Source: Thermoleophilaceae bacterium (GTDB taxonomy: Bacteria; Actinomycetota; Thermoleophilia; Solirubrobacterales; Thermoleophilaceae). Taken from it: a stretch of 64,000 bases of DNA. This document shows positions 1-64,000 of the stretch, in pieces (position 1 is the stretch's first letter; each line of letters opens with the position of its first letter). The stretch lies in NCBI GenBank assembly GCA_036378175.1, contig DASUWY010000040.1, positions 1 through 64,000 on the forward strand, in the 5' to 3' direction. A program made the position numbers and the translations under genes. Under the pieces are notes generated by a model. The model did not search any database. It saw only the letters and a program-made list of their open reading frames with translations, and was not told the DNA's origin.

Positions 1-908
<908 letters not shown>

Positions 909-909
<1 letters not shown>

Positions 910-2048
910 TGGCCGACCTCACCGTCGCCCAGCTCGAAGCCGACCCTCATCCGCTGCTCGCCCGTCTGCGGGAAACCGAGCCCGTTGCTTGGGTGCCGGC
1001 GCTGAACGGCTGGCTGGTGACCCGGCGAGACCTGGCGCTCGAGGTGATGCGTGACGCCGAGACCTTCACGGTGGACGATCCGCGCTTCAGCACGGGTCAG
1101 GTGGTGGGGCGCAGCATGCTCACCACGGACGGCGAGGAGCACGCGCGCCAGCGCGCGCCGTTCGCGCGGCCGTTCCGGCGCGACGCCGTGCTGGCGCGCT
1201 TCAGCGCCGCGGTGGAGCTCGAGGTGGAGCAGCTTGTGGCGGCCATCGAGCCGGCGGGCCGCGCGGAGCTGCGGCGCGGGCTTGCGGGTCCACTCGCCGC
1301 GGTGACGATGGCGGTGGCGCTGGGCCTCGAGGACGTGGGGGTGGAAGCGATGCTCGGCTGGTACGACGAGATCGTGGCCGCCACGAGCGGGCTCTCGGCG
1401 GGACGCCCGGTGTCCGAGATCGGACGGGCGGCCGCGGAGGAGCTGCGCGCGGCCATCGAGGCGCGGCTCGAGGGAGAGTCGCTCGTGGCCGCCGCGGCGT
1501 CGGAGCTCAGTCCCGCGGAGGTGAGCTCCAACGCCGCCGTTCTGCTCTTCGGCGGTATCGAGACCACCGAGGGCATGATCTGCAACGCCCTTCTTCACCT
1601 GCTCAGCCACGAGGACCAGCTTGCGCTCGTGCGGGAGGACCGCTCGCTGCTGGCGAACGCGATCGAGGAATCGCTGCGACTCGAGCCGGCGGCAGCGTCC
1701 GTGGACCGCTACGCCGCCCGCGAAGTGGAGCTGGCCGGCGCGGTGATCGCCGCCGGCGACCTCGTGACCGTGTCGATCGCCGCCGCTGGACGCGACCCTC
1801 AGGCGTTCGACGATCCCGACAGTTACGACGTGCGGCGTGCGAACGCCAACCGCCACCTTGCGTTCGCGGCCGGTCCGCACGTGTGCATCGGGATGCACCT
1901 CGCGCGCCTCGAGGCGGAGCTTGCACTGAGCCGGCTGCTCGACCGCCTGGCCGGGCTGCGCCTCGATCCGGAACAGCCCGCCGCGCCGCGCGGCCTCGTG
2001 TTCCGAAAGCCGCCGGAGCTTCACGTGCTCTGGGATACGACCAGTTAG
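909..2048 (+). CDS. Cytochrome P450
   Basis: A 379-residue soluble bacterial P450, a heme-thiolate monooxygenase fed electrons by ferredoxin. Visible marks are the I-helix segment FGGIETTEG (the usual A/G-G-x-D/E-T), the ExxR motif in EESLRLEP and the heme loop FAAGPHVCIG, whose Cys326 is the predicted axial iron ligand. The length is slightly below the usual ~400, with a short N-terminus. The GTG start overlaps the ligA stop in TAGTG, implying translational coupling. No ferredoxin or ferredoxin reductase gene is adjacent; the rubredoxin at 14.7 kb is far away. The substrate cannot be inferred. Its 3' end overlaps the convergent dacB gene by 4 bp. Confidence 0.95.
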
Positions 2049-3295
2049 AGACCGGCTATCCGCGTGACGATCCGGTCCTGCACCACGTGCGCCGAGAACA
2101 CGTTCACCCGGTTCATCAGCAGCGAGAACTCGATCACGTCGCCATTGCGTGCGAAGCAGTAGCCGGAGAGCGCGCTCACGTCAGAGAGCGTGCCGGTCTT
2201 CGCGTGGCAGCGCCCGCGGGCCGCCCCACGCCGCATCCGGTTCGAGAGCGTGCCGTCGCGCCCGGCGATCGGCAGCGAGTTCAGCAGCGCGTTGAACTGG
2301 TCCACATTGCGCCGGCGCATCGCGTCGAGCAGGTCCACCACTTCCCTGGGGGCCGCCCGGTCGCGCCGGTCGAGCCCCGAGCCGTCGACCATCCGCACGC
2401 GCGCGCCGAGGCGCCGCGCGAACGCCGTCGCGGCCCGCGCACCCGCGCTGGTTGTGCCCTGAGCTCCGTTCACCGACGCCAGCTCCTTCAGCAGCATCTC
2501 GGCGAAGAAGTTGTCCGACTCCTTGTTCTGGAGCCTCAGGACCGTCGAAAGCGGCGGTGACTGCACCGACGAAAGCACCTGAGCGTCGCTCGGCGCAGTG
2601 CCCACCGACGGCTTGAGCGTGGCCCGGATGCCGCGCCCCTTCAGCGCCGCGGTGAGCTGCTGAGCCGCGAACAGAGGCGGGTTGCTCTGCAGCGCCGTGC
2701 CGCGGATGTTGGCGAGCCCGCGGTCGAAGGTGAGTGCGCTGAGGGGCCCGCCGAGATCGCTGTCGAAGCCGTAGTGGGAGTCCGGGATGCCGCGCAGCGA
2801 GTCGAAGCGCGACTCGTCGCCGAGCACCCGGCCGTTGATGCGTGTGATGCCGGTGGCCTCCAGCTCGTCCGCGAGGTCCTCGATGCTGGCTCCCGCACCC
2901 CAGTAGCGCTTGATGAACGCGCGCGTGCCGAAGGTGGGGTCGCCGCCGCCGTGGAGGTAGATGTCGCCGGTGAAGACGCCGGTGGTGGGGTCGCTCGTGC
3001 CGTCGCTCTCGATTTCCGTGGGGAAGGTCGCGTCGGGGCCGAGCTTCGCGAGGATGGCGCTGCTGGTGAACAGCTTGGTGTTGGAGGCCAGGATGCGCGG
3101 GACCGTGGAGCGCTGGCTGAAGAGGACCTTCCCGGTTGTGGCATCTCGCACATAGGCTCCAGAGTGGGATCCGGCGCCGCGCATGGTCGCGGCCAGGGTG
3201 GCGCGGAGGCTGCGGGCGAGCGCGGTGCCCGGCAGGGCGAGGAACAGCGCGAGGAGCGCGGAGAATGCGGCGAGTCGGCGCACTAGCAGCACCAA
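2045..3295 (-). CDS. dacB: D-alanyl-D-alanine carboxypeptidase/endopeptidase, PBP4 (S13) family
   Basis: A 416-residue exported penicillin-binding protein of peptidase family S13, which trims or cleaves peptidoglycan stem peptides outside the membrane. An N-terminal hydrophobic segment ending near ALA (residues ~10-27) is a signal peptide. The catalytic triad of motifs is complete: SNTK with nucleophile Ser71 and Lys74, the SDN motif in KESDNFFAE, and KTGT near the C-terminus (CHAKTGTLSD). The long insertion between the first two motifs is normal for this family. The start used is GTG. It is convergent with the P450 gene (4-bp overlap) and divergent from the patatin gene, with a 63-bp gap. 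Confidence 0.93.
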   Translation of the reverse strand: MVLLVRRLAAFSALLALFLALPGTALARSLRATLAATMRGAGSHSGAYVRDATTGKVLFSQRSTVPRILASNTKLFTSSAILAKLGPDATFPTEIESDGTSDPTTGVFTGDIYLHGGGDPTFGTRAFIKRYWGAGASIEDLADELEATGITRINGRVLGDESRFDSLRGIPDSHYGFDSDLGGPLSALTFDRGLANIRGTALQSNPPLFAAQQLTAALKGRGIRATLKPSVGTAPSDAQVLSSVQSPPLSTVLRLQNKESDNFFAEMLLKELASVNGAQGTTSAGARAATAFARRLGARVRMVDGSGLDRRDRAAPREVVDLLDAMRRRNVDQFNALLNSLPIAGRDGTLSNRMRRGAARGRCHAKTGTLSDVSALSGYCFARNGDVIEFSLLMNRVNVFSAHVVQDRIVTRIAGL

Positions 3296-3358
3296 CAGCC
3301 GGAGGCGCCGGAGGTAGCGGTCTCCGATGTCGTTGACATAATCGATGGTGGACCGCTC

Positions 3359-4606
3359 ATGGGGAAGGTCGTCAAACTAGAGAAGCCGGCGCAGACTCGC
3401 TCGGGCCGCCGCAGCCGCCGGTCACGCTCGAAAACCGCACTCGTCCTGGGCGGGGGTGGGTTCACCGGCGGCGTGTACGAGATCGGCGCGCTGAGGGCGC
3501 TCGACCTCCTGGCGATAAACCGCACCGTCAACGAGTTCGACGTGTACGTGGGCACGAGCGCCGGTTCGTTCATCGCGAGCATGGCGGCCAACGGGGTCAC
3601 GCCCGAGGAGATGATGCGGGTGGTGAACCAGCAGGTTCCCACGCCGTTCCGGGACATCGACCTCGGCACTCTCCTCCAGCCCAACTACCTCGACTTCGCG
3701 AAGAGCGCGGCACTGCTGCCGCTGCGGGTGCTCGGCATCGCCCGCACGCTCGCGTCGAACCTGCGAGCGGTGTCGATGATGGACCTCGTCGTCGGCCTGG
3801 CGGAGGGGCTCCCGCCCGGCATCTACGACGGCTCCGGGATCGAGAGCTACCTCGGCGAGGTGCTCGGCGACCTCGATCGCACGGCGGACTTCCGCCTGCT
3901 CGGCCGCGAGCTCTACCTGCCCGCCACGGATCTCGACACCTGCGAGCGCATCGTGCTCGGCGAGGAGGGCTGGGATGACGTGCCGATCCCGAAGGCGGTG
4001 GCGGCATCCACCGCTCTGCCGATGGTCTACAAGCCGGTGGACCTCAAGGGCCGGCATCTCGTGGATGGCGGCCTGCAGTCAACCACCAACCTGGACGTGG
4101 CGGTGGAGCACGGCGCGAAGCTCGTCGTGGTGATCAACCCGCTCGTGCCGTACGTCAACGACTTCCAGAAGATGATTCCCACCATGTTCGGCAGTCGCGT
4201 GCGGCGCGTCACCGACATGGGCTTCCCGCAGATCGGCTACCAGGCGTTCAAGCTGCTCACCTACCAGCGCCTGCACGAGTCGGTGAAGCGGTGGTCCGAG
4301 AAGTACCAGGGCGTGGACATCATCCTCATCGAGCCGGAGCCCAACGACGAGCTGATGTTCGAGACCAACATCATGAACTTCACCAAGCGTGTGGAGATCG
4401 CGCGGCATGGCTTCGAGTCGGTGACGATCAAGCTCGCGAAGGACTACGACCGCTTTGCCGAGATCTGTGCGAAGCACGGCATCGAGATCTCGGCCACGCG
4501 CGTGCGCAAGGTGATGCGACACTTCGAGAAGGAGCGGGAGCGCACCACGGCCTGGCGGCGGATTCTCGAGCAGACCACTGGGGCGCTGCTCAGGCAGGCC
4601 GAGTAG
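3359..4606 (+). CDS. Patatin-like phospholipase
   Basis: A 415-residue patatin-family lipid acyl hydrolase using a Ser-Asp dyad. The oxyanion-hole glycine run GGGGFTGG (residues ~31-38), the nucleophile elbow GTSAG with Ser67, and the DGG motif carrying Asp236 are all present and correctly ordered. There is no signal peptide; the N-terminus is basic, so the protein is probably cytoplasmic or peripheral to the membrane. The C-terminal ~120 residues beyond the catalytic core are helical and of unknown role. It overlaps the 3' end of the convergent aminotransferase gene by 17 bp. Catalytic assignment is strong; the lipid substrate is unknown. Confidence 0.92.
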   Translation: MGKVVKLEKPAQTRSGRRSRRSRSKTALVLGGGGFTGGVYEIGALRALDLLAINRTVNEFDVYVGTSAGSFIASMAANGVTPEEMMRVVNQQVPTPFRDIDLGTLLQPNYLDFAKSAALLPLRVLGIARTLASNLRAVSMMDLVVGLAEGLPPGIYDGSGIESYLGEVLGDLDRTADFRLLGRELYLPATDLDTCERIVLGEEGWDDVPIPKAVAASTALPMVYKPVDLKGRHLVDGGLQSTTNLDVAVEHGAKLVVVINPLVPYVNDFQKMIPTMFGSRVRRVTDMGFPQIGYQAFKLLTYQRLHESVKRWSEKYQGVDIILIEPEPNDELMFETNIMNFTKRVEIARHGFESVTIKLAKDYDRFAEICAKHGIEISATRVRKVMRHFEKERERTTAWRRILEQTTGALLRQAE

Positions 4607-5708
4607 AGCCGAGCGCGCTGAGCAGGCGGTCTGTCGCCGTTGAGCCTCTGATTGAGGCTCTCACGTGATCGTCCGCTCCGAGTGGGCCGCCGGGGGCCAC
4701 CTGCACGCCCTCGTTCTGCAGGTGCGCTGCCAGTTGTGAGCCGGTGAGACCTGTGGCGTGAAGCCAGAGGAAGTTCGCCTGGCTCTCGGGCGCGTCCACC
4801 GGCAGGTCATGCAGGGCGCGCTCCAGGCGCTTGCGCTGCTCGATCACGAGCTCCCGCCGGCGATTCACCTCGTCCTCGCCGAAGCGCAGCGCGTGCTCGA
4901 CCGCGGCCTGCGTGAGCGCGTTCACCCCAAGCGCCGGGGAGATCGCGTCGAGCAGCTTGGTGGCGCCGGTCGCGGCCACGGCATAGCCGCAGCGCAGGCC
5001 CGAGATGCCGTAGATCTTGGAGAAGGTGCGGAAGACCACCACGCGCTCGAGCTCGTCCACCAGACGCAGCACCGAGTCCTCCGGTTCGAGATCCTGGAAC
5101 TGGATGTAGGCCTCGTCCACGAGCAGATGCACGTGCTCCGGCAGGGCGCCGGCGAGCCGCCGCACATCGTCCGCCGGGAGGTAGGTGCCCGTGGGGTCGT
5201 TGGGGTTGCAGAGCACGAGCACCCGCGTGCGGTCGGTCACCGCCTCGAACAGGGCGCCCGTGTCCGACCGTCCGCCTGCGAGGTCCACCGCAACCGGCCG
5301 CGCGCCCGCGCGCGAGGCCATCAGCGGAAAGAGGGGGTAGGACGGCCACGGCGTGACGAGCTCATCGCCCGGAGCCAGCAGCGCGAACGCCGCCGCCTGG
5401 AGCAACTCCGCCGCGCCGTTCCCCACCACGATCTGCTCGGTCTCCACGCCGTGGCGCTCGGCGAGCAGCGAGCGGATCGCGCTCGCGTGGCGGTCCGGAT
5501 AGCCGTTCACCCGGCCACGTGCCCGAGCGATGGCGGCGTTCACCACCTCCGCGTTCGGCATCTCCGGCCACTCGGTGCCCGACAGGTCGATCGTGACCAC
5601 CCGCTGGAGCGCCGTGGCCTTCTCGCGCGCGCGGCGCTCGCGCAGGCCGCGGTTGAACTCCTCCTGGTCGACGTCCTCGAACTGCCGGTAGTAGTCGAGC
5701 AGCCCCAT
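4590..5708 (-). CDS. hisC: Histidinol-phosphate aminotransferase-like class I/II aminotransferase
   Basis: A 372-residue fold-type I PLP enzyme. Visible features are VGNGAAELLQ in the cofactor-phosphate region, CNPNDPTGTY, LLVDEAYIQF with the PLP-pyridine Asp, and FSKIYGISGLRCGY with the Schiff-base lysine. This pattern is closest to HisC, which converts imidazole-acetol phosphate to histidinol phosphate using glutamate. No other his genes are nearby, so a paralogue acting on aromatic amino acids or another phosphorylated ketone is possible. The ATG start lies 6 bp downstream of the membrane-protein gene stop, so the two form a likely operon. Confidence 0.8.
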   Translation of the reverse strand: MGLLDYYRQFEDVDQEEFNRGLRERRAREKATALQRVVTIDLSGTEWPEMPNAEVVNAAIARARGRVNGYPDRHASAIRSLLAERHGVETEQIVVGNGAAELLQAAAFALLAPGDELVTPWPSYPLFPLMASRAGARPVAVDLAGGRSDTGALFEAVTDRTRVLVLCNPNDPTGTYLPADDVRRLAGALPEHVHLLVDEAYIQFQDLEPEDSVLRLVDELERVVVFRTFSKIYGISGLRCGYAVAATGATKLLDAISPALGVNALTQAAVEHALRFGEDEVNRRRELVIEQRKRLERALHDLPVDAPESQANFLWLHATGLTGSQLAAHLQNEGVQVAPGGPLGADDHVRASIRGSTATDRLLSALGSTRPA

Positions 5709-5714
5709 GCCGCT

Positions 5715-6191
5715 CTACGACGATGGGGCGATCTGCGGCCCGGGGCCGGCGATGATCAGGAACCAGAAGGTGAAGCCCACCACGGCGATGCCGGCGGTGA
5801 TGATGAAGATGCGCTCGAGTGCGCCCCGCTTCTGCTCGTAGCCCGCGGCGCGGCGCACCAGCTTCCAGGCGTGGTCCACCCTCTTCGCGAGTGCGACCGT
5901 GATGAAGAGGGTGGCGACCATGCCGAAGAAGGCGGACACGATCCCGAGAAACACCGATCCCGTGGCGTAGTTCACCTGTGACCCCACCCACATCCAGCCG
6001 ATGGGCTGCGGACCCCACAGCGAGAGGCAGAGCAGGCCCTCGAGGCACAGCAGGAGGGCGGACAGGAGGCGGTCGGCGCCTCGGCGCGCGGCACCCGCCT
6101 CCACCGGCGTGCCGCGGTAGCGCAGGGGCGCCGTGCCGGGCCTACGCCCTATGAACAGCCCGCCGGTGTCTGTGGGATCGTTGCTTGCCAT
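5715..6191 (-). CDS. Hypothetical membrane protein (158 aa)
   Basis: I do not recognise a family. A ~40-residue polar N-terminus precedes about three hydrophobic helices (LLSALLLCLEGLLCLSLW, GSVFLGIVSAFFGMVATLFI and IFIITAGIAVVGFTFWFLI), with a basic loop between the second and third. It sits between the acyl-CoA ligase and the HisC-like gene on the same strand with gaps of 45 and 6 bp, so it is probably co-transcribed with one or both. Coding potential is good: the frame is consistent with its neighbours and no better frame exists on either strand. Function unknown. Confidence 0.75.
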   Translation of the reverse strand: MASNDPTDTGGLFIGRRPGTAPLRYRGTPVEAGAARRGADRLLSALLLCLEGLLCLSLWGPQPIGWMWVGSQVNYATGSVFLGIVSAFFGMVATLFITVALAKRVDHAWKLVRRAAGYEQKRGALERIFIITAGIAVVGFTFWFLIIAGPGPQIAPSS

Positions 6192-6236
6192 CGCCTTGAG
6201 ACTGGCAGATCGGAGCGAGAAGCCGCCCCGGCTGGG

Positions 6237-8024
6237 TTACCCGGCGTACAGGGCTTCGATCTCTTCCGCGAACTTCTCGTTGACCACGTTGCGCTTGACC
6301 TTGAGCGTGGGCGTGAGCTCTCCGGTCTGCTGCGAGAGGTCGTGGGGGAGGATCACGAACTTCTTGATCTGCTCCACGCGGCCGACGTGCGAGTTCGCCT
6401 CGGCCACCGCCTTCTGCACCTCGCCGCGCATCGCCTCGGACTGCGGCACGTCCTCTACCGAGATCCCGTGCTGCTCGGCGAACGCCGGCAGCTCCTCGGG
6501 ATCCAGCGTGATCAGGGCCACGAGGTACGGGCGCCGGTCGCCCACTACCACTGCCTGCGAGATCCAGCGGTTCTGCTTGAGGCTGTTCTCCAGGTTCGCG
6601 GGCGTGATGTTCTTGCCTCCGGCCGTGATGATGATGTCCTTCTTGCGGCCGGTGATGTAGATGAAGCCGTCCTCGTCGATCGAGCCGAGGTCGCCGGTGT
6701 GGAGCCAGCCGTCCGCCAGCGCCTCCCTGGTGGCGTCCTCGTTCTTGAAGTAGCCCTGGAAGATGTTGGGGCCGCGCAGCAGCAGCTCGCCGTCCTCGGC
6801 GATCCTCGCCTCCACGCCGTGCAGCGGCTTGCCCACCGAGCCGAAGCGGAAGGCGTCGGGCCGGTTCGCGCTCGCCACGGTCGAGGTCTCGGTCATGCCG
6901 TAGCCCTCCATCACGGGCACGCCGCAGGCGTAGAAGAACTCGAGGATCTCCTTTGAGATCGGCGCCGCGCCGGTGACCGCCTGACGCACACGTCCTCCGA
7001 ACAGGGCGCGAACCTTCTGGTAGAGCTTCTCCTCCGCGTCCTCGAACGCCTTGCGCAGTTCGGCCGGCACCTCCTCGCCCGCCTCCTCCATCTGGCGGAC
7101 CTTGAAGCCGACTTCCACGGCCTGCTTGATCTCGTCCGGGTCGCCGACGCTGTTCGCGAGCGTGTAGATCTTCTCGAAGATCCGCGGCACCGACGGGAAG
7201 TAGGTCGGCCTGACCTCCATCAGGTTGGGGATGATCTTCTGCGGGTCCTTCTCCCAGTAGGCAATCGAGCTGCCGATGTCGAAGGCCACGAACTGGATGA
7301 GCAGCGCGAACGCGTGGGCCAGGGGCAGGAAGAGGTAGATCACCTCGTCGTCGCTGAGCACGCCGTCGCTCTCGACCATCTCCGTGACGCGGCGGTAGTT
7401 GCGGTGTGTGAGTAGGCAGCCCTTCGGCGGACCCGTGGTGCCGGAGGTGTAGATGTAGAGGCACATGTCGTCGTCCTTGACGCCGGCAAGCCGCTCCTCG
7501 TAATCGGAATCCGGACGGCGCTTCCCGCGGGTGCACAGCTCCTCGAGGGCGATCGCATCTCCGATGTCGCCGCTCGGCTCCATCACGACAATCAGCTCGA
7601 GGGCCGGCAACTCGGCCTCGACCTCCCGGATCTTCGCGAGCTGCTCGGCGTCCTCCACGAACACCGCGCGCGACTCGGAGTGCGCGAGCACGTAGTGGCA
7701 CTCCTCGGCCGAGTTCGTCTGGTAGATGGAGACGCATGTGGCGCCCGCGCCGAGGATGCCGAAGCAGGCGTATGTCCACTCGGGACGGGTGTTGGCGAGG
7801 ATCGAGACCTTGTCGCCGGGCTCGATCCCGACGTCAACGAGGCCAAGCGCGACGTTCCTGACCGTGTCGGCGAGCTGCGTGTACGGAATGTCCACCCACT
7901 GCTCGCCAACCTTGTGCTTGATCGCGGGACGATCCGCGTGCTTGCGCCCGGCGAGCGGCACGAGGTCGGCCATCGTGCGAGAGCCGGTGCTCCTCTCGGC
8001 GGCGTTGATCGTCCCAAGCTCCAT
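6237..8024 (-). CDS. Long-chain acyl-CoA synthetase (AMP-forming)
   Basis: A 595-residue ANL-superfamily adenylating enzyme of the bacterial FadD15/long-chain type, making acyl-CoA from fatty acid, ATP and CoA. The P-loop-like motif YTSGTTGPPKG, the adenine motif GYGMTETS, the hinge TGRKKDIIITAGGKN and a C-terminal catalytic lysine region (LKVKRNVVNEKF) are visible. I chose ATG at 8024 rather than the upstream TTG at 8045 because GGAGGAGGA sits 7 nt before it and lies inside the longer frame. The upstream DNA holds a heptamer array (8070-8104) and a small TTGGC/GCCAA dyad (8043-8058) that could bind a regulator. The role is probably fatty-acid activation. Confidence 0.93.
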   Translation of the reverse strand: MELGTINAAERSTGSRTMADLVPLAGRKHADRPAIKHKVGEQWVDIPYTQLADTVRNVALGLVDVGIEPGDKVSILANTRPEWTYACFGILGAGATCVSIYQTNSAEECHYVLAHSESRAVFVEDAEQLAKIREVEAELPALELIVVMEPSGDIGDAIALEELCTRGKRRPDSDYEERLAGVKDDDMCLYIYTSGTTGPPKGCLLTHRNYRRVTEMVESDGVLSDDEVIYLFLPLAHAFALLIQFVAFDIGSSIAYWEKDPQKIIPNLMEVRPTYFPSVPRIFEKIYTLANSVGDPDEIKQAVEVGFKVRQMEEAGEEVPAELRKAFEDAEEKLYQKVRALFGGRVRQAVTGAAPISKEILEFFYACGVPVMEGYGMTETSTVASANRPDAFRFGSVGKPLHGVEARIAEDGELLLRGPNIFQGYFKNEDATREALADGWLHTGDLGSIDEDGFIYITGRKKDIIITAGGKNITPANLENSLKQNRWISQAVVVGDRRPYLVALITLDPEELPAFAEQHGISVEDVPQSEAMRGEVQKAVAEANSHVGRVEQIKKFVILPHDLSQQTGELTPTLKVKRNVVNEKFAEEIEALYAG

Positions 8025-8069
8025 CCGCAAGTCCTCCTCCGGCAATTGGCTACTTGGCCAAGTCTATGC

Positions 8070-8104
8070 GAGGTCAGAGGTCATAGGTCAGAGGTCAGAG
8101 GAGT
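8070..8104. repeat. Heptamer array A, GAGGTCA-type (KAGGKCR family)
   Basis: Units of exactly 7 bp: GAGGTCA, GAGGTCA, TAGGTCA, GAGGTCA, then a degenerate GAGGAGT. The third unit (T for G at position 1) links this array to the TAGGGCR arrays near 13.05 and 18.88 kb. It lies in the 248-bp non-coding stretch between the acyl-CoA ligase start (8024) and the small HTH gene (8294). Apart from the terminator at 8241-8262 I see no other feature in that stretch. Confidence 0.85.
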
Positions 8105-8240
8105 GAGAACGGGCGCGAAGACCAAGCGAATCAAGGACGCAGGGAGGCCATAGGGCGCCAGCCCGTGGCCGACCGAGGACGCCGAGTCGCGCAGGTTTGC
8201 AGCGTCCGCGCCGGCGGAGAGAAACGCCAGGCAAAAAGAA

Positions 8241-8262
8241 CGGCCGCCCGGAAGGGCGGCCG
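8241..8262 (-). terminator. Rho-independent terminator of the small HTH gene
   Basis: A perfect 9-bp GC-rich stem (CGGCCGCCC/GGGCGGCCG) with a GGAA tetraloop. Read on the minus strand it is followed by TTCTTTTT. It lies about 32 bp beyond the stop codon of the 57-residue gene at 8294-8467, which is on the same strand, so it probably ends that transcript and insulates the acyl-CoA ligase promoter region. Confidence 0.85.
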
Positions 8263-8293
8263 CTCAAGTGATCTCCCCTGCCAGCTGCCGAGC

Positions 8294-8467
8294 CTACGCC
8301 TTAGCTAGCTCGCGGCGCTGGGATTCTTTGAGGGAGGTGAGGAAAAGGGTTTTGTCGATCCGCCCCTGGAATATCGGCACACCGAGCTCCATGCACTTGG
8401 AGATGACTTCCCTCCTCTGCATCCCCGACTCGCGGGCAAGCTCGGTGGGGGTCAGATGGATCGCCAT
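8294..8467 (-). CDS. Small HTH-like protein, 57 aa
   Basis: A short reading frame of 57 codons starting ATG at 8467. A strong ribosome site GGGAGG lies 6 nt upstream and a clean terminator follows the stop, so this is a complete stand-alone gene. The protein begins MAIHLTPTELARESGM and continues through REVISKCMELGVPI and GRIDKTLF. A helix-turn-helix-like ELARESGM-x-RREVISKCMELG segment fills residues ~9-30, resembling the small winged-helix domains of MerR/excisionase type or the N-terminal domain of translation factor IF2. No enzyme motif is present. DNA or RNA binding is inferred only from the pattern. The opposite-strand frame over the same DNA is less plausible. Confidence 0.8.
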   Translation of the reverse strand: MAIHLTPTELARESGMQRREVISKCMELGVPIFQGRIDKTLFLTSLKESQRRELAKA

Positions 8468-8590
8468 GTACGTCCTCCCGTCGTTCGCCTAGTGCCATCA
8501 AGGACTTTATCGGTCGTGACAGACGGCGCAACCTATTTGCCGCAAAGTGCGCGGACTCAGCCGGCCCGAGGAAGGTAATCTGCCGCCGCA

Positions 8591-8842
8591 ATGCCCGAAC
8601 CGCCTCAACCGGAGGACGCGCTCTTCCTCGAGTCGCTCATGGATACCAACCTGTACTCCATGGGCGCGTACTTCACGGATCAGCACCCGGACCTCGTGGA
8701 CGACGTGATCGACCAGAGCGTCGCGATCGAGGAGAAGGGCCTGCGCGGCTATGCCGAGGAGAACGACATGCCACTCGAGTCCGTGTTCGAGACGCTCCTC
8801 ACCGGACTCGCGGTTCGGTACTACAAGGCCGTGGCCTCCTAG
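8591..8842 (+). CDS. Hypothetical acidic protein (83 aa)
   Basis: An 83-residue acidic protein with no recognised domain. It is rich in Asp/Glu and predicted helical (DLVDDVIDQSVAIEEKGL, NDMPLESVFETLLTGLAV). The only candidate ribosome site is a GAGGAAGG run ~14 nt upstream of the ATG, farther than usual. Its stop overlaps the convergent TetR stop by 4 bp. It is divergent from the small HTH gene, with a 123-bp gap that could hold promoters for both. Function unknown. Confidence 0.65.
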   Translation: MPEPPQPEDALFLESLMDTNLYSMGAYFTDQHPDLVDDVIDQSVAIEEKGLRGYAEENDMPLESVFETLLTGLAVRYYKAVAS

Positions 8843-9465
8843 GGCTGCCACACCTCGCCGCGCCGCACGCGCTCGAAGCCCATCCAGATCGAGTTCATCG
8901 CCGTGGCCACGATCCGCTCGCGCGGCACGTCGGGGTGCTCGGACCACCAGACGGCGAGGCCCTGGAGCACCGCGCGCACGACTTCCCACGCCATGTCGAG
9001 CGACTCCTCGTCGGCCGCGCCGGCGATGTTGTGCGCGCCTGGCTCCTGACCCATCAGCGGGCGGATGATGGCGCGGCTCTCCGCCGCCACCTCCCGCCGG
9101 CCGGCCTCTACGCGGGGCTCGCCGGTGGTGTCCCGGAACAGCATCCGGGCGGCGAACGGATGCTGCTCGATGTACTCGAACCAGGCGTCGAACGAGCGGG
9201 CTATTCGCTCCTCCTGCGGCTCGTCGCCCGGCAGGTTGTCGCGCCACACCTGACGGAGCTCCGCGTAGTGGCGGTCCACGAGATGGCGATGGAGGGCGAG
9301 CTTGGACTCGAAGTGGTCGTATACCACGGGCGGTGACACGCCCGAGCGGCGGGCGATCTCGTCGACGGACGTGCCGCCGTAGCCGCGCTCGGCGAAGAGC
9401 TCGCTCGCGGCCTGCTCGATCACCTCGCGGCGGGCTGTCGCTGTGAGTCGCTTCTTCGCGGGCAT
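8839..9465 (-). CDS. TetR-family transcriptional regulator
   Basis: A 208-residue TetR repressor. The N-terminal DNA-binding domain (residues ~8-55) carries the family signature SELFAERGYGGTSVDEIA followed by RRSGVSPPVVYDHFESK. The rest is the helical ligand-binding and dimerisation domain, with no indication of ligand. It is divergent from the four-helix membrane protein gene, and a 24-bp palindrome sits exactly between the two starts, so autoregulation and control of the neighbour are likely. Confidence 0.93.
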   Translation of the reverse strand: MPAKKRLTATARREVIEQAASELFAERGYGGTSVDEIARRSGVSPPVVYDHFESKLALHRHLVDRHYAELRQVWRDNLPGDEPQEERIARSFDAWFEYIEQHPFAARMLFRDTTGEPRVEAGRREVAAESRAIIRPLMGQEPGAHNIAGAADEESLDMAWEVVRAVLQGLAVWWSEHPDVPRERIVATAMNSIWMGFERVRRGEVWQP

Positions 9466-9469
9466 AGTG

Positions 9470-9493
9470 ATAACCTAACGCTCACTAGGTTAT
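9470..9493. promoter_or_regulatory. Palindromic operator, probably for the adjacent TetR regulator
   Basis: A perfect inverted repeat ATAACCTA - 8 nt - TAGGTTAT between the TetR start codon (9465) and the divergent membrane-protein gene. It is AT-rich in a GC-rich setting and has the length and symmetry typical of TetR-family sites. It covers the upstream ATG at 9492, so binding there would block transcription or translation initiation of the neighbour. Confidence 0.75.
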
Positions 9494-9521
9494 GCGATGG
9501 ACCAGACGACAGGACCCGCTC

Positions 9522-9896
9522 GTGATGGCCGCGGCCGCCTTCGTGGTGGCCAACGTCCTCCACACGCTCGACCATCTGCGGCAGGGAGTGGCGGGCCTCA
9601 GCCCGGCGATCCTGGCCGGCGGCAGCGTGCTCTCACTGCTCGCGCTGGTGGCGCTCGCGATGGCGATCAGGCTTCATCCACGCGCGCCCGCGTTCTGCGC
9701 CGTGGTCGGCGTCTCGGGCGCTGTGGGCATAGCCTCGAGCCATCTGGCTCCGCGCTGGAGCTCGCTCAGCGATCCGTATCCGGACCTGCCGGTGGACGCT
9801 CTCTCATGGGCCGTGATGCTCATCGAGATCGTCGCCGCGCTCGTGCTCGGGATAGTTGCCCTGCGGGCGCTGATGCGGCAGCCTCAGCACACCTGA
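9522..9896 (+). CDS. Hypothetical four-helix membrane protein, probable TetR target
   Basis: About 124 residues with four hydrophobic helices (MAAAAFVVANVL, ILAGGSVLSLLALVALAMAI, AFCAVVGVSGAVGIASSHL and SWAVMLIEIVAALVLGIVAL). I placed the start at GTG 9522 (or ATG 9525) because an AGGA site lies 7 nt upstream. The longer frame from ATG 9492 would begin inside the palindrome and lacks a ribosome site. A His in the first helix region (LHTLDHLRQG) is the only notable polar feature. It is divergent from the TetR gene and probably repressed by it. Family and substrate are unknown. Confidence 0.72.
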   Translation: MMAAAAFVVANVLHTLDHLRQGVAGLSPAILAGGSVLSLLALVALAMAIRLHPRAPAFCAVVGVSGAVGIASSHLAPRWSSLSDPYPDLPVDALSWAVMLIEIVAALVLGIVALRALMRQPQHT

Positions 9897-9909
9897 CATC
9901 CTTCCGGCG

Positions 9910-11019
9910 GTGCGACGCGCACTCGCCGGCTCGGTCCTCTGCCTCGCACTGGTGTGCGCCTGCAAGGCGGACGCGCGCGTGCACCTCGTGCGGGTGGGTC
10001 ACTTCTCCTCGCCGATCTACGTGAGCGCGCCCCCGGGTGACACGCACCGCGTGTTCGTGGTCGAGCGCGCGGGGCGAATCATGGTCGTGCGCAACGGGCG
10101 GAGGGTGAAGCGGCCGTTCCTCGACATTCGCGGCCGTGTGTCAGAGGGCGGGGAGCGCGGGCTCCTGTCGATGGCGTTCGCGCCGGACTACGCGAGAAGC
10201 GGCCGCTTCTATGTCTACTACACCGACAACGGCGGCGACATCCGCGTGGCGCAGTACCGCCGCTCGCGCAATCCCGACCGCGCGCTCGCCGGCTCGGCAC
10301 GCAACGTGATCCGGATCGAACACAGCCAGTTCCCCAACCACAACGGCGGCCAGCTGCAGTTCGGCCCGGATGGATTGCTCTACATCGGCGTGGGCGACGG
10401 CGGAAGCGAGGGAGACCCGAACAACACGGGACAGAACCTCGGCACCCTTCTCGGCAAGATCCTGCGCATCGCCCCGCAGCCGCGCGGCGGCTACGGGATT
10501 CCCGCGGGCAACCCGTTCGGCGGCAACGGGCAGCGCCGGGAGATCTATGCGTATGGGCTGCGCAACCCATGGCGCTTCTCGTTCGATCGCCGCACAGGCG
10601 CGCTCGCGATCGGGGACGTGGGGCAGGACCGCTTCGAGGAGATCGACTACGAGCCGCGGGGTGCGGCGCGCGGCCGGAACTTCGGCTGGAGCCACTTCGA
10701 GGGCAACAGCCGCTTCAAGGGCGGGCCCACGCCGGACTACGCGCCGCCCGTGCTCGTCCGCTCCCACTCCGCCGGGTTCTGCGCGATCGTGGGCGGCTAC
10801 GTGGTGCGCAACCGCTCCCTTGCCGGGCTCAACGGGCGCTACGTCTACGGAGACCTCTGCAACTCCCGGCTCTACTCGGTGCGGCTGCGCAGCGGACGCG
10901 CGTCGGGCAACCGCGCGCTGCCCGTGCGCGTGGGCAACCTCGTGTCATTCGGCGAGGACGCCGCCGGCCACGTGTACGCGGTATCGCTCGCCGGCCCCGT
11001 CTACCGGCTGGCCGGCTGA
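9910..11019 (+). CDS. Secreted PQQ-dependent sugar dehydrogenase-like protein
   Basis: A 369-residue six-bladed propeller protein of the glucose/sorbosone dehydrogenase (soluble GDH-like) family, which oxidises aldose sugars with pyrroloquinoline quinone. Family marks include ERAGRIMVVRNG, GERGLLSMAFAPDYARSGRFYVYYTD, NHNGGQLQFGPDGLLYIGVGDGG and the YAYGLRNPWRFSFD block. An N-terminal hydrophobic segment ending LVCAC could be a signal peptide or lipobox. No pqq biosynthesis genes are in view, so cofactor use is inferred from the family. The start is GTG. It is convergent with the GH2 gene (19-bp overlap), and both products are exported and sugar-related. Confidence 0.9.
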   Translation: MRRALAGSVLCLALVCACKADARVHLVRVGHFSSPIYVSAPPGDTHRVFVVERAGRIMVVRNGRRVKRPFLDIRGRVSEGGERGLLSMAFAPDYARSGRFYVYYTDNGGDIRVAQYRRSRNPDRALAGSARNVIRIEHSQFPNHNGGQLQFGPDGLLYIGVGDGGSEGDPNNTGQNLGTLLGKILRIAPQPRGGYGIPAGNPFGGNGQRREIYAYGLRNPWRFSFDRRTGALAIGDVGQDRFEEIDYEPRGAARGRNFGWSHFEGNSRFKGGPTPDYAPPVLVRSHSAGFCAIVGGYVVRNRSLAGLNGRYVYGDLCNSRLYSVRLRSGRASGNRALPVRVGNLVSFGEDAAGHVYAVSLAGPVYRLAG

Positions 11020-12983
11020 GACATGTGCAGCCGCGCGTTCGCGGCCTTGATGCGGGCCGCGCCAGCCAGCTGGATGTTGTGGTAGATCCGCGCGACCACG
11101 GCGAAGGCCGGCTTGGGGTTGCCGTTCTGGTCCGCGAGGCCCTTCTGGTTGTACGGCGGCTGCGGCGTGGGGTTGCCGCCGTCCCAGCCTGGCCGCACCT
11201 TGAAGTCGCGCAGGATCCACGCGATCGCGCCGTTGATGAACGGGTGCTGGTCGAACACCTGGTTCTGGAATGACATCCAGTCGGTCTGGAACTCGTACGT
11301 GCCCTTCTCGTCCACGGGCCCGGCGTGGTTCGACTCGGCGCCGTACTCGGTGACGAACAGCGCCATGCGCGGATAGAACTGGTGCATCTGGTCGAAGTAC
11401 GCGCCGGTGGCTCCCCGGTCCACCAGCTGCCCGCCGGGCCCCGGATACCAGCCGAAGTAGTCGTTCAGCCCGAGCGCGGTGAAGTAGCGCTCGAAGATGA
11501 TCTGCTTCGGGATCGAGGGATAGCCGGCGATGTCGGTGGCGATCAGGCGCGTGTCGTCCATCGACTTGATGAGCGAGTGCGCGCGCTTGATGTACGCCTC
11601 CTGTCCGGAGTCGGGCCGCGAGGGCAGCTCGTTCCCAATCGCCCAGGTGAGCACCGACGGGTGGTTCTGGTCCCGGTCGATCATGTCGCGGATGTCGGTG
11701 AGTGCCTTGGCCTGCACCGAGTGCAGCTTGAGCTGAGCCTCACCGAGCCGGTAGACCGGCACCTCGTCCCACACGAACACGCCGGCGCGGTCCGCCATCT
11801 CGAGCATCGCCGGCGGGAGCGGGTAGTGCACGCGCGTGATCGTGCCGCCGAGCTGGAGAAGCTGTTGGAACATCGACTTCTCATCGGCCGGCGTGAGGGC
11901 GCCGCCGTGGCCATCGCCCACGGACTCCTCGTGCATGCTGGCGCCGCGCAATGTGGTGGGGACGCCGTTGATCAGTAGGCGACCGCCGCGGACCTTGATC
12001 GAGCGCACGCCGATGTGCGTGGCCCAGCTGCCGACGGTGCGGCCGCGGATCGCGTCCGACGCCCGCACCGTGTAGAGCTGAGGATCGCCAGGCTCCCACA
12101 GGCGGGGGTTGTCGATTCGCACCTTCGCCGAGACCGTCCGGCTGTGATGGCCGGCGACGGTGACGGGCTTGAAGTGCGCTGCCAGGCCACCCACTGAGGC
12201 GTGGAAGCTCACCGGCTGGCGCTTGCCGCCGACGTTGTGCAGCGTGGCCTTGAAGAGAATGGTGGCCGGACAGTTGCGGCAGGGGAGGCGCGGCTGCGCG
12301 AGGAAGTTGCTGATGTCCACGCGGTCGATCTTCCGCAGGTAGACCTCACGCAGGATGCCGCTGTAGTTCCACCAGCCGCCGCCGGGCGTGCCGTTGTCCT
12401 GGTCGATCAGCGGCGGCAGGTCGGTCTCGCTGCGGCGGCTGTCCACGCGGACCACCAGATGGTTCACGCCGCCGCGGCGGATCCTGTTCGCGGGCACCTC
12501 GAACGGCAGGTACGCGCCCTCATGCGTGCCGATCTGGTGGCCGTTCAGGTACACGCGCGCGCGATAGTTGACGGACTCGAAGCGGATCACCCAGCTCACC
12601 GTGCGGCCCGCCTTGGGCACGCGGAAATCCGTCCTGTACCAGCCCACGCCGCCACGCTGGCTCGCGTCTGAGATGTCGTTCGCGTTCCAGGCGTTCGGCA
12701 CCGTGACCGGCGTCCAGCCTGTAAGCGAGCTCTGCCGCTCGAAGCCCTGTGCCAGTCCCTGGTCGAGCGGGTCGGCGCGGAAGTACCAGCTGCCGTCCAT
12801 CAGGTAACGACCGGTGTGGCCGTCGTGGTACAGCACCTTCGGCTTCGGCGTGTAGACCGCGGCACCGGCCACGCCCGGAAGGGCGAGCGCGAGCAGCGCA
12901 ACGGCAAATAGCGTGCGGAGGGGGGACAAGGGCGGATGTAGCAACACGGCAGAACGCCCCAGGTTGTGCAGTCGCCTCCCCAT
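11001..12983 (-). CDS. Secreted glycoside hydrolase family 2 protein (beta-galactosidase/glucuronidase type)
   Basis: 660 residues. A signal peptide (hydrophobic LFAVALLALALPGVAGA, residues ~25-42) is followed by the GH2 sugar-binding jelly roll (WYRTDFRVP, YLNGHQIGTHEGAYLPFEV), an Ig-like domain and the TIM barrel. In the barrel the acid/base Glu is in WAIGNELPS and the nucleophile Glu in LFVTEYGAES. The GH2 signature NGVPTTLRGASMHEE is present. It hydrolyses non-reducing beta-linked hexosides outside the cell; galactoside versus glucuronide cannot be decided. It is shorter than LacZ and close in length to beta-glucuronidases. It overlaps the convergent sugar dehydrogenase gene. Confidence 0.92.
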   Translation of the reverse strand: MGRRLHNLGRSAVLLHPPLSPLRTLFAVALLALALPGVAGAAVYTPKPKVLYHDGHTGRYLMDGSWYFRADPLDQGLAQGFERQSSLTGWTPVTVPNAWNANDISDASQRGGVGWYRTDFRVPKAGRTVSWVIRFESVNYRARVYLNGHQIGTHEGAYLPFEVPANRIRRGGVNHLVVRVDSRRSETDLPPLIDQDNGTPGGGWWNYSGILREVYLRKIDRVDISNFLAQPRLPCRNCPATILFKATLHNVGGKRQPVSFHASVGGLAAHFKPVTVAGHHSRTVSAKVRIDNPRLWEPGDPQLYTVRASDAIRGRTVGSWATHIGVRSIKVRGGRLLINGVPTTLRGASMHEESVGDGHGGALTPADEKSMFQQLLQLGGTITRVHYPLPPAMLEMADRAGVFVWDEVPVYRLGEAQLKLHSVQAKALTDIRDMIDRDQNHPSVLTWAIGNELPSRPDSGQEAYIKRAHSLIKSMDDTRLIATDIAGYPSIPKQIIFERYFTALGLNDYFGWYPGPGGQLVDRGATGAYFDQMHQFYPRMALFVTEYGAESNHAGPVDEKGTYEFQTDWMSFQNQVFDQHPFINGAIAWILRDFKVRPGWDGGNPTPQPPYNQKGLADQNGNPKPAFAVVARIYHNIQLAGAARIKAANARLHMSQPASR

Positions 12984-13004
12984 CGAAGAACTGGCCAGGC
13001 TAGC

Positions 13005-13068
13005 GAGGTCGGAGGTCGGAGGTCGGAGGTCGGAGGTCGCGCCCTATGCCCTATGCCCTATGCCCTCA
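13005..13068. repeat. Compound heptamer array B (GAGGTCG x5 facing TAGGGCA x3)
   Basis: Five exact tandem copies of GAGGTCG (13005-13039) abut three exact copies of GCCCTAT (13041-13061, TAGGGCA-type on the minus strand) and a degenerate fourth. The two blocks are in opposite orientation. The second block runs into the epimerase gene and supplies both its last residues and its stop codon TAG (13046-13044). It lies between the epimerase end and the GH2 start. Both unit types fit the consensus KAGGKCR. Confidence 0.9.
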
Positions 13069-14075
13069 TCCGACCGATGCGCCGCCACGAGCGCCTTCAG
13101 CGTTGCCTTGCCGGTGTGCTTCGGCTTCCAGCCGAGCTCCTTGCGGGCTCGGTCGGTCTTCATCAGCACTTCCTTGCGGACCGAGTGGATCCAGGCGAGC
13201 TGGGCCGGCGCTCCGGGGATGCGGGTGATCACCTCGGCCGTGGCTTCCACGGCCAGTTCGGGGATCGGGATCGAGTACCAGCCGAGGGCGTCCGCCAGAT
13301 CGCTCGTCCTCAGCGTGCCGCCGCCCGCGAGGTTGTACGGCCCGGGCGTGCCCCTTCCGACCACTCCTGCGACGAAGGCGGATGCCACGTCGTCCTCGTG
13401 CACGAGCTGAAAGCGGGTACCCGGGTCGGGGATGACCGGCCGCAGCATCGGCATGAAGCCGAGGAGCCGCACCACAGCGTCCGGCATGGCCTCGGAGAGG
13501 CGGACGTAGGGAAGCTCGTCCAGCAGCGTCTGGGCGCGCGGCCCGGCCACGATGCACGGCCGGAAGACGTAGGCGCTCGTGTTCGTGCGCCGGAGCAGCA
13601 CCTGGGCGAGCACGCTCTCCACCTCGGCCTTCTGCGCGGAGTAGTGGTGCTCGGGCGTGCCCCGCGGCTCGATCTCCTCCGTGAGCCAGTCGGGGTTGTC
13701 CTGGTGGAAGCCGTAGGCCGCCACGCTCGAGGCGTAACAGACGCGTTCCGCCCCGGCCTTTGCCGCCTCCTCGAACACGGTCTTCGATCCCTCCACGTTG
13801 ATCGAGTGGGTGGCGTCGCTCGCGGAGAGAATCGCGAAAGCGAGGTGCACGACCACGTCCGCGCCCTTCACAGCGTCGCGCACGCTCCCGCGGTCCTGCA
13901 CGTCGCCCTGCCGGTACTCGGTCTTCTTCCAGCCGACCACATCTGGGTCGAATGGCCGCCGAGCCATGCCGATGATGCGCTTCACCTGCCGTGAGCGCTC
14001 GAGCGCGGAAACGAGCGCCACTCCGAGATCGCCCGTGGGTCCGGTCACCGCGACCGTGAGGCCGTCAGTCGGCAT
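13044..14075 (-). CDS. NAD-dependent epimerase/dehydratase (extended SDR)
   Basis: A 343-residue Rossmann-fold enzyme with the N-terminal nucleotide motif TGPTGDLG, a conserved Asp in QGDVQDRGSV and the catalytic YSAQK (Tyr-x3-Lys) pair. It most resembles the extended SDR epimerases/dehydratases acting on nucleotide sugars or related substrates; the exact substrate cannot be read. The start ATG at 14075 overlaps the end of the Nudix gene by 11 bp, so the pair is co-transcribed. The last ~7 residues (EGIGHRA) are encoded by the heptamer array, implying that the array's arrival or expansion set the present C-terminus. Confidence 0.88.
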   Translation of the reverse strand: MPTDGLTVAVTGPTGDLGVALVSALERSRQVKRIIGMARRPFDPDVVGWKKTEYRQGDVQDRGSVRDAVKGADVVVHLAFAILSASDATHSINVEGSKTVFEEAAKAGAERVCYASSVAAYGFHQDNPDWLTEEIEPRGTPEHHYSAQKAEVESVLAQVLLRRTNTSAYVFRPCIVAGPRAQTLLDELPYVRLSEAMPDAVVRLLGFMPMLRPVIPDPGTRFQLVHEDDVASAFVAGVVGRGTPGPYNLAGGGTLRTSDLADALGWYSIPIPELAVEATAEVITRIPGAPAQLAWIHSVRKEVLMKTDRARKELGWKPKHTGKATLKALVAAHRSDEGIGHRA

Positions 14076-14703
14076 AGCCGGGCTCCCCGGGAAGAACGAT
14101 CTCGGCCGCTTCCTTGTGCATCAGGATCTTCGGCATCACGGGCTCCACCTTGCGGCTGCGCGCCGTGTCGAGCGCCTGCTCGACGGAATGGAACTCCGCG
14201 AGCTGCTCGAGGTGCTTGATCGTGGGGAACACGAGGCTGAGCTCGCCGGCGCGATACGCGGCGAGAGCGTCCCCGGGCCGCATCCAGCGCAGGTCCACGC
14301 ACTCCTCGCCGTCGCAGCTCGGGTCGGCGCCGGCGGGCGCCTCCGCGACGAAGAAGTACGTGTCGAAGCGGATCTTCGCCTCCTCCGGTGTGATCCAGCG
14401 CGAGAAGGGGACGAAGCCGCTCGCGTCCGGAAGCGACAGGCCGGCCTCCTCCTCGAGCTCCCGGCGGCCCGTCTCCGCGGGGTCGCCGTCCTCCTCGTGA
14501 ACTGCGCCGCCAGGGAAGACCCACGCGCCGCCCATGAAGCGCTGCGCGGGATTGCGCTGGACGAGCAGCACCTCTGGGCCGGCCGAGCCTTCGCGCAGCA
14601 CGATCACGGACGCCGCCTCGCGCGCCTTCGTCACCTCGCCGGTGTTCAGCTCCTCCCCGTGATGCGGGGCGCGCTCGATCCGGCGGTCGTCCCCCTCTGC
14701 CAT
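14065..14703 (-). CDS. Nudix hydrolase
   Basis: About 212 residues. The Nudix box is visible as [20 protein letters not shown] followed by EEAGL, slightly expanded in its first half. It coordinates Mg2+ to hydrolyse nucleoside-diphosphate-linked substrates. A C-terminal helical region follows. I placed the start at ATG 14703: the frame can be extended to 14787, but that would run through the divergent rubredoxin gene and its residues look non-coding. It overlaps the downstream epimerase by 11 bp. Substrate unknown; possibilities include ADP-sugars, CoA derivatives and NADH. Confidence 0.87.
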
Positions 14704-14737
14704 CGGCGGCAGCCTACTCTCGCTAACCTGCGGGGGC

Positions 14738-14917
14738 GTGGAGGCAGCCACACAGCAACTCTGGATCTGCGAGTCGTGCGGATTCATCTACGACCCCGCG
14801 GAGGGCGACCCGGACGGCGGCGTGCCACCCGGAACGCCGTTCGAGGACATCCCGAGCGACTGGTTCTGCCCGGTCTGCGGCGCGCGCAAGAAGGACTTCA
14901 GCCCGTACGAGGGGTAG
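14738..14917 (+). CDS. Rubredoxin
   Basis: A 59-residue frame starting GTG at 14738. It contains the two iron-binding knuckles [12 protein letters not shown] (Cys11, Cys14) and [11 protein letters not shown] (Cys44, Cys47), with the family's [16 protein letters not shown] core between them. It is a one-iron electron carrier, typically serving alkane or fatty-acid hydroxylases, superoxide reductases or diiron enzymes. It is divergent from the Nudix gene across 34 bp and its end overlaps the convergent SnoaL-like gene by 20 bp. No obvious redox partner is adjacent; whether it could serve the P450 at 0.9 kb is unsupported. Identification is very secure. Confidence 0.97.
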
Positions 14918-15296
14918 CCGCCGCCAGCGCCCTGCGCCGGCTCGGATAGACCTCCATCCGTGCCAGCAGGCCGTCCCGGAATGTCAGGATGTGCCAGACG
15001 TCCGCGTCCAGCTCGATCCCGCTGCGCGTGCCGCGCCCGACGAAGCGGCAGCGCACCAGCAGCCTGCCGTCCTCGAGCTCGGTGTAGTCCTCCGGCTCGA
15101 ACCGCAGCTCCTCAAATCCTTCCCTCAGCTCCTCGGCTGAGCGCCGCAGGCCGGCGTGGCCCGTGAAGGTGCCCGCGGTTCCCACCAGGCTCGAGGTCTG
15201 GACGATGCGCAGCTCCGGATGGAAGAGGGCGTAGTCGACGTCGCCGTCGTTGAACGTCTGGTATGCGCGCCGCGCGAGCTCGATCCGCTCGTCCAT
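14898..15296 (-). CDS. SnoaL/NTF2-like protein
   Basis: About 132 residues with the NTF2-like cone fold pattern: an N-terminal helix ([17 protein letters not shown]), an alternating beta region ([19 protein letters not shown]) and a final [19 protein letters not shown] strand pair. Members are small polyketide cyclases, isomerases or ligand carriers, and the sequence alone does not say which. I used ATG 15296, preceded by GGAG about 12 nt upstream; a GTG at 15338 in the same frame would overlap bioA by 20 bp. It is tail-to-tail with rubredoxin and follows bioA on the same strand. Confidence 0.8.
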
Positions 15297-15318
15297 CACG
15301 GCGAGTATCTCCGCTGAG

Positions 15319-16611
15319 CTAAGCGGCTGCCAAGTCACGCTCTTCGGTGGCCGCGACGATCGCCTCCCACACGATGACCACGAGTCGCTCGAGGTCGGCC
15401 TCTGCGATCGCGAGCGGGGGCATCAGCACCACCACGTCGCCGAGCGGGCGCACGATCGCGCCGCGGCGGCGAGCCTCCAGCGTGACGTGGTGCCCCATCT
15501 GGGCGTCCAGCGGATAGCCCTCGAGCTCGATCCCGACCATGAAGCCGCGCTGCCGGACCTCCGCCACCATCGGCAGCTCCGCCACCGGCTCGAGGAGCCG
15601 TTCGAGCAGCTCTATCTTCGGCTGAAGGCGCTCCAGCGTGCGCTCCTGCTTGAACACGTCGAGCGTGGCGAGCGCCGCCGCGCAGGCGAGCGGGTTGCCG
15701 GTGTAGGTGTGGCCGTGGAAGAAGGTGCGGAAGTCCTCGTGCTCGCCGAGGAAGCCCTCGTAGATCCGCTCCGTGGCGAGCGTGGCGGCGAGCGGGAGGT
15801 AGCCGCCCGTGATCCCCTTCGCCACGCACATGAGGTCGGGAGCGACGTTCTCGTGCTCGCAGGCGAACATCCTGCCCGTGCGCCCGAAGCCCACAGCAAC
15901 CTCGTCGCAGATGAGCAGCACGCCGTGCCGGTCGCAGAGCTCGCGCACCTCGCGCAGGTAGCCCTCCGGGTGCATGATCATCCCCGCGGCACCCTGCACG
16001 AGCGGCTCCATGATCACGGCCGCGATCTCGCCCGGATGCTCGTCGAGGATCAGCTCCATGTGCGACGGGTCGCCCGGCTCGGCCTTGTAGGTGTCGAACA
16101 GCAGCGGCCGGTACATGGAGTGGAACAGGTCGATCCCGCCGACTGACACCGAGCCGATCGTGTCTCCGTGGTAGGAGTCGCGCAGTGAGATGAAGCGCGT
16201 CTTGCGCCTGTGCTCGCCGCCCTGCTGCTGCCAGTACTGGAATGCCATCTTGAGCGCGATCTCCGTGGCGGTGGAGCCGCTGTCCGAGTAGAAGACGCGG
16301 GTGAGGCCCCGTGGCGCGATCTCCACGAGGCGCCGCGCGAGCTGGATCGCGGGCGGGTGCGAGAGACCGAGCATGGTGCTGTGCGCGACCGTCTCGAGCT
16401 GGGCCTTCACCGCCTCGTCGATGTGCGGGTGGCGGTGGCCGTGGACGTTGCACCAGAGCGAGGAGACGCCGTCGATGTAGCGGCGACCCTCCGTGTCGAT
16501 CAGATCGGTGCCCTCGGCGCGCTGCACGATCAGCGGCTCCTCACGCTCCCAGCCCCGCTGCTGGGTGAAGGGGTGCCAGAGGTAGCGGCGATCGTCGGCG
16601 GCGAGACTCAC
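15319..16611 (-). CDS. bioA: Adenosylmethionine-8-amino-7-oxononanoate aminotransferase
   Basis: A 430-residue class III PLP aminotransferase that uses SAM as amino donor to make 7,8-diaminopelargonate in biotin synthesis. BioA-specific marks are LWHPFTQQRGW at the N-terminus, GVSSLWCNVHGH, RDSYHGDTIGS, LLICDEVAVGFGRTG and VAKGITGGYLPLAA with the PLP lysine. The start is set at GTG 16611, giving the normal family length; the frame continues upstream into unrelated-looking sequence. It is detached from the bioB-bioF-bioD cluster by about 10.5 kb but completes the same pathway from 8-amino-7-oxononanoate. Confidence 0.95.
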   Translation of the reverse strand: MSLAADDRRYLWHPFTQQRGWEREEPLIVQRAEGTDLIDTEGRRYIDGVSSLWCNVHGHRHPHIDEAVKAQLETVAHSTMLGLSHPPAIQLARRLVEIAPRGLTRVFYSDSGSTATEIALKMAFQYWQQQGGEHRRKTRFISLRDSYHGDTIGSVSVGGIDLFHSMYRPLLFDTYKAEPGDPSHMELILDEHPGEIAAVIMEPLVQGAAGMIMHPEGYLREVRELCDRHGVLLICDEVAVGFGRTGRMFACEHENVAPDLMCVAKGITGGYLPLAATLATERIYEGFLGEHEDFRTFFHGHTYTGNPLACAAALATLDVFKQERTLERLQPKIELLERLLEPVAELPMVAEVRQRGFMVGIELEGYPLDAQMGHHVTLEARRRGAIVRPLGDVVVLMPPLAIAEADLERLVVIVWEAIVAATEERDLAAA

Positions 16612-16652
16612 TGCCGGCGGAAGGTAACTCGCGGGGTGGTCGGAAAGCCGGG

Positions 16653-17198
16653 TTAGCGGACGGCCTCTGCCGCCGCGTGGAGATCGGGCAGAGCGCCGGC
16701 GTGCGGCGGGATGTGGCGCCACACGATCTTGCCGCTCGCGTCCACGCCGAAGGTGCCCGCCTGCTGCCAGCGGGTGCCGGCCGGATGGCGGTTGCGGATG
16801 CCCTCGCGCGCGAGCCGCGCCACCGCTGTGAGCGATCGGCGGCCGGCGAAGTGGCGGAGGCTGCTGCGGCCGAGTCCCCACGCGCCGTAGGCCGACCGCT
16901 CCTCGTCGATCACGAGGCGCACGCGGTGGCTGGCGCCGATGGCTGCGCACCAGCGGTCAGTGGCCTCGAGCGGCGCATGGCTGACCGCGATCCAGTCGAT
17001 GTCGTCGTTCTGGCGCGCGTGGTCCGAGAGCGCGCGCATCGTCGCTTCGGCAAAAGGGCAGCCGACGTGCCGCAGGAAGGCCACCACAGCCGGTCCGCGC
17101 ACCTCACCCAGCGGGGCGGCCACGGGCGCAGGCGCGCCGAGCTCGGGAAGCGCGGCCACGGGTACTCGGTGAGGTGGGAGAAAGGTGCGAGGATCCAT
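16653..17198 (-). CDS. AhpC/TSA-type thioredoxin-fold protein
   Basis: About 181 residues with a thioredoxin-like fold. AVVAFLRHVGCPFAEATM carries a CPF active-site cysteine in the position of a peroxiredoxin or SelL-type redox centre; a second Cys occurs in DRWCAAIG. It continues with YGAWGLGRSSLRHF and AGTFGVDASGKIVWRHIPPHAG, as in AhpC/TSA relatives. The start ATG 17198 was chosen because upstream in-frame sequence is antisense to the divergent acyl-CoA ligase. It may reduce peroxides or disulfides; only one Cys lies in the motif, so it is not a CxxC thioredoxin. The divergent promoter region is 60 bp. Confidence 0.8.
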   Translation of the reverse strand: MDPRTFLPPHRVPVAALPELGAPAPVAAPLGEVRGPAVVAFLRHVGCPFAEATMRALSDHARQNDDIDWIAVSHAPLEATDRWCAAIGASHRVRLVIDEERSAYGAWGLGRSSLRHFAGRRSLTAVARLAREGIRNRHPAGTRWQQAGTFGVDASGKIVWRHIPPHAGALPDLHAAAEAVR

Positions 17199-17229
17199 CC
17201 AGCGCGAAGTCCAACCGGGGCACGGACAA

Positions 17230-17254
17230 CCTCCCGCTCCGGACGGAGAGGAGG
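17230..17254 (+). promoter_or_regulatory. Hairpin that could cover the ligase ribosome-binding site
   Basis: CCTC (17230-17233) and CTCC (17237-17240) can pair with GGAG (17245-17248) and GAGG (17251-17254) around a GGAC loop. The paired GAGGAGG region is the Shine-Dalgarno sequence just upstream of the ATG at 17259. This could limit translation of the ligase; it is short and the effect is inferred. Confidence 0.4.
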
Positions 17255-17258
17255 AGCG

Positions 17259-18881
17259 ATGGGCTACAGAAAGTACCGGCTCGGCAGCTACGACGAGATG
17301 CGTGCACAACATCGGTGGGAGGTTCCGGACCGTTACAACGTCGCTGCCGACGTATGTGACAAGCACCCGCCGGACCGCCTCGCGATGATTTGGGAGGACT
17401 GGCGCGGAGACGAGCGGCGGGTGACGTTCGGCGAGTTGCAGTCGCTGTCGAACAAGTTCGCGAACGTGCTGGAAGCGCACGGCGTGGAGCGCGGGGACCG
17501 TGTGGCCACGCTCTCGCCGTCCCTGCCGGAGACCGCCGCGGTGTTCCTCGGCACATACAAGGCGGGCGCGATCCTGCTGTCGATGTCCGTCCTGTATGGC
17601 GACGAGGGCATCGAGCACCGGCTGCGCGACTCGCAGGCGAAGGTGCTGGTGACCGACTCCGCCAACCGCCATCGCATCCCCGAGGGGCTGGCGGAGGTGA
17701 TCTTCGTCCTGGACGGCCAGTCCGACTCGGCCGACATCGATCTGTCCGCGGCTCTGGGGCAGGCCTCCGACTCCTACTCGATGGTCGACACCGCGGCCGA
17801 CGATCCCGCCCAGCTCTATTACTCCTCCGGCACCACGGGGATGGCGAAGGGCATCCTCCACGCGCACCGCTATCTGCTCGCGCACGAGGAGTTCGAGTTC
17901 TGCCACGACGTGCAGGAGGGCGAGCTCTTCCACGGCTCGGGCGAGTGGGCGTGGGCTGCGGGCATCTGCCCGCTGCTCGGGCCGTGGCGCTACGGGTGCG
18001 TGCAGTTCGTGTACGCCCGCAAGGGCGGCTTCGACCCGGAGGAGCAGCTCCGCCAGCTGTCGAAGCACGGGGTGCAGAACATGTTCACCACACCCACGGC
18101 TCTGCGCGCGATGCGGGCCGTGTCGGACGCGGGCTCGCGCTTTCCGCTAGACCAGATGCGGATCGTATGCAGCGCCGGCGAGCCGTTGAACCCCGAGGTG
18201 ATCCACTGGTTCCGCGAGCAGTACGGGCTCACGGTGCTCGACTACTACGGGCTCACCGAGAGCTATCCGCTGTGCGGCAACTTCCCTTCCGTGGAGGTGC
18301 GGGAGGGCTCGATGGGGCTGCCGCTACCGGGCTGGGACGTGGCGATCCTGGATGAGGACGAGCGACCGCTCCCCGCCGGCGAGCGCGGCGAGATCTGCCT
18401 GCGGGCTCGCTCGAACCCCCACTACCCGATCGGCTACTGGAACCGCCCAGAGGACACACGCGAGGTGTTCGAGGGCGAGTGGTTCCACACGAAGGACGCG
18501 GCGCAGATGGATGAGGACGGTTACTTCTGGTACGCCGGCCGCGCGGATGACGTGATCATCTCCGCCGGTTACCGGATCGGGCCGTTCGAGGTGGAATCGG
18601 CATGCGTGGAGCATCCAGCGGTGCTGGAGGCCGCGGCGGTGGCCTCACCCGACGAGAAGCGCGGCACGATCGTCAAGGCGTTCATCGTCCTGAACGAGGG
18701 GCACTCGGCTTCGGACTCGCTGGCGGACGAGATCAAGCGGCATGTGCGCGAGCGGCACTCCGCGTACGCGTACCCGCGTGAGATCGAGTTCGTGGCGGAT
18801 CTGCCCAAGACTCTGACGGGCAAGATCCGGCGGGTGGAGCTGCGCGAGGCGGAGCGGGAGCGGAAGCAGTCGGCGGCGTAG
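17259..18881 (+). CDS. Acyl-CoA synthetase (AMP-forming), medium-chain/acetate-like
   Basis: A 540-residue ANL adenylating enzyme closest in pattern to medium-chain acyl-CoA or acetyl-CoA-like synthetases. Motifs are YYSSGTTGMAKGILHAH (ATP loop), DYYGLTESYPL, the hinge YAGRADDVIISAGYRIGP and the C-terminal catalytic lysine in LPKTLTGKIRR. A strong ribosome site GAGGAGG precedes ATG 17259, and the longer frame upstream is spurious. Its stop codon is the first TAG of a three-copy TAGGGCG array, and a hairpin follows. Likely substrates are short or medium carboxylates; specificity cannot be read. It is divergent from the thioredoxin-fold gene. Confidence 0.93.
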   Translation: MGYRKYRLGSYDEMRAQHRWEVPDRYNVAADVCDKHPPDRLAMIWEDWRGDERRVTFGELQSLSNKFANVLEAHGVERGDRVATLSPSLPETAAVFLGTYKAGAILLSMSVLYGDEGIEHRLRDSQAKVLVTDSANRHRIPEGLAEVIFVLDGQSDSADIDLSAALGQASDSYSMVDTAADDPAQLYYSSGTTGMAKGILHAHRYLLAHEEFEFCHDVQEGELFHGSGEWAWAAGICPLLGPWRYGCVQFVYARKGGFDPEEQLRQLSKHGVQNMFTTPTALRAMRAVSDAGSRFPLDQMRIVCSAGEPLNPEVIHWFREQYGLTVLDYYGLTESYPLCGNFPSVEVREGSMGLPLPGWDVAILDEDERPLPAGERGEICLRARSNPHYPIGYWNRPEDTREVFEGEWFHTKDAAQMDEDGYFWYAGRADDVIISAGYRIGPFEVESACVEHPAVLEAAAVASPDEKRGTIVKAFIVLNEGHSASDSLADEIKRHVRERHSAYAYPREIEFVADLPKTLTGKIRRVELREAERERKQSAA

Positions 18882-18899
18882 GGCGTAGGGCGTAGGGCG
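18879..18899. repeat. Heptamer array C, TAGGGCG x3, containing the ligase stop codon
   Basis: Three exact copies of TAGGGCG. The first TAG (18879-18881) is the stop codon of the ligase gene. Because the unit is 7 bp, the three TAGs fall in all three forward reading frames. It belongs to the same KAGGKCR family as arrays A and B. Confidence 0.9.
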
Positions 18900-18900
18900 A

Positions 18901-18945
18901 CGTGGTCGATCTAGACACTGATAGTCAGCCTTTAGATCGACCGCG
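18901..18945. terminator. Nested hairpin between convergent genes, possible bidirectional terminator
   Basis: Outer arms CGTGGTCGATCTA and TAGATCGACCGCG form a 13-bp stem with one G-T pair. The 19-nt loop itself holds CTGA/TCAG around TAG. It lies between the ligase stop and the convergent 65-residue gene. There is no T-run on either strand, so termination is inferred from position and strength only. It could instead be a protein-binding palindrome. Confidence 0.5.
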
Positions 18946-18959
18946 TCCCCCGGCGCGGG

Positions 18960-19157
18960 TCAGGAGTTGAGGAGCTCGTCCAGTTCCGCGGCCTCGGCCG
19001 CGTCGAGTTCGCTCGTGATCAGCATCCAGCGGTGCGGGCAATCGTGCGGTTCGAAGGCTGGCGTGGGACAGATGGCACGTTCGATCGCTGCTTGCAGCTT
19101 CTCGAGATCCTCATTGCTATCCGTCTCGTAGTAGACGGTGAGTCGGTGCAGGGACAT
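18960..19157 (-). CDS. Hypothetical protein (65 aa)
   Basis: A 65-residue acidic protein starting MSLHRLTVYYETDSNEDLEK and continuing with a CPTPAFEPHDCPHRWMLI segment holding two cysteines and two histidines (Cys-x8-Cys-x-His). That spacing could bind a metal, but I do not recognise a family. I used the ATG at 19157; the frame extends upstream to 19226, but that would cover the 52-residue gene. It follows that gene on the same strand by 5 bp, so they form a likely two-gene unit. Function unknown. Confidence 0.6.
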   Translation of the reverse strand: MSLHRLTVYYETDSNEDLEKLQAAIERAICPTPAFEPHDCPHRWMLITSELDAAEAAELDELLNS

Positions 19158-19162
19158 AGCCC

Positions 19163-19321
19163 TCAGCCGCCCTTGTCCTTCTTCTTCGGTCCGCGCGCTT
19201 CGTCCTCGCGGATCGCGTCCTTCCACTGAGGCGTGGTCATCGGTGGCTGGAACACCCGGCCCAGCCCGCCGAGGAAGACGCGGCGCCGGCGCCGGGGCTC
19301 ACGCTGCTCCTTGTTGCTCAT
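19163..19321 (-). CDS. Hypothetical basic protein (52 aa)
   Basis: A short frame starting ATG 19321. The product is strongly basic, with REPRRRRRVFLGGLGRVFQ at the N-terminal end and a C-terminus of GPKKKDKGG. No domain is recognised; the charge suggests nucleic-acid or membrane-surface contact, which is inference. It sits 5 bp upstream of the 65-residue gene and is divergent from the first cupin gene across 71 bp. An in-frame extension to 19378 exists but overlaps the cupin promoter region. Confidence is moderate because the gene is short and has no obvious homologue. Confidence 0.5.
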   Translation of the reverse strand: MSNKEQREPRRRRRVFLGGLGRVFQPPMTTPQWKDAIREDEARGPKKKDKGG

Positions 19322-19392
19322 GCCAACAAGCATCGTACGCCCGAAGCGGGTAGCATCAAGCAACCCACAAGCGGCCACAAAGGAGGATCACC

Positions 19393-19800
19393 GTGAGCGA
19401 CATCGTGACCGGCAACGGATACGCCGTCGGCACCCTCGACGACCTGGGCGACGGCCCCGGCTTCCGCAAGATCCGCGCGCCGCTCGGCGTGACCGCCTTC
19501 GGAGTGAACGCCGTGGTGATTCCGCCAGGCATCGAGTCCGGCCGGCACTTCCACGACGAGCAGGAGGAGCTCTACTTCGTCCATCAGGGCCGGCTCGAGT
19601 TCGTGTTCAACGACGGCGAGCGCCACACCCTCGGGCCGGGCGGCCTCGCAAAGGTCGACCCGCGCACCGTCAGGCAGCTCCGCAACGTCGGCGACACGGA
19701 CGCCATCTACATCTGCGTCGGGGGCAAGGACGGCTACGTCGGCCGCGATGGCCGCGTGCCGGAGGGCGAGGAGAACCGCGCCCGGCCGATCGCGTCGTGA
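19393..19800 (+). CDS. Cupin domain protein
   Basis: A 135-residue single-domain cupin. Motif 1 is visible as ESGRHFHDEQEELYFVHQGRLEF (positions 49-71, His-x-His and Glu metal ligands) and motif 2 around LGPGGLAKVDPRTV. A very strong ribosome site AAAGGAGG lies 6 nt before the GTG start. Cupins of this size bind Fe, Mn or Zn and act as dioxygenases, isomerases or sensors; the activity cannot be read. The stop overlaps the start of a second, different cupin by one base (TGATG), indicating coupled translation. Confidence 0.88.
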   Translation: MSDIVTGNGYAVGTLDDLGDGPGFRKIRAPLGVTAFGVNAVVIPPGIESGRHFHDEQEELYFVHQGRLEFVFNDGERHTLGPGGLAKVDPRTVRQLRNVGDTDAIYICVGGKDGYVGRDGRVPEGEENRARPIAS

Positions 19801-20141
19801 TGAACGACCTCAGCCTGGTGAATCTCGACGATCCGGTCGAAACGCGCGAGTTCGACCACGGTCGCTTCGAGGTCTACAAGATCGGCCCGATGACGCTCGG
19901 CCGCGCCACCTACGAGCCAGGCTGGCGCTGGTCGGAGCACGTAGGGGAGGGCCTGTGCCAGACAGAGCACGTGGGCCTCGTCGTGAGCGGCCGCGCCGCC
20001 GTGCACATGGACGACGGCACAGAGCGCGTCATGGGACCGGGCGACCTCTTCTACGTGCCGCCCGGCCATGACAGCTGGGTTGTGGGGGATGAGCCCTATG
20101 TCTCGCTGCACATCATGGGCAGCGAGGACTACGCCAGCTAG
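19800..20141 (+). CDS. Second cupin domain protein
   Basis: A 113-residue cupin that starts ATG at 19800, overlapping the preceding cupin stop. The barrel shows GWRWSEHVGEGLC then TEHVGLVVSGRAAVHMDDG and GPGDLFYVPPGHDSWVVGDEP. Metal-ligand positions are partly different from the first cupin (WSEHV instead of HFH), so the two are probably not simple duplicates. The pair may form a heteromeric complex or successive steps; this is inference from gene fusion-like spacing. It is convergent with acs, with a 9-bp gap. Confidence 0.82.
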   Translation: MNDLSLVNLDDPVETREFDHGRFEVYKIGPMTLGRATYEPGWRWSEHVGEGLCQTEHVGLVVSGRAAVHMDDGTERVMGPGDLFYVPPGHDSWVVGDEPYVSLHIMGSEDYAS

Positions 20142-20150
20142 CCCTTCTTC

Positions 20151-22157
<2,007 letters not shown>

Positions 22158-22194
22158 GTGTCAGTCCTTTCTCCGTGGCCGTCGCGAGTCAGGG

Positions 22195-22220
22195 GCGGGC
22201 CGTACCAGGGTACGGCCCGC
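22195..22220. other. Strong hairpin between satP and acs
   Basis: A 12-bp perfect inverted repeat GCGGGCCGTACC / GGTACGGCCCGC with only two bases between arms. It lies in the 76-bp gap between the two co-directional genes. There is no T-tract, so it may be a processing, attenuation or mRNA-stability element that lets satP and acs be expressed at different levels. Confidence 0.6.
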
Positions 22221-22233
22221 GCCCAGGTCACTG

Positions 22234-22902
22234 TTACTGATCGGCCCCCGGCACGCCGCGTGCCGACAGCGGCACCGTTGGGAGCATCGTCCGCTTGAAG
22301 GTGAAGTTCACCACCGCCGCGAACGAGGCGTACCAAGCGGCCGCCGCCGTGGCGAGCCCGACGTACCCGCCCCACTTGATGATGGTCTCGTGCCCGCCGG
22401 AGTTGCCGATTCCGAGCAGGATGTACGTCGCTGCCAGGAGCGCGAACACGAGTGCAACGGCTCCCGTTGTCCGCAGCGACGCCACGAACATGTACGTGGT
22501 GAAGATTCCCCACGCCCACAGGTAGAGACCGACCGCGTCACCGGCGTGCGCCGCCGGGATGTCCTTGACGAAGAACGTCACGAGTGCCCAGAACGAGATC
22601 CAGAAGGCGCCGTACGAGCTGAAGGCCACCGCGCCGAACGTGTTGCCGGTGCGGAACTCCCACATGCCGGCAAGAAGCTGCGCGATGCCGCCGTACGCCA
22701 GCGCGAGGCCGAGCACCACCGGCTCACCCGCGCTGCTGACCAGATGCGCGTTGAACATGCTGAGGACGAACGTCGTGAGCGCGAACCCGGCGAGCCCCAA
22801 GGGCGCCGGATCCGCGGGCGCCCAGACGCCGGAACGGGCGCTCGCCGGTTCCGTCTCGCCTGAGCGAACGACGTCCGGTCCGCGAATCGCTGCTGATTCC
22901 AT
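22234..22902 (-). CDS. satP: Acetate/succinate permease, GPR1/FUN34/YaaH family
   Basis: A 222-residue six-helix membrane protein with the family signature PAPLGLAGFALTTFVLSMFN at the first helix, near residue 32. Helices follow at GLALAYGGIAQLLAGMW, FSSYGAFWISFWALVTFF, AVGLYLWAWGIFTTYMF, AVALVFALLAATYILLGI and a final segment. This family moves acetate or succinate with protons through hexameric channels. It sits directly upstream of acs on the same strand, so uptake and activation are probably co-expressed. The 190-bp gap to the LytS gene is a shared control region holding the repeated site at 23011-23041. Confidence 0.92.
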   Translation of the reverse strand: MESAAIRGPDVVRSGETEPASARSGVWAPADPAPLGLAGFALTTFVLSMFNAHLVSSAGEPVVLGLALAYGGIAQLLAGMWEFRTGNTFGAVAFSSYGAFWISFWALVTFFVKDIPAAHAGDAVGLYLWAWGIFTTYMFVASLRTTGAVALVFALLAATYILLGIGNSGGHETIIKWGGYVGLATAAAAWYASFAAVVNFTFKRTMLPTVPLSARGVPGADQ

Positions 22903-23010
22903 TAGGCCCTCTCTCCCTTCCTCTGCTGCCCCATTGCAGCGGTTTGCGTGCGAAAGTACGCCTTGTACCTGCTGTCACAAAGGGGGCATCGCCACGCGGT
23001 CACGAACCAC

Positions 23011-23041
23011 CGACGAGCGGTGTAAGAACGACGACGAGCGG
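23011..23041. promoter_or_regulatory. Direct repeat with LytTR-type spacing
   Basis: The 10-mer CGACGAGCGG occurs exactly twice, at 23011-23020 and 23032-23041, 21 bp apart (two helical turns). LytTR regulators usually bind two direct repeats about 21-22 bp apart, and a LytTR gene lies just downstream. The site sits between satP/acs and the LytS operon and could control both directions. The base composition differs from the classical AT-rich LytTR consensus, so the link is inferred. Confidence 0.5.
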
Positions 23042-23092
23042 CAACCGCTGACCGGCCGACGCGCATATCGTGGCGCTCTGGAGGTGAGGTAG

Positions 23093-24268
23093 ATGGGAGT
23101 TGCGCTGGGAGTGCTGATCGGGTTCGCGATCGCGGCCTCCCTGTTCGCTGTCATGCGGCTGCTTCGGGGACCCCACCGGGTGATCAGCCCGGAGCAGCAG
23201 GCAATGCAGGCTGCGCTGCACGAGGCGATGGCCACGCTGCCGCACCTGCGGAAGGGTCTGTCCGCCGAATCCGCGGCGCCGGCGGCCCCCCATCTGCGCG
23301 CACTCACCCAGGCGCCCGCGATCGCGCTGCTCGACGGCGCGCGCGTGCTGGCCTTCGACGGCCACGGCGCCGACCACCATCAGCCCGGGACGATGCTCGC
23401 GGTGGATCACGGCCGTGACGGCCGCGTGCACGTGCAGCCGCGCTTTCGCTGCAGCGAGCCGGGCTGCCCGCTCCGCGCGGCGATCGTGGCGCCGCTGACT
23501 GTGCAGGAGAACTCGGTGGGCACGCTCGTGGCCCTCTATCGCGACGGCGGGCGGCTGCGCCCGGAGGACACGCGCGGGGTGCAGGAGGCGGCGGCGCTCG
23601 TGTCCGCCCAGGTCGCTCTCGCCGCTCTCGCGGCGCAGGAGGAGCGGCTGGCCGAGGCCGAGCTGCGGGCCCTCCGCGCTCAGATCTCGCCGCACTTCAT
23701 CTACAACGCGCTCGCCGCCGTGGCGAGCGAGATCCACGCCGATCCCGAGCAGGCGCGCGAGCTCCTCACGGAGTTCGCCGAGTTCATCCGCTACGCGTTC
23801 CGCGGCGACCGCCCGTACGTCACGCTCGCCGAGGAGCTGCGCTACGTGGAGAAGTACCTGCGGCTCGAACGCGCGCGTTTTGGCGAGCGGCTGGACGTCC
23901 GCCTGGAGGTGGCGCCGGAGGTGCTGCAGGCCGTGCTGCCGGTGCTTTCGCTACAACCGCTCGTGGAGAACGCGGTGCGTCACGGTGTGGAGAAGAGCAT
24001 CGGCCGCCGCAAGGTGGAGATCGTGGCGAACGACCTGGGCCGTGACGCGGAGGTGCGCGTGACCGACGACGGAGTGGGGATGGACGAGGCGCAGGCGCGC
24101 GCGGCGCTGAACGGGTCGAGCCAGGGCATCGGGCTCTCGAACGTGCACGGCCGCCTGCGCGGCGCGTTCGGCGACGGCTACGGGCTCGAGCTCGAGTCCA
24201 CGCCCGGCTCCGGCACGACCGTGGTCATGACGATCCCGAAGTTCCGCGCGGGGGTGCGTGCCGCGTGA
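23093..24268 (+). CDS. LytS-family sensor histidine kinase
   Basis: A 391-residue kinase. One N-terminal transmembrane helix (VALGVLIGFAIAASLFAVM) is followed by a GAF-like domain (residues ~60-185) containing an RCSEPGCPL cysteine pair, then the LytS-type phosphoacceptor QISPHFIYNALAAVASEI and an ATPase domain with LVENAVRHG, VTDDGVGM and QGIGLSNVHGRL. It lacks the six-helix sensor module of classical LytS, so the signal is probably read inside the cell; the two cysteines hint at redox or metal sensing, which is inference. GGAGGTGAG lies just upstream. The stop overlaps the response regulator start by 4 bp. Confidence 0.93.
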   Translation: MGVALGVLIGFAIAASLFAVMRLLRGPHRVISPEQQAMQAALHEAMATLPHLRKGLSAESAAPAAPHLRALTQAPAIALLDGARVLAFDGHGADHHQPGTMLAVDHGRDGRVHVQPRFRCSEPGCPLRAAIVAPLTVQENSVGTLVALYRDGGRLRPEDTRGVQEAAALVSAQVALAALAAQEERLAEAELRALRAQISPHFIYNALAAVASEIHADPEQARELLTEFAEFIRYAFRGDRPYVTLAEELRYVEKYLRLERARFGERLDVRLEVAPEVLQAVLPVLSLQPLVENAVRHGVEKSIGRRKVEIVANDLGRDAEVRVTDDGVGMDEAQARAALNGSSQGIGLSNVHGRLRGAFGDGYGLELESTPGSGTTVVMTIPKFRAGVRAA

Positions 24269-25050
24269 CGGACGGGCTCCGCTTCCTCGCGGTGGACGAC
24301 GAGGCGCCCGCGCTGAACGACCTCGTGCGGATGCTGAGGGCGTCCGAGGTGGTGGGGCGGGTGGACTCCGCGTCGAGCGGCAGCGAGGCGCTCCGCCGCC
24401 TCAACGACTCCACCGAGGACTACCACGGCCTCTTCATCGACGTGCGCATGCCGGACCTCGACGGGCTGGAGCTCGCGCAGATCCTGCGCCGCTTCGCCAG
24501 CCCGCCGGCGATCGTGTTCGTGAGTGCATACGAGGACGCCGCCGTGCAGGCGTTCGAGCTGCGCGCGGTGGACTACCTCGTGAAGCCGGTGAGCCGCAGG
24601 CGGCTCGACGAGGCCGTGGAGCGTGTGAGCGCGGTGAGCTCGATCGAGGTGCACGAGCTCGAGCCCGCGACGCCTACGAGCGGGGCTGCGACGGCGGCGG
24701 CCACGGGGGAGGACGACGACGAGATCGTTCCGGTGGACAGCCTCGCCGCGGGCACCACGCGGCTCGTGAGCCGCTCGTCGATCCTCTACCTCTGCGCGAA
24801 CGGCGACTACGTGCGCGTGGTCACCGGCGACGGGCGCTACCTGATGCGCGGGAGCCTCGCCGAGGTGGCGCGGCGGTGGGAGCCGTTCGGCTTCGTGCGG
24901 GTGCACCGCCAGTACGTCGTGAACCTGCGGCGGGCCACCGAGATCCGCCCGCAGCTCAACGGCACCGCCACGCTGATCTTCCCCGGCGACCGTGAGGTGC
25001 CGGTGGCGCGGCGCGAGGTGGCCGAGCTGCGCCGGAGGCTGCGCCTGTGA
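24265..25050 (+). CDS. LytTR-family response regulator
   Basis: A 261-residue regulator. The receiver domain (residues 1-125) shows the acidic pair VDDEAPAL, the phospho-Asp in LFIDVRMPDLDGLELAQIL, and DYLVKPVSRRRL. A ~30-residue Ala/Thr/Asp linker leads to the LytTR DNA-binding domain (LVSRSSILYLCANGDYVRV, then FVRVHRQYVVNLRRATEI). Its partner is the overlapping kinase. Paired with the transporter genes downstream it probably controls carboxylate uptake, in the manner of BtsSR or YpdAB systems that regulate pyruvate transporters. The direct repeat at 23011-23041 is the candidate binding site. Confidence 0.94.
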   Translation: MTDGLRFLAVDDEAPALNDLVRMLRASEVVGRVDSASSGSEALRRLNDSTEDYHGLFIDVRMPDLDGLELAQILRRFASPPAIVFVSAYEDAAVQAFELRAVDYLVKPVSRRRLDEAVERVSAVSSIEVHELEPATPTSGAATAAATGEDDDEIVPVDSLAAGTTRLVSRSSILYLCANGDYVRVVTGDGRYLMRGSLAEVARRWEPFGFVRVHRQYVVNLRRATEIRPQLNGTATLIFPGDREVPVARREVAELRRRLRL

Positions 25051-25060
25051 GGAGCCGGCG

Positions 25061-25390
25061 GTGAGCCCGCCCGCCGGGGGCCGCCGCCGCACGCCGCGGG
25101 ACGAGCTGGCTGAGGCCACCGCCCACGGCGGGCTCTACCTGCGGCGGCTGCTGCGCGCGCAGCTCGCGCTCTCACTGCTCGCGCTGGTGGCGTTCGCGGG
25201 CATCCTCGGGTCGCTGCCGCTGCTGCTCTACCTGGCGCCGGGGCTCCGGCACGTGTCGCTGCTCGGGCTGCCGCTGCCCGTGTTCCTCGTCGCCTTCCCG
25301 CTGTTTCCGCTGTTCGTCGGGCTCGGGCTGATCTATCAACGGCGTGCCGACGCTCTCGACGAGGCCTTCCGGGATCTCGTGGGCCGATGA
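25061..25390 (+). CDS. Small two-helix membrane protein, DUF485/YjcH-like partner of the symporter
   Basis: About 109 residues starting at GTG 25061 with GGAG 6 nt upstream. The N-terminus is polar and basic, followed by two hydrophobic helices (SLLALVAFAGILGSLPLLLY, PLPVFLVAFPLFPLFVGLGL) and a short cytoplasmic tail ending ALDEAFRDLVGR. Position and shape match the YjcH/DUF485 small proteins encoded just before acetate symporters of the SSS family, although the sequence itself is only weakly similar as far as I can judge. The stop overlaps the symporter ATG by 4 bp, strongly suggesting a joint function. Confidence 0.75.
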   Translation: MSPPAGGRRRTPRDELAEATAHGGLYLRRLLRAQLALSLLALVAFAGILGSLPLLLYLAPGLRHVSLLGLPLPVFLVAFPLFPLFVGLGLIYQRRADALDEAFRDLVGR

Positions 25391-27156
25391 TCGCCCTGAT
25401 CGCCGTGATCGTGGTGACGGTCGGCACGCTCGGCCTCGGCACGTGGGCCGTGCGCTTCGCCCGCACCACCTCCGACCTGTTCGTGGCCTCCCGCGCGATC
25501 ACGCCCTGGTGGAACGCGGCCGCGGTGTCCGGCGAATACCTCTCGGCGGCGAGCTTCCTCGGCATCGCGGGGCTCGCCATGAAGCTGGGCATGGATGCGC
25601 TCTGGCTCTCCGTGGGCTTCACCGCGGGCTACCTCACGCTGCTCCTGTTCGTGGCCGCGCCGCTGCGGCGCTTCGGGTCGTTCACGATCTCGGACTTCGT
25701 CGAGGCGAGGCTCGGCAACCCGCGGATGCGGTTGCTCGCGGCAGCCATCGTGCTCGGCATCGCCGGCTTCTACCTCGTGCCTCAGCTCAAGGGCGCGGGG
25801 ATCACGCTCGGCGAGGTGACGGGCGCGCCTTACTGGGTGGGCGTGGTGGTGGTGGGGGCGATCGTGGCCATCAACGTCAGCCTCGGCGGCATGCGCGGCA
25901 TCACGTACGTGCAGGCCGTGCAGTTCTGGATCAAGACGTTCGCCATCGCCCTGCCGGCGTGCCTTTTGCTGATCTACCTCGGTGGCCTGCCGCATCGCTC
26001 CGCGCTGTTCGGCGCGGACGTGCCGCGTGCTCCAGCTCACGGGCTCGTGGTCAAGCTCGACTCGCCGAAGACCGTCGCGTTCCAGCGCGCAACGGCCTAT
26101 CGCGCCGCGGGCGTGCCGCGTCACGCGCGCGCGGGGGAGAAGGTCACGCTCCCGGCCGGCCGTGTTGTCCTGCCGCCCGGCGCCGCGGTGCCGCTGAGCG
26201 AGGGCGCGCAGCGTGGCCCGGGCGTGGTCTGGTCGCGGCCGGTGGGCCATGGCGGGCGCGACGGGCCGCTGTTCGTCTACTCGCTGCTGATAGCCACCGT
26301 GCTCGGCACGATGGGCCTGCCGCACATCCTGGTTCGCTTCTACACCAACCCGGACGGGCCGGCTGCCCGCCGCACGACCGTGCGCGTGCTCGGCCTGCTT
26401 GGCATCTTCTATCTCTTCCCCACGGTCTACGGGCTGCTCGGGCGCGTGCTCGCCTCCGGCCTCTACGTGACCGGGGAGACCGACTCGGTTGTGCTGCGCC
26501 TGCCGCACCTGGCATGGCCGGGAGTGCCCGGCAACCTCCTGTCGGCGCTCACCGCGGCGGGTGCGTTCGCCGCGTTTCTCTCCACCGCCTCGGGACTGCT
26601 CGTATCGATTGCGGGGACGCTCTCCTACGACGTGTGGGGACGGGTCCGCGCGCGCGGCGGCGGCGGGAGCACGCACTCCCGCCGGCTGCGATTCCGCGCG
26701 TCGGCAATGGCCGGAATAGTGCTGCCCGTGCTGCTGGCGCTCGTCGCCGGCAACCTCGACATCGGCGTGCTGGTGGGGTGGGCGTTCGCGATCGCGGCGA
26801 GCAGCTTCTGCCCGATGTTCCTGCTCGGCATCTGGTGGCACCGCTTGACGGCGAGGGGCGCGGCCACAGGCATGATCGCGGGCGCGGCGGTGGCGAGCGG
26901 CGGCATCTTCGCCGGCCTTATCGCGGGGGAGAACGTGGGCGGCGCGCTCGGCGCGCTGCTCAGCCAGCCCGCCGTTGTGTCCGTGCCGATCGCATTCGTG
27001 ACGATGGTTGTGGTGTCGCTGCTCGACCCGCGCGGGGTGCCGGACGTGGAGCCGATGATGCTGGCGCTGCACGCGCCGGAGGGGCTCGGGCTCGAGCAGC
27101 TCGAGCAGCGGGAGCCGGCGGCGCCCGAGGGCGCCCGCGAGCCCGCGCCCGCCTAG
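25387..27156 (+). CDS. Sodium:solute symporter (SSS family), acetate/monocarboxylate type
   Basis: A 589-residue transporter with about 13 hydrophobic helices. Family marks include the unwound-helix region NAAAVSGEYLSAASFLGIAGLAMK (positions ~39-62), NVSLGGMRGITYVQAVQFWIK, DSVVLRLPHLAWP and the KWHR-equivalent LLGIWWHRLTARGAA, as in ActP/MctP proteins that import acetate, propionate or pyruvate with Na+ or H+. An unusually long hydrophilic insert (~90 residues, 202-292) lies between two helices. Co-transcription with LytS/LytTR and the small membrane protein, opposite acs-satP, supports acetate as substrate; the evidence is contextual. Confidence 0.9.
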   Translation: MIALIAVIVVTVGTLGLGTWAVRFARTTSDLFVASRAITPWWNAAAVSGEYLSAASFLGIAGLAMKLGMDALWLSVGFTAGYLTLLLFVAAPLRRFGSFTISDFVEARLGNPRMRLLAAAIVLGIAGFYLVPQLKGAGITLGEVTGAPYWVGVVVVGAIVAINVSLGGMRGITYVQAVQFWIKTFAIALPACLLLIYLGGLPHRSALFGADVPRAPAHGLVVKLDSPKTVAFQRATAYRAAGVPRHARAGEKVTLPAGRVVLPPGAAVPLSEGAQRGPGVVWSRPVGHGGRDGPLFVYSLLIATVLGTMGLPHILVRFYTNPDGPAARRTTVRVLGLLGIFYLFPTVYGLLGRVLASGLYVTGETDSVVLRLPHLAWPGVPGNLLSALTAAGAFAAFLSTASGLLVSIAGTLSYDVWGRVRARGGGGSTHSRRLRFRASAMAGIVLPVLLALVAGNLDIGVLVGWAFAIAASSFCPMFLLGIWWHRLTARGAATGMIAGAAVASGGIFAGLIAGENVGGALGALLSQPAVVSVPIAFVTMVVVSLLDPRGVPDVEPMMLALHAPEGLGLEQLEQREPAAPEGAREPAPA

Positions 27157-27160
27157 ACCG

Positions 27161-27862
27161 TCAGGCCGCGTGCGGGCCTTCGTCGATGTGCAGCCAGTCG
27201 TCCAGCGGTAGGCGGCCGCCGGCCTCCGCCAGCTCTTCGCGGGTGATGTGCGGAAGGCAGGTGACCGCGATGTTCCCGATCAGCTCGACGGTCTTGCGGT
27301 TGGACTCGGCGACGCCGTCCGCGGGCTCGGGCCAGGGAGTGATCACCACCCCGCGAACGTCGAGCCCCGCCGTGGCTGCCGCCTCGAGAGTGAGAAGCGT
27401 GTGATTGATCGAGCCGAGCGACGGCCGCGCGGCCACCACCACGGGCACGCCGAGGTCCAGCGCGAGGTCGCGAACCAGGTAGCCCGGCGTGAGCGGGACG
27501 AGCAGGCCGCCGACTCCCTCGCACACCAGCGCATCCGCATGGTCGGCCGCGTTGCGTGCCTTGGCGAGCAGCTCGTTTGGCTCGATGTGATCGCCCGCCA
27601 TCTCCGCCGCGTAGTGCGGCGACACCGGTGGCCCGTAGCGATGCGGCGCCACGTCGTCGTCGGTCTGCCCGGCCGTGGCCACCGACGCGAGCAACTCGTG
27701 ATCGCGCGCCCAGCCCTCCGGCGCCTCCTCGTCGAGCCCAGTGACCGCCGGCTTGAACGCCGCCACCTTCTCACCGCGCGCCGCGAGTCCCGCACAGATC
27801 GCGGCCGCGAGGATCGTCTTGCCAACGCCGGTGTCGGTGCCGGCGACGAAAACCCCGCGCAC
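27161..27862 (-). CDS. bioD: Dethiobiotin synthetase
   Basis: A 233-residue P-loop enzyme that carboxylates and cyclises 7,8-diaminopelargonate to dethiobiotin using ATP. The P-loop is GTDTGVGKTILAAAI near the N-terminus, followed by AFKPAVTG, the Mg-binding CEGVGGLLVPL and the purine-pocket VVVAARPSLGSINH. The start GTG at 27862 shares its G with the bioF stop (TAGTG), so the two are translationally coupled. It is the last gene of bioB-bioF-bioD and ends 4 bp from the convergent symporter gene. Confidence 0.95.
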   Translation of the reverse strand: MRGVFVAGTDTGVGKTILAAAICAGLAARGEKVAAFKPAVTGLDEEAPEGWARDHELLASVATAGQTDDDVAPHRYGPPVSPHYAAEMAGDHIEPNELLAKARNAADHADALVCEGVGGLLVPLTPGYLVRDLALDLGVPVVVAARPSLGSINHTLLTLEAAATAGLDVRGVVITPWPEPADGVAESNRKTVELIGNIAVTCLPHITREELAEAGGRLPLDDWLHIDEGPHAA

Positions 27863-29088
27863 TAAGCGGCTTCGGCCAAGCCGTCGTACACTCCGTGCGC
27901 GGGCTCCGCCGCCCGCGGCTCCCGCGGCACCTCGGGCTGCGCGGGCATCACCGCAGCGAGGACCTTGGCGGCCTGCCGCAGCTCCGCGCCGGTGTGCGAG
28001 GCCATCACCGCGAGCCGCAGCCGGGACGTGCCCTCGGGCACCGTGGGCGGCCGGATCGCCTGCGCGAACACGCCCTTCTTGAGCGCCTTCTCGCACGCGG
28101 CCATGGCCGCGGACGCGCCGCCGACCACGAGCGGGACGATCTGAGTCTCCGAGTGGCCGCAGCGGAGCCCCTCGTCCCGCAGCGCCTCGCGCAAGACGCG
28201 GGCGTTGCGCTGCAGCTTGTCCACGCGCTGCGGTGACGAGCGCAGGAGGTCCAGCGCCGCCAGCGCCCCAGCTACCGCGGGCGGCGGCGGGGCGGTGGAG
28301 AAGATGAGCGTGCGCGCGACGTTCACGAGGTAGTCCGCCATGTCCGAGTCGCAGCACACGTACGCGCCGTACGAGCCGAGCGATTTGCCGAGCGTGCCGA
28401 CGATCACATCCACCTCGTCCTCGAGCCCCGCGGCCGCCACCGCCCCGCGTCCCCCGGGGCCCAGCGTGCCTGTGCCGTGCGCCTCGTCCACCATCACGCG
28501 CGCGTCGTAACGCCGTGCCAACTGGACGATCTCAGGAAGCGGCGCGACGTCCCCGTCCATGGAGAACACGCTGTCGGTGACGATCAGAGCGGCGCGTCCC
28601 GCGGCCTCGCGCAGCCCGTACTCGAGATGCTCGATGTCGCAGTGGTCGTACACGAAGGTGCGGGCTTTCGCGAGCCGGCAGCCGTCGACGATGCTGGCGT
28701 GGTTGAGCGAGTCGGACAGCACCACGTCGCCCTCCCGCGCGAGCGTGGAGACGATCCCCGCGTTGGCCAGGTAGCCGGAGCCGAAAAGGAGACACGCCTG
28801 GCTGCCCTTGAAGTCGGCCAGCTCCGACTCGAGCCGCCGGTGCACCGTCATGTTCCCGGAGACGAGCCGCGAAGCCCCGGCGCCCACGCCGTAACGCATG
28901 GCCGCCTCCGCCGCCGCCTCGCGCACGCGCGGGTGATCGGCCAGCCCCAGGTAGTTGTTCGAGCAGAGGAGCAGCACCGGCTTGCCGTCGAGCAGCACGC
29001 GTGGCCCTTGCGGGCCCGACACGAGCCTCATCCGCCGGTACAGCCCGCGCTCGCGCAGATCGTCGAGCCGTTCGTCTATGTCCGTCAT
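27862..29088 (-). CDS. bioF: 8-amino-7-oxononanoate synthase
   Basis: A 408-residue alpha-oxoamine synthase joining pimeloyl-ACP or pimeloyl-CoA with L-alanine to give 8-amino-7-oxononanoate. Marks are LLCSNNYLGLADHP, LFGSGYLANAGIVSTL, MVDEAHGTGTLGPGGRG and the PLP lysine in GTLGKSLGSYGAYV. It is full length plus a short C-terminal tail (~25 residues, PREPRAAEPAHGVYDG). The ATG overlaps the bioB stop by 4 bp. KBL (glycine C-acetyltransferase) is the main alternative, but the bio context decides. No bioC, bioH or bioW is in view, so the pimeloyl source lies elsewhere. Confidence 0.94.
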   Translation of the reverse strand: MTDIDERLDDLRERGLYRRMRLVSGPQGPRVLLDGKPVLLLCSNNYLGLADHPRVREAAAEAAMRYGVGAGASRLVSGNMTVHRRLESELADFKGSQACLLFGSGYLANAGIVSTLAREGDVVLSDSLNHASIVDGCRLAKARTFVYDHCDIEHLEYGLREAAGRAALIVTDSVFSMDGDVAPLPEIVQLARRYDARVMVDEAHGTGTLGPGGRGAVAAAGLEDEVDVIVGTLGKSLGSYGAYVCCDSDMADYLVNVARTLIFSTAPPPPAVAGALAALDLLRSSPQRVDKLQRNARVLREALRDEGLRCGHSETQIVPLVVGGASAAMAACEKALKKGVFAQAIRPPTVPEGTSRLRLAVMASHTGAELRQAAKVLAAVMPAQPEVPREPRAAEPAHGVYDGLAEAA

Positions 29089-30323
29089 GCCGCTTCCTCC
29101 CCTCTCGCGCCCGCGAACCTTCGCGCTCCGGCGTCCTTGGATCGCTCGCTTCGCGAACGCGAGGCAGGAACCTGGACGACTTCAAGCGGCCTCGCGCGAT
29201 TGGGCGCCCCGTCCGGCCGCGCCGGCACCGAGCTCTTCTTCCGGTGGCGGAGCTGCGTGGACGGATCCCAGAAGTTCGCCTCGGCCTGGCTCCTGATCAG
29301 CCGGTCGATCGGCGTGCCGGGGGTGTGGCCGTCCAGCCAGCCGTCGCGATTGTCCGGCCGCGGGTTCGAGCCGTTGTCCGGCTGTGCCGCCGTGTTCAGC
29401 CCGAGGTCCTCGAACATCGCGCGGTCGTCCTCCGGCTCGGCTCCGAGCGTGGTGAGGAAGTTCCCCATCATCACGCCGTTGAGGCCGGCCTTCACCGCGA
29501 GCGGCTGGAGCTCGCCGAGGTTCTCGATCCGGCCGCCGCAGAGCCGGAAGAGCGCCTCGGGGAGGATCAGCCGGAAGATCGCGATCCACTTGACGGCCTC
29601 CCACGGGTCCATGAAGTCGCGGTCGCCGAACTTGGTTCCTGGCCGCGGGTTCAAGAGATTGATGGGCACGGACGTGGGGTTGATCGACGCGAGCTGGAAC
29701 GCCATCTCCACGCGCTGCTCGCGCGACTCGCCGAGGTTCAGGATGCCGCCCACGCACGTCTCGAGCCCGGCCTCCTTGACCGCGTCTATCGTGCGCAGCC
29801 GGCCCTCGTACTTCACCGTCGTGGACACCTCGTCGTAGTAGGACTCCGCCGTCTCCACGTTGTGATGCACGCGCTGGATGCCGGCGTCCTTGAGCGCCTT
29901 CGCGCGCGCGACTGACATGTGCCCGATCGAGGCGCAGCGCTTGAGGTTGGTGTGCTCGGCAACCAGCTTGGCGCCCGCCAGGATGTTCTCGAAGTCGCGC
30001 TTGGAAAGCCCCTGCCCCTGGGTGACCATGCAGAAGCGGTGCGCGCCCGCCGCCTCGGCCGCCTTCGCGTGCTCGAGGATCTGCTCGGGGCTCATCATCG
30101 CGTGCATCGGAGTGTCCGCCTCCGCGTACTTCGACTGCGCGCAGAAGCCGCAGTCCTCCGCGCAGCCGCCCGACTTGGCGTTGACCAATGAGCAGAGGTC
30201 CGTGGAGTCGCCAAAGCGCTCCATTCGCGCCTCGAAGGCACGGTCTACGAGCGCGAGGATTTCCTCGTGGTCCTCGATCTCCCCGAGGGCCAGAGCTTCC
30301 TCGTACGTGATCAGCGGCGGCAA
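29085..30323 (-). CDS. bioB: Biotin synthase with long C-terminal tail
   Basis: A radical-SAM enzyme that inserts sulfur into dethiobiotin. The [4Fe-4S] motif is SGGCAEDCGFCAQS with Cys54, Cys58 and Cys61. Downstream are SIGHMSVARAKALKDAGIQRVHHN, VGGILNLGESREQRV and the [2Fe-2S] Arg region. At 412 residues it is about 60-80 longer than typical BioB: after the usual end a basic, low-complexity tail (rich in Arg, Ser and Pro, residues ~350-412) follows FWDPSTQLRHRKK. The tail could be an RNA/protein contact or a frame read-through. It heads the bioB-F-D operon; the 66-bp upstream gap shows no clear BirA or BioQ palindrome. Confidence 0.94.
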   Translation of the reverse strand: MPPLITYEEALALGEIEDHEEILALVDRAFEARMERFGDSTDLCSLVNAKSGGCAEDCGFCAQSKYAEADTPMHAMMSPEQILEHAKAAEAAGAHRFCMVTQGQGLSKRDFENILAGAKLVAEHTNLKRCASIGHMSVARAKALKDAGIQRVHHNVETAESYYDEVSTTVKYEGRLRTIDAVKEAGLETCVGGILNLGESREQRVEMAFQLASINPTSVPINLLNPRPGTKFGDRDFMDPWEAVKWIAIFRLILPEALFRLCGGRIENLGELQPLAVKAGLNGVMMGNFLTTLGAEPEDDRAMFEDLGLNTAAQPDNGSNPRPDNRDGWLDGHTPGTPIDRLIRSQAEANFWDPSTQLRHRKKSSVPARPDGAPNRARPLEVVQVPASRSRSERSKDAGARRFAGARGEEAA

Positions 30324-30389
30324 GCTGAACCTCCCATTGAGCGGCGACGGTTGCCGCCAAGGTATGGGGAGGGTCGGACGGCTATGCCA

Positions 30390-30956
30390 TCAGCTGAGCA
30401 GCGACTGGGCTTCGAGCTCGGCCACCGGCACGCCGCGGGCGATCAGCGCCTTGCGGTCACGGGTGCGCAGCGGCTTGGCGGGCACGCCCGACCAGATCTC
30501 CCAGGCGGGGATCGGTTTCGTGACGACCGAGCCCGCCGCGGCGATCGCGCCCACGCCCAGGCTCGTGCCCGGCAGCATCACGGCGTTGTTGGCGAGAAAG
30601 GCAAGGTGGTCGATCACGATCGTGCTGAGCTCCACGTGGCGCCATTCCATCGGCGACATCGTGCTCATCGCGGCGTCCGGCTGGTCGGACCCCGTGATCA
30701 CCCGCGCGCCGTGCGCCACGTCCGCGAGGTCGCCGATCAGGCAGGTGCCGCCGCCGATGATCGAGCTGAAGCTCGACACGTGGACGCCTGCCCCGATCTC
30801 CAGGCGCTCGCCGCCCTCGAGCCGGCAGTAGTCGTCAATCCGCGAGCGGTCGCCGATCGAGATGGTCTCGGGCTTGAGGATCAGCGCGTGCTCGAACACC
30901 TGCACGCCCTCGCCCACGTGGGCCAAGCGCCGCATGAACTCAGGCGGCTTGAGCAC
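30390..30956 (-). CDS. Hexapeptide-repeat acyltransferase (left-handed beta-helix)
   Basis: A 188-residue LbH acyltransferase. The spaced aliphatic/Gly repeats run from ETISIGDRSRIDDYC through HVSSFSSIIGGGTCLIGD to PGTSLGVGAIAAAGSVVTKPIP, with the family's terminal GVPAKPLRTRD. These are trimeric enzymes that acetylate or formylate sugar amines and hydroxyls. The GTG start 30956 (AGGA 6 nt upstream) overlaps the upstream glycosyltransferase stop by 17 bp. With a DegT-type aminotransferase two genes upstream, N-acylation of a nucleotide amino-sugar is the likely role, as in PglD or QdtC; this is inferred from context. Confidence 0.88.
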   Translation of the reverse strand: MLKPPEFMRRLAHVGEGVQVFEHALILKPETISIGDRSRIDDYCRLEGGERLEIGAGVHVSSFSSIIGGGTCLIGDLADVAHGARVITGSDQPDAAMSTMSPMEWRHVELSTIVIDHLAFLANNAVMLPGTSLGVGAIAAAGSVVTKPIPAWEIWSGVPAKPLRTRDRKALIARGVPVAELEAQSLLS

Positions 30957-33006
30957 CGTGCGTCCTGCGCAGCTCGGCGAACAGCTTCAGGTAGTCGCCC
31001 GCCACGTCATCCCAGCCGCGGGCCGCGGTGGCGGCGGCGTTGTGCTCGAGCGCCTCGGGCGAGGTCGCGGGAGAGCCGTCCCAGATGCGGGCGAGCGCGG
31101 CGGCCACGTCCTCGGGGTCGAGCGGGTCGAACAGCTCGACCGTGGCCCCCAGGCGCTCCACCTGCTCGACGATGGGAGGCACGCGCGAGATCGCGACCGG
31201 CTTGTGCACGGTCATCGCCTCCCACATCGGGAAGCTGCCCGCCTCGTAGAGCGTGGTCTGCACCATGCCATCCGACTCCTCGTAGAGGGCCTGCAGCTCG
31301 CGCGCGCTCACGTACCCGAGACCGATCAGGTCCGGCCCGTGGTAGCGGATGTCGGTACCGCCGCCACTGGCCACCACGCTGATCGGGCGGCCGTGACGGC
31401 GCAGGATGCGCAGCGCGGCGTCGAGCACCGGATAGTTCTTGTGCAGGTGGCAGCCGTTCGGGCTGAGCAGGAAGCGCGCGGGGAGCCCCCAGCGCCGGCG
31501 CACCGCGGCGCGCTCCTCGGGCGTGGCCGGGTCGGCCGGGGTCTCGGCGGTGAGCGGGATCACGTGCGAGAGCGAGTCCGGCGTGCCGTAGAAGTGCCGC
31601 ATCTCGCCGCGGATGAAGTTGGAGGAGTGCACCATCGCGCTGCACAGCTCGATCCAGCGCGGGGTCTGCGCCTCGAGCTGCACCTTGTCCTGCGGGCCAT
31701 ACACGTCGAAATGCTTCCAGTTGAGGTCATGGAAGGTGCACACGAGCGGCGCCCTCGTCACGAGCGGAAACGACATGTGCGGCCACGAGTAGTAGACGAC
31801 GTCCGCGCCCTCCATCTCGCGCGTGGCCACCTGGTCGAAGTCGGGCCCCGGCACGGTCACCACCTCCACGCCCGCACGCTGGAGCAGCGCGGTGCCCGGG
31901 TCGAAGGGGTCGAACGGCTTGATCTGGCAGACGAGCTTCACCCGCGGCCGCGACTCGTGCTCCGCCATCGCGAGCACCAGCTCGCGCATGAAACGCTCGC
32001 CGCCGCCCTCGCTCGACTTGGGGTTGAGCACGCAGATAGACAGGCGCTCGCCGGTGACGGCCGTCTGGATGGCCGCCGGCCCGGCGGCCCGCTGTGTGGG
32101 TTCGAGTGCCTCCATCAGCACGCCATAGAGAGCCGACGCGGCATCCGACCAGCTTTCCGCCAGCACCGCCTCGCGCCCCGAGCTCTCGAGCTCGGTTCCG
32201 CGGTCGCGCCGGAGCGCGGAAGCGATCGCGGTGGCCAGGCTCGCGACGTCGTGCGGGCCGGCGTACGGATAGGCGCCGGCGCCGACGGCCGCCAGATGGT
32301 CGCCGGTGAGCGAGCTCTGAGGGGTGACCACGGGCACTCCCGTGGCGAGCGCCTCGCGCAGCGTCCAGCCGGTGCCCGGGTGGGACTCGAAGAGCACGAT
32401 GGCGCCGGCGCTCGCGGCCGCGTCGTGCCAGTCGTTCACCGCCACCACCTCGCGGTGGGCGAGCAGGCCGTGCTGGTTCGCGAGTCCGCCGGGCCGTACC
32501 ACGGGCTCGGCCGCGGGGTCCGCGAGCACGAGCCGCGGATCAAGCCCCGCCAGGCGCGCGAGCTTCACCGCCTGCATGAGCACCGGGTAGTTGATCGGCG
32601 GCACCGCCAGCACGTCGGTGCCGGGGATGGCGGCATCGGGCACGCGGGCCGGCGCGAGCGGCAGCGCGACCACGTGCACGCGCTCGGCCGGAAGGCTGAG
32701 CAGCACGCGCAGGTTGGCCGCGGCGCTGGAGGTGGGGACGATGAAGAGCGCGCCGCGCTCGGCCCAGGGGGCGAGCGAGTTCGCGAGCGCTTCGCGCAGC
32801 GATTGGTTGTAGAGGCCTTCGGTGTTCGGCAGCGCCGCCACGTAGGCCTCGGCGGGCTCGGCCGGCGGAGCGAAGGCGCTGGCGTCGGGGCAGAACACCA
32901 CCTCGCCGTCGGGTGCGTCCTCGGTCTCGGGGAGCTGTTCGAGCGCCTCGAGCAGGGGCGGAAGGTACTCGGGGAAGTCGCCGCTCCAGTAGAGCCTGAC
33001 GTCCAT
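30940..33006 (-). CDS. Tandem GT-B glycosyltransferase (two GT4-like modules)
   Basis: 688 residues from ATG 33006; the longer frame upstream is the shadow of the aminotransferase. Two glycosyltransferase modules are joined. Module one (1-~310) ends in a GT4-like donor site (VLFESHPGTGWTLREALATGVPVV). Module two (~335-688) starts with LSICVLNPKSSEGGGERF and has the donor motif TTLYEAGSFPMWEAMTVHKPVA (E-x7-E type). Each module has its own Rossmann donor half, so the protein may add two sugars or use one module for acceptor binding. The first module lacks a clean Gly-rich acceptor loop at its N-terminus. It lies between DegT and LbH genes with 11- and -17-bp spacing. Confidence 0.85.
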   Translation of the reverse strand: MDVRLYWSGDFPEYLPPLLEALEQLPETEDAPDGEVVFCPDASAFAPPAEPAEAYVAALPNTEGLYNQSLREALANSLAPWAERGALFIVPTSSAAANLRVLLSLPAERVHVVALPLAPARVPDAAIPGTDVLAVPPINYPVLMQAVKLARLAGLDPRLVLADPAAEPVVRPGGLANQHGLLAHREVVAVNDWHDAAASAGAIVLFESHPGTGWTLREALATGVPVVTPQSSLTGDHLAAVGAGAYPYAGPHDVASLATAIASALRRDRGTELESSGREAVLAESWSDAASALYGVLMEALEPTQRAAGPAAIQTAVTGERLSICVLNPKSSEGGGERFMRELVLAMAEHESRPRVKLVCQIKPFDPFDPGTALLQRAGVEVVTVPGPDFDQVATREMEGADVVYYSWPHMSFPLVTRAPLVCTFHDLNWKHFDVYGPQDKVQLEAQTPRWIELCSAMVHSSNFIRGEMRHFYGTPDSLSHVIPLTAETPADPATPEERAAVRRRWGLPARFLLSPNGCHLHKNYPVLDAALRILRRHGRPISVVASGGGTDIRYHGPDLIGLGYVSARELQALYEESDGMVQTTLYEAGSFPMWEAMTVHKPVAISRVPPIVEQVERLGATVELFDPLDPEDVAAALARIWDGSPATSPEALEHNAAATAARGWDDVAGDYLKLFAELRRTHGAQAA

Positions 33007-33017
33007 GATTCTCGCCG

Positions 33018-34160
33018 TTAAGCGGCGGCGGGCTGGCCGAGAGCCGGTGTGTTGCGGGCCCGCGCGAGGGCGATGCCGAGCGCGCCCACCACCTCGTCCA
33101 CCTCCGCGAACGTCATCTCGTAGAACATCGGGAGGTTGAGCACTTCGGCGCTCGCGAGCTCTGCGTGCGGGCGCAGCTCGTTCCGGTAAGCGGCGTACTC
33201 GGGGATCGGCTGGCGGTACGCGGGCACCGGGTAGAGCGAGCGCGTCTCCACGCCCTGCTCGGCGAGCCACTCCGCCACGGCGTCGCGGTGGGGGACGCGG
33301 ATCGCGTACGAGAACCACGCGGGGGTGCCGTCGGAGTAGTGGCCGGTGGGCTGCACCTCCGGCAGCGCCTCGAGCTGCTCGGCGTAGCGCTTCGCGAGCG
33401 CCGCGCGGTGTGAGAGCACGTCGCTCGCTCGCGAGAGCTGCACGCGACCGATCGCTGCGGCCATCTCGGTGATGCGGAAGTTCCACGCCAGCGTGTCGTG
33501 CACGTACTTGCGGCCCGGAATCTCGCCCTGGCCGCGCATCTTGCGGGCGCGGGCGGCGAGCTCCTCGTCGTCCATGAAGACCATCCCGCCCTCGCCGGTG
33601 AGCATGGCCTTGGCGGTGTGGAAGCTCGTGGTGGCCACCGTGCCGAGCGCGCAGGTGGGCACGCCCAGGTGGTGGGCGCCCAGCGACTGCGCGCCGTCCA
33701 CCATCAGCTGGATGCGGCGGTCGGCGCAGATGGCCTGAAGGAGCGTGTAGTCCACGGGCGAGCCGCAGTAGTCGGCCACAAGCAGGGCCTTGGTGCGCGG
33801 CGTGGCGCGGCGGGCCACCTCGTCGGGATCGATGTTGAGCGTGACCGGGTCGACGTCGCAGAACACGGGGGTGGCGCCCTGCCAGACGATCGAGCTGGTG
33901 GTGGCGATGTAGGACAGCGCCGAGACGAGCACCTCGTCTCCGGGGCCGATCTTCAGAAGCTTCATGGCGAGGTCGAGCGCGACGCTGCCGTTGGCCACCG
34001 CCACCGCGTGGGGGCGCTGCACGAGCGCAGCCGCGTCCTCCTCAAATGCCTTCACCGTCGCGCCCATGGAGAGGCGGCGCTCGCTCAGGGTCTCGAGGAC
34101 GGCGGCGATCTCCTCCTCGGCGATGTAGGGCTTGGCCCAGGGGATGTGGAAGTTGTGCAT
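33018..34160 (-). CDS. DegT/DnrJ/EryC1/StrS-family sugar aminotransferase
   Basis: A 380-residue fold-type I PLP aminotransferase acting on keto-sugar nucleotides. Visible are AVANGSVALDLAMKLL, SYIATTSSIVWQGATPVFCDVDP, VDGAQSLGAHHLG and FHTAKAMLTGEGGMVFMDD with the PLP lysine, plus the C-terminal NLPMFYEMTFAEVDEV typical of the family. It transfers an amino group from glutamate to a 3- or 4-keto sugar in surface-glycan or natural-product pathways. It leads the three-gene set with the tandem glycosyltransferase and the LbH acyltransferase, which together can make and attach an acylated amino sugar. No 4,6-dehydratase is adjacent. Confidence 0.93.
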   Translation of the reverse strand: MHNFHIPWAKPYIAEEEIAAVLETLSERRLSMGATVKAFEEDAAALVQRPHAVAVANGSVALDLAMKLLKIGPGDEVLVSALSYIATTSSIVWQGATPVFCDVDPVTLNIDPDEVARRATPRTKALLVADYCGSPVDYTLLQAICADRRIQLMVDGAQSLGAHHLGVPTCALGTVATTSFHTAKAMLTGEGGMVFMDDEELAARARKMRGQGEIPGRKYVHDTLAWNFRITEMAAAIGRVQLSRASDVLSHRAALAKRYAEQLEALPEVQPTGHYSDGTPAWFSYAIRVPHRDAVAEWLAEQGVETRSLYPVPAYRQPIPEYAAYRNELRPHAELASAEVLNLPMFYEMTFAEVDEVVGALGIALARARNTPALGQPAAA

Positions 34161-34250
34161 GAGGGTTCGAGCGCGGCTCGCAGGGGCGGGCCGCGAGGGA
34201 TCGGATGTCCCGGTATTCGGCGGGGAGGGGGTGGACTTGAGGCCGGAGGC

Positions 34251-35060
34251 CTAGCGGTTCCGCCACTCGGGCGGGCGCTTCTCCGCGAAGGACTTCACGC
34301 CCTCGCGGAAGTCCTCGCTGCGGAAGCAGGACTCGCGCAGCTCCACGAGCTCGCGCTCCACGTCCTCGGGAAGCGCCGCGCCATGCGCTCGCAACGTGCG
34401 CAGCGCGCTCTTGTTGCCCTTCAGGGAGAGCGGCGCGTTGGACGCGATCTCGCCCGCCAGGTCCATCGCCACCGGCATCAGCTCGTCGCGCTCCACCACC
34501 TGATTCACGAGCCCCATGCGCGCCGCGCGATCCGCGTCCACGTTGCGCCCCACGTAGAAGAGCTCCGCTGTGTTCGCCACGCCGCACACCTCGATGAACT
34601 TGCGCAGGCCGGTGTGCGAGTAGATGAGGCCGAGCCGCGCAGGCGGCATCCCCACCTTGATCCCGCGCGCCGCCACGCGAATGTCGCAGGTGAGAGCGAC
34701 CTCCAGGCCGCCGCCGATCGCGTGCCCGTTCAGCGCTGCCACCACCGGATACTCGTACGCTTCGAGAGCCTCCAGGGCGTCGTGGAACGGGTGCGCCACG
34801 AGCGCCTCAGCCCGCTCCTCGAAGTTCTGATCCTCGAGGTTGCCGATGTCGTAGCCGGCGGAGAACATGTTGCCGTCGCCGGTGAGCAGCAGGCAGCGGG
34901 CGTCGAGGCCGCGCACGGTCTCGGCCAGCGCGTCGAGGATCTCGTGATCGAGGGCCCCGCGCTTGGCCGGGTTCGAGATCTTCAGGCGCACCACATGGGG
35001 CGCCGGCTCGTCGAGCAGCAGCTTGCCCGACGCGAGTTCCTGCACGGACCGGTTACTCAA
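34251..35060 (-). CDS. Enoyl-CoA hydratase/isomerase family protein
   Basis: A 269-residue crotonase-fold protein. The oxyanion-hole segments are FSAGYDIGNL and LNGHAIGGGLEVALTCDIRVAA. In hydratases a first Glu sits in the GGG-x-E-x-A position, present here (GGGLEVAL), and a second in the PARLGL region; the second is not an obvious Glu (GMPPARLGLIYS), so dehydratase, isomerase or decarboxylase activity is possible. Its ATG overlaps the stop of the upstream biotin-carrier gene by 8 bp, an unusual pairing suggesting a shared acyl-CoA pathway such as methylmalonyl-CoA decarboxylation or carboxylation. Confidence 0.88.
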   Translation of the reverse strand: MSNRSVQELASGKLLLDEPAPHVVRLKISNPAKRGALDHEILDALAETVRGLDARCLLLTGDGNMFSAGYDIGNLEDQNFEERAEALVAHPFHDALEALEAYEYPVVAALNGHAIGGGLEVALTCDIRVAARGIKVGMPPARLGLIYSHTGLRKFIEVCGVANTAELFYVGRNVDADRAARMGLVNQVVERDELMPVAMDLAGEIASNAPLSLKGNKSALRTLRAHGAALPEDVERELVELRESCFRSEDFREGVKSFAEKRPPEWRNR

Positions 35061-35265
35061 GAACCACCAGTGTGTCGCCCTCGGACACGGACTGGCCCTC
35101 CTCGCAGCGGATCTCCTTGACGGTGCCCTCGTCCTCCGCCTCCACGGGCATTTCCATCTTCATCGACTCGAGGATCACGAGCGTGTCGCCTTCCTCAACT
35201 GACTGCCCCACCTCGCACTCGATCTTCCACACCGTGCCCGTGATGTGGGCCTCGACGTCTGGCAC
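35053..35265 (-). CDS. Small biotin/lipoyl carrier protein (BCCP type)
   Basis: A 70-residue stand-alone biotinyl domain. ESMKMEM around Lys36 is the biotinylation motif, flanked by repeated GQSVEEGDTL and GQSVSEGDTL half-barrels. Free 70-residue carriers of this kind occur in actinomycetes as acyl-CoA carboxylase subunits, where they shuttle CO2 between a biotin carboxylase and a carboxyltransferase. Neither partner is in the window. The gene overlaps the enoyl-CoA hydratase by 8 bp. The complete biotin branch bioABDF in the same 20 kb would supply its cofactor. Confidence 0.93.
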   Translation of the reverse strand: MPDVEAHITGTVWKIECEVGQSVEEGDTLVILESMKMEMPVEAEDEGTVKEIRCEEGQSVSEGDTLVVLE

Positions 35266-35308
35266 CTGAAGTCCTCCTGTCCGCGGGTTTGCGGCACGAT
35301 ACCCGTCC

Positions 35309-35968
35309 GTGCCAGCGGAAATCGCGATCGTGGTGGCCGCTCACAACGAGGAGGAGCGGCTGGGGGACACGCTCCGCGCGCTGCGCGGCGCGTTCCCGGA
35401 CGCGCGCGTGATCGTGGCGGACGACGCCTCCACCGACCGCACCCCTCAGATCGCGGCCGACGCCGGCGCCGAGCTGGTCCGGAGTGAACAGCGGCTGGGG
35501 AAGGGGGGAGCGAACACGCCGGCGGCGGAGAGCGCCCTGTCGAGCGCGCCTGACGTTGTGCTGCTCTGCGATGGCGACCTTGGCGCCTCCGCCGCGGCGC
35601 TCACCGGGCTGATCGGGCAGGGCGATCTCGCCATTGCGAAGTTCGCCCGCCGCGTCGGCGGGGGATTCGGGATAGCGCTGCGGAGCTCGCGCTGGGTCGT
35701 GGCGCGTCGCACCGGGCGGACCCTGGATGCTCCGCTCTCCGGGCAGCGCGCCCTCACGGCGGCAACGCTGCGCAACGTCCTGCCGTTCGCCCCCGGCTTC
35801 GGCATGGAGACTGCGATGAACATCGACGCGATCCGCGCGGGACTTACAGTTGTCGAGGTGGAGCTGGATCTCGAGCATCGCGCGACCGGGCGAACTCTCG
35901 CCGGCTTCATGCACCGCGGTCGCCAGCTCTGGGATCTCGCACGGGTCTACCGCGTGTCCCGCCGGTGA
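35309..35968 (+). CDS. Family 2 glycosyltransferase
   Basis: A 219-residue GT-A enzyme. EIAIVVAAHNEEERLGDTLRAL at the N-terminus is the classic GT2 opening, followed by VIVADDASTDRTPQIA and LLCDGDLGAS, where the DxD-like metal site is DGD. Near the C-terminus HRATGRTLAGFMHRGRQLWDL resembles dolichyl-phosphate-glucose/undecaprenyl transferases. No membrane helices are seen, so it may act on a lipid carrier from the cytoplasmic face. The GTG start is used. Its stop overlaps the glpK start by 4 bp (GTGA), an operon signal. The acceptor is unknown. Confidence 0.88.
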   Translation: MPAEIAIVVAAHNEEERLGDTLRALRGAFPDARVIVADDASTDRTPQIAADAGAELVRSEQRLGKGGANTPAAESALSSAPDVVLLCDGDLGASAAALTGLIGQGDLAIAKFARRVGGGFGIALRSSRWVVARRTGRTLDAPLSGQRALTAATLRNVLPFAPGFGMETAMNIDAIRAGLTVVEVELDLEHRATGRTLAGFMHRGRQLWDLARVYRVSRR

Positions 35969-37422
35969 TCCTCGCCATCGACCAGGGCACGAGCGGCACC
36001 ACCTGCATCGTCTTCGACGAGGCGGGCCACGTCCGCGGCCGCGCCCAGCGCGAGTTCGAGCAGCACTTCCCGCGGCCCGGGTGGGTGGAGCACGACGCGA
36101 AGGAGATCTGGGACGTGACGCGCGCGGTGGCGAAGGATGCCCTCGACAAGGCGGGCGCCGCCGGCGGCGACCTCAAGGGAATCGGCATCACCAACCAGCG
36201 CGAGACGGTCGTGGCGTGGGATCGGAACAGCGGCGAGCCGCTCCACCGCGCTCTCGTGTGGCAGGACCGCCGCACCGCCGAGCGCTGCGATGAGCTGCGC
36301 GAGCAGGGCCACGAGCAGCTCGTGCGAGAGCGCACCGGCCTCGTGATCGACCCGTACTTCTCCGGGACGAAGATCGAGTGGCTGATCAAGCACGGCGGCG
36401 TGGATCCGCGGCGCGCGGCGTTCGGCACGGTCGACTCCTGGCTGCTGCGCAAGCTCACGGGCGAGCACGTGACCGACTACTCGAACGCGTCGCGCACCAT
36501 GCTGTTCGACATCCACCGGCTCGACTGGGACGGCGAGCTGTGCGAGCTGATGGGGCTGGAGCCGGAATGCTTGCCGCGGCCGTGCCCAAGCGCGCACGTG
36601 TACGGCGAGACGACCGAATTCGGCGGGAGCGTGCCCGTGGCGGGCATAGCGGGCGACCAGCAGGCGGCGCTCTACGGGCAGGGCTGTCTGGAGCCGGGGC
36701 TCGGCAAGAACACCTATGGCACGGGCAGCTTCGTGCTTCAGAACGCGGGTGGCGAGGCGCCGGAGGCGCACGAGGGCCTCATCACCACGGTGGCCTGGGG
36801 GGTTCGCGACCGCGTGGACTACGCCATCGAGGCGAGCGTGTTCGTCACCGGCGCGGCTGTGCAGTGGCTCCGCGACGGGCTCGGGATCATCCGCGTGGCA
36901 GACGAGACGGAGGAGCTCGCTCGCTCCACCGACGGCAATGACGGCGTGTACTTCGTGCCGGCGCTCACCGGCCTCGGCTCGCCGTATTGGGATCCGTACG
37001 CGCGGGGCACCATCGTCGGCCTCACGCGCGGCAATGGGCGGGCGCACCTGGCGCGCGCCGCCCTCGAGTCCATCGCCTACCAGAGCGCGGATGCGGTGCG
37101 AGCCTGCGAAACCGCGTCCGGAAAGCGCCTGGAGGAGCTGCGAGCCGACGGCGGCGCGGCGGTGAACGCATGGCTCATGAAGTTCCAGGCGGACATCCTC
37201 GGTGTGCCGGTGGTGGTGCCGGAGATATCCGAGACCACTGCGCTAGGCGCCGCGTACCTGGCCGGCGTGGCCACGGAGCTCTGGAGCGAAGCCCACACGC
37301 GCGAGATGTGGCGCGAGGCCGCTCGCTACGAGCCCACGATGTCAGCGGATGAACGCGAAGAGCTGCTCGACGGCTGGCACCGGGCAGTGTCGAGATCACG
37401 CGGCTGGGCGGCGGGTGAGTAA
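35965..37422 (+). CDS. glpK: Glycerol kinase
   Basis: A 485-residue FGGY-family kinase that phosphorylates glycerol to sn-glycerol 3-phosphate. Family marks are the phosphate-1 motif AIDQGTSGTTCIVFDEAG, GITNQRETVVAWDR, WQDRRTA with the glycerol-contacting Arg, DSWLLRKLTGEHVTD, GIAGDQQAALYGQ and the second FGGY block LGAAYLAGVATELW. No glpF or glpD is adjacent. Together with the overlapping GT2 gene upstream and the PlsC-like acyltransferase downstream, it forms a set that could feed glycerol into membrane lipid or glycolipid synthesis. Confidence 0.95.
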   Translation: MILAIDQGTSGTTCIVFDEAGHVRGRAQREFEQHFPRPGWVEHDAKEIWDVTRAVAKDALDKAGAAGGDLKGIGITNQRETVVAWDRNSGEPLHRALVWQDRRTAERCDELREQGHEQLVRERTGLVIDPYFSGTKIEWLIKHGGVDPRRAAFGTVDSWLLRKLTGEHVTDYSNASRTMLFDIHRLDWDGELCELMGLEPECLPRPCPSAHVYGETTEFGGSVPVAGIAGDQQAALYGQGCLEPGLGKNTYGTGSFVLQNAGGEAPEAHEGLITTVAWGVRDRVDYAIEASVFVTGAAVQWLRDGLGIIRVADETEELARSTDGNDGVYFVPALTGLGSPYWDPYARGTIVGLTRGNGRAHLARAALESIAYQSADAVRACETASGKRLEELRADGGAAVNAWLMKFQADILGVPVVVPEISETTALGAAYLAGVATELWSEAHTREMWREAARYEPTMSADEREELLDGWHRAVSRSRGWAAGE

Positions 37423-37456
37423 CAACGTGGCGGGGGACGGGTAAGAGGGGCACAGG

Positions 37457-38224
37457 GTGAAGGAGCAGGTCTACAAGGATCCGCGGCCGCCGGAGTACTT
37501 CACGCGCTTCCACGAGCGCGCCCGCACGCGGCGGCCCGACTGGGTGTACGACTTCGTGCGGCTGCTGCTCGTGCCGTACGTGGCGGTGATCTACCGCGGT
37601 CGCTGCATCGACTCGCAGAAGGTGCCGAACCACGGCCCCGTGCTCCTCGCGCCCAACCACTTCTCGTTCCTCGACCACTTCTTCGTGGCCGCCTACCTGC
37701 GCCGCAAGGTGCAGTTCATGGCGAAGTCGCAGCTCTTTGCGCGTCCGATGCAGTTCATCTACACCCACGGTGGCGTGTTTCCCGTTCTTCGTGGCCGGCG
37801 CGACGAGGAGGCGTTCAAGACCGCCCACGCCGTCCTCGCCCGCGGCGACATGGTGCTGATGTACCTGGAGGGCGGCCGCTCGCGGAGCGGCGAGCTCGGC
37901 GAGGCGCGGCCAGGCGTTGGGCGGCTGGCGCTCGAGAGCGGCGTGCCGGTGGTGCCGGTGGCGATCTACGGCTCGCAGAAGGCGCGCAACTGGAAGAAGC
38001 TGCAGTTCCCGAAGGTCACGGTGCAGTTCGGCGATCCGATCCGCTTCGAGCAGGTGGAGCACCCCACGCGCGAGCAGGCGCAGGCGGCGTCCGAGGTCGT
38101 GTTCGCCGACGTTCAGAAGCTCTACTACGGCCTGCGCGACGGCGGCCGCAAGCGCGCGGTGCGCGCAGCCCGGGCCGCGCGCCGCGCCGCCGAGGCGGCA
38201 TCGCGCCGCCCGCTGGCGAGCTAG
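37457..38224 (+). CDS. 1-acyl-sn-glycerol-3-phosphate acyltransferase (PlsC family)
   Basis: A 255-residue acyltransferase. The catalytic HX4D box is NHFSFLDHFFVAA. Block II (PMQFIYTHGGVFPVLRGRRD), the glycerol-phosphate block EGGRSRSGELGEARPG and the final LESGVPVVPVAIYGS are all in the expected order. It transfers a fatty acyl group to lysophosphatidate or a similar acceptor at the membrane. The C-terminal ~35 residues are Arg/Ala-rich. It follows glpK by 34 bp on the same strand, so glycerol 3-phosphate supply and acylation are linked. Confidence 0.92.
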   Translation: MKEQVYKDPRPPEYFTRFHERARTRRPDWVYDFVRLLLVPYVAVIYRGRCIDSQKVPNHGPVLLAPNHFSFLDHFFVAAYLRRKVQFMAKSQLFARPMQFIYTHGGVFPVLRGRRDEEAFKTAHAVLARGDMVLMYLEGGRSRSGELGEARPGVGRLALESGVPVVPVAIYGSQKARNWKKLQFPKVTVQFGDPIRFEQVEHPTREQAQAASEVVFADVQKLYYGLRDGGRKRAVRAARAARRAAEAASRRPLAS

Positions 38225-38260
38225 CCGCTCCGCGAGCCCTGCCGCGTCTGCCGAAATCGC

Positions 38261-38309
38261 CGGGTGTCAGCCGAAACGCATGTATTTCATGCTTATTTGG
38301 AGACACCCG
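38261..38309. repeat. Nested AT-rich hairpin element between convergent genes
   Basis: Outer arms CGGGTGTC (38261-38268) and GACACCCG (38302-38309) are perfect; inner arms GCATG/CATGC (38278-38282, 38288-38292) enclose TATTT. The bases between outer and inner arms are also partly complementary. It lies in the 96-bp gap between the PlsC-like and metallo-hydrolase genes. It has the look of a REP-like palindromic repeat or a bidirectional terminator; a second copy is not present in this window. Confidence 0.6.
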
Positions 38310-38320
38310 AGCGGGCTGGG

Positions 38321-39226
38321 TCAGTAGGAGCTCTTGAGCCCGCGCCACGCCTCCATGTCGTGGCCGGGGATGATCACGGCGTTCGGCGTTTGCTCGGCGT
38401 AGAGCTGGATCTCGCGCAGCGAGCGGCGGAAGATGTGCTCGTCCGCCACTCGGTAGGGCAGGTGCGACTCGCGCATCGTGGTGGTCGAGTAGATCGCATC
38501 GCCCGCAACGAGCACCTCGCCAGCGGCAACTCGCAACACCACCGACAGGTGCCCGAACGTGTGGCCGGGCGTGGACACGAGCTGCACGCTGCCGTCCCCG
38601 AACACGTCGAACGAACGCCCGAACGTGGCGAAGGAGTCGGTGGCCGGGGAGTCGAAGTCGAGCAGCCGGTAGTCGAAGGCGTGGTCGAACTGGCGCCGCA
38701 CGTAGCCGCGAGTGTCGCCGCGCGGCTCCACGGCCGCCTCCCACTCGCGCCGGCTCAGCAGGAACGTGGCCTGCGGGAAGTCGGCGATCGCGCTCGCGTG
38801 GTCCACGTGCATGTGCGTCATCACCACGAGCCCGATCGATGACGGCTCGATCCCGCGCGCGCGAAGCTGATGCGAGACCGCGTCCGTCTGCGCCATCTCG
38901 ATCCCCTTGAAGAAGAAGGCGTTCACGCGGCCGAGGTTCTGCTTCGGATCCACGGCCACGGAGGGGTGGAAGCCGGTGTCGATCAGGAAGGGGCCGAAGC
39001 CGGGGTGCTCGACCAGGAAGGCTACGATCGGGATCTCAACCCAATCCGAGCGCGGCACGCCGAAGCCGAACGCGCGCAGCGCACCCATCCGCCCCTCCTG
39101 GCGCAAGAGCCAAGCCGGCGGGGCTTTGCAGGAGCCGGTCTGCAGTGGATGCAGCCGCACCGTGGCATCCTCGCGTCCTCCCGGCAGCGGGAGGGACGCC
39201 GGCTGCGGTTCGGCCGCCGTGCTCAC
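38321..39226 (-). CDS. Metallo-beta-lactamase-fold hydrolase (lactonase-like)
   Basis: A 301-residue MBL-fold enzyme. The dinuclear zinc motif is MTHMHVDHASAI (HxHxDH), with further ligands in STPGHTFGHLSV, LVAGDAIYS and VIIPGHD, and DTGFHPSV typical of the N-acyl-homoserine lactonase-like subfamily. GTG 39226 is taken as start; the longer frame is a shadow of the permease. The start overlaps the permease stop by 4 bp (GTGA), so the two are co-translated. Lactone, ester or purine-ring hydrolysis are all possible; the permease neighbour suggests a nucleobase-linked substrate, which is inference. Confidence 0.9.
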   Translation of the reverse strand: MSTAAEPQPASLPLPGGREDATVRLHPLQTGSCKAPPAWLLRQEGRMGALRAFGFGVPRSDWVEIPIVAFLVEHPGFGPFLIDTGFHPSVAVDPKQNLGRVNAFFFKGIEMAQTDAVSHQLRARGIEPSSIGLVVMTHMHVDHASAIADFPQATFLLSRREWEAAVEPRGDTRGYVRRQFDHAFDYRLLDFDSPATDSFATFGRSFDVFGDGSVQLVSTPGHTFGHLSVVLRVAAGEVLVAGDAIYSTTTMRESHLPYRVADEHIFRRSLREIQLYAEQTPNAVIIPGHDMEAWRGLKSSY

Positions 39227-40620
39227 TGAAACACGTGCGAGCTGAGCCAGCCGCTCGCGTAGTACATGCCGAACAGCAGCACCAGCGCGTACATGAGCGG
39301 GTGCACCTCGCGCCAGCGCTTCTGGGCGAGCATCACGGCGACGAATCCGAAGACCCCGAAGCCGATGCCGGCCGCGATCGAGAACGTCATCGGGATTCCC
39401 GCGATGATCAGGAACGCCGGCAGCGCCGACTCGGGCTTGGTCCAGTCGATGCCGGGCACGAGCCGGATCATCAGGTACCCGACCATGATCAGCGCGGGTG
39501 CCACCGCCGGGTTGATCGTGGTGCCGTGGTACTGCAGCGACTGCCCGACCATCGAGATGATCGGGACGAAGAAGATCGCGAGCCCGAACAGCACCGCCAC
39601 CACGAGGCTGGAGAGACCGGTGCGCGCGCCCTCCGACACACCCGCGCCGCTCTCGACATAGGTGGTCACGCTCGACACGCCGGCGACGCCGCCCACCGCC
39701 GCCGATGCCGAGTCCACGAGCAGCACGCGGCGGATGCCGGGCAGATGACCCTGCTCGTCGAGCAGGTCGCCCGAGCCGCCCACGGCCACCACCGTGCCGA
39801 TCGTGTCGAAGAAGTCGCTCATGAACAGCGCGAAGATCGTGGGGATGAGCGCCACCGCCAGGGCGTCCCGGATGTTGTGCCAGGCCAGCGAGTCGCCCAC
39901 CGTGGAGAAGGATCCGGCTCCCGGCCACTCGGCCACCGCGCTCGGTCCGTGAAGCACGCCGAAGATCAGGCCGAGCACCGTGCTCGTGAGCACGCCGATG
40001 AGGATCGAGCCGCGGATGTTGCGCGCACTCAGCACCGCGGCGGTGAGGACGCCGCCGAGCGCGATGAGCGGCGGCCCCGCGGTGAGGTCGCCGAGGGCGA
40101 TGCCGGTGGCGGGATCGTTCACCACGATGCCGCCCTCGCGCAGGCCCACTAGGGTGATGAACAAGCCGATCCCCACGCCGATCGAGAGCTTCATCGACAG
40201 CGGAATCGCCCTCATGATCGCCTCGCGCAGGCCCACGAGCACGAGCACGAGCGCAAGCACGCCCTCGAGCACGATGCATGACATCCCCACTGGCCAGGCG
40301 ACCTTGCGGCCGAGGATGATGTCGAACGCCACCACCGCGTTCAGTCCCAGCCCGGTGGCGAGGGCGAACGGGTAGTTCGTGAAGAGCGCCATCGCCGCCG
40401 TGGTGACGCACGCGGCAAGCGCGGTGGCCACCGCGACGCCCTTGAACGGCACCCCGGCGGCGGACAGGATCGCCGGGTTGACGAACAGGATGTAACACAT
40501 CGTCAGGAACGTGCTGAGGCCGCCCAGCAGCTCCACGCGCGTGGTGCTGCCGCGCTCGCTGATCCGGAAGCGGCGATCGACGAACGAGCGCGTGCGTGAG
40601 GGCGCGGTCGTGGCCTCCAT
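39223..40620 (-). CDS. NCS2-family nucleobase permease (AzgA/guanine-hypoxanthine type)
   Basis: A 465-residue membrane protein with about 12-14 helices. AzgA-type marks are the N-terminal LLGGLSTFLTMCYILFVNPAI, NYPFALATGLGLNAVVAFDI, ALFMSDFFDTIGTVVAVG and SASAAVGGVAGVSSVTTYVES, where the conserved DxFDTxGT and SxxxxGxSxxTTYxES motifs line the substrate site. These import guanine, hypoxanthine or adenine with protons. ATG 40620 is the start. It is co-directional and overlapping with the MBL hydrolase gene and divergent from an SDR gene across 45 bp. Confidence 0.93.
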   Translation of the reverse strand: MEATTAPSRTRSFVDRRFRISERGSTTRVELLGGLSTFLTMCYILFVNPAILSAAGVPFKGVAVATALAACVTTAAMALFTNYPFALATGLGLNAVVAFDIILGRKVAWPVGMSCIVLEGVLALVLVLVGLREAIMRAIPLSMKLSIGVGIGLFITLVGLREGGIVVNDPATGIALGDLTAGPPLIALGGVLTAAVLSARNIRGSILIGVLTSTVLGLIFGVLHGPSAVAEWPGAGSFSTVGDSLAWHNIRDALAVALIPTIFALFMSDFFDTIGTVVAVGGSGDLLDEQGHLPGIRRVLLVDSASAAVGGVAGVSSVTTYVESGAGVSEGARTGLSSLVVAVLFGLAIFFVPIISMVGQSLQYHGTTINPAVAPALIMVGYLMIRLVPGIDWTKPESALPAFLIIAGIPMTFSIAAGIGFGVFGFVAVMLAQKRWREVHPLMYALVLLFGMYYASGWLSSHVFQ

Positions 40621-40665
40621 CGGGCGCGAATCTACCGGTTGCCCCGGCCGGGTAGCCTGCCGCCG

Positions 40666-41505
40666 ATGCCATCCGAGATCTTCCGCCCAGGGCTGCTCGA
40701 GGGACAGGTGATCGTGGTCACGGGCGGGGGTTCTGGACTCGGCCGGGCCACCGCCGTCGAGCTTGCCTCGCTGGGCGCGCACGTGGTGGTTGCCGGGCGC
40801 AGGCTCGAGCCGCTCGAGGAGACGGCCAAGCTCTGCGATGCGGGCTGCGAGGCCGTGGTCTGCGACATCCGCGAGGAGGAGCAGGTGGACGCGCTGGTGG
40901 ACGGGGTGCTCGAGCGGCACGGCCGCATCCACACGCTGGTGAACAACGCGGGCGGCCAGTTCATGTCGCCGGCCGAGGACATCAGCCCCAAGGGTTTCCG
41001 AACTGTCGTGAAGCTGAACCTCGAAGGCACCTGGCTGATGACCCAGGCCGTGGCGCGCAAGTCGATGATCCCGAGCGGGGGAGGGAAGGTGATCAGCGTG
41101 ACGCTGTCGCCGCACCACGGCCTGCCGGGGATGGCGCACTCCTCGGCGGCGCGCGCGGCGGTGGAGAACATGATGCGCGTGCTGTCGATCGAGTGGTCGC
41201 GCTTCGACATCAAGCTGAACGCGATCGCCAGCGGTCACTTCGAGACGGACGCGATCCAGAAGTACCCGGAGCCCGTGAAAGCCGGCGTGGCGCAGACCGT
41301 GCCGCTCGGGCGTCTTGGGCAGCCGATCGAGCAGGCGTGGCTCGTGGCATATCTCGCCTCACCCGCGGGCGACTATTACTCGGGCGCGATCTTCACCCTC
41401 GACGGCGCGCGCGACAACTGGCTCGGTCCCTGGCCGCCGGTGGGGCTGGCGGACGAGAGCGGGAAGCCGCTGGCCGAGGAGCGGCGGCCGAAGCCGCAGA
41501 CCTGA
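40666..41505 (+). CDS. SDR-family oxidoreductase, trans-2-enoyl-CoA reductase-like
   Basis: About 279 residues. The NAD(P)-binding motif VVTGGGSGLGRATAVELASL and NNAGGQ are normal. The catalytic region reads HSSAARAAVENMM: where typical SDRs have Tyr-x3-Lys this one has Ser-x3-Arg, a pattern I associate with peroxisomal trans-2-enoyl-CoA reductase (PECR) relatives. It may therefore reduce enoyl-CoA by another mechanism or be non-catalytic. I preferred ATG 40666 over TTG 40639. The C-terminus (DNWLGPWPPVGLADESG) is family-like. It precedes the flavoprotein gene by 61 bp on the same strand. Confidence 0.87.
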   Translation: MPSEIFRPGLLEGQVIVVTGGGSGLGRATAVELASLGAHVVVAGRRLEPLEETAKLCDAGCEAVVCDIREEEQVDALVDGVLERHGRIHTLVNNAGGQFMSPAEDISPKGFRTVVKLNLEGTWLMTQAVARKSMIPSGGGKVISVTLSPHHGLPGMAHSSAARAAVENMMRVLSIEWSRFDIKLNAIASGHFETDAIQKYPEPVKAGVAQTVPLGRLGQPIEQAWLVAYLASPAGDYYSGAIFTLDGARDNWLGPWPPVGLADESGKPLAEERRPKPQT

Positions 41506-41566
41506 CCCGAGTGCGGGTGGTCACAGAGGGGTTGCGCCGCAGTGCCCCGGCGGAGATGCTCCGCGG

Positions 41567-42991
41567 ATGGCTCAGATCATCGTTCTCGGCGGCGGGGTCT
41601 GCGGACTCGCCTCAGGCATCATGCTGGCACGCGACGGTCACGAGGTCACGCTGTTAGAGCGCGACGCGGCGCCGGTGCCGGACTCGATCGAGGAAGCGTG
41701 GGAGGAGTGGGACCGGAGCGGCGTGAGCCAGTTCCGGCTGGCGCACTTCCTGCACGCGCGCGCGAGCGAGGTGATCGCCCGGGAGCTCCCGGACGTCCGG
41801 GCGGCCATGATCGATGCGGACGCCGCGGTGGTCGACAATCTCGCGCGCATTCCGGACGAGATCACGGGCCCTCGCCGGCCCGAGGACGATCGCCTGGTGG
41901 CCCTCACGGCTCGCCGTTCCACCGTCGAGCAGATCTTCGGCAGCGTGGCTGACGCCGAGCCGCGGCTCGACGTCCGGCGCGGTGTGGCGGTGGAGGGGCT
42001 TCTGAGCGGACCCGGGGCGGGCGTGCCGCACGTCAGCGGCGTTCGCCTGGCCGGGGGCGAGGAGCTGCGCGGAGACCTGGTGGTGGACGCCATGGGCCGC
42101 CGCTCGCCGCTTCCGAAGTGGCTGGCCGAACTCGATTGCGCGCCTGTGGCGGAGGAGGCCGAGGACAGCGGCTTCATCTACTACGGCCGTTTCTTCAAGG
42201 CCGCGGACGGCGGGAGCGTGCCGCAGGGGATCGGGCCGCTGCTCGCCCCGGTGGGCTCCTTCTCCGTGCTCACCCTGCCTTCCGATCAGAGCACGTGGTC
42301 GGTCACGCTGTTCGTATCCGCGGGCGACCGCCCTCTCAAGGCTCTGCGCAACGTGGATGCCTGGACCGCGCTCGTGCGGGCGTGCCCGCTGCACGCGCAC
42401 TGGCTCGACGGCGAGCCCATCAGCGAGGTGGTGGCGATGGGCGGGGTGCTCGACCGCTACCGGCGCTTCTTCACGGACGGGCGTCCGGTGGCCACGGGCG
42501 TCGCCGCGGTGGCCGACGCGTGGGCGTGCACCAATCCGTCACTGGGACGCGGGATCTCACTGGGCCTCGTGCACGCGGCGCGGCTGCGCGACGTAGCGCG
42601 CGAGGAGCTCGACGATCCTCTCGAGTTCGCTGACGCGTGGGACCACATCACGGAGCGGGAGCTCGCCCCCTGGTACCGCGCCACCGTCGCCACCGACCGC
42701 GCCCGGCTCGCCGAGATCGAGGCTCTGCGCAACGGCATGGAGCCACCCGGCCCCGCCGACTTCCAGTCCGGCCTCGGAGCGTCGCTCTTCAGGGTGATGG
42801 CGTACGACCCTGACCTGCTGCGCGCAGGCCTCGAGATCACCGGCTGCCTGGCGCTGCCGGAGGAGGTGTTCGCGCGGCCGGGCGTGGTGGACAGGGTCGT
42901 GGAGCTCTCCGAGGCACACCCGCCGGCGCCGATGCCGGGGCCGTCGCGTGACGAGGTGCTGCGGCTGATCGCAGAGCCGGCCGGCGCCTGA
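41567..42991 (+). CDS. FAD-dependent oxidoreductase (PHBH/halogenase-like fold)
   Basis: A 474-residue flavoprotein. The dinucleotide-binding motif IIVLGGGVCGLASGIMLARDGHEV opens the protein, with ERD for the FAD ribose; the DG-like motif appears as LVVDAMGRRSPLPKW and the second FAD loop as ADAWACTNPSLGRGISLGL. This is the glutathione-reductase-2 / para-hydroxybenzoate hydroxylase-like group that includes monooxygenases and halogenases. No halogenase lysine motif is evident. The substrate is unknown. ATG 41567 was chosen because upstream frame has no ribosome site or conserved sequence. Located after the enoyl-CoA reductase-like SDR. Confidence 0.88.
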   Translation: MAQIIVLGGGVCGLASGIMLARDGHEVTLLERDAAPVPDSIEEAWEEWDRSGVSQFRLAHFLHARASEVIARELPDVRAAMIDADAAVVDNLARIPDEITGPRRPEDDRLVALTARRSTVEQIFGSVADAEPRLDVRRGVAVEGLLSGPGAGVPHVSGVRLAGGEELRGDLVVDAMGRRSPLPKWLAELDCAPVAEEAEDSGFIYYGRFFKAADGGSVPQGIGPLLAPVGSFSVLTLPSDQSTWSVTLFVSAGDRPLKALRNVDAWTALVRACPLHAHWLDGEPISEVVAMGGVLDRYRRFFTDGRPVATGVAAVADAWACTNPSLGRGISLGLVHAARLRDVAREELDDPLEFADAWDHITERELAPWYRATVATDRARLAEIEALRNGMEPPGPADFQSGLGASLFRVMAYDPDLLRAGLEITGCLALPEEVFARPGVVDRVVELSEAHPPAPMPGPSRDEVLRLIAEPAGA

Positions 42992-43001
42992 GCCGGCGCC
43001 C

Positions 43002-43694
43002 TCAGGCTTCGGCCAGTTCGAGGAAGCGGCCGCACAGGCCGCGCCCGAGCTCGTTCCACGCCGCGATCTCGCGCCACGTTCGCTCGCGCACTCCGCCCGC
43101 GTCGAGCGCCACCTCCCGCGCGTCGTCGCCATCGGCGCCGTCTTCGAGCCACTGCTCCACCGTCGCGGCGTCCACCTCGGCGTGGAACTGGATTCCCCAC
43201 GCGCGTTCGGCCACGCGGTAGGCCTGCGCGCATGCGGGGTTGACCGCGAGCACGCTCGCCCCCTCCGGAGGGGACACCGCATAGCTGTGCCACTGGAAGG
43301 CGGGAAAGCGGGCGGGCGCACCCGCCAGCACCGGATCGGCCGGTGCGGCGGGCGTGAGCTCCACGTCGTGCCACCCGATCTCCGGCCGCGCCATTGGGGC
43401 GACGTGCCAGCCGGCCGCGTTCGCGAGCATCTCCGCGCCGAGGCACACGCCGAGCGTGGGCACGCGGCGGTCGAGCAGCGAGGCCAGCCAGTCGCGCTCG
43501 TCGCGCAGCCAGGGATGCGTGTGCTCCTGGTCCACGTGCATCGAGCCGCCGAACACCAGCACCGCGTCTGCGTCCTGCGGCGGCGGAGTTTCCGCGGGCC
43601 GCCACTCCACTAGCTCGTGACCGCGCTCGCGCACGACTTCCCCGAACAGGCACGGCCCGCCGTCGTCCGAATGCACCGCCGCCACCACTCTCAC
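43002..43694 (-). CDS. Class I glutamine amidotransferase-like protein
   Basis: A 230-residue GATase1 domain protein. The nucleophile elbow is TLGVCLGAEML, and the His/Glu of the triad are in WGIQFHAEVDA. FGGSMHVDQEHTHPWLRDE near the oxyanion region is typical of stand-alone members related to GMP synthase N-domains and gamma-glutamyl-polyamine hydrolases. It hydrolyses glutamine-type amides; with no synthase partner nearby it could be a peptidase or lyase of unknown substrate. It is convergent with the flavoprotein gene and ends 10 bp from it; the GNAT gene follows 22 bp upstream. Confidence 0.87.
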   Translation of the reverse strand: MRVVAAVHSDDGGPCLFGEVVRERGHELVEWRPAETPPPQDADAVLVFGGSMHVDQEHTHPWLRDERDWLASLLDRRVPTLGVCLGAEMLANAAGWHVAPMARPEIGWHDVELTPAAPADPVLAGAPARFPAFQWHSYAVSPPEGASVLAVNPACAQAYRVAERAWGIQFHAEVDAATVEQWLEDGADGDDAREVALDAGGVRERTWREIAAWNELGRGLCGRFLELAEA

Positions 43695-43716
43695 GAGGGC
43701 GAGCGTAGCGGTGAGG

Positions 43717-44217
43717 TCAGCAGAGCCTCAGGTCGTAGTGCTGCAGCTCGACCTCGCGGCCCCACTCGCTCTGGGGCGCGCTGTCGCGCAGCACGAAGCC
43801 TGCCAAGCGGTACATGTGCGCTGCAGCTGTGAGTTCGCTGAAGGTCTCGAGCTCGAGCGTGCGGAAGCGCTCGCGCGCGTAGGCGAGCGCCTCCGCGAGC
43901 AGCTCCTTCCCGAGCCCCTGGCCCCTCGCGCGCCGCGCCACGAGGAACCAGCGCAGACGGCCGTGCGATCCGCCGGCGTGCGTGATCGCGATGCAGCCGG
44001 TGAGCCCCTCGGCGTCCTCTGTGAGCCACACGCGCCCGGCGTCGGGATCGGAGCTGAGCACCAGGGCGAAGTCCGCGACGCTGCGCGCAACGTACGCCTC
44101 GAACCTGTTGTCGAGCCCGTAACCCTCGGCGTACTCCACGCCATGAAGCGCTGCTACCGCGCCGACGTCACCCGGGCGGAGGTGGGAACGGATGCGGGTG
44201 GAGGCGCTGAGCTGCAT
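43717..44217 (-). CDS. GNAT-family N-acetyltransferase
   Basis: A 166-residue acyl-CoA-dependent acetyltransferase. The acetyl-CoA pyrophosphate loop is LVARRARGQGLGKELLAEAL (R-x-x-G-x-G), with the preceding beta-4 strand GRLRWFLVA and a C-terminal MYRLAGFVLRD segment typical of the fold. Substrate unknown; small amines or amino acids are common. It is divergent from the LysR gene with an AT-rich 80-bp control region between them, so it is a likely LysR target. The 22-bp gap to the amidotransferase suggests co-transcription. Confidence 0.9.
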   Translation of the reverse strand: MQLSASTRIRSHLRPGDVGAVAALHGVEYAEGYGLDNRFEAYVARSVADFALVLSSDPDAGRVWLTEDAEGLTGCIAITHAGGSHGRLRWFLVARRARGQGLGKELLAEALAYARERFRTLELETFSELTAAAHMYRLAGFVLRDSAPQSEWGREVELQHYDLRLC

Positions 44218-44241
44218 GGGATGAGTGTTCCGGCGGGCAAG

Positions 44242-44290
44242 TCATAAGTCAAAAACCAAGTTGTTAGCTGATTCATAAGTGATTATTATC
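44242..44290. promoter_or_regulatory. AT-rich LysR/GNAT control region with direct repeats
   Basis: TCATAAGT occurs twice (44242-44249 and 44273-44280), 31 bp apart, followed by a GTGATTATTAT tract reaching 44290. This short stretch is much more AT-rich than its surroundings. It lies between the divergent GNAT and LysR genes and is a candidate LysR site plus promoters. Confidence 0.6.
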
Positions 44291-44297
44291 GAGGCGA

Positions 44298-45188
44298 ATG
44301 GAGCTTCGCCAGCTGCGCTACCTCTCGGCCGTGGCACGGCACGGAAGCTTCACACTCGCCGCACAGGAGCTGCACGTGGCGCAGCCCGCGGTGTCACAGC
44401 AGGTGCGGCGGCTCGAGCAGGAGCTTGGCGTGGAGCTTCTCAGCAGAACCACGCGGCAGGTGCTCGTGACCGAGGCTGGCGAACTCGCGCTCGCCCGTGC
44501 CGGACGGATCCTCGCGGACGTAGACGCCCTCCGCGCCGAGATCGACGAGCTGCAGGGACTGCTGCGCGGCACCCTGGCGCTGGGCGTGATCCCCGCGGTC
44601 GGCGCGCTCGACCCTGCGCCGCTGCTAGCGCGCTTCCGCAGCCGCCACCCGGCCGTGGACATCCGGCTCATAGAGACCACGCTGGCCGACACGCTCGACC
44701 TCCTTCGCGCCGGCCGGCTCGACCTCTGCTTCGCGTTCTCACTACCGGATGCCGCCGGCGAGGGGATCGCGGGCGAGCAGCTCTTCGACGAGGAGCTGGC
44801 AGCGATGGTGGCGCCCGGCCACCGGCTCGCCGGGCGCCGCAGGGTGAGCGTGGCCGCGCTCGCGGACGAGCCGCTGGTTGCGCCTATCACCGGGGCGTCA
44901 CTCCGGCAGGCACTCGACGACGCTCTGGCCGCCGCCGGAGCGTCCCTCCACGTGGCCTACGAGAGCAACGAGGCGTCGAGCGTGCGGGCGCTCACCGCGC
45001 AGGGCCTCGGCGTGTCGGTGCTGCCGCGCTCGTTCGCTTCCACCGCGGGCCCGAAGCTCGTGGCGATCCCGATCGTCCCGAAGCTGCCGCGCATCCCGGT
45101 GTCGGTGCTCTACCGCGAGGGGCGCAGGCGTCCGCCCGCGGTGGAGGCGTTCCTCACGGGCGTACGCGAGGAGCTCTCTGCGAGGTGA
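44298..45188 (+). CDS. LysR-family transcriptional regulator
   Basis: A 296-residue LTTR. The N-terminal winged HTH is MELRQLRYLSAVARHGSFTL, then AAQELHVAQPAVSQQVRRLEQELGVELL and a linker helix (residues ~58-85). The C-terminal two-lobed co-inducer domain starts GTLALGVIPAVGALDPAPLL and includes GEQLFDEELAAMVAPGH. It probably autoregulates and controls the divergent GNAT gene from the AT-rich region just upstream. The co-inducer is unknown. The 3' end overlaps the convergent metallopeptidase-like gene by 35 bp. Confidence 0.94.
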   Translation: MELRQLRYLSAVARHGSFTLAAQELHVAQPAVSQQVRRLEQELGVELLSRTTRQVLVTEAGELALARAGRILADVDALRAEIDELQGLLRGTLALGVIPAVGALDPAPLLARFRSRHPAVDIRLIETTLADTLDLLRAGRLDLCFAFSLPDAAGEGIAGEQLFDEELAAMVAPGHRLAGRRRVSVAALADEPLVAPITGASLRQALDDALAAAGASLHVAYESNEASSVRALTAQGLGVSVLPRSFASTAGPKLVAIPIVPKLPRIPVSVLYREGRRRPPAVEAFLTGVREELSAR

Positions 45189-46440
45189 GCGGCGGGGCCG
45201 CCCGGAGCGCGAGCTGCTGAGCGGACGCCACGCTGGGCGCGAGCGCGAGCACGGTGGTGCCGCCCTGCGTGCTCACCGCCGCCGCGCTGCCGGGAAGCGC
45301 CCACACGTTGCGGCCGCGCGCGCGGCCGCCGAGTCCCTTGGAGACGTATGCGCTCACGCCCGCCGCGAGCGTTTGAGCGTCGCGGCCGGGCGCGGTGCGC
45401 CATGCCGCCACGAGCGCGTCGCGCTGCCGGCACGGGCCGGCGCACCTCGGATCCGGCAGGGCACCGAGACGCCAGAGCTGGTAGCCCCCGCCGCGCCATG
45501 TGGCCGCCGCGGTCGCCGCCCGATCGCCGGGCAGCCCCCGCTGGATCAGCTCTCGCGTGTCGAACTCCCCGAGCGTCCCGCCGAGGACCGGCCGCCACGC
45601 GCGCGGGAGCAGCGGCCGCACACGCAGCCGCACCGGGAGCGGCTTCACGTTCTGCGCGTACAGAAGCGGGTGCAGAATCTGCGCGGTGGACACCGGCGGG
45701 TGAAAGCGGAACGCGAAGTTCACGAGCGTCCAGCCGCGGCCGTAGCGGAAGAGGGTGTCCACGAACCGCTGTCCCTCGATGTACGGGAACTCGAGCGTGG
45801 CGAGGATGTAGGGCGGCAGGCGTGGCCCGGTCGCGCTCGAGCTTGCGAACAGCACTCCCAGAAGGTTCGACCCCGTCATGTACTTGGTCGCGTAGCGCGT
45901 CATGACCGACGTGGCGTCGCCCTCCACGAGGGCGCTGTAGGCGGTGGCCCCGTCACCCATGCCCGGCGCCTGATCGCGGATGCCGAAGCGCTGGTCGTCA
46001 AGCGCGTGCGTGAGCTCGTGCGCGAGTGTGATCTCGCCGATCGCCGCGTCGGTCGCGCCGGCGTCCCTCACGAGCGCCAGGCGTTTCGTGGCCGGGTCGT
46101 AGAAGCCGGCCACCTGATCGGAGAACACCTCGCCCTGGATCGCGCGGAGGTTCGACTGCGGCGGAATCAGGCCGAGCAGCTTGAGCAGCTCGTCGTTCGC
46201 TGCCTGCGTGGCCGGCGGGACCTGCTTGTCGAGCTCCGCGAGGCCCTGGCGCCTCACCTCCGCACCGCTCACGAGCACCGGCAGCGGCCGGTGCGTGAAC
46301 TGCACGCCACGAATCTTCTCCACACGCTGCTCGATCACGAGCAGCTTGCTCTCGAGCGCCGCAAGCGTGGCGCCCGCGGTGCTGCCGCTGCGCGTGCTGT
46401 GGCGCCCGCCGAGGGCGAGCGAGCCCACGACGAGCGCCAC
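45154..46440 (-). CDS. Membrane-anchored protein with HExxH metallopeptidase-like motif
   Basis: About 428 residues. EITLAHELTHALDDQRFG contains HELTH, the zinc-binding HExxH of gluzincin-type peptidases, with a possible third ligand Glu in ALVEGDATSV ~30-35 residues downstream. A short hydrophobic start (ALVVGSLALGG) suggests a membrane anchor or signal; in-frame codons upstream of the GTG add more hydrophobic residues but have no ATG/GTG/TTG, so the true start may be a rare codon near 46461. I do not recognise a named family. It follows an SDR gene by 54 bp and overlaps the LysR 3' end. Confidence 0.75.
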   Translation of the reverse strand: MALVVGSLALGGRHSTRSGSTAGATLAALESKLLVIEQRVEKIRGVQFTHRPLPVLVSGAEVRRQGLAELDKQVPPATQAANDELLKLLGLIPPQSNLRAIQGEVFSDQVAGFYDPATKRLALVRDAGATDAAIGEITLAHELTHALDDQRFGIRDQAPGMGDGATAYSALVEGDATSVMTRYATKYMTGSNLLGVLFASSSATGPRLPPYILATLEFPYIEGQRFVDTLFRYGRGWTLVNFAFRFHPPVSTAQILHPLLYAQNVKPLPVRLRVRPLLPRAWRPVLGGTLGEFDTRELIQRGLPGDRAATAAATWRGGGYQLWRLGALPDPRCAGPCRQRDALVAAWRTAPGRDAQTLAAGVSAYVSKGLGGRARGRNVWALPGSAAAVSTQGGTTVLALAPSVASAQQLALRAAPPLTSQRAPRVRP

Positions 46441-46494
46441 GCCTAGCGCGGCGATTACGGCCAGAAGGGTGCGATTAACGGACGTCGCCGCGGT

Positions 46495-47322
46495 TCACCC
46501 TGTCATGCCGCCGAACTGTCCGCCGGTCACGTGAAGCACCTGACCGTGAATGTAGTTCGCCCACGGCGTGCACAGGATGAAAATGCCGCCCGCCGCCTCC
46601 TGCGGCGTGGCCGCGCGGCCGAGCGGGATGATCGCGGACGCCATCTGGCGCATCTGCTCCGGGATGCCGAGCTGGATCTGCTGGCCGCCGCGCTCGATCT
46701 GCTCGGCGCCCTCCTTGGCGGCGGTGAGGCGCGTCTCCACGAAGCCGAAGGCCACCGCGTTCACGTTGATCTTGAACTGGCCCCACTCCTTGGCGAGCGT
46801 CTTCGTCAGGCCAACGAGCCCGGATTTGGCCGCCGAGTAGTTCGCCTGGCCGGCGTTGCCCATCGTGCCGGAGATCGAGCTGACGTTCACGATCTTGCGG
46901 AACACCTCCTCGCCCGCCTCCTTCTCCTTCTTCGCCTGCTCGCGCAGATAGGGCGCGGCGGCGCGCGCGATGCGGAACGGCACGACCGTGTGGATGTCGA
47001 GCATCGCCTGGAACTGCTCGTCGCTCATCTTGTGAACCACGCCGTCCCAGGTGTAGCCCGCGTTGTTCACGAGGATGTCGATCTGACCGAAGTCGTCGAG
47101 GGCCTTCCTCACGAGCTCGTCGGGCGTGCCGGGCTTGGTGAGGTCGCCCGCGAAGACGGTGGTCTCGCCCTGGATCTCGCCCGCCGCCTGCTCCGCCACG
47201 TCGCCGTCGAGGTCGTTGATCAGCACCTTCGCGCCGTGCTCGGCGAGCAGCTCCGCGGTGGCCCTTCCGATGCCGCGCGCCGACCCGGTGACGATCGCGG
47301 CCTTTCCGTCAAGTATTCCCAC
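46495..47322 (-). CDS. SDR-family 3-oxoacyl-ACP reductase-like enzyme
   Basis: About 275 residues from GTG 47322, preceded by AAGGAGAAG. The cofactor motif is AAIVTGSARGIGRATAELLAEHG, then NNAGYTW and the catalytic Ser-Tyr-Lys in VNVSSISGTMGNAGQANYSAAK. This is FabG-like and intact. It is longer than FabG (245) owing to a charged insert (REQAKKEKEAGEEVF) and a Gln-rich segment before the C-terminus. The role is NAD(P)H-dependent reduction of a beta-ketoacyl or related ketone. It is divergent from cydA, 63 bp apart; the longer upstream frame is spurious. Confidence 0.9.
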   Translation of the reverse strand: MGILDGKAAIVTGSARGIGRATAELLAEHGAKVLINDLDGDVAEQAAGEIQGETTVFAGDLTKPGTPDELVRKALDDFGQIDILVNNAGYTWDGVVHKMSDEQFQAMLDIHTVVPFRIARAAAPYLREQAKKEKEAGEEVFRKIVNVSSISGTMGNAGQANYSAAKSGLVGLTKTLAKEWGQFKINVNAVAFGFVETRLTAAKEGAEQIERGGQQIQLGIPEQMRQMASAIIPLGRAATPQEAAGGIFILCTPWANYIHGQVLHVTGGQFGGMTG

Positions 47323-47385
47323 TGGCGTCTTCTCCTTGTTAAGCCGGAATTCGCAGGCGCGGATGATGACGTAGGCTGCCGGGGC

Positions 47386-48801
47386 GTGAGCAGTCACGTG
47401 ACGGTGGACCGTCTGCAGTTCTCGCTGACGGTCACGTTCCACTACCTGTTTCCCATCCTCACGATGGGCCTCGCCCTGATGATGGCGTGGCTCAAGACGG
47501 TCTCGTACCTGGGGCGCGAGGACCACCGCTTCCCGCTGCTGCGCAAGACGGACGAGGAGCGCGCGCACTACGAGGTAGCGGCCGTGTTCTGGGCGAAGAT
47601 CTTCGCGGTGAACTTCGCGGTGGGGGTCGTGACCGGCATCCCGCTCGAGTTCCAGTTCGGCACCAACTGGGCGAAGTTCTCGAACTACGCGGGGGGCGTG
47701 ATCGGCCAGACGCTCGCGATGGAGGGCGTGTTCGCCTTCTTCGCCGAGTCGGTGTTCCTCGGCATCTTCCTCGCGGGACGTGGCAGGGTGAGCGCGCGCG
47801 TGCACTGGATCTCGGCGCTGTTCGTTTTCGCGGGGTCCTGGCTGTCGGGCTTCTTCATCATCGCCACCAACGCGTGGATGCAGCACCCGGTTGCGTATTC
47901 GGGCCACGGGAAGGCGGTTCAGCTCGACTCGTTCTGGGGCCTCCTCACCAACCCGTGGGTGGGCTGGCAGTACGCGCACAACATGAGCGGCGCCGCGATC
48001 ACCGGCGCTTTCGTGCTCGCAGCGATGGGGGCCTACTTCCTGCTGCTCGGCAAGCACATCGAGTTCGCGAAGATCAGCGTGCGCGTGGGCGTGGTGGCGG
48101 CGCTGATCTTCTGCGTGCTGCAGATCTTCCCCACCGGCGACCGCGCGGCCCACAACACAGCGCACATGCAGCCGTCGAGCTTCGCGGCGATGGAGGGCCT
48201 GTTCAAGACCGAGAAGGGCGCGCCGCTCGTGATCATCGGCAACCCGAACACCGAGCAGCGCCGGCTCGACTCCACGATCGCGATGCCGCACTTCCTCTCG
48301 TTCCTCACGTCGAGGAACTGGAACGAGGAGCTGAAGGGTCTCGACCGGATCCCCACCGACCAGTGGCCGGACTCGGTGCCGCTCGTGTACTACGCGTACC
48401 ACATCATGGTGGGGCTCGGAACGATCCTGGTGGCGATCGCGGGCCTCGGCGTGCTGCTGCTCTGGCGCGGGAAGCTGTACGAGAACAAGCCGATGCTGTG
48501 GGCGCTGATGCTCGCCTTCCCGTTCACCTACATCGCCAACATCGCGGGCTGGGTGACCGCCGAGGCGGGCAGGCAGCCGTGGGTGATCTTCGGGCTGCTC
48601 AGAACGAAGAACGCGGCATCGCCCGCCAGCTCGGTGCCGGCGGGCACGGGCATCTTCACCCTGCTCGGCTTCGCCGGCCTCTACCTGTTCGTGGGCATCC
48701 TGTTCCTGATGCTGATCGTGCGCATCGTGAGCCGCGGGCCCGAGGACCCGGAGATACCCACGAGCAGCGCGGCCGCGGCCGCGGGCGCGGTGGCGGCGTA
48801 A
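47386..48801 (+). CDS. cydA: Cytochrome bd oxidase subunit I
   Basis: A 471-residue quinol oxidase subunit with nine helices. His19 (TFHYLFPILTM) is the heme b595 ligand, the second heme ligand His is in GWQYAHNMSGAAITGAF, and GVVTGIPLEFQFGTNW and GWVTAEAGRQPWV are hallmark CydA motifs. The periplasmic Q-loop is short, as in actinobacterial bd enzymes, compared with the long loop of E. coli. It reduces O2 at high affinity without pumping protons. The start is GTG 47386; the long frame before it is a shadow of the SDR gene. cydB starts 3 bp after its stop. No cydCD is in view. Confidence 0.96.
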   Translation: MSSHVTVDRLQFSLTVTFHYLFPILTMGLALMMAWLKTVSYLGREDHRFPLLRKTDEERAHYEVAAVFWAKIFAVNFAVGVVTGIPLEFQFGTNWAKFSNYAGGVIGQTLAMEGVFAFFAESVFLGIFLAGRGRVSARVHWISALFVFAGSWLSGFFIIATNAWMQHPVAYSGHGKAVQLDSFWGLLTNPWVGWQYAHNMSGAAITGAFVLAAMGAYFLLLGKHIEFAKISVRVGVVAALIFCVLQIFPTGDRAAHNTAHMQPSSFAAMEGLFKTEKGAPLVIIGNPNTEQRRLDSTIAMPHFLSFLTSRNWNEELKGLDRIPTDQWPDSVPLVYYAYHIMVGLGTILVAIAGLGVLLLWRGKLYENKPMLWALMLAFPFTYIANIAGWVTAEAGRQPWVIFGLLRTKNAASPASSVPAGTGIFTLLGFAGLYLFVGILFLMLIVRIVSRGPEDPEIPTSSAAAAAGAVAA

Positions 48802-48803
48802 GC

Positions 48804-49835
48804 ATGGCCACCGCCTGGTTCTGCTTCCTCGCCGTGATGATCACGCTGTACGTGGTCCTCGACGGCTTCGACCTCGGAGTGGGGGCGCTCCACCTGTGGG
48901 CCGCGAAAACGCCGGAGGAGCGCGAGCAGACCACGGCGGCAATCGGTCCCGTGTGGAACGGAAACGAGGTGTGGCTGATCGCGGGAGGCGGCGTGCTCTT
49001 CCTCGCGTTCCCCAAGGCGTACGCGAGCGCGTTCAGCGGCCTCTACTTCGGGCTCATCATCGTGCTGTGGCTGCTCGTGGGCCGCGGCCTCGCGCTCGAG
49101 CTCCGGCACCAGATCGAAAACCCGCTGTGGGCATCCGCGTGCGACGCGGTGTTCTCCCTCGCCTCCGCCGCGCTGGCGCTCGTCTTCGGCGTGGCGCTCG
49201 GCAACGTGGTCCGGGGCGTGCCGCTGCAGCCGGACGGTTACTTCTCGCTGCCGCTCTTCAACATCCTCAACTGGTACGCGCTGCTCATCGGCGTGTTCGG
49301 ACTCGTGGTGCTGAGCGCGCACGGCGCGAACTTCCTCAGCTGGCGAGGCCAGGGCCCGCTTGCCGAGCGGGCGCATCTTGCGGCGCGAAGGATCGGCTGG
49401 CTCGAGGCGGTCCTGTTCGTGGCGTTGATCTGGCCGACGTACCACGTGCGCAACGAGATGCTCACGAACCTCACCGACCACCCGTGGCGCCTGATCTTCC
49501 CGGCGCTCGCGGTCGGGTCGCTGATCGCGATGTTCGTGATGCAGCGCGCCCGGCGCTGGCTCGCCGCGTTCGTGGCGTCCTCGCTCTTCATCGTGGGCCT
49601 GCTCACGACGATGGCCGCGGGGCTTTATCCCAACCTGCTTCCGGCGCACGACAACCACCCCTACGGCCTCACCGTGCACAACGCGGCCACCGGCCATCAC
49701 GCCCTGGTTACGGCGATCGTGTGGTGGCCGCTTGGCATGGCGCTGGCTGCGGTGTACTTCGTGTTCGCGTACCGGATGTTCTTCAGGACCGAGAAGGCGC
49801 CCGAAATGGGTACGGTCGCGATGCCCGACCAATAG
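48804..49835 (+). CDS. cydB: Cytochrome bd oxidase subunit II
   Basis: A 343-residue eight-helix subunit. Family marks are LDGFDLGVGALHLW, IGPVWNGNEVWLIAGGGVLFLAFP, FSGLYFGLIIVLWLLVGRGLALELRHQ and HGANFLSW. CydB supports the heme arrangement of CydA and is required for assembly. The ATG at 48804 lies 3 bp after the cydA stop, so they are one transcript; the longer overlapping frame is artefactual. A small CydX-type subunit is not evident downstream, where a regulatory protein gene begins after 56 bp. Confidence 0.96.
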   Translation: MATAWFCFLAVMITLYVVLDGFDLGVGALHLWAAKTPEEREQTTAAIGPVWNGNEVWLIAGGGVLFLAFPKAYASAFSGLYFGLIIVLWLLVGRGLALELRHQIENPLWASACDAVFSLASAALALVFGVALGNVVRGVPLQPDGYFSLPLFNILNWYALLIGVFGLVVLSAHGANFLSWRGQGPLAERAHLAARRIGWLEAVLFVALIWPTYHVRNEMLTNLTDHPWRLIFPALAVGSLIAMFVMQRARRWLAAFVASSLFIVGLLTTMAAGLYPNLLPAHDNHPYGLTVHNAATGHHALVTAIVWWPLGMALAAVYFVFAYRMFFRTEKAPEMGTVAMPDQ

Positions 49836-49891
49836 TCCCGACGCGCCATCTTTCAGTCAAGAAGAGGGCCTGAGATGTCGATCAATGACAC

Positions 49892-52105
49892 ATGGCCGGA
49901 AGGGCAAGGGCACGGACGCCCCTACTCGGGTTCGTCGGCGAGCTTTTTTCTCGCCATGGACAGCCGCATCAGGGCGCAGACATCGAGACCGCGCGCAAGC
50001 TCGTGGGCATGCTGTGGGGGCTCAGTGCGGTGCTTGCGGCGGCCTTCCTCGCCTTTGCGCCGCCGGACATGTCGCTGGGCGACGCCGGCTGGCCCGCGGC
50101 GATCCTGATACTCGCGCTGTCGGTGGCCGGCGCGCGCTGGGTGTTCGACAGCGAGTTCGGCTTCGGCGAGCTGCTCATGATCAGCTACCTCGGGCTCGCG
50201 CAGACGGCGCTGCTTCAGTGGCTTGCGGGCGGGGCGGCGCCCTACCGCGCGCTGTTCCTGCTGTGGCTCGGGTCGGGCGTGGGCGTGCACAACGCGCGCC
50301 GCGGGGCGCTGTTCATCCCCGCGGTTGTGGGCTTTGGATCGCTGCCGCTGCTCTACAGCGAGGCCCCGCACATCGCTGCCGGGATCGCCACCGACGCGAT
50401 GCTGTGGGTGGCCATCGGCCTCGCGCTGCTCTTCCTCATCGAGCGGGTGCGCACGCAGCGCGCCGCGATGATGAGCATCGAGCGCGACGCCCGCGAGCGC
50501 GCGGAGGAGGCGGTGAAGAAGGTGCGCGGCCTCGAGGCTGTGGCCGACGCCGCGCTGGCTCACCTGCCGTTCGACGAGTTGCTGTCAGAGCTGCTCGCGC
50601 GCGTGAGCCGGGTGCTCGAGGTGGAGCACGCCGCGATCCTTCTGAAGGACGAGGAGCGCGAGTGCCTCACCGTGAGTGCCGCGCGCGGGCCCGCCGCGGA
50701 GATGGCGCAGTCGCGCCGCGTGCCGCTGGGCGCCGGAATCGCGGGACAGGTGGCTGCCGAGAAGCGCCCGGTGTTCGTGGAGGTGGGTGGCGCGGATCCG
50801 GTGCCTGCTTCGGTGGTCTGGCAGGACCGCGTGCGCTCGGTGCTCGCGGTGCCGCTGCTCGTGGAAGCGGCGCGGGTGATCGGCGTGCTCCAGGTGGGCA
50901 CGAGCGAGGGGCGCACCTTCTCGGACAACGACATCCAGCTTCTCCAACTCGCGGCGGACCGCCTGGCCGTGGCGATCGACCGCGCCCGCCTCAACGAGCA
51001 GGCGCACCACATCGCGGCCACGCTTCAGCGCAGCCTGCTGCCCAGCAGCACGCCCGAGGTGCCGGGGCTCGAGCTCGCCACGCGCTACCAGCCGGGCGCC
51101 GACGGCACGCAGGTGGGCGGCGACCTCTACGACGTGGTGCCCTACAGCGACGGTCGCGTGGGCCTCGCGATCGGCGACGTTGTGGGCCGCGGCATCGAGG
51201 CGGCCTCGCTGATGGGGCAGATCCGCAACTCCCTCCGCGCCTACGCGATGGAGGACGACCGGCCGGACCACGTGGTGGAGCGCCTCAATCTCCTGATGCA
51301 CCACTGGCAGCAGGACCGCATCGCCACGCTCAGCTACCTCGTGCTCGACCCGCGCGACGGCCACCTGGTGTTCGCCACGGCCGGCCACCTGCCGCCGCTG
51401 GTGCTCGGCCCGGACGGCAATGCAACGTATTTGGAGGGCGGGGAGTTCGTGCCTCTCGGGGTGCTGCCGTTCGGCGGCTACACGGCGGGCGAGGCGTTGG
51501 TGAAGCCCGGTTCCACCGTGCTGCTCTACACGGACGGCCTGGTGGAGGAGCGCGGCATGTCGATCGACGACGGACTGGAGCGGCTGCGCGAGGCGATAGA
51601 GCGCGCGCCCGCGGATCCGGACGCGATGTGCGACTTCCTGCTGCGCGAGGTGCCGCCGAACGGCGCCGCGGGTGACGACGTGGCGGTGCTCGCCACGCGC
51701 CTCGTGCCCGTGGACCTCACCACCCTTCACCTCAAGCTGCCGGCCGAGCCGGAGTCGCTCGCGCTGATGCGGCGCTCGCTCGAGCGCTGGCTCGGCGCGA
51801 TCGGGGTGCCGGAGGACCTCGCCTACGAGTTGAAGGTGGCGTGCGGCGAGGCCTGCATGAACGCCGTCGAGCACGCGTATCCGCCCGGCGACGCGCTGTT
51901 CGAGGTGCGGGCGCTCAACCTCGGCGCCAACGTGGAGATCGTGGTGCGCGACTTCGGCTTCTGGCGCCCGCCGCGCGCGGGCAGCGATCGCGGCCGCGGT
52001 CTCGAGCTGATGAAGCGGCTCACCGACTCGATGAAGGTGGTGCCCGGGTCCGAGGGCACGACCGTGCACCTGCTGAAGACCGTTCGGAAGGCGGCACTCG
52101 TATGA
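49892..52105 (+). CDS. Membrane-anchored SpoIIE phosphatase with GAF and anti-sigma kinase domains
   Basis: A 737-residue partner-switch protein. Order: ~6 helices (residues ~35-190), a short coiled coil (ERDARERAEEAVKKVRGLE), a GAF domain (~200-350), a SpoIIE/PP2C phosphatase (~365-600, GGDLYDVVPYSDGRVGLAIGD and GAAGDDVAVLA as metal sites) and a C-terminal HATPase_c domain of the RsbW anti-sigma type (ACGEACMNAVEHAYPPGD, VVRDFGFW, GRGLELMKRL). Both opposing activities on an anti-sigma antagonist, phosphorylation and dephosphorylation, are thus in one protein. The STAS partner follows with a 4-bp overlap. Another ATG at 49875, in a different frame, has the better ribosome site, so the N-terminus is uncertain. 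Confidence 0.92.
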   Translation: MAGRARARTPLLGFVGELFSRHGQPHQGADIETARKLVGMLWGLSAVLAAAFLAFAPPDMSLGDAGWPAAILILALSVAGARWVFDSEFGFGELLMISYLGLAQTALLQWLAGGAAPYRALFLLWLGSGVGVHNARRGALFIPAVVGFGSLPLLYSEAPHIAAGIATDAMLWVAIGLALLFLIERVRTQRAAMMSIERDARERAEEAVKKVRGLEAVADAALAHLPFDELLSELLARVSRVLEVEHAAILLKDEERECLTVSAARGPAAEMAQSRRVPLGAGIAGQVAAEKRPVFVEVGGADPVPASVVWQDRVRSVLAVPLLVEAARVIGVLQVGTSEGRTFSDNDIQLLQLAADRLAVAIDRARLNEQAHHIAATLQRSLLPSSTPEVPGLELATRYQPGADGTQVGGDLYDVVPYSDGRVGLAIGDVVGRGIEAASLMGQIRNSLRAYAMEDDRPDHVVERLNLLMHHWQQDRIATLSYLVLDPRDGHLVFATAGHLPPLVLGPDGNATYLEGGEFVPLGVLPFGGYTAGEALVKPGSTVLLYTDGLVEERGMSIDDGLERLREAIERAPADPDAMCDFLLREVPPNGAAGDDVAVLATRLVPVDLTTLHLKLPAEPESLALMRRSLERWLGAIGVPEDLAYELKVACGEACMNAVEHAYPPGDALFEVRALNLGANVEIVVRDFGFWRPPRAGSDRGRGLELMKRLTDSMKVVPGSEGTTVHLLKTVRKAALV

Positions 52106-52518
52106 GCCCGCTGGCACGGATGGAGACGCGCGCCGAGGGCGGCGCGATCGTCGCGACCGTGGCGGGCGAGCTCGACATCTCGAACGCCGCCGACCTGGGC
52201 TCGGCGCTCGAGGGCGCGGTGCCCCAGCGCGCGCTCGGCCTCGTGCTCGACCTGAGCCAGGCCACCTACATCGACAGCGCGGGCATCCACCTGCTCTTCC
52301 GCCTCGGCGGCCGCCTCACCCGCCGCCGCCAGCAACTCCGAGTGGTGGTGCCCGACGCGGCCCCGATCCGCAAGATCGTGAACCTGGCCGGCCTCGGCTG
52401 GACCGTCCCTCACGACAGGAGCGTGCCGGAGGCGCTCCAGCGGCTCAAGGCCGAGGTGGCGCCGCAACTTGGCGAGGAGAACTGGGTGAGCTCCCAGGAC
52501 TCGCCGTTCTACTACTAG
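52102..52518 (+). CDS. STAS-domain anti-sigma factor antagonist
   Basis: A 138-residue STAS protein. VAGELDISNAADLGSALEGA and LSQATYIDSAGIHLLFRLGG are the family's core strands; the Ser in YIDSAGI is the residue phosphorylated by RsbW-type kinases in SpoIIAA and RsbV. Its start overlaps the stop of the SpoIIE/HATPase protein by 4 bp, making that protein its obvious kinase and phosphatase. A C-terminal extension (~25 residues, QLGEENWVSSQDSPFYY) goes beyond the usual ~110 residues. No sigma factor is adjacent, so the final target lies elsewhere. Confidence 0.93.
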   Translation: MSPLARMETRAEGGAIVATVAGELDISNAADLGSALEGAVPQRALGLVLDLSQATYIDSAGIHLLFRLGGRLTRRRQQLRVVVPDAAPIRKIVNLAGLGWTVPHDRSVPEALQRLKAEVAPQLGEENWVSSQDSPFYY

Positions 52519-52532
52519 ACGGTTCTCGCCGC

Positions 52533-52841
52533 GCGGAGCGGGCAGGCGGAGTTGGGAGGGCGGTCTTCCGCGCGCGGTCCCTTGCTTCGCGGCCGTTACA
52601 GCAGCAATAAAGGGTTGGTCCCGGTGTGGCAGACAATGACTGCCGGAAACCGACGGCAGAATCTGCCACTTGGCTCGGATCCACCCGCGGAGCGGGGAGG
52701 CGGAGTTGGGAGGGCGGTTTTCCGCGCGCGGTCCCTTGCTTCGCGGCGGTTACAGCGGCAATAAAGGGTTGGTTTCGGTGTGGCAGACAATGACTGCTGG
52801 AAACCGACGGCAGAATCTGCCACTAGGCCTCGGACCCACCC
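52533..52841. repeat. 154-bp tandem duplication with conserved hairpin
   Basis: Copy 1 (52533-52686) and copy 2 (52687-52841) match base for base apart from a few substitutions and a 1-bp indel. Each contains a long hairpin: outer arms GTGGCAGA/TCTGCCAC and inner arms CTGCCG/CGGCAG (52626-52669 and 52780-52823). In copy 2 the inner arm reads CTGCTG, which keeps pairing through G-U. Located 15 bp after the STAS gene. No convincing protein is encoded. Confidence 0.92.
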
Positions 52842-52860
52842 CTTATTGCTGCAGTAAGCG
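52594..52860. repeat. MITE-like unit with ~28-bp inverted ends overlapping the tandem repeat
   Basis: The left arm 52594-52621 and right arm 52832-52860 are inverted copies: over the core 52601-52621 versus 52832-52852, 19 of 21 positions pair (GCAGCAATAA then GGGT then GGTCC). The second tandem copy carries an internal third arm (52755-52775). No transposase or target-site duplication is evident. Could be a non-autonomous mobile element or simply a large foldback RNA. Confidence 0.6.
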
Positions 52861-53243
52861 CGGCGAGCCAGGACGCCGCACGAGGAGAACGCCTCTGCAA
52901 CTCCGCACTTCCGCAGCTCCGCCCGCTCCCAGGCCGAAGGCCTGGGTTCCTGGGGTGCGGAGGGGTGGCACGGCCCTGTGCCAGCCCCTCCGCGGGCTCG
53001 CGTTCCGGTGCGATGGACGCGGCCACTTCCCAGGGGGTTCCGGTACTCACAGCTAGAGACGCCCGCTCTCGTCGAAAACTTCCCGCCGGGTTTTTTGCGA
53101 ATTTGACCGCGGGAGTCGCGTTAACCGCCCCCCGCCGGCTACGCCTCGCCCCACGGGCGAAATGCCTGGCAGCCGCACGGACACGGCGCTGCCGCAGAGC
53201 CAGGCTATGCGTGCCCCCAAAGCCCCCGTCCAGAAGGACTCGC
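52861..53243. other. Non-coding stretch with strong hairpins, no gene seen
   Basis: No frame here has a plausible start, ribosome site or recognisable product. Two strong stems stand out: CCCAGGCC/GGCCTGGG with a GAA loop (52928-52946), and a 15-bp stem GCGGAGGGGTGGCAC / GTGCCA-G-CCCCTCCGC with one bulged G and a 6-nt loop (52957-52993). A T6 run occurs near 53092. The stretch may be a leader RNA for the gene at 53244 or part of the repeat block upstream. Confidence 0.55.
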
Positions 53244-53570
53244 ATGTTCCCCGCAAACGCTCACACCATCAGGCCCGCCATCGCCGGTGACAGCTACGGC
53301 CTCCGGCGCCTCGCTGAGCTCGACAGCCAGCGGCCGCTCGGCGGCCATATCCTGATCGGCGAGATCGACGCCCGCCCGGCCGCGGCGATCTCGCTGAATG
53401 ACGGCCGCGTGGTGGCCGACCCCTTCCAGCACACCGCGCAGCTCACGCAGTTGCTCCGCATGCGCGCCGCCGCGCTTCAGGCCGTGGCGAAGACCCCGGC
53501 GCTCCGCGAGCGCATCCTCGCCGGCGTCCGGCCTAGCGGCCGGTGGCGACCGGTTGCGAAGGCTGCCTGA
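53244..53570 (+). CDS. Small GNAT-N-terminal-like hypothetical protein (108 aa)
   Basis: 108 residues from ATG 53244, with AGAAGGA 6 nt upstream; the frame runs further upstream but without sensible sequence. It begins TIRPAIAGDSYGLRRLAELD and continues through PLGGHILIGEIDARPAAAISLNDG (positions ~30-53) and VVADPFQHTAQLTQLLRMRA. This looks like the first half of a GNAT fold without the acetyl-CoA loop. I believe similar short proteins are common in Solirubrobacterales-type genomes, but that is from memory. Function unknown. It overlaps the convergent kinase gene by 38 bp. Confidence 0.8.
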   Translation: MFPANAHTIRPAIAGDSYGLRRLAELDSQRPLGGHILIGEIDARPAAAISLNDGRVVADPFQHTAQLTQLLRMRAAALQAVAKTPALRERILAGVRPSGRWRPVAKAA

Positions 53571-54609
53571 CGGCTGACGCCGCGAACCTGGGCAGGGCGA
53601 GGCTGAACGCCGCGCCCTGCCCGGAGCTCGCCACGTTGCAGCGCCCGCCATGGGCGCGTGTGATCGCATCGACGATCGCGAGGCCGAGGCCAACGCCGCC
53701 ACGTTCCCTGCTGCGGGAGGTGTCCGCCCGGGCAAAGCGCTCGAATATCCGGTCCAGCGCCTCAGGCGGGATGCCGGGACCGTCGTCGCCGACGCGGATC
53801 GTCACCTCGCCGCGCCTCGCGTGCGCCGACAGCTCGATCGTGTTCGTCAGCACCGTGTTGTCCACCGCGTTCTCGAGCAGCGCATCGAGCGCGGTTCGCA
53901 GCGCCTGCGGATCGGCCACGAGGGTGCCCGCCGGCACGGGGCCGAGCCGCCAGTTCCGCGGTGCGACGTCTGACCAGCGCATGAACACGTCCTCGAGAAA
54001 CGGCTGGAGGTCGATCTCGTCGAACGCCACGAAATCGGGGCGCTCCGCCTTGGCGAGCAGGAGCAGGCGGTCGACGATGTAGGCGATGCGGTCGAGCTCG
54101 TCCACCGCCACAGCGATCTCGGGCGCGGGGTCGTGGCTGGCGAACTGGAGCATCTCGAGGTGACCGCGCGCGATGGTCACCGGCGTGCGGAGCTCGTGGG
54201 AGACGTCGTGCAGCAGGCGCTCCTGATGGTCGAGCAGCGACGCCCGCTCGGCCGCCACGCGCGCCGTCTCGTTCAGCGCGCTCTGCCTGCGCCTCGCGTG
54301 CCACACCATCGCGAGGAACATGCCGGACATGAGCGGCACCTCGAAGAGCTCGCCCCATAGCTGCGTGCCCTCGAAGGCGTCGTTCAGGATCACCGCACCG
54401 GTGCCGGCCGCCACGGCGCCAAGGATGAGGTAGGTGGACCTGAGGCCCCATACGCGGAAGCCGTAGAGGATCGTGAGGCTCACCCAGATGAAGTGGAAGG
54501 GGATCGTCTCCCAGTCCGGGGCGAGCAGCATCGCGATGAGATTGGCCAATGCGAAGGCCACCCATGCGACCTCGACGGATCTAGCCCGCAGCCAGCCTGT
54601 AACCGACAT
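53533..54609 (-). CDS. Sensor histidine kinase (two-component system)
   Basis: About 358 residues. Four to five hydrophobic helices at the N-terminus (WVAFALANLIAMLL to MSGMFLAMVWHA) with no large extracellular loop suggest an intramembrane-type sensor. The dimerisation box is LLHDVSHELRTPVTIARGHLEML, and the ATPase shows ENAVDNTVLT, GDDGPGIPPEALDRIFERF and RERGGVGLGLAIVDAI. It partners the OmpR-type regulator upstream, whose stop overlaps the ATG 54609 by 29 bp. The pair is divergent from the aa3 oxidase operon, which it may control. A short Ala/Arg-rich tail follows the ATPase. Confidence 0.93.
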   Translation of the reverse strand: MSVTGWLRARSVEVAWVAFALANLIAMLLAPDWETIPFHFIWVSLTILYGFRVWGLRSTYLILGAVAAGTGAVILNDAFEGTQLWGELFEVPLMSGMFLAMVWHARRRQSALNETARVAAERASLLDHQERLLHDVSHELRTPVTIARGHLEMLQFASHDPAPEIAVAVDELDRIAYIVDRLLLLAKAERPDFVAFDEIDLQPFLEDVFMRWSDVAPRNWRLGPVPAGTLVADPQALRTALDALLENAVDNTVLTNTIELSAHARRGEVTIRVGDDGPGIPPEALDRIFERFARADTSRSRERGGVGLGLAIVDAITRAHGGRCNVASSGQGAAFSLALPRFAASAVRQPSQPVATGR

Positions 54610-55246
54610 TTCGCACCGTTTCGATTGGAGCTTCAGGGCCGAGCTTCTGTCGCAGCCGGCGGATCGACACGTCAACCACGTTCGACCGCGGGTCGAAGTC
54701 GCAGCCCCACACCTGGGAGAGGAGCTGCTCGCGGCTGCTCACCTCGCCCGCGTGCTCGAGCAGGAAGTGGAGCAGGCGGAACTCGCCGTCGGTGAGCTCA
54801 CACACGCGCGGCCCGAGCCTCGCCTCGCGACGCGCGAGGTCGAGCAGCAGCGGACCGGCATGGAGCACCGAGCTCGCGGCGGGCGGCTGGCGCCGCCGGA
54901 GCTGCACGCGCACGCGCGCGAGCAGCTCTCCGAGCGAGAAGGGCTTGACCATGTAGTCGTCCGCCCCAAGGTTGAAGCCGCGCAGCTTCGTGTCGATATC
55001 GCTGCGGGCCGACAGGATCAGCACGGGCAGGTCCGGCTTACGGGCGCGGAGCTCCCTGAGCAGGTCGAGGCCGTCCATGCCGGGCAGGAGAAGGTCGAGC
55101 ACCACCAGGTCGTATGGACTGGCGATCGCAGCGGCCAGACCCTTGCGACCGTCGTCCGCCACGCCGACCGTCCAGCCTTCGGCCTTGAGCGCGCGAGCCA
55201 CGAACGCGAGGATTCGGGCCTCATCCTCGACGATAAGGATCCGCAT
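54581..55246 (-). CDS. OmpR/PhoB-family response regulator
   Basis: A 221-residue regulator. The receiver domain (1-115) shows ILIVEDEARIL, the phospho-Asp in DLVVLDLLLPGMDGLDLL, and GADDYMVKPFSLGEL. The winged-helix DNA-binding domain (~130-221) ends SNVVDVSIRRLRQKLGPEAP and TVRNVGYRLAAG. The ATG 55246 is used; the frame upstream reaches 55489 but crosses the oxidase promoter region. Its start faces three 11-bp-phased ATGAC repeats (55281-55307), the spacing expected of OmpR/PhoB binding, so it probably controls itself and the divergent oxidase operon. Confidence 0.95.
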   Translation of the reverse strand: MRILIVEDEARILAFVARALKAEGWTVGVADDGRKGLAAAIASPYDLVVLDLLLPGMDGLDLLRELRARKPDLPVLILSARSDIDTKLRGFNLGADDYMVKPFSLGELLARVRVQLRRRQPPAASSVLHAGPLLLDLARREARLGPRVCELTDGEFRLLHFLLEHAGEVSSREQLLSQVWGCDFDPRSNVVDVSIRRLRQKLGPEAPIETVRNVGYRLAAG

Positions 55247-55273
55247 ACCTTTCCCCACTGCGGTTAATACCAC

Positions 55274-55318
55274 GTGACGAATGACACGTAAATGACCAGC
55301 GGATGACAACTTCGTCAC
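55274..55318. promoter_or_regulatory. Phased-repeat operator between the two-component system and the oxidase operon
   Basis: ATGAC occurs at 55281, 55292 and 55303, exactly 11 bp apart, flanked by the perfect inverted repeat GTGACGAA (55274-55281) and TTCGTCAC (55311-55318). Eleven-bp phasing is the hallmark of PhoB/OmpR-type tandem binding. It lies 28 bp from the regulator start and ~75 bp from the oxidase operon's first gene. Confidence 0.65.
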
Positions 55319-55392
55319 TTTCCCCCCGCTACCGCCGCTGAGGGACATACTGGCCGCGCTCGGCATGCAGCACGAATCGAGGGGGATCGGTT

Positions 55393-56049
55393 CTGTCCGT
55401 CGGTGCGAAGGTCCTGGCCATAGCGTGTGCCACGGCGCTCGCCATCGTGCTCGTCGCGCTCTACGTCGTTGACTTCCTCGCGGCCACACCGAGCACGGTG
55501 AAGGCGGCCGAGGCGCCCGGCGGCGCCCGCCTCACGCTCCAGACGGTGGCGTCGTACGGCCACTCGCCGCACCCGGACTGGGTCTCGTACCTGGTGAAGG
55601 ACGGCGGCGGCAAGTGGCACCACACCACCGTGTTCCAGGTGCCGGCGCACTCGCTGGTGCACGTGACGATCTACCAGTACGACACGGCCACCGGGCTGCG
55701 CAACCCGTTCTGGTCGCAGGTACGCGGGACCGTGGGCGGCACGATGGCCGTGGACGGGCGGACGATGAACGCCCTCAACCCGGATCTCGCCTCGCACACC
55801 TTCGCGATCCCGGACATGGGGATCAGCGTGCCGCTCAAGGGCGTGGCGGACGACGCGAAGAACCAGTGCAGCGTCGCTCCGTGCCCGCTGTCGATGGCGC
55901 ACACCACGATCACCTTCACCTTCCGCACCGGCAAGAAGGGCAAGTACCGCTGGCAGTGCTTCGTGCCCTGCGCGGCCTCCTTCATCTTCGGCAATGGCGG
56001 GCCGATGCAGTCGCCGGGCTGGATGGACGGCTACCTCGTGGTGGTCTGA
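55393..56049 (+). CDS. Membrane-anchored cupredoxin-like protein of the oxidase operon
   Basis: About 218 residues if started at CTG 55393. A strong site GAGGGGGA lies 6 nt upstream and the extension completes an N-terminal transmembrane anchor (VLAIACATALAIVLVALYVV); the first ordinary start (GTG 55447) would cut that helix. The exported domain has cupredoxin-like strands (HTTVFQVPAHSLVHVTIYQY, SHTFAIPDMG) and WQCFVPCAASF near the C-terminus, with Cys189 and Cys193 spaced as in CuA centres, but without the CuA histidine after them; Met in GGPMQ may be a ligand. It directly precedes subunit II (3-bp gap). Possibly a copper or electron donor; unproven. Confidence 0.78.
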   Translation: MSVGAKVLAIACATALAIVLVALYVVDFLAATPSTVKAAEAPGGARLTLQTVASYGHSPHPDWVSYLVKDGGGKWHHTTVFQVPAHSLVHVTIYQYDTATGLRNPFWSQVRGTVGGTMAVDGRTMNALNPDLASHTFAIPDMGISVPLKGVADDAKNQCSVAPCPLSMAHTTITFTFRTGKKGKYRWQCFVPCAASFIFGNGGPMQSPGWMDGYLVVV

Positions 56050-56052
56050 GCC

Positions 56053-56916
56053 ATGGCGAGCGAGGCCCTGCCATCCGGAGCCCCGGCCGAGCGCTCGCAC
56101 GGACGCCGGCTGCTCGTGATCTGGGGCGCGCTCACGGTCGTCGGCGTGCTGCTGATCGTGTTCGTGGCCGGGCCGCACATGCCGCCGGGCGACTTCAGCC
56201 AGGAGGCGCGCGACCAGCGCGAGATCAACATCCTCCTCGCCTCCCTCGCGGTGCCCGTGCTGTTCGGCGTGTGGGCGTGCCTGGTGTACATCGTCAGCAA
56301 CTTCCGCCAGGGGGAGGGCGCGCTTCAGGACGGGCCGCCGGTGCGCGGGCACTCACGGCTGCAGGTGGCCTGGGTGGTGGCCACCGCAGTGGTGGTACTG
56401 AGCCTCGGCGCGTTCGGCACGGAGGAACTGCTGGGGAGCGCGAAGGGCGCGGGAGGCGGCCAGGGGCCCGACCCGCTGGCCGTGCCCGCGGGGCCCAAGC
56501 TGCAGGTCCAGGTGATCGGCCAGCAGTGGGCCTGGACGTTCCGCTATCCCGCCTACGGCGGGGTGGAAACGCCCGAGCTCGCGCTCCCCGCGGGCCAGAC
56601 CACCGAGCTGCACGTGACCTCGCTCGACGTGAGCCACTCCTTCTGGGCGATCCAGCTCGGGGTGAAGGCGGACGCCATCCCGGGCTCGGACAACGTGACG
56701 TTCGTCCGCCCGCGGCGCACCGGCACGTTCGAGATCCGCTGCGCCGAGCTGTGCGGGCTATGGCACGGCCACATGCACAACACGGGCACGGTGATGACGC
56801 CCTCCGGCTTCGCCGCCTGGATCAGGCAGCAGCAGGTGGCCAACGCTCCCGCCACGAGGACGCTCCCGCCGTACTCCACGCACTACTTCCCCGACCCCCA
56901 GAGGAGGGCAGGCTGA
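56053..56916 (+). CDS. ctaC: Cytochrome c oxidase subunit II
   Basis: A 287-residue subunit with two helices (RLLVIWGALTVVGVLLIVFVA; VAWVVATAVVVLSLGAFG) and an exported cupredoxin domain. The CuA site is intact: CAELCGLWHGHM gives Cys230, Glu232, Cys234, His238 and Met241, with the first His in DVSHSFWAIQ. QQWAWTFRYPAYGG is the conserved aromatic electron-entry region. There is no fused cytochrome c domain, so it takes electrons from a separate cytochrome c or the bc complex. It precedes subunit I by 1 bp. Confidence 0.96.
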   Translation: MASEALPSGAPAERSHGRRLLVIWGALTVVGVLLIVFVAGPHMPPGDFSQEARDQREINILLASLAVPVLFGVWACLVYIVSNFRQGEGALQDGPPVRGHSRLQVAWVVATAVVVLSLGAFGTEELLGSAKGAGGGQGPDPLAVPAGPKLQVQVIGQQWAWTFRYPAYGGVETPELALPAGQTTELHVTSLDVSHSFWAIQLGVKADAIPGSDNVTFVRPRRTGTFEIRCAELCGLWHGHMHNTGTVMTPSGFAAWIRQQQVANAPATRTLPPYSTHYFPDPQRRAG

Positions 56917-56917
56917 G

Positions 56918-58792
56918 ATGCGACTTCGCCGGCTGATCGGCTTCAACCTGCTGTCGGCCTTCGTTCTCGGGGTGGGCGGGTACTTCCTCGGCCACTGGGT
57001 GGGCACGCGCCTGTCCGCCGGGATGGACTCGCAGATCGGCACCGACCAGAACGACGTCGCATTCTTCATGGGCTTCCTGTTCGCGCTGCTCGGCTGGCTG
57101 ATCGGGCTCGGCTTCTTCAACTATCCGGTGGCGCGGATGATGGGCAGGCCGCCCTCGCTGCGGGAGAAGGAGGAGGCGGGTGCCGGGCGCTACTTCCGCC
57201 TCTGCACCGACCACAAGGTGGTCGGCCTCCAGTACTTCGTCACCGTCCTCTTGTTCTTCATGATCGCGGGCCTCAACGCGATGTTCATTCGCGCCGAGCT
57301 GATCACGCCGAACGAGACGCTCTGGAACGCGAACCAGTACCTGTCGCTCGTGAGCCTGCACGGCACGATGATGCTGATGATGACCTCGGCGGCCATCCTC
57401 GGGCCGTTCGCGAACTACTTCGTGCCGATCATGATCGGGGCCCGCCGGATGGCGTTCCCGCGCCTCGAGGCGCTCTCGTTCTGGCTCGTGCCGCCCGCGG
57501 GGCTGATCCTGCTCTCCGCCGTCGCGCTCGGTGGCTTCCCCACCGGCTGGACGGGCTACGCGCCGCTCGCCAACGAGGCGCGCGCGGGGATGGACGCCTA
57601 CATCTTCGCGTTCGGGCTGATCGGCCTGTCGATGACGATCGTGGGGACGAACATGATCGCCACCGTGCTCACGATGCGCGCGCCGGGGCTCACCTGGAAC
57701 CGGCTGCCGATCTTCGTGTGGGGCGTGATCACCACGTCCATGCTGATGGTGCTCGCGGCGCCCGTGCTCTTCTCCACGCTCGTGATGCTCACGCTCGACC
57801 GCACGGCCGACACGTCGTTCTTCCTCGCCAGCGCCGGCGGCAGCCCGTTCCTGTGGGACAACCTCTTCTGGTTCTTCGGGCACCCGGAGGTGTACATCCT
57901 CGCCCTGCCCGGCTTCGGCGTGGTGCTCGAGATCCTGCCCGTGTTCGCGCGCAAGCCGCTGTGGGGCTACCGCCTGGCCGTGGCCGGCATGGTGGGCGTG
58001 GCGGTGCTCAGCTTCATGGTCTGGCAGCACCACCTCTTCGTGAGCGGGATCAACGCCGACCTGCGCCCGTTCTACATGCTCACCACCGAGCTGATCTCGA
58101 TCCCCACCGGCTTCATCTTCCTCAACGGCCTGGGCACTCTCTGGCGCGGCCGGATCCGCTTCACGGTGCCGATGCTGTTCGCGCTCGCGTTCTTCTCGAA
58201 CTTCCTGATCGGCGGCCTGTCCGGGGTGTTCCTGTCAGACGTCCCGAGCGACGTGACCACCCACGGCAGCTACTTCGTGATGGCCCACTTCCACTACACG
58301 ATCATGGGTGGCCTGGTGTTCGCGCTGTTCGCGGCCACGTACTACTGGCTGCCGAAGATGACCGGGCTCCAGTTCAACGAGGTGCTCGCGAAGGTCCACT
58401 TCTGGATGATGTTCGTGTTCTTCAACTTCACCTTCGCGCCGCTGTTCGCCGCCGGCATGCTGGGCATGCCGCGCCGCGTGTCGATCTACGCGCCGCGGCT
58501 TCAGGGGATCAACATCTTCGTGTCGATCTCGGCGTTCCTGCTCGGCGTGTCGATGCTCATCTTCCTGATCAACCTCGTGTACTCGATGGTGATCGCGCGC
58601 AAGCCCGCGGAGGCGAATCCGTGGCAGTCGCGCGGGCTCGAGTTCCAGCTGCCCACGCCGGTGCCGGTCACGAACTTCGAGACCACGCCGGTGATCCAGG
58701 CGGACCCGTATGACTATGGCGTGCCGGACGCGGTGCCGGTGGCTGCGCTCAGACCGGCGGCGGCACCCGTTGCGGGAGGTGGCGCCACATGA
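56918..58792 (+). CDS. ctaD: Cytochrome c oxidase subunit I with altered D-channel and N-terminal extension
   Basis: A 624-residue heme-copper oxidase. Key sites are present: LHGTMMLMM (heme a ligand), FFGHPEVYILALPGFG with His322, Glu324 and Tyr326, the CuB histidines in WQHHLFVSG, and HFHYTIMGG for heme a and a3. Two additions stand out. The first ~90 residues hold two extra helices before the usual helix 1 (HKVVGLQYFV). And the segment normally GAPDMAFPRLNN reads GARRMAFPRLEA, so the D-channel Asp is Arg177 and the usual Asn is Ala. Subunit III overlaps its end by 4 bp. Confidence 0.95.
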   Translation: MRLRRLIGFNLLSAFVLGVGGYFLGHWVGTRLSAGMDSQIGTDQNDVAFFMGFLFALLGWLIGLGFFNYPVARMMGRPPSLREKEEAGAGRYFRLCTDHKVVGLQYFVTVLLFFMIAGLNAMFIRAELITPNETLWNANQYLSLVSLHGTMMLMMTSAAILGPFANYFVPIMIGARRMAFPRLEALSFWLVPPAGLILLSAVALGGFPTGWTGYAPLANEARAGMDAYIFAFGLIGLSMTIVGTNMIATVLTMRAPGLTWNRLPIFVWGVITTSMLMVLAAPVLFSTLVMLTLDRTADTSFFLASAGGSPFLWDNLFWFFGHPEVYILALPGFGVVLEILPVFARKPLWGYRLAVAGMVGVAVLSFMVWQHHLFVSGINADLRPFYMLTTELISIPTGFIFLNGLGTLWRGRIRFTVPMLFALAFFSNFLIGGLSGVFLSDVPSDVTTHGSYFVMAHFHYTIMGGLVFALFAATYYWLPKMTGLQFNEVLAKVHFWMMFVFFNFTFAPLFAAGMLGMPRRVSIYAPRLQGINIFVSISAFLLGVSMLIFLINLVYSMVIARKPAEANPWQSRGLEFQLPTPVPVTNFETTPVIQADPYDYGVPDAVPVAALRPAAAPVAGGGAT

Positions 58793-59430
58793 GCTCGTCC
58801 GAGGCACCGGTCGTTGCTCCGTTCGCGGAGTTCGAGCCGCCCGAGATCCTGGGGCGCAACCTGCAGGTGGGCGCGCGGATGATGGCGGCGGCCCAGGCGT
58901 TCGCGCTGCTCGCCTTCGTGTTCGCGTACTTCTACCTGCGCGCGCTCAACAGCAACGGCGCGTGGCGGCCGAAGCACGTGGACCCGTCCGGCGGGATCGG
59001 GGTGGCGATGCTGGTGTGCCTCGTGGGCTGCGGGATCGCGTACTGGCTGGCGCTCGAGCGGCTCGGTGACGGCACCGAGAGCGCCTGGCGCGTGGCCTCC
59101 ATCGCCGCGCTCGCGTTCGGCGTGGGGGCGTTCGTGCTGATCATCGTGCAGTTCGCCTCGATCAGCTTCGGGCCAACGAGCGGCGGGTACGCCAGCGTGT
59201 TCGTGGGCTGGCATGCGTTCTTCGGAATCAACCTGCTGCTGGTGCTCGGCTGGCTCGAGACGCTCGTGGCGCAGTCGCTGCACACCCACACCCAGGAGGT
59301 GGCGCCGGAGACGGGCGACATCGCCGCGCCGTTCGAGCTGATGCGCCCGGCCGGAGACGCGTTCGCGGTGGTGCTGTACACCACGCTGCTTTTCGGCATC
59401 ATCGGTTACGTGCTGCTCTACGTCATATGA
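58789..59430 (+). CDS. ctaE: Cytochrome c oxidase subunit III
   Basis: A 213-residue membrane subunit with about five helices, the short form of subunit III seen in many actinobacteria. Marks are FEPPEILGRNLQVGARMMAA, FAYFYLRALNS and FVGWHAFFGINLLLVLGWLETL, where the conserved Trp-His helix is visible. It supports proton uptake and stability of subunit I. The ATG start overlaps the subunit I stop by 4 bp, and its own stop overlaps the ctaB start by 4 bp. Confidence 0.92.
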   Translation: MSSSEAPVVAPFAEFEPPEILGRNLQVGARMMAAAQAFALLAFVFAYFYLRALNSNGAWRPKHVDPSGGIGVAMLVCLVGCGIAYWLALERLGDGTESAWRVASIAALAFGVGAFVLIIVQFASISFGPTSGGYASVFVGWHAFFGINLLLVLGWLETLVAQSLHTHTQEVAPETGDIAAPFELMRPAGDAFAVVLYTTLLFGIIGYVLLYVI

Positions 59431-60680
59431 GTGCCAGGCCCCGACTCTCGGTGGACGTCCCCTGCGAAGGCACGCCAGGGCCGTGGCTGCGCCTGGCCTC
59501 GATCGGCGGTGCGTTCGCCACCGCGCTCGCGGTGTCAAGCGGAGCGCTCCACCTCGGCCTTGCGCACCGGCTGCTCGTTGTCACGTCGCTTCCACCGCTC
59601 GTGGCGCTGGCCCTAGCGGGGCGGCTCGCGTACCCGCGTCTCCTGCGGCCGGCCGTGCTGGCCCTTGCGCTCGTGGTGGTGTCGAGCGCGCTCGGCGGTG
59701 TGGTGGCCCTCGGCGGCCGGCCCGGCTGGGCGGTGGGGCTGCACCTCGGCGTGTCCGCCGCGGCCTTCGCCGCCGCGCTCCTCACGGCCGCGGCCTGCTA
59801 CCGCGGCGAGCCGGTCGCGCGCGCCGGGTGGCGCGACTACGTGACGCTCACCAAGCCGCGGATCATGAGCCTGCTGCTGCTCACGGCGGCGGCCGGCATG
59901 TTCGCGGGTGCGCGCGGAGTGCCGGACCTCGCCAAGCTGGCGGCACTGCTCGTGGGCGGCGCGCTCGCGTCGGGTGGGGCGAGCGCGCTCAACCACCTGA
60001 TGGACCGCGACCTCGATGCTCTGATGGGTGAACGCACCGCGGCCCGGCCGGTGGCGGCCGGCCGCGTCACGCCGCCGCGGGCGCTCGAGTTCGGGCTCGT
60101 GCTGTCGGCGCTGTCATTCGTGCTCCTGGCCAGCGTGATCAACGTGCTCACCGCGTTGCTGGCGCTCACCGGGACCCTCGGCTACGTGCTCGTCTACACC
60201 GGCTGGCTCAAGCGCAGCACCCCGCAGAACATCGTGATCGGCGGCGCGGCGGGGGCGATCCCGCCGCTCGTGGGCTGGGCGGCGGCCACCGGCGATCTCA
60301 CGCTGCCCGCGATCTTCCTCTTCCTGATCGTGTTCTTCTGGACGCCGCCGCACTTCTGGGCACTCGCCCTTCTGATCAAGCGCGACTACGCCGCCGCCGG
60401 GATCCCGATGCTGCCGGTGGTGCGCGGCGATCGCGAGACCGCTCGGCAGATCCTCCTCTACTCGCTCGTGCTATCCGGCGTCACCGCGCTGCCGTTCATC
60501 TGGCACGCCGCGGGCGGCTTCTATCTGGGGGCTGCAATCCTGCTCGACGCCTGCCTGATCGGGCTGGCGCTCGGCCTGCGGCGGCAGCTCACCCGCGCCC
60601 GCGCGGGACGCCTCTTCCACTTCTCGCTCCTCTACCTGGCGCTGCTGTTCGTCGCGCTGGCGATCGACCCATTCGTGTGA
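59427..60680 (+). CDS. ctaB: Protoheme IX farnesyltransferase with extra N-terminal membrane domain
   Basis: 417 residues, about 120 longer than typical CtaB. The C-terminal ~290 residues are a normal heme O synthase: DYVTLTKPRIMSLLLLTAAA, NHLMDRDLDALMGERTAARP (the Asp-rich prenyl-diphosphate site), GWLKRSTPQNIVIGGAAGAIPPL and FFWTPPHFWALAL. The first ~130 residues add four helices with two His (SSGALHLGLAHRL; VGLHLGVSAAAFAAALLT) reminiscent of half of heme A synthase CtaA, which is fused to CtaB in some bacteria such as Thermus. Full CtaA is not visible here, so this may be a remnant or a separate function. It overlaps ctaE by 4 bp. Confidence 0.9.
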   Translation: MSARPRLSVDVPCEGTPGPWLRLASIGGAFATALAVSSGALHLGLAHRLLVVTSLPPLVALALAGRLAYPRLLRPAVLALALVVVSSALGGVVALGGRPGWAVGLHLGVSAAAFAAALLTAAACYRGEPVARAGWRDYVTLTKPRIMSLLLLTAAAGMFAGARGVPDLAKLAALLVGGALASGGASALNHLMDRDLDALMGERTAARPVAAGRVTPPRALEFGLVLSALSFVLLASVINVLTALLALTGTLGYVLVYTGWLKRSTPQNIVIGGAAGAIPPLVGWAAATGDLTLPAIFLFLIVFFWTPPHFWALALLIKRDYAAAGIPMLPVVRGDRETARQILLYSLVLSGVTALPFIWHAAGGFYLGAAILLDACLIGLALGLRRQLTRARAGRLFHFSLLYLALLFVALAIDPFV

Positions 60681-60684
60681 GCCG

Positions 60685-60909
60685 ATGACCTGGCTCTGGA
60701 CACTTGCGGACGTGAGCGGCAGCGGGGGCGCGAGCGACGTGAACGCCGGCGCCGTGCTCACGCTGGTGCTGCCACTCGCGCTGCTGTTCCTCATCTTCGT
60801 GTGGTGGTGGGTAGCTGCGCGGCGGGGCTGGCCACCGCTTCCCACCACGCGTCATCCGGCTCCGCCGCGCCATCGCTGGCACCTGCGTCATCGCAACCAT
60901 GAGCATTGA
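60685..60909 (+). CDS. Small membrane protein in oxidase operon (74 aa)
   Basis: A 74-residue protein with one hydrophobic helix (AVLTLVLPLALLFLIFVWWW, residues ~23-42) and a Pro/Arg/His-rich tail (PPRHRWHLRHRNHEH). The His-rich end could bind copper or heme. Located 4 bp after ctaB and overlapping the SCO start by 11 bp, so it is inside the oxidase operon; a small structural subunit (subunit IV-like) or a copper-handling peptide are plausible. No family is recognised. Confidence 0.65.
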   Translation: MTWLWTLADVSGSGGASDVNAGAVLTLVLPLALLFLIFVWWWVAARRGWPPLPTTRHPAPPRHRWHLRHRNHEH

Positions 60910-61594
60910 GCGGGCGCGGGCGCAGCCTCCGGCGCGCCTGTGGCCGCTGAGCGCGGCCCTCACCGCGCTGCTCGTCGGCGCGTGCGTCGGATTGGGAGTG
61001 GCGGCTGGGCTCGTGATCCACGCTCTGCACACGCAGTCCAGCGGAGCTGGGGTGGCGAGTGCGATGCCGGTGCGGCCGGCGCTCGACGGTGACGCGGTGT
61101 GGAAGGCGGGCGCGCGAACCGCACCCGGTTTCACGTTGCACGACCAGAACGGCCGGCTCGTGTCGCTCTCAGGGCAGCGCGGGAACGTGGTGCTGCTCGC
61201 GTTCATGGACTCGCACTGCAAGCTGCTCTGCACGCTCGAGGGACCGACGCTCCACCGGGTGCAAGGGCGCCTCGGCGCGGCCGCGAGCAGCGTGCGTCTG
61301 CTCGTGGTGAGCGTGAACCCGTGGGAGGACACGGCGGCGAGCAGCGTTCGCGCTGCTGACCACTGGGGCTTCACCGGCCCCTGGCGCTGGCTGCGCGGCA
61401 CCCCGGACCAGCTGCGGCCGGTATGGCGCGGATACGGCATCGAGGTGCAGCAGGCGTTTGGCGACGTGAACCACAGCAGCGCGATCTACCTCATCGACCG
61501 CCGCGGGTACGAACGAGCCGGGTTCAACTATCCCTTCCCCGCGAACAGGGTGGCGCGCGACCTGCGCCGTCTCGCGGCCGAGCCCGCCTCCTGA
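60899..61594 (+). CDS. SCO1/SenC-family copper chaperone
   Basis: A 231-residue membrane-anchored thioredoxin-fold protein. One N-terminal helix (LTALLVGACVGLGVAAGLVI) anchors it outside the membrane. The copper site is Cys107-x3-Cys111 in MDSHCKLLCTLEGP, with the distal His in FGDVNHSSAIYLID. SCO proteins load CuA in subunit II. The start overlaps the preceding small gene by 11 bp and the stop overlaps the ctaG ATG by one base (TGATG). Placement beside CtaB and CtaG completes the assembly set. The CxxxC motif spacing is standard. Confidence 0.92.
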   Translation: MSIERARAQPPARLWPLSAALTALLVGACVGLGVAAGLVIHALHTQSSGAGVASAMPVRPALDGDAVWKAGARTAPGFTLHDQNGRLVSLSGQRGNVVLLAFMDSHCKLLCTLEGPTLHRVQGRLGAAASSVRLLVVSVNPWEDTAASSVRAADHWGFTGPWRWLRGTPDQLRPVWRGYGIEVQQAFGDVNHSSAIYLIDRRGYERAGFNYPFPANRVARDLRRLAAEPAS

Positions 61595-62490
61595 TGCCCT
61601 CCCCGCTCGCACCCCCGTTCGTGCTGGGGGTGCTGGCTGCGCTGCTCTACGCACGCGGGCGCGCGCGTCACATGCGCGTGGTCTCGCCGCGGCACCGTGC
61701 CGGGACCGGCTGGCGGGCGCTCGCGTTCTGGACCGCGCTCGTCACGCTCGTGCTCGCCCTCGACTCCGTGATCGACGACAAGGCGGACCGGTACTTCTGG
61801 GTGCACATGGTCCAGCACGTGCTCCTGATGATGGTCGTGGCGCCACTGCTGGTGCTGGCCGCGCCATGGCTGCCGATGTGGAAGGGGCTACCGCTCACCA
61901 CGCGCCGAGGGCTCGGCGCCGCGTACATGCGCTCGCCGGGCTGGCGCGCGCTGCGTGCGGTGGGGCGGTGGCTGGCGGTGCCGCTGGTTGTCTGGATCCT
62001 CTTCAGCGCCGACATCGTGGCCTGGCACGTACCGGGCCTGTACGGCCTCACCCTTCGCAGCCAGGCCGTGCACGACCTCGAGCACTTCTCGTTCCTCGTG
62101 CTCTCCGTGCTCTTCTGGGCGCAGGTGATCGAGTCCCCGCCGCTGCGGCTGCGGCTCGACCAGGCGCGCCGGGTGGTCTACGTCGTGGCCGGCGCGACGG
62201 TGTGCTGGCTGCTCGCGATCGTGCTCACCTTCGCCTCCTCACCGCTGTACGCGGGATATGAGGCGGCCGCGGCCCGGCGAGGCGGGCTGTCGGCCCTCGC
62301 CGACCAACAGCTCGCCGCCGGGATCATGGTGGGACCGGGCTCGATCCCCTACGCGGTGTTCGTGTTCCTGGTGCTCTATCGCTGGCTGGACGGCTCTACT
62401 GCGAAGCCGCCAGCGGAGTCCGATAAGCGGCACCGTGCCGCCGACCCTCCTGCGAGGGCCGGCGCCGGTCCGCTCGCTCACCGGTCTTGA
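61594..62490 (+). CDS. ctaG: CtaG/CtaG_Cox-type oxidase assembly membrane protein
   Basis: About 298 residues from ATG 61594; the longer frame overlapping the SCO gene is not used. Seven hydrophobic helices with the family's conserved features: FWVHMVQHVLLMMVVAPLLVLAAP (His-rich helix), ADIVAWHVPGLYGLTL, HDLEHFSFLVLSVLFWAQVI and the SPLYAGYE loop. This is the caa3_CtaG (Pfam CtaG_Cox) family, associated with copper delivery to CuB and oxidase formation in Bacillus and relatives. It ends the operon, and its last 95 bp are antisense to a small membrane-peptide gene. A charged tail (~35 residues) follows the last helix. Confidence 0.9.
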   Translation: MPSPLAPPFVLGVLAALLYARGRARHMRVVSPRHRAGTGWRALAFWTALVTLVLALDSVIDDKADRYFWVHMVQHVLLMMVVAPLLVLAAPWLPMWKGLPLTTRRGLGAAYMRSPGWRALRAVGRWLAVPLVVWILFSADIVAWHVPGLYGLTLRSQAVHDLEHFSFLVLSVLFWAQVIESPPLRLRLDQARRVVYVVAGATVCWLLAIVLTFASSPLYAGYEAAAARRGGLSALADQQLAAGIMVGPGSIPYAVFVFLVLYRWLDGSTAKPPAESDKRHRAADPPARAGAGPLAHRS

Positions 62491-62575
62491 TGGCCCATGC
62501 TGCCAAGCCAAGAATTGCCGTAAACGCAACTGCGTAAAGAGCGAGGTTGAGTAACAGTGCGGCGGTCATTCCCAT
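62396..62575 (-). CDS. Small single-helix membrane protein, antisense to ctaG end
   Basis: A 59-residue frame starting ATG 62575, with AAAGGAG 8 nt upstream. It begins MGMTAALLLNLALYAVAFTA, forming one transmembrane helix, then a basic tail (KTGERADRRRPSQEGRRHG). The first ~85 bp lie outside ctaG and the rest overlap it antisense. No clear homologue. The ribosome site and the helix make it credible as a gene; it could be a small oxidase accessory peptide or a toxin-like peptide. I see nothing else in the 200-bp gap 62576-62775. Confidence 0.55.
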   Translation of the reverse strand: MGMTAALLLNLALYAVAFTAILGLAAWAIKTGERADRRRPSQEGRRHGAAYRTPLAASQ

Positions 62576-62775
62576 GGAACGCACTCCTTTGGTTTGTGAC
62601 CCACACGCTTCCTGACGGACCTTGGCTCGATGTGAGCAGAGGCTGAGAGCTCTCTGAGGCTGAGACGTCTCTAACGTCCCCGCGCCCAGCAGATCCCCGC
62701 CACAAGACCGCAGTACAGCGCCTCCTGCCGCACTGCTTCCCGGAACCCAGACCGGCTATGCCTCGACTTTGCGGC

Positions 62776-63267
62776 TCACCGGATGCGCTGCGCCCCCTTC
62801 TTGAGGATCTTCACCGTGCCCGAGCTTTCGGGCGTCGAGCTGCCGGGCGCGTAGTCGAACACCACGTGCGTCCTGAAGTTCATGACGAACGCGTCCACGA
62901 TCGCGTGCGTGGTTGGGTCGAGCCACGCCACATACAGCGTCTTGTGCGCAACCGGGAGGGCCACGTAATCGACCGGCGGGAAGGTCTGTCCCACGGCCGG
63001 ACCCTTCACGGGCACGCCCTGGACCATGCTCGGCCCGTACGTCTGGTCGAAGGTATTGCCGGTGTTGCGCCCGAGCGTGTAGTTGGTCTCGATCTTGTAG
63101 CCGTCGAGGTTGAACCGGTGCACGCTCGGCGGGAAGCCGCCGGCGCCGCCTCCTCTGCCGTGGCCGTGGCCGTGATGCTTAGCCGCATCGACCACAGTCG
63201 ACCCCAGCACCGCGCTCGCCACCAGCGCCAGGACAGCGGCAAGCGCGAACTTGCGTGAACGTCTCAT
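62776..63267 (-). CDS. Secreted beta-rich hypothetical protein with His/Gly segment
   Basis: About 163 residues from ATG 63267, with GGAGGG 4 nt upstream. A signal peptide (FALAAVLALVASAVLGSTVVDAA) is followed by KHHGHGHGRGGGAGG, a possible metal-binding tract. The rest alternates short strands (HRFNLDGYKIETNYTLGRNT, FPPVDYVALPVAHKTLYVAWL, THAIVDAFVMNFRTHVVFDY), suggestive of a small beta-barrel of lipocalin or MoaF-like type, which is a weak inference. Stand-alone gene, with the acyl-CoA dehydrogenase upstream on the same strand 125 bp away. Function unknown. Confidence 0.7.
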   Translation of the reverse strand: MRRSRKFALAAVLALVASAVLGSTVVDAAKHHGHGHGRGGGAGGFPPSVHRFNLDGYKIETNYTLGRNTGNTFDQTYGPSMVQGVPVKGPAVGQTFPPVDYVALPVAHKTLYVAWLDPTTHAIVDAFVMNFRTHVVFDYAPGSSTPESSGTVKILKKGAQRIR

Positions 63268-63392
63268 CGTTCCCTCCACTCCTCGATTGGACGGGTTGCC
63301 CGCGCGGATACCCGAACCCCCGCGCTGTTCAGTGGAGCTAAACAGCCAAGCCAGGCGTGGTCAAGGCCTCGGACGCGCCGATAAGCGCTACC

Positions 63393-64000
63393 TCACAGCC
63401 CCAGCAGCTTCCCGAGGATCTCCCTCATGATCTCGTCGGTGCCGCCGCCGATCGGGCCGAGGCGGGCGTCCCGGGCGGCTCGCTCCACGTCGTACTCGCG
63501 CATGTAGCCGGCGCCGCCGTGGATCTGCACGGCGTCGTCGGCAACGTCGAACGCGTCGCGCTGAGTCTTCAGCTTGGCCATCGTCACCTCGCGGATCGCG
63601 TCCTGCCCCTCCGCGAAGAGGCGCAGTGCGTTGTAGGTGACCGCGCGGCCGGTCTCCACCTTCACCGCCATCTCGGCGATCTTGTGCCGGATCGCCTGGT
63701 GCTTTGCGATCGGCCTGCCGAACGTCTCTCGCTCGAGCGCGAACTGGATCGTGCGCTCCAGGGTGGCCTGCATCCCGGCCACCGAGCCGAGGGCCATGAC
63801 GAGCCGCTCCCACTGGAAGTTGGCCATGATCAGGTAGAAGCCTTTGTTCTCCTCGCCGAGCAGGTTCTCGTCCGGCACGAACACGTCGTTGAAGGCGAGC
63901 TCACCCGTGTCGGACGCGTGCCAGCCGAGCTTCTCGAGCTTGCGCGACACGCTGAAACCCTCCATGCCCTTCTCGATCACGAGGAATGAGATGCCGTGGT
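63393..64000 (-). CDS. Acyl-CoA dehydrogenase, C-terminal part (5' end outside window)
   Basis: The frame is open to the window edge; about 202 codons of the C-terminal half are present, starting within the middle beta domain (LVIEKGMEGFSV, then KLGWHASDTGELAFNDVFVP). The C-terminal helical domain includes RETFGRPIAKHQAIRHKIAEM and QIHGGAGYMREYDVERAARDARLGPIGGGTDEI. The Gly-Gly-Gly-Thr motif replaces the usual YEGT, so the catalytic Glu is probably elsewhere, as in long-chain and isovaleryl-CoA dehydrogenases. FAD-dependent alpha,beta-dehydrogenation of an acyl-CoA; chain length not determinable. Confidence 0.95.
   Translation of the reverse strand, partial: HGISFLVIEKGMEGFSVSRKLEKLGWHASDTGELAFNDVFVPDENLLGEENKGFYLIMANFQWERLVMALGSVAGMQATLERTIQFALERETFGRPIAKHQAIRHKIAEMAVKVETGRAVTYNALRLFAEGQDAIREVTMAKLKTQRDAFDVADDAVQIHGGAGYMREYDVERAARDARLGPIGGGTDEIMREILGKLLGL

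Follow-up and report, generated by a model that had tools for sequence, protein, structure and literature searches.

We found that the tandem duplication behind a STAS-domain gene in the window (the whole 64,000-nucleotide stretch of Thermoleophilaceae DNA analysed here) is best read as one of the copies of a nested, palindromic insertion element restricted to its genus, representing a non-coding member of a class of S23-linked elements framed by inverted arrays and moving as an array-framed unit. We put the probability of this reading at about two in three. The membership of the window element in the S23-linked, array-framed class, judged by anatomy and association, is well supported.

Anatomy of the duplicated element

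The STAS-domain gene (52120-52518, forward strand, as are all window features given below; codon-usage gene call, with a sister-species ortholog at locus L113) ends in a stop codon at 52516-52518, 13 bp ahead of the element. Across the window, TRF detected a single array of this kind: two tandem copies of a 154-bp period at 52532-52841 (score 550). The copies (52532-52685 and 52686-52839) can be aligned in register over 143 bp at 94% identity; base by base, they show 8 differences in the first 143 bp, followed by indel-like divergence at the end. The 154-bp tandem duplication 3' of the STAS gene and its hairpin, both reported in a first-pass annotation of this DNA, are thus confirmed.

Copy 1 consists of a left array, a left B arm, and a centre C. 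The left outer array A (52532-52563) is a decayed run of an ~8-mer (GCGGAGC..GCGGAGTT..) that matches by eye the reverse complement of 52892-52929, recurs at 52686-52717, and fails the strict array test. The left B arm (GTTACAGCAGCAATAAAGGGTTGG) occupies 52588-52618 in copy 1 (family alignment A1; match to model R1 at 52588-52702) and 52742-52772 in copy 2 (R1 match at 52742-52866, E 2.9e-18 in the genome). It is followed by the centre C hairpin, GTGGCAGA..CTGCCG..CGGCAG..TCTGCCAC, at 52626-52669 in copy 1 (-23.7 kcal/mol, z -6.0) and, in its CTGCTG variant, at 52780-52823 in copy 2 (-21.5 kcal/mol, z -4.6). There is a single right B arm (CCACCCCTTATTGCTGCAGTAAGCGC, 52833-52866), whose sequence is the reverse complement of both left B arms (inverted repeat I1, also seen in the fold). 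The right outer array A (52892-52929; inverted repeat I3) is an 8-mer run, CTCTGCAA CTCCGCAC TTCCGCAG CTCCGCCC GCTCC, inverse in orientation to the decayed left run, and its 8-mer is the same as that at the S23-framed loci L120 and L123. From the outside in, the element is therefore a nested palindrome of inverted ~8-mer arrays (A), long arms (B, GCAGCAATAAAGGG/CCCTTATTGCTGC), and a hairpin (C). The intact order is A-B-C-B'-A', and the window copy, which has no S23 gene, reads A-B-C-A-B-C-B'-A', meaning that its left half and centre have been doubled.

The stems at 52928-52993, which the first-pass annotation had joined to the duplicated region, are real, but they form part of a separate conserved block (52945-53049) located outside the repeat element. 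Over 104 bp, this block shows 96% identity to its counterpart in the sister species, and its three-way-junction fold is similar in both. It is non-coding and lies between the STAS and histidine kinase genes (at about 1097-1200 of L113 in the sister), where the adjoining intergenic sequence does not align. The block has no Rfam match and may represent a small RNA or a terminator.

Other 7-mer arrays were observed in the window at 8070-8101, 13004-13039, 13041-13067, and 18874-18900 (units GAGGTCA, GAGGTCG, GCCCTAT, GGCGTAG), none of them with an S23 gene. Two of these units correspond to ones that frame S23 genes at other loci in the genus (L124, L122), and in the array at 18874-18900, position 18875 starts in a stop codon. 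By eye, we also noted a second dispersed repeat family, GACCAAGC..AGGACGCAGGGAGGC..GACCGAGGACGC..GCAGGTTTGCAG, in the window at ~8100-8215 and at L107 and L114.

A dispersed family restricted to one genus

A BLAST search of the 154-bp unit against its own genome (G000) pointed to about 20 further places. A covariance model of the B+C core gave 44 matches at ~24 sites in G000 and 21 matches at ~11 sites in the sister species (G001), the only genome of the same genus retrieved; most palindromes match the model on both strands, for which the site counts allow. The first-pass annotation had considered that the unit might lack relatives; it clearly has them, with about 25 scattered copies in this genome and ~11 in the sister species. 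Beyond these two genomes, the covariance model found one match only, a weak one, in the 199 other genomes of the order (201 in all). An exact B+C pattern run over ~85,000 species, a search that may omit the records nearest to the window, matched one record, the Thermoleophilaceae MAG JAICJR01.

The element family is solid. Its members are about 0.1-0.4 kb in size, with long inverted arms, and come in nested grades: A without B (L110, L212), A+B, A+B+C, B+C, and C alone (L085/L100). By the strict test, about 11 of the 36 listed B/C sites, a minority, have clean inverted arrays; several low-scoring sites in the list may be chance matches.

Placement behind stop codons and absence from sister sites

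Nearly all copies are localized directly after stop codons, and in several cases the stop codon TAG is inside the array itself, e.g., GAG-TAG-GGAGTAG. The listed sites are all intergenic between protein genes, none being inside 23S rRNA; according to the codon-usage gene caller, and with some weak-scoring sites included, 19 of the 36 lie between convergent genes, 15 between tandem and 1 between divergent genes, while 1 is doubtful.

Orthologous sites in the sister genome were located with flank probes. Between the same genes, we found 245 bp in G000 vs 69 bp in the sister (L075/L106), 228 vs 4 bp (L077/L108), 158 vs 54 bp (L078/L109), and 248 vs 97 bp (L072/L118), and at L079/L110 the sister keeps the array hairpin only. 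In turn, L080/L099 and L082/L102 are old copies common to both species, and L085/L100 is a common copy consisting of C only. Several sites thus hold no element in the sister, so that copies are gained or lost as units. Candidate short direct repeats, as a target-site duplication would leave, were read by eye at L075 and L078. At the window site of the sister (L113), there are different inverted arrays (GTGCCGA-type) and neither B nor C. Array units can likewise differ between L122 and L124, and such differences at one orthologous site do not fit a simple model in which the element moves as one unit.

RNA-level selection or DNA palindromy

A functional RNA structure at gene 3' ends, i.e., a bidirectional terminator or an mRNA-stabilising hairpin, could have been spread by selection and not by self-movement. 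We consider this possible but on the whole somewhat unlikely. The 3'-end bias and the share of convergent sites speak for it, as does the persistence of the architecture at the window site in G001 despite a different array sequence. So does the very stable fold of region 52520-53010, which lies far below that of shuffled sequence in energy (z -8.5; B+C core, z -6.4), as it must for a long palindrome. In addition, at L085/L100 the two species have CC/GG and GG/CC, respectively, in the inner stem, an apparent double swap, which suggests that pairing can be kept. Against it, four or more orthologous sites do without the element while the neighbouring genes stay the same, and closely similar copies stand at unrelated genes, essentially in one genus only. 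Moreover, the sequence after the stems holds no U-tract.

The pairing data do not favour RNA-level selection either. The first-pass annotation had described a hairpin preserved by a compensating change, hinting at selection on RNA structure. The hairpin does fold in both copies, and its pairing is kept; yet the CTGCCG/CTGCTG difference comes down to a one-sided change (C at 52644 vs T at 52798) that turns a C-G pair into U-G and weakens the stem. The proposed covariance model and covariation test placed family-wide covariation near background: among the eight fullest copies, 8 pairs had changes on both sides, barely above the 5.2 +/- 1.5 in shuffles (25/500), and the covariation score was matched by shuffles in 30/500 cases. 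With copies oriented by the upstream gene, we counted 24 G-U vs 20 A-C mismatches. Selection on RNA should favour G-U, and hence these counts do not show pairing to be kept at the RNA level; of the two tests for such selection, covariation was weak and strand asymmetry absent. DNA palindromy accounts for the pairing as well as RNA does.

Inverted arrays frame S23 genes

The link between the palindromes and S23 became apparent at one orthologous site (L086/L111), where one set of 8-mer arrays (CAGAGTTGCGGAATTGCGG...) is present in both species but surrounds a B hairpin in G000 and, in G001, a 146-aa ORF. This ORF matches PF05635 (23S rRNA intervening-sequence protein, S23). We found four PF05635 genes in G000 and two in G001, plus one decayed, all framed by inverted arrays. 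The framing units are GGAGTAG (L119, L121), the GGAGTTGC-type 8-mer (L120, L123), GGGCATA (L122), GTGACTG (L125), and GAGGTCG (L124). Around B/C elements, we see arrays of the GGAGTAG and GGAGTTGC types, i.e., units that also frame S23 genes. The remaining convincing PF05635 matches in the order are flanked by inverted arrays too, and none were found at a weak match in a 545-aa protein (L129). A pattern search for GGAGTAG arrays gave 27 matches in one genome and 59 in the other, vs 1 and 0 with the pattern reversed; these arrays far outnumber S23 genes. At L207 (450-1560; G001:C59), long inverted GGAGTAG arrays enclose about 1 kb with a GntR-like ORF and no S23, so that S23 is not the sole content of the array frame.

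S23 proteins are about 110 aa long and have no known catalytic domain; XCC0516 of Xanthomonas campestris (2gsc) was the only solved-structure sequence match to the S23 of the sister species. The idea that the B arm was copied from an S23 UTR was rejected, as only the array and the adjoining GGAGAA edge are convincingly common to the two. At L125, L127, and L126, which represent three genera and two families, S23 occupies the same intergenic site (carboxylase/BKACE-like genes) within three different 7-mer units. At 48-56% identity, the three proteins do not clearly group together to the exclusion of other S23 proteins, so that either vertical descent or re-insertion at this site would fit.

Generality of the association

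PF05635 matches were detected in 43 of 396 Actinomycetota genomes. Taking the S23 loci of the order and the phylum together and counting those with full flanks only, we observed inverted 7/8-mer arrays at 31 of 33 loci (period 7 at 23, period 8 at 8), and no inverted arrays by periods 9-11. The same period-specific test was positive for 0/57 control genes (taken from these loci and from the window) and for 11/300 mispaired flanks. Among S23 genes on plasmids of Cyanobacteria, Azospirillum, and Gemmatirosa, which represent three other phyla, 9/12 are array-framed, and two of the three plasmid negatives look array-like by eye; the plasmid probe was an S23 consensus-like sequence used for searching only. 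Several plasmid S23 genes are found inside an operon, with one of its genes on either side, e.g., between cas10 and cmr3. The Picosynechococcus plasmid locus L170 is such a case, and on a Pseudanabaena plasmid (L165) an S23 gene is located between cas6 and cas4; both are array-framed. The listing of '23S rRNA IVP' as CRISPR-linked (PMC10910872) may be explained by array-framed S23 genes among cas genes.

We determined that array unit similarity tracks S23 protein identity (Mantel r 0.27, p 0.0002) and jumps above ~55% identity. Near-identical units are found at different sites, as for L119/L121 (78% S23 identity) and L120/L123 (79%). In the literature covered, outside which lie preprints and most subscription papers, we found no published description of the S23-array link.

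These data bear on the view that inverted tandem repeats at gene 3' ends mark passive hot spots, generated by slippage and hairpin-templated repair, where S23 genes and B/C palindromes merely land. Polymerase slippage was earlier invoked for heptamers (PMC4692102), arrays without S23 exist, and at a given site the unit can change from species to species (window/L113, L122/L124, L125/L127/L126), all of which agree with this view. However, the unit follows the S23 clade and recurs nearly unchanged at different sites, and with 94% of S23 loci framed, S23 would have to land almost nowhere else. We regard passive landing as unlikely.

Relation to known elements

Like 23S rRNA intervening sequences (IVSs), the elements described here are small hairpin-framed insertions in transcribed regions, with a PF05635 ORF in the S23-carrying loci; ORF-less hairpin IVSs exist too, and it has been proposed that IVSs transpose and are mobile. 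In the Coxiella 23S rRNA IVS, an S23 ORF lies in a hairpin frame cut by RNase III, and the IVS was suggested to be a mobile element (PMC4990558). In contrast to IVSs, our elements are intergenic, at mRNA 3' ends and not in helix 45 of 23S rRNA, and where the Coxiella IVS has a 28-bp terminal stem, inverted 7/8-mer arrays serve as the frame.

The arrays also recall the Xanthomonas heptamer repeat GGGAATC, present as 70-75 convergent inverted pairs per genome (PMC4692102), as well as the heptameric repeats of Nostoc and the cyanobacterial STRRs (PMC4692102; TAACTGA in PMC4679880). In these reports, heptamer repeats are read as G-quadruplex or regulatory repeats, and S23 or four-helix-bundle proteins are not mentioned (PMC4692102, PMC4679880). 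Common to both are 7-nt tandem units in an intergenic position, often near an ORF; our arrays have period 7 or 8 only, and the window copy differs in carrying a decayed 8-mer run.

Avd, the accessory protein of diversity-generating retroelements (DGRs), has a four-helix bundle fold related to S23. PMC10053308 names PF05635. A DGR was rejected, as neither G000 nor G001 yielded a match to the reverse transcriptase domain (RVT_1). REP/BIME sequences are likewise small palindromes at gene 3' ends; a REP/BIME system with RAYT was rejected as well, since the Y1 transposase domain (Y1_Tnp) was not found in G000 or G001, control genomes being positive.

The element might also be an ordinary MITE of a DNA transposon, with its transposase elsewhere or lost and with arrays and S23 as unrelated passengers. 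Similarly to MITEs and ERIC-type repeats, it is small, palindromic, multicopy, intergenic, non-coding, and present or absent between species. Yet a search for transposases of the Y1/RAYT family found none in either genome, and S23, whose elements have such arrays as well, is not a known transposase. Beyond the candidate repeats at L075 and L078, no target-site duplication was established. The ends are arrays of a variable unit and not a fixed terminal repeat, and the array-S23 link stands far above the controls. We hold an ordinary MITE to be quite unlikely. Finally, a standalone structured RNA kept by compensatory change is highly improbable: despite strong folds in both copies, the single C-to-U change is one-sided, covariation is near background, the sequence belongs to a dispersed repeat family, and Rfam, at gathering score and at E<=1, gave nothing credible, which bears out the first-pass annotation in that no known RNA family applies. 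Of that annotation's two proposals, a structured RNA or a repeat hot spot, the latter came close, and its interpretation is partly supported.

Proposed course of events and its limits

On the reading we favour, an array-framed palindromic element would have been placed just behind the STAS stop codon, and a later local tandem duplication would have doubled its left half and centre. Coding members of the array-framed class would carry the S23/four-helix-bundle gene (PF05635), and the array-framed unit would move as a whole. We infer that movement depends on S23: the protein would recognise its cognate array and help move or maintain coding and non-coding units using host enzymes, and the B/C palindromes would ride on the S23-recognised frame. 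When transcribed, the palindrome would fold at the mRNA 3' end, where it could be tolerated in the way that 23S rRNA tolerates intervening sequences, or act as a terminator or RNase III substrate.

Several observations count against this explanation. No target-site duplication was established, the B arm has no clear ancestor in S23 elements, and S23 lacks a known catalytic domain. The shortage of clean arrays at B/C sites, the decayed left array of the window copy, and the GGAGTAG frame without S23 at L207 point in the same direction.

Significance

Taken together, the array frame and S23 suggest a class of apparently mobile element that has largely been overlooked. We tentatively propose, at rather less than even odds, that S23 genes across phyla are the coding part of an undescribed recombinase-free mobile element whose ends are the clade-matched 7-/8-mer arrays, and that non-coding palindromes use these ends in trans and settle at stop codons. 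Genes for S23 'four helix bundle' proteins occur in many bacteria, with no agreement on what they do, and separate reports describe heptamer arrays as intergenic repeats lacking an explanation. If true, the pairing of S23 with arrays of a clade-tied unit would offer a common explanation for both, and it would make a direct test available, namely the binding of S23 to its own array. The 23S rRNA intervening sequences would then be one niche of a wider element, and the stacked palindromes at some gene 3' ends would be accounted for.
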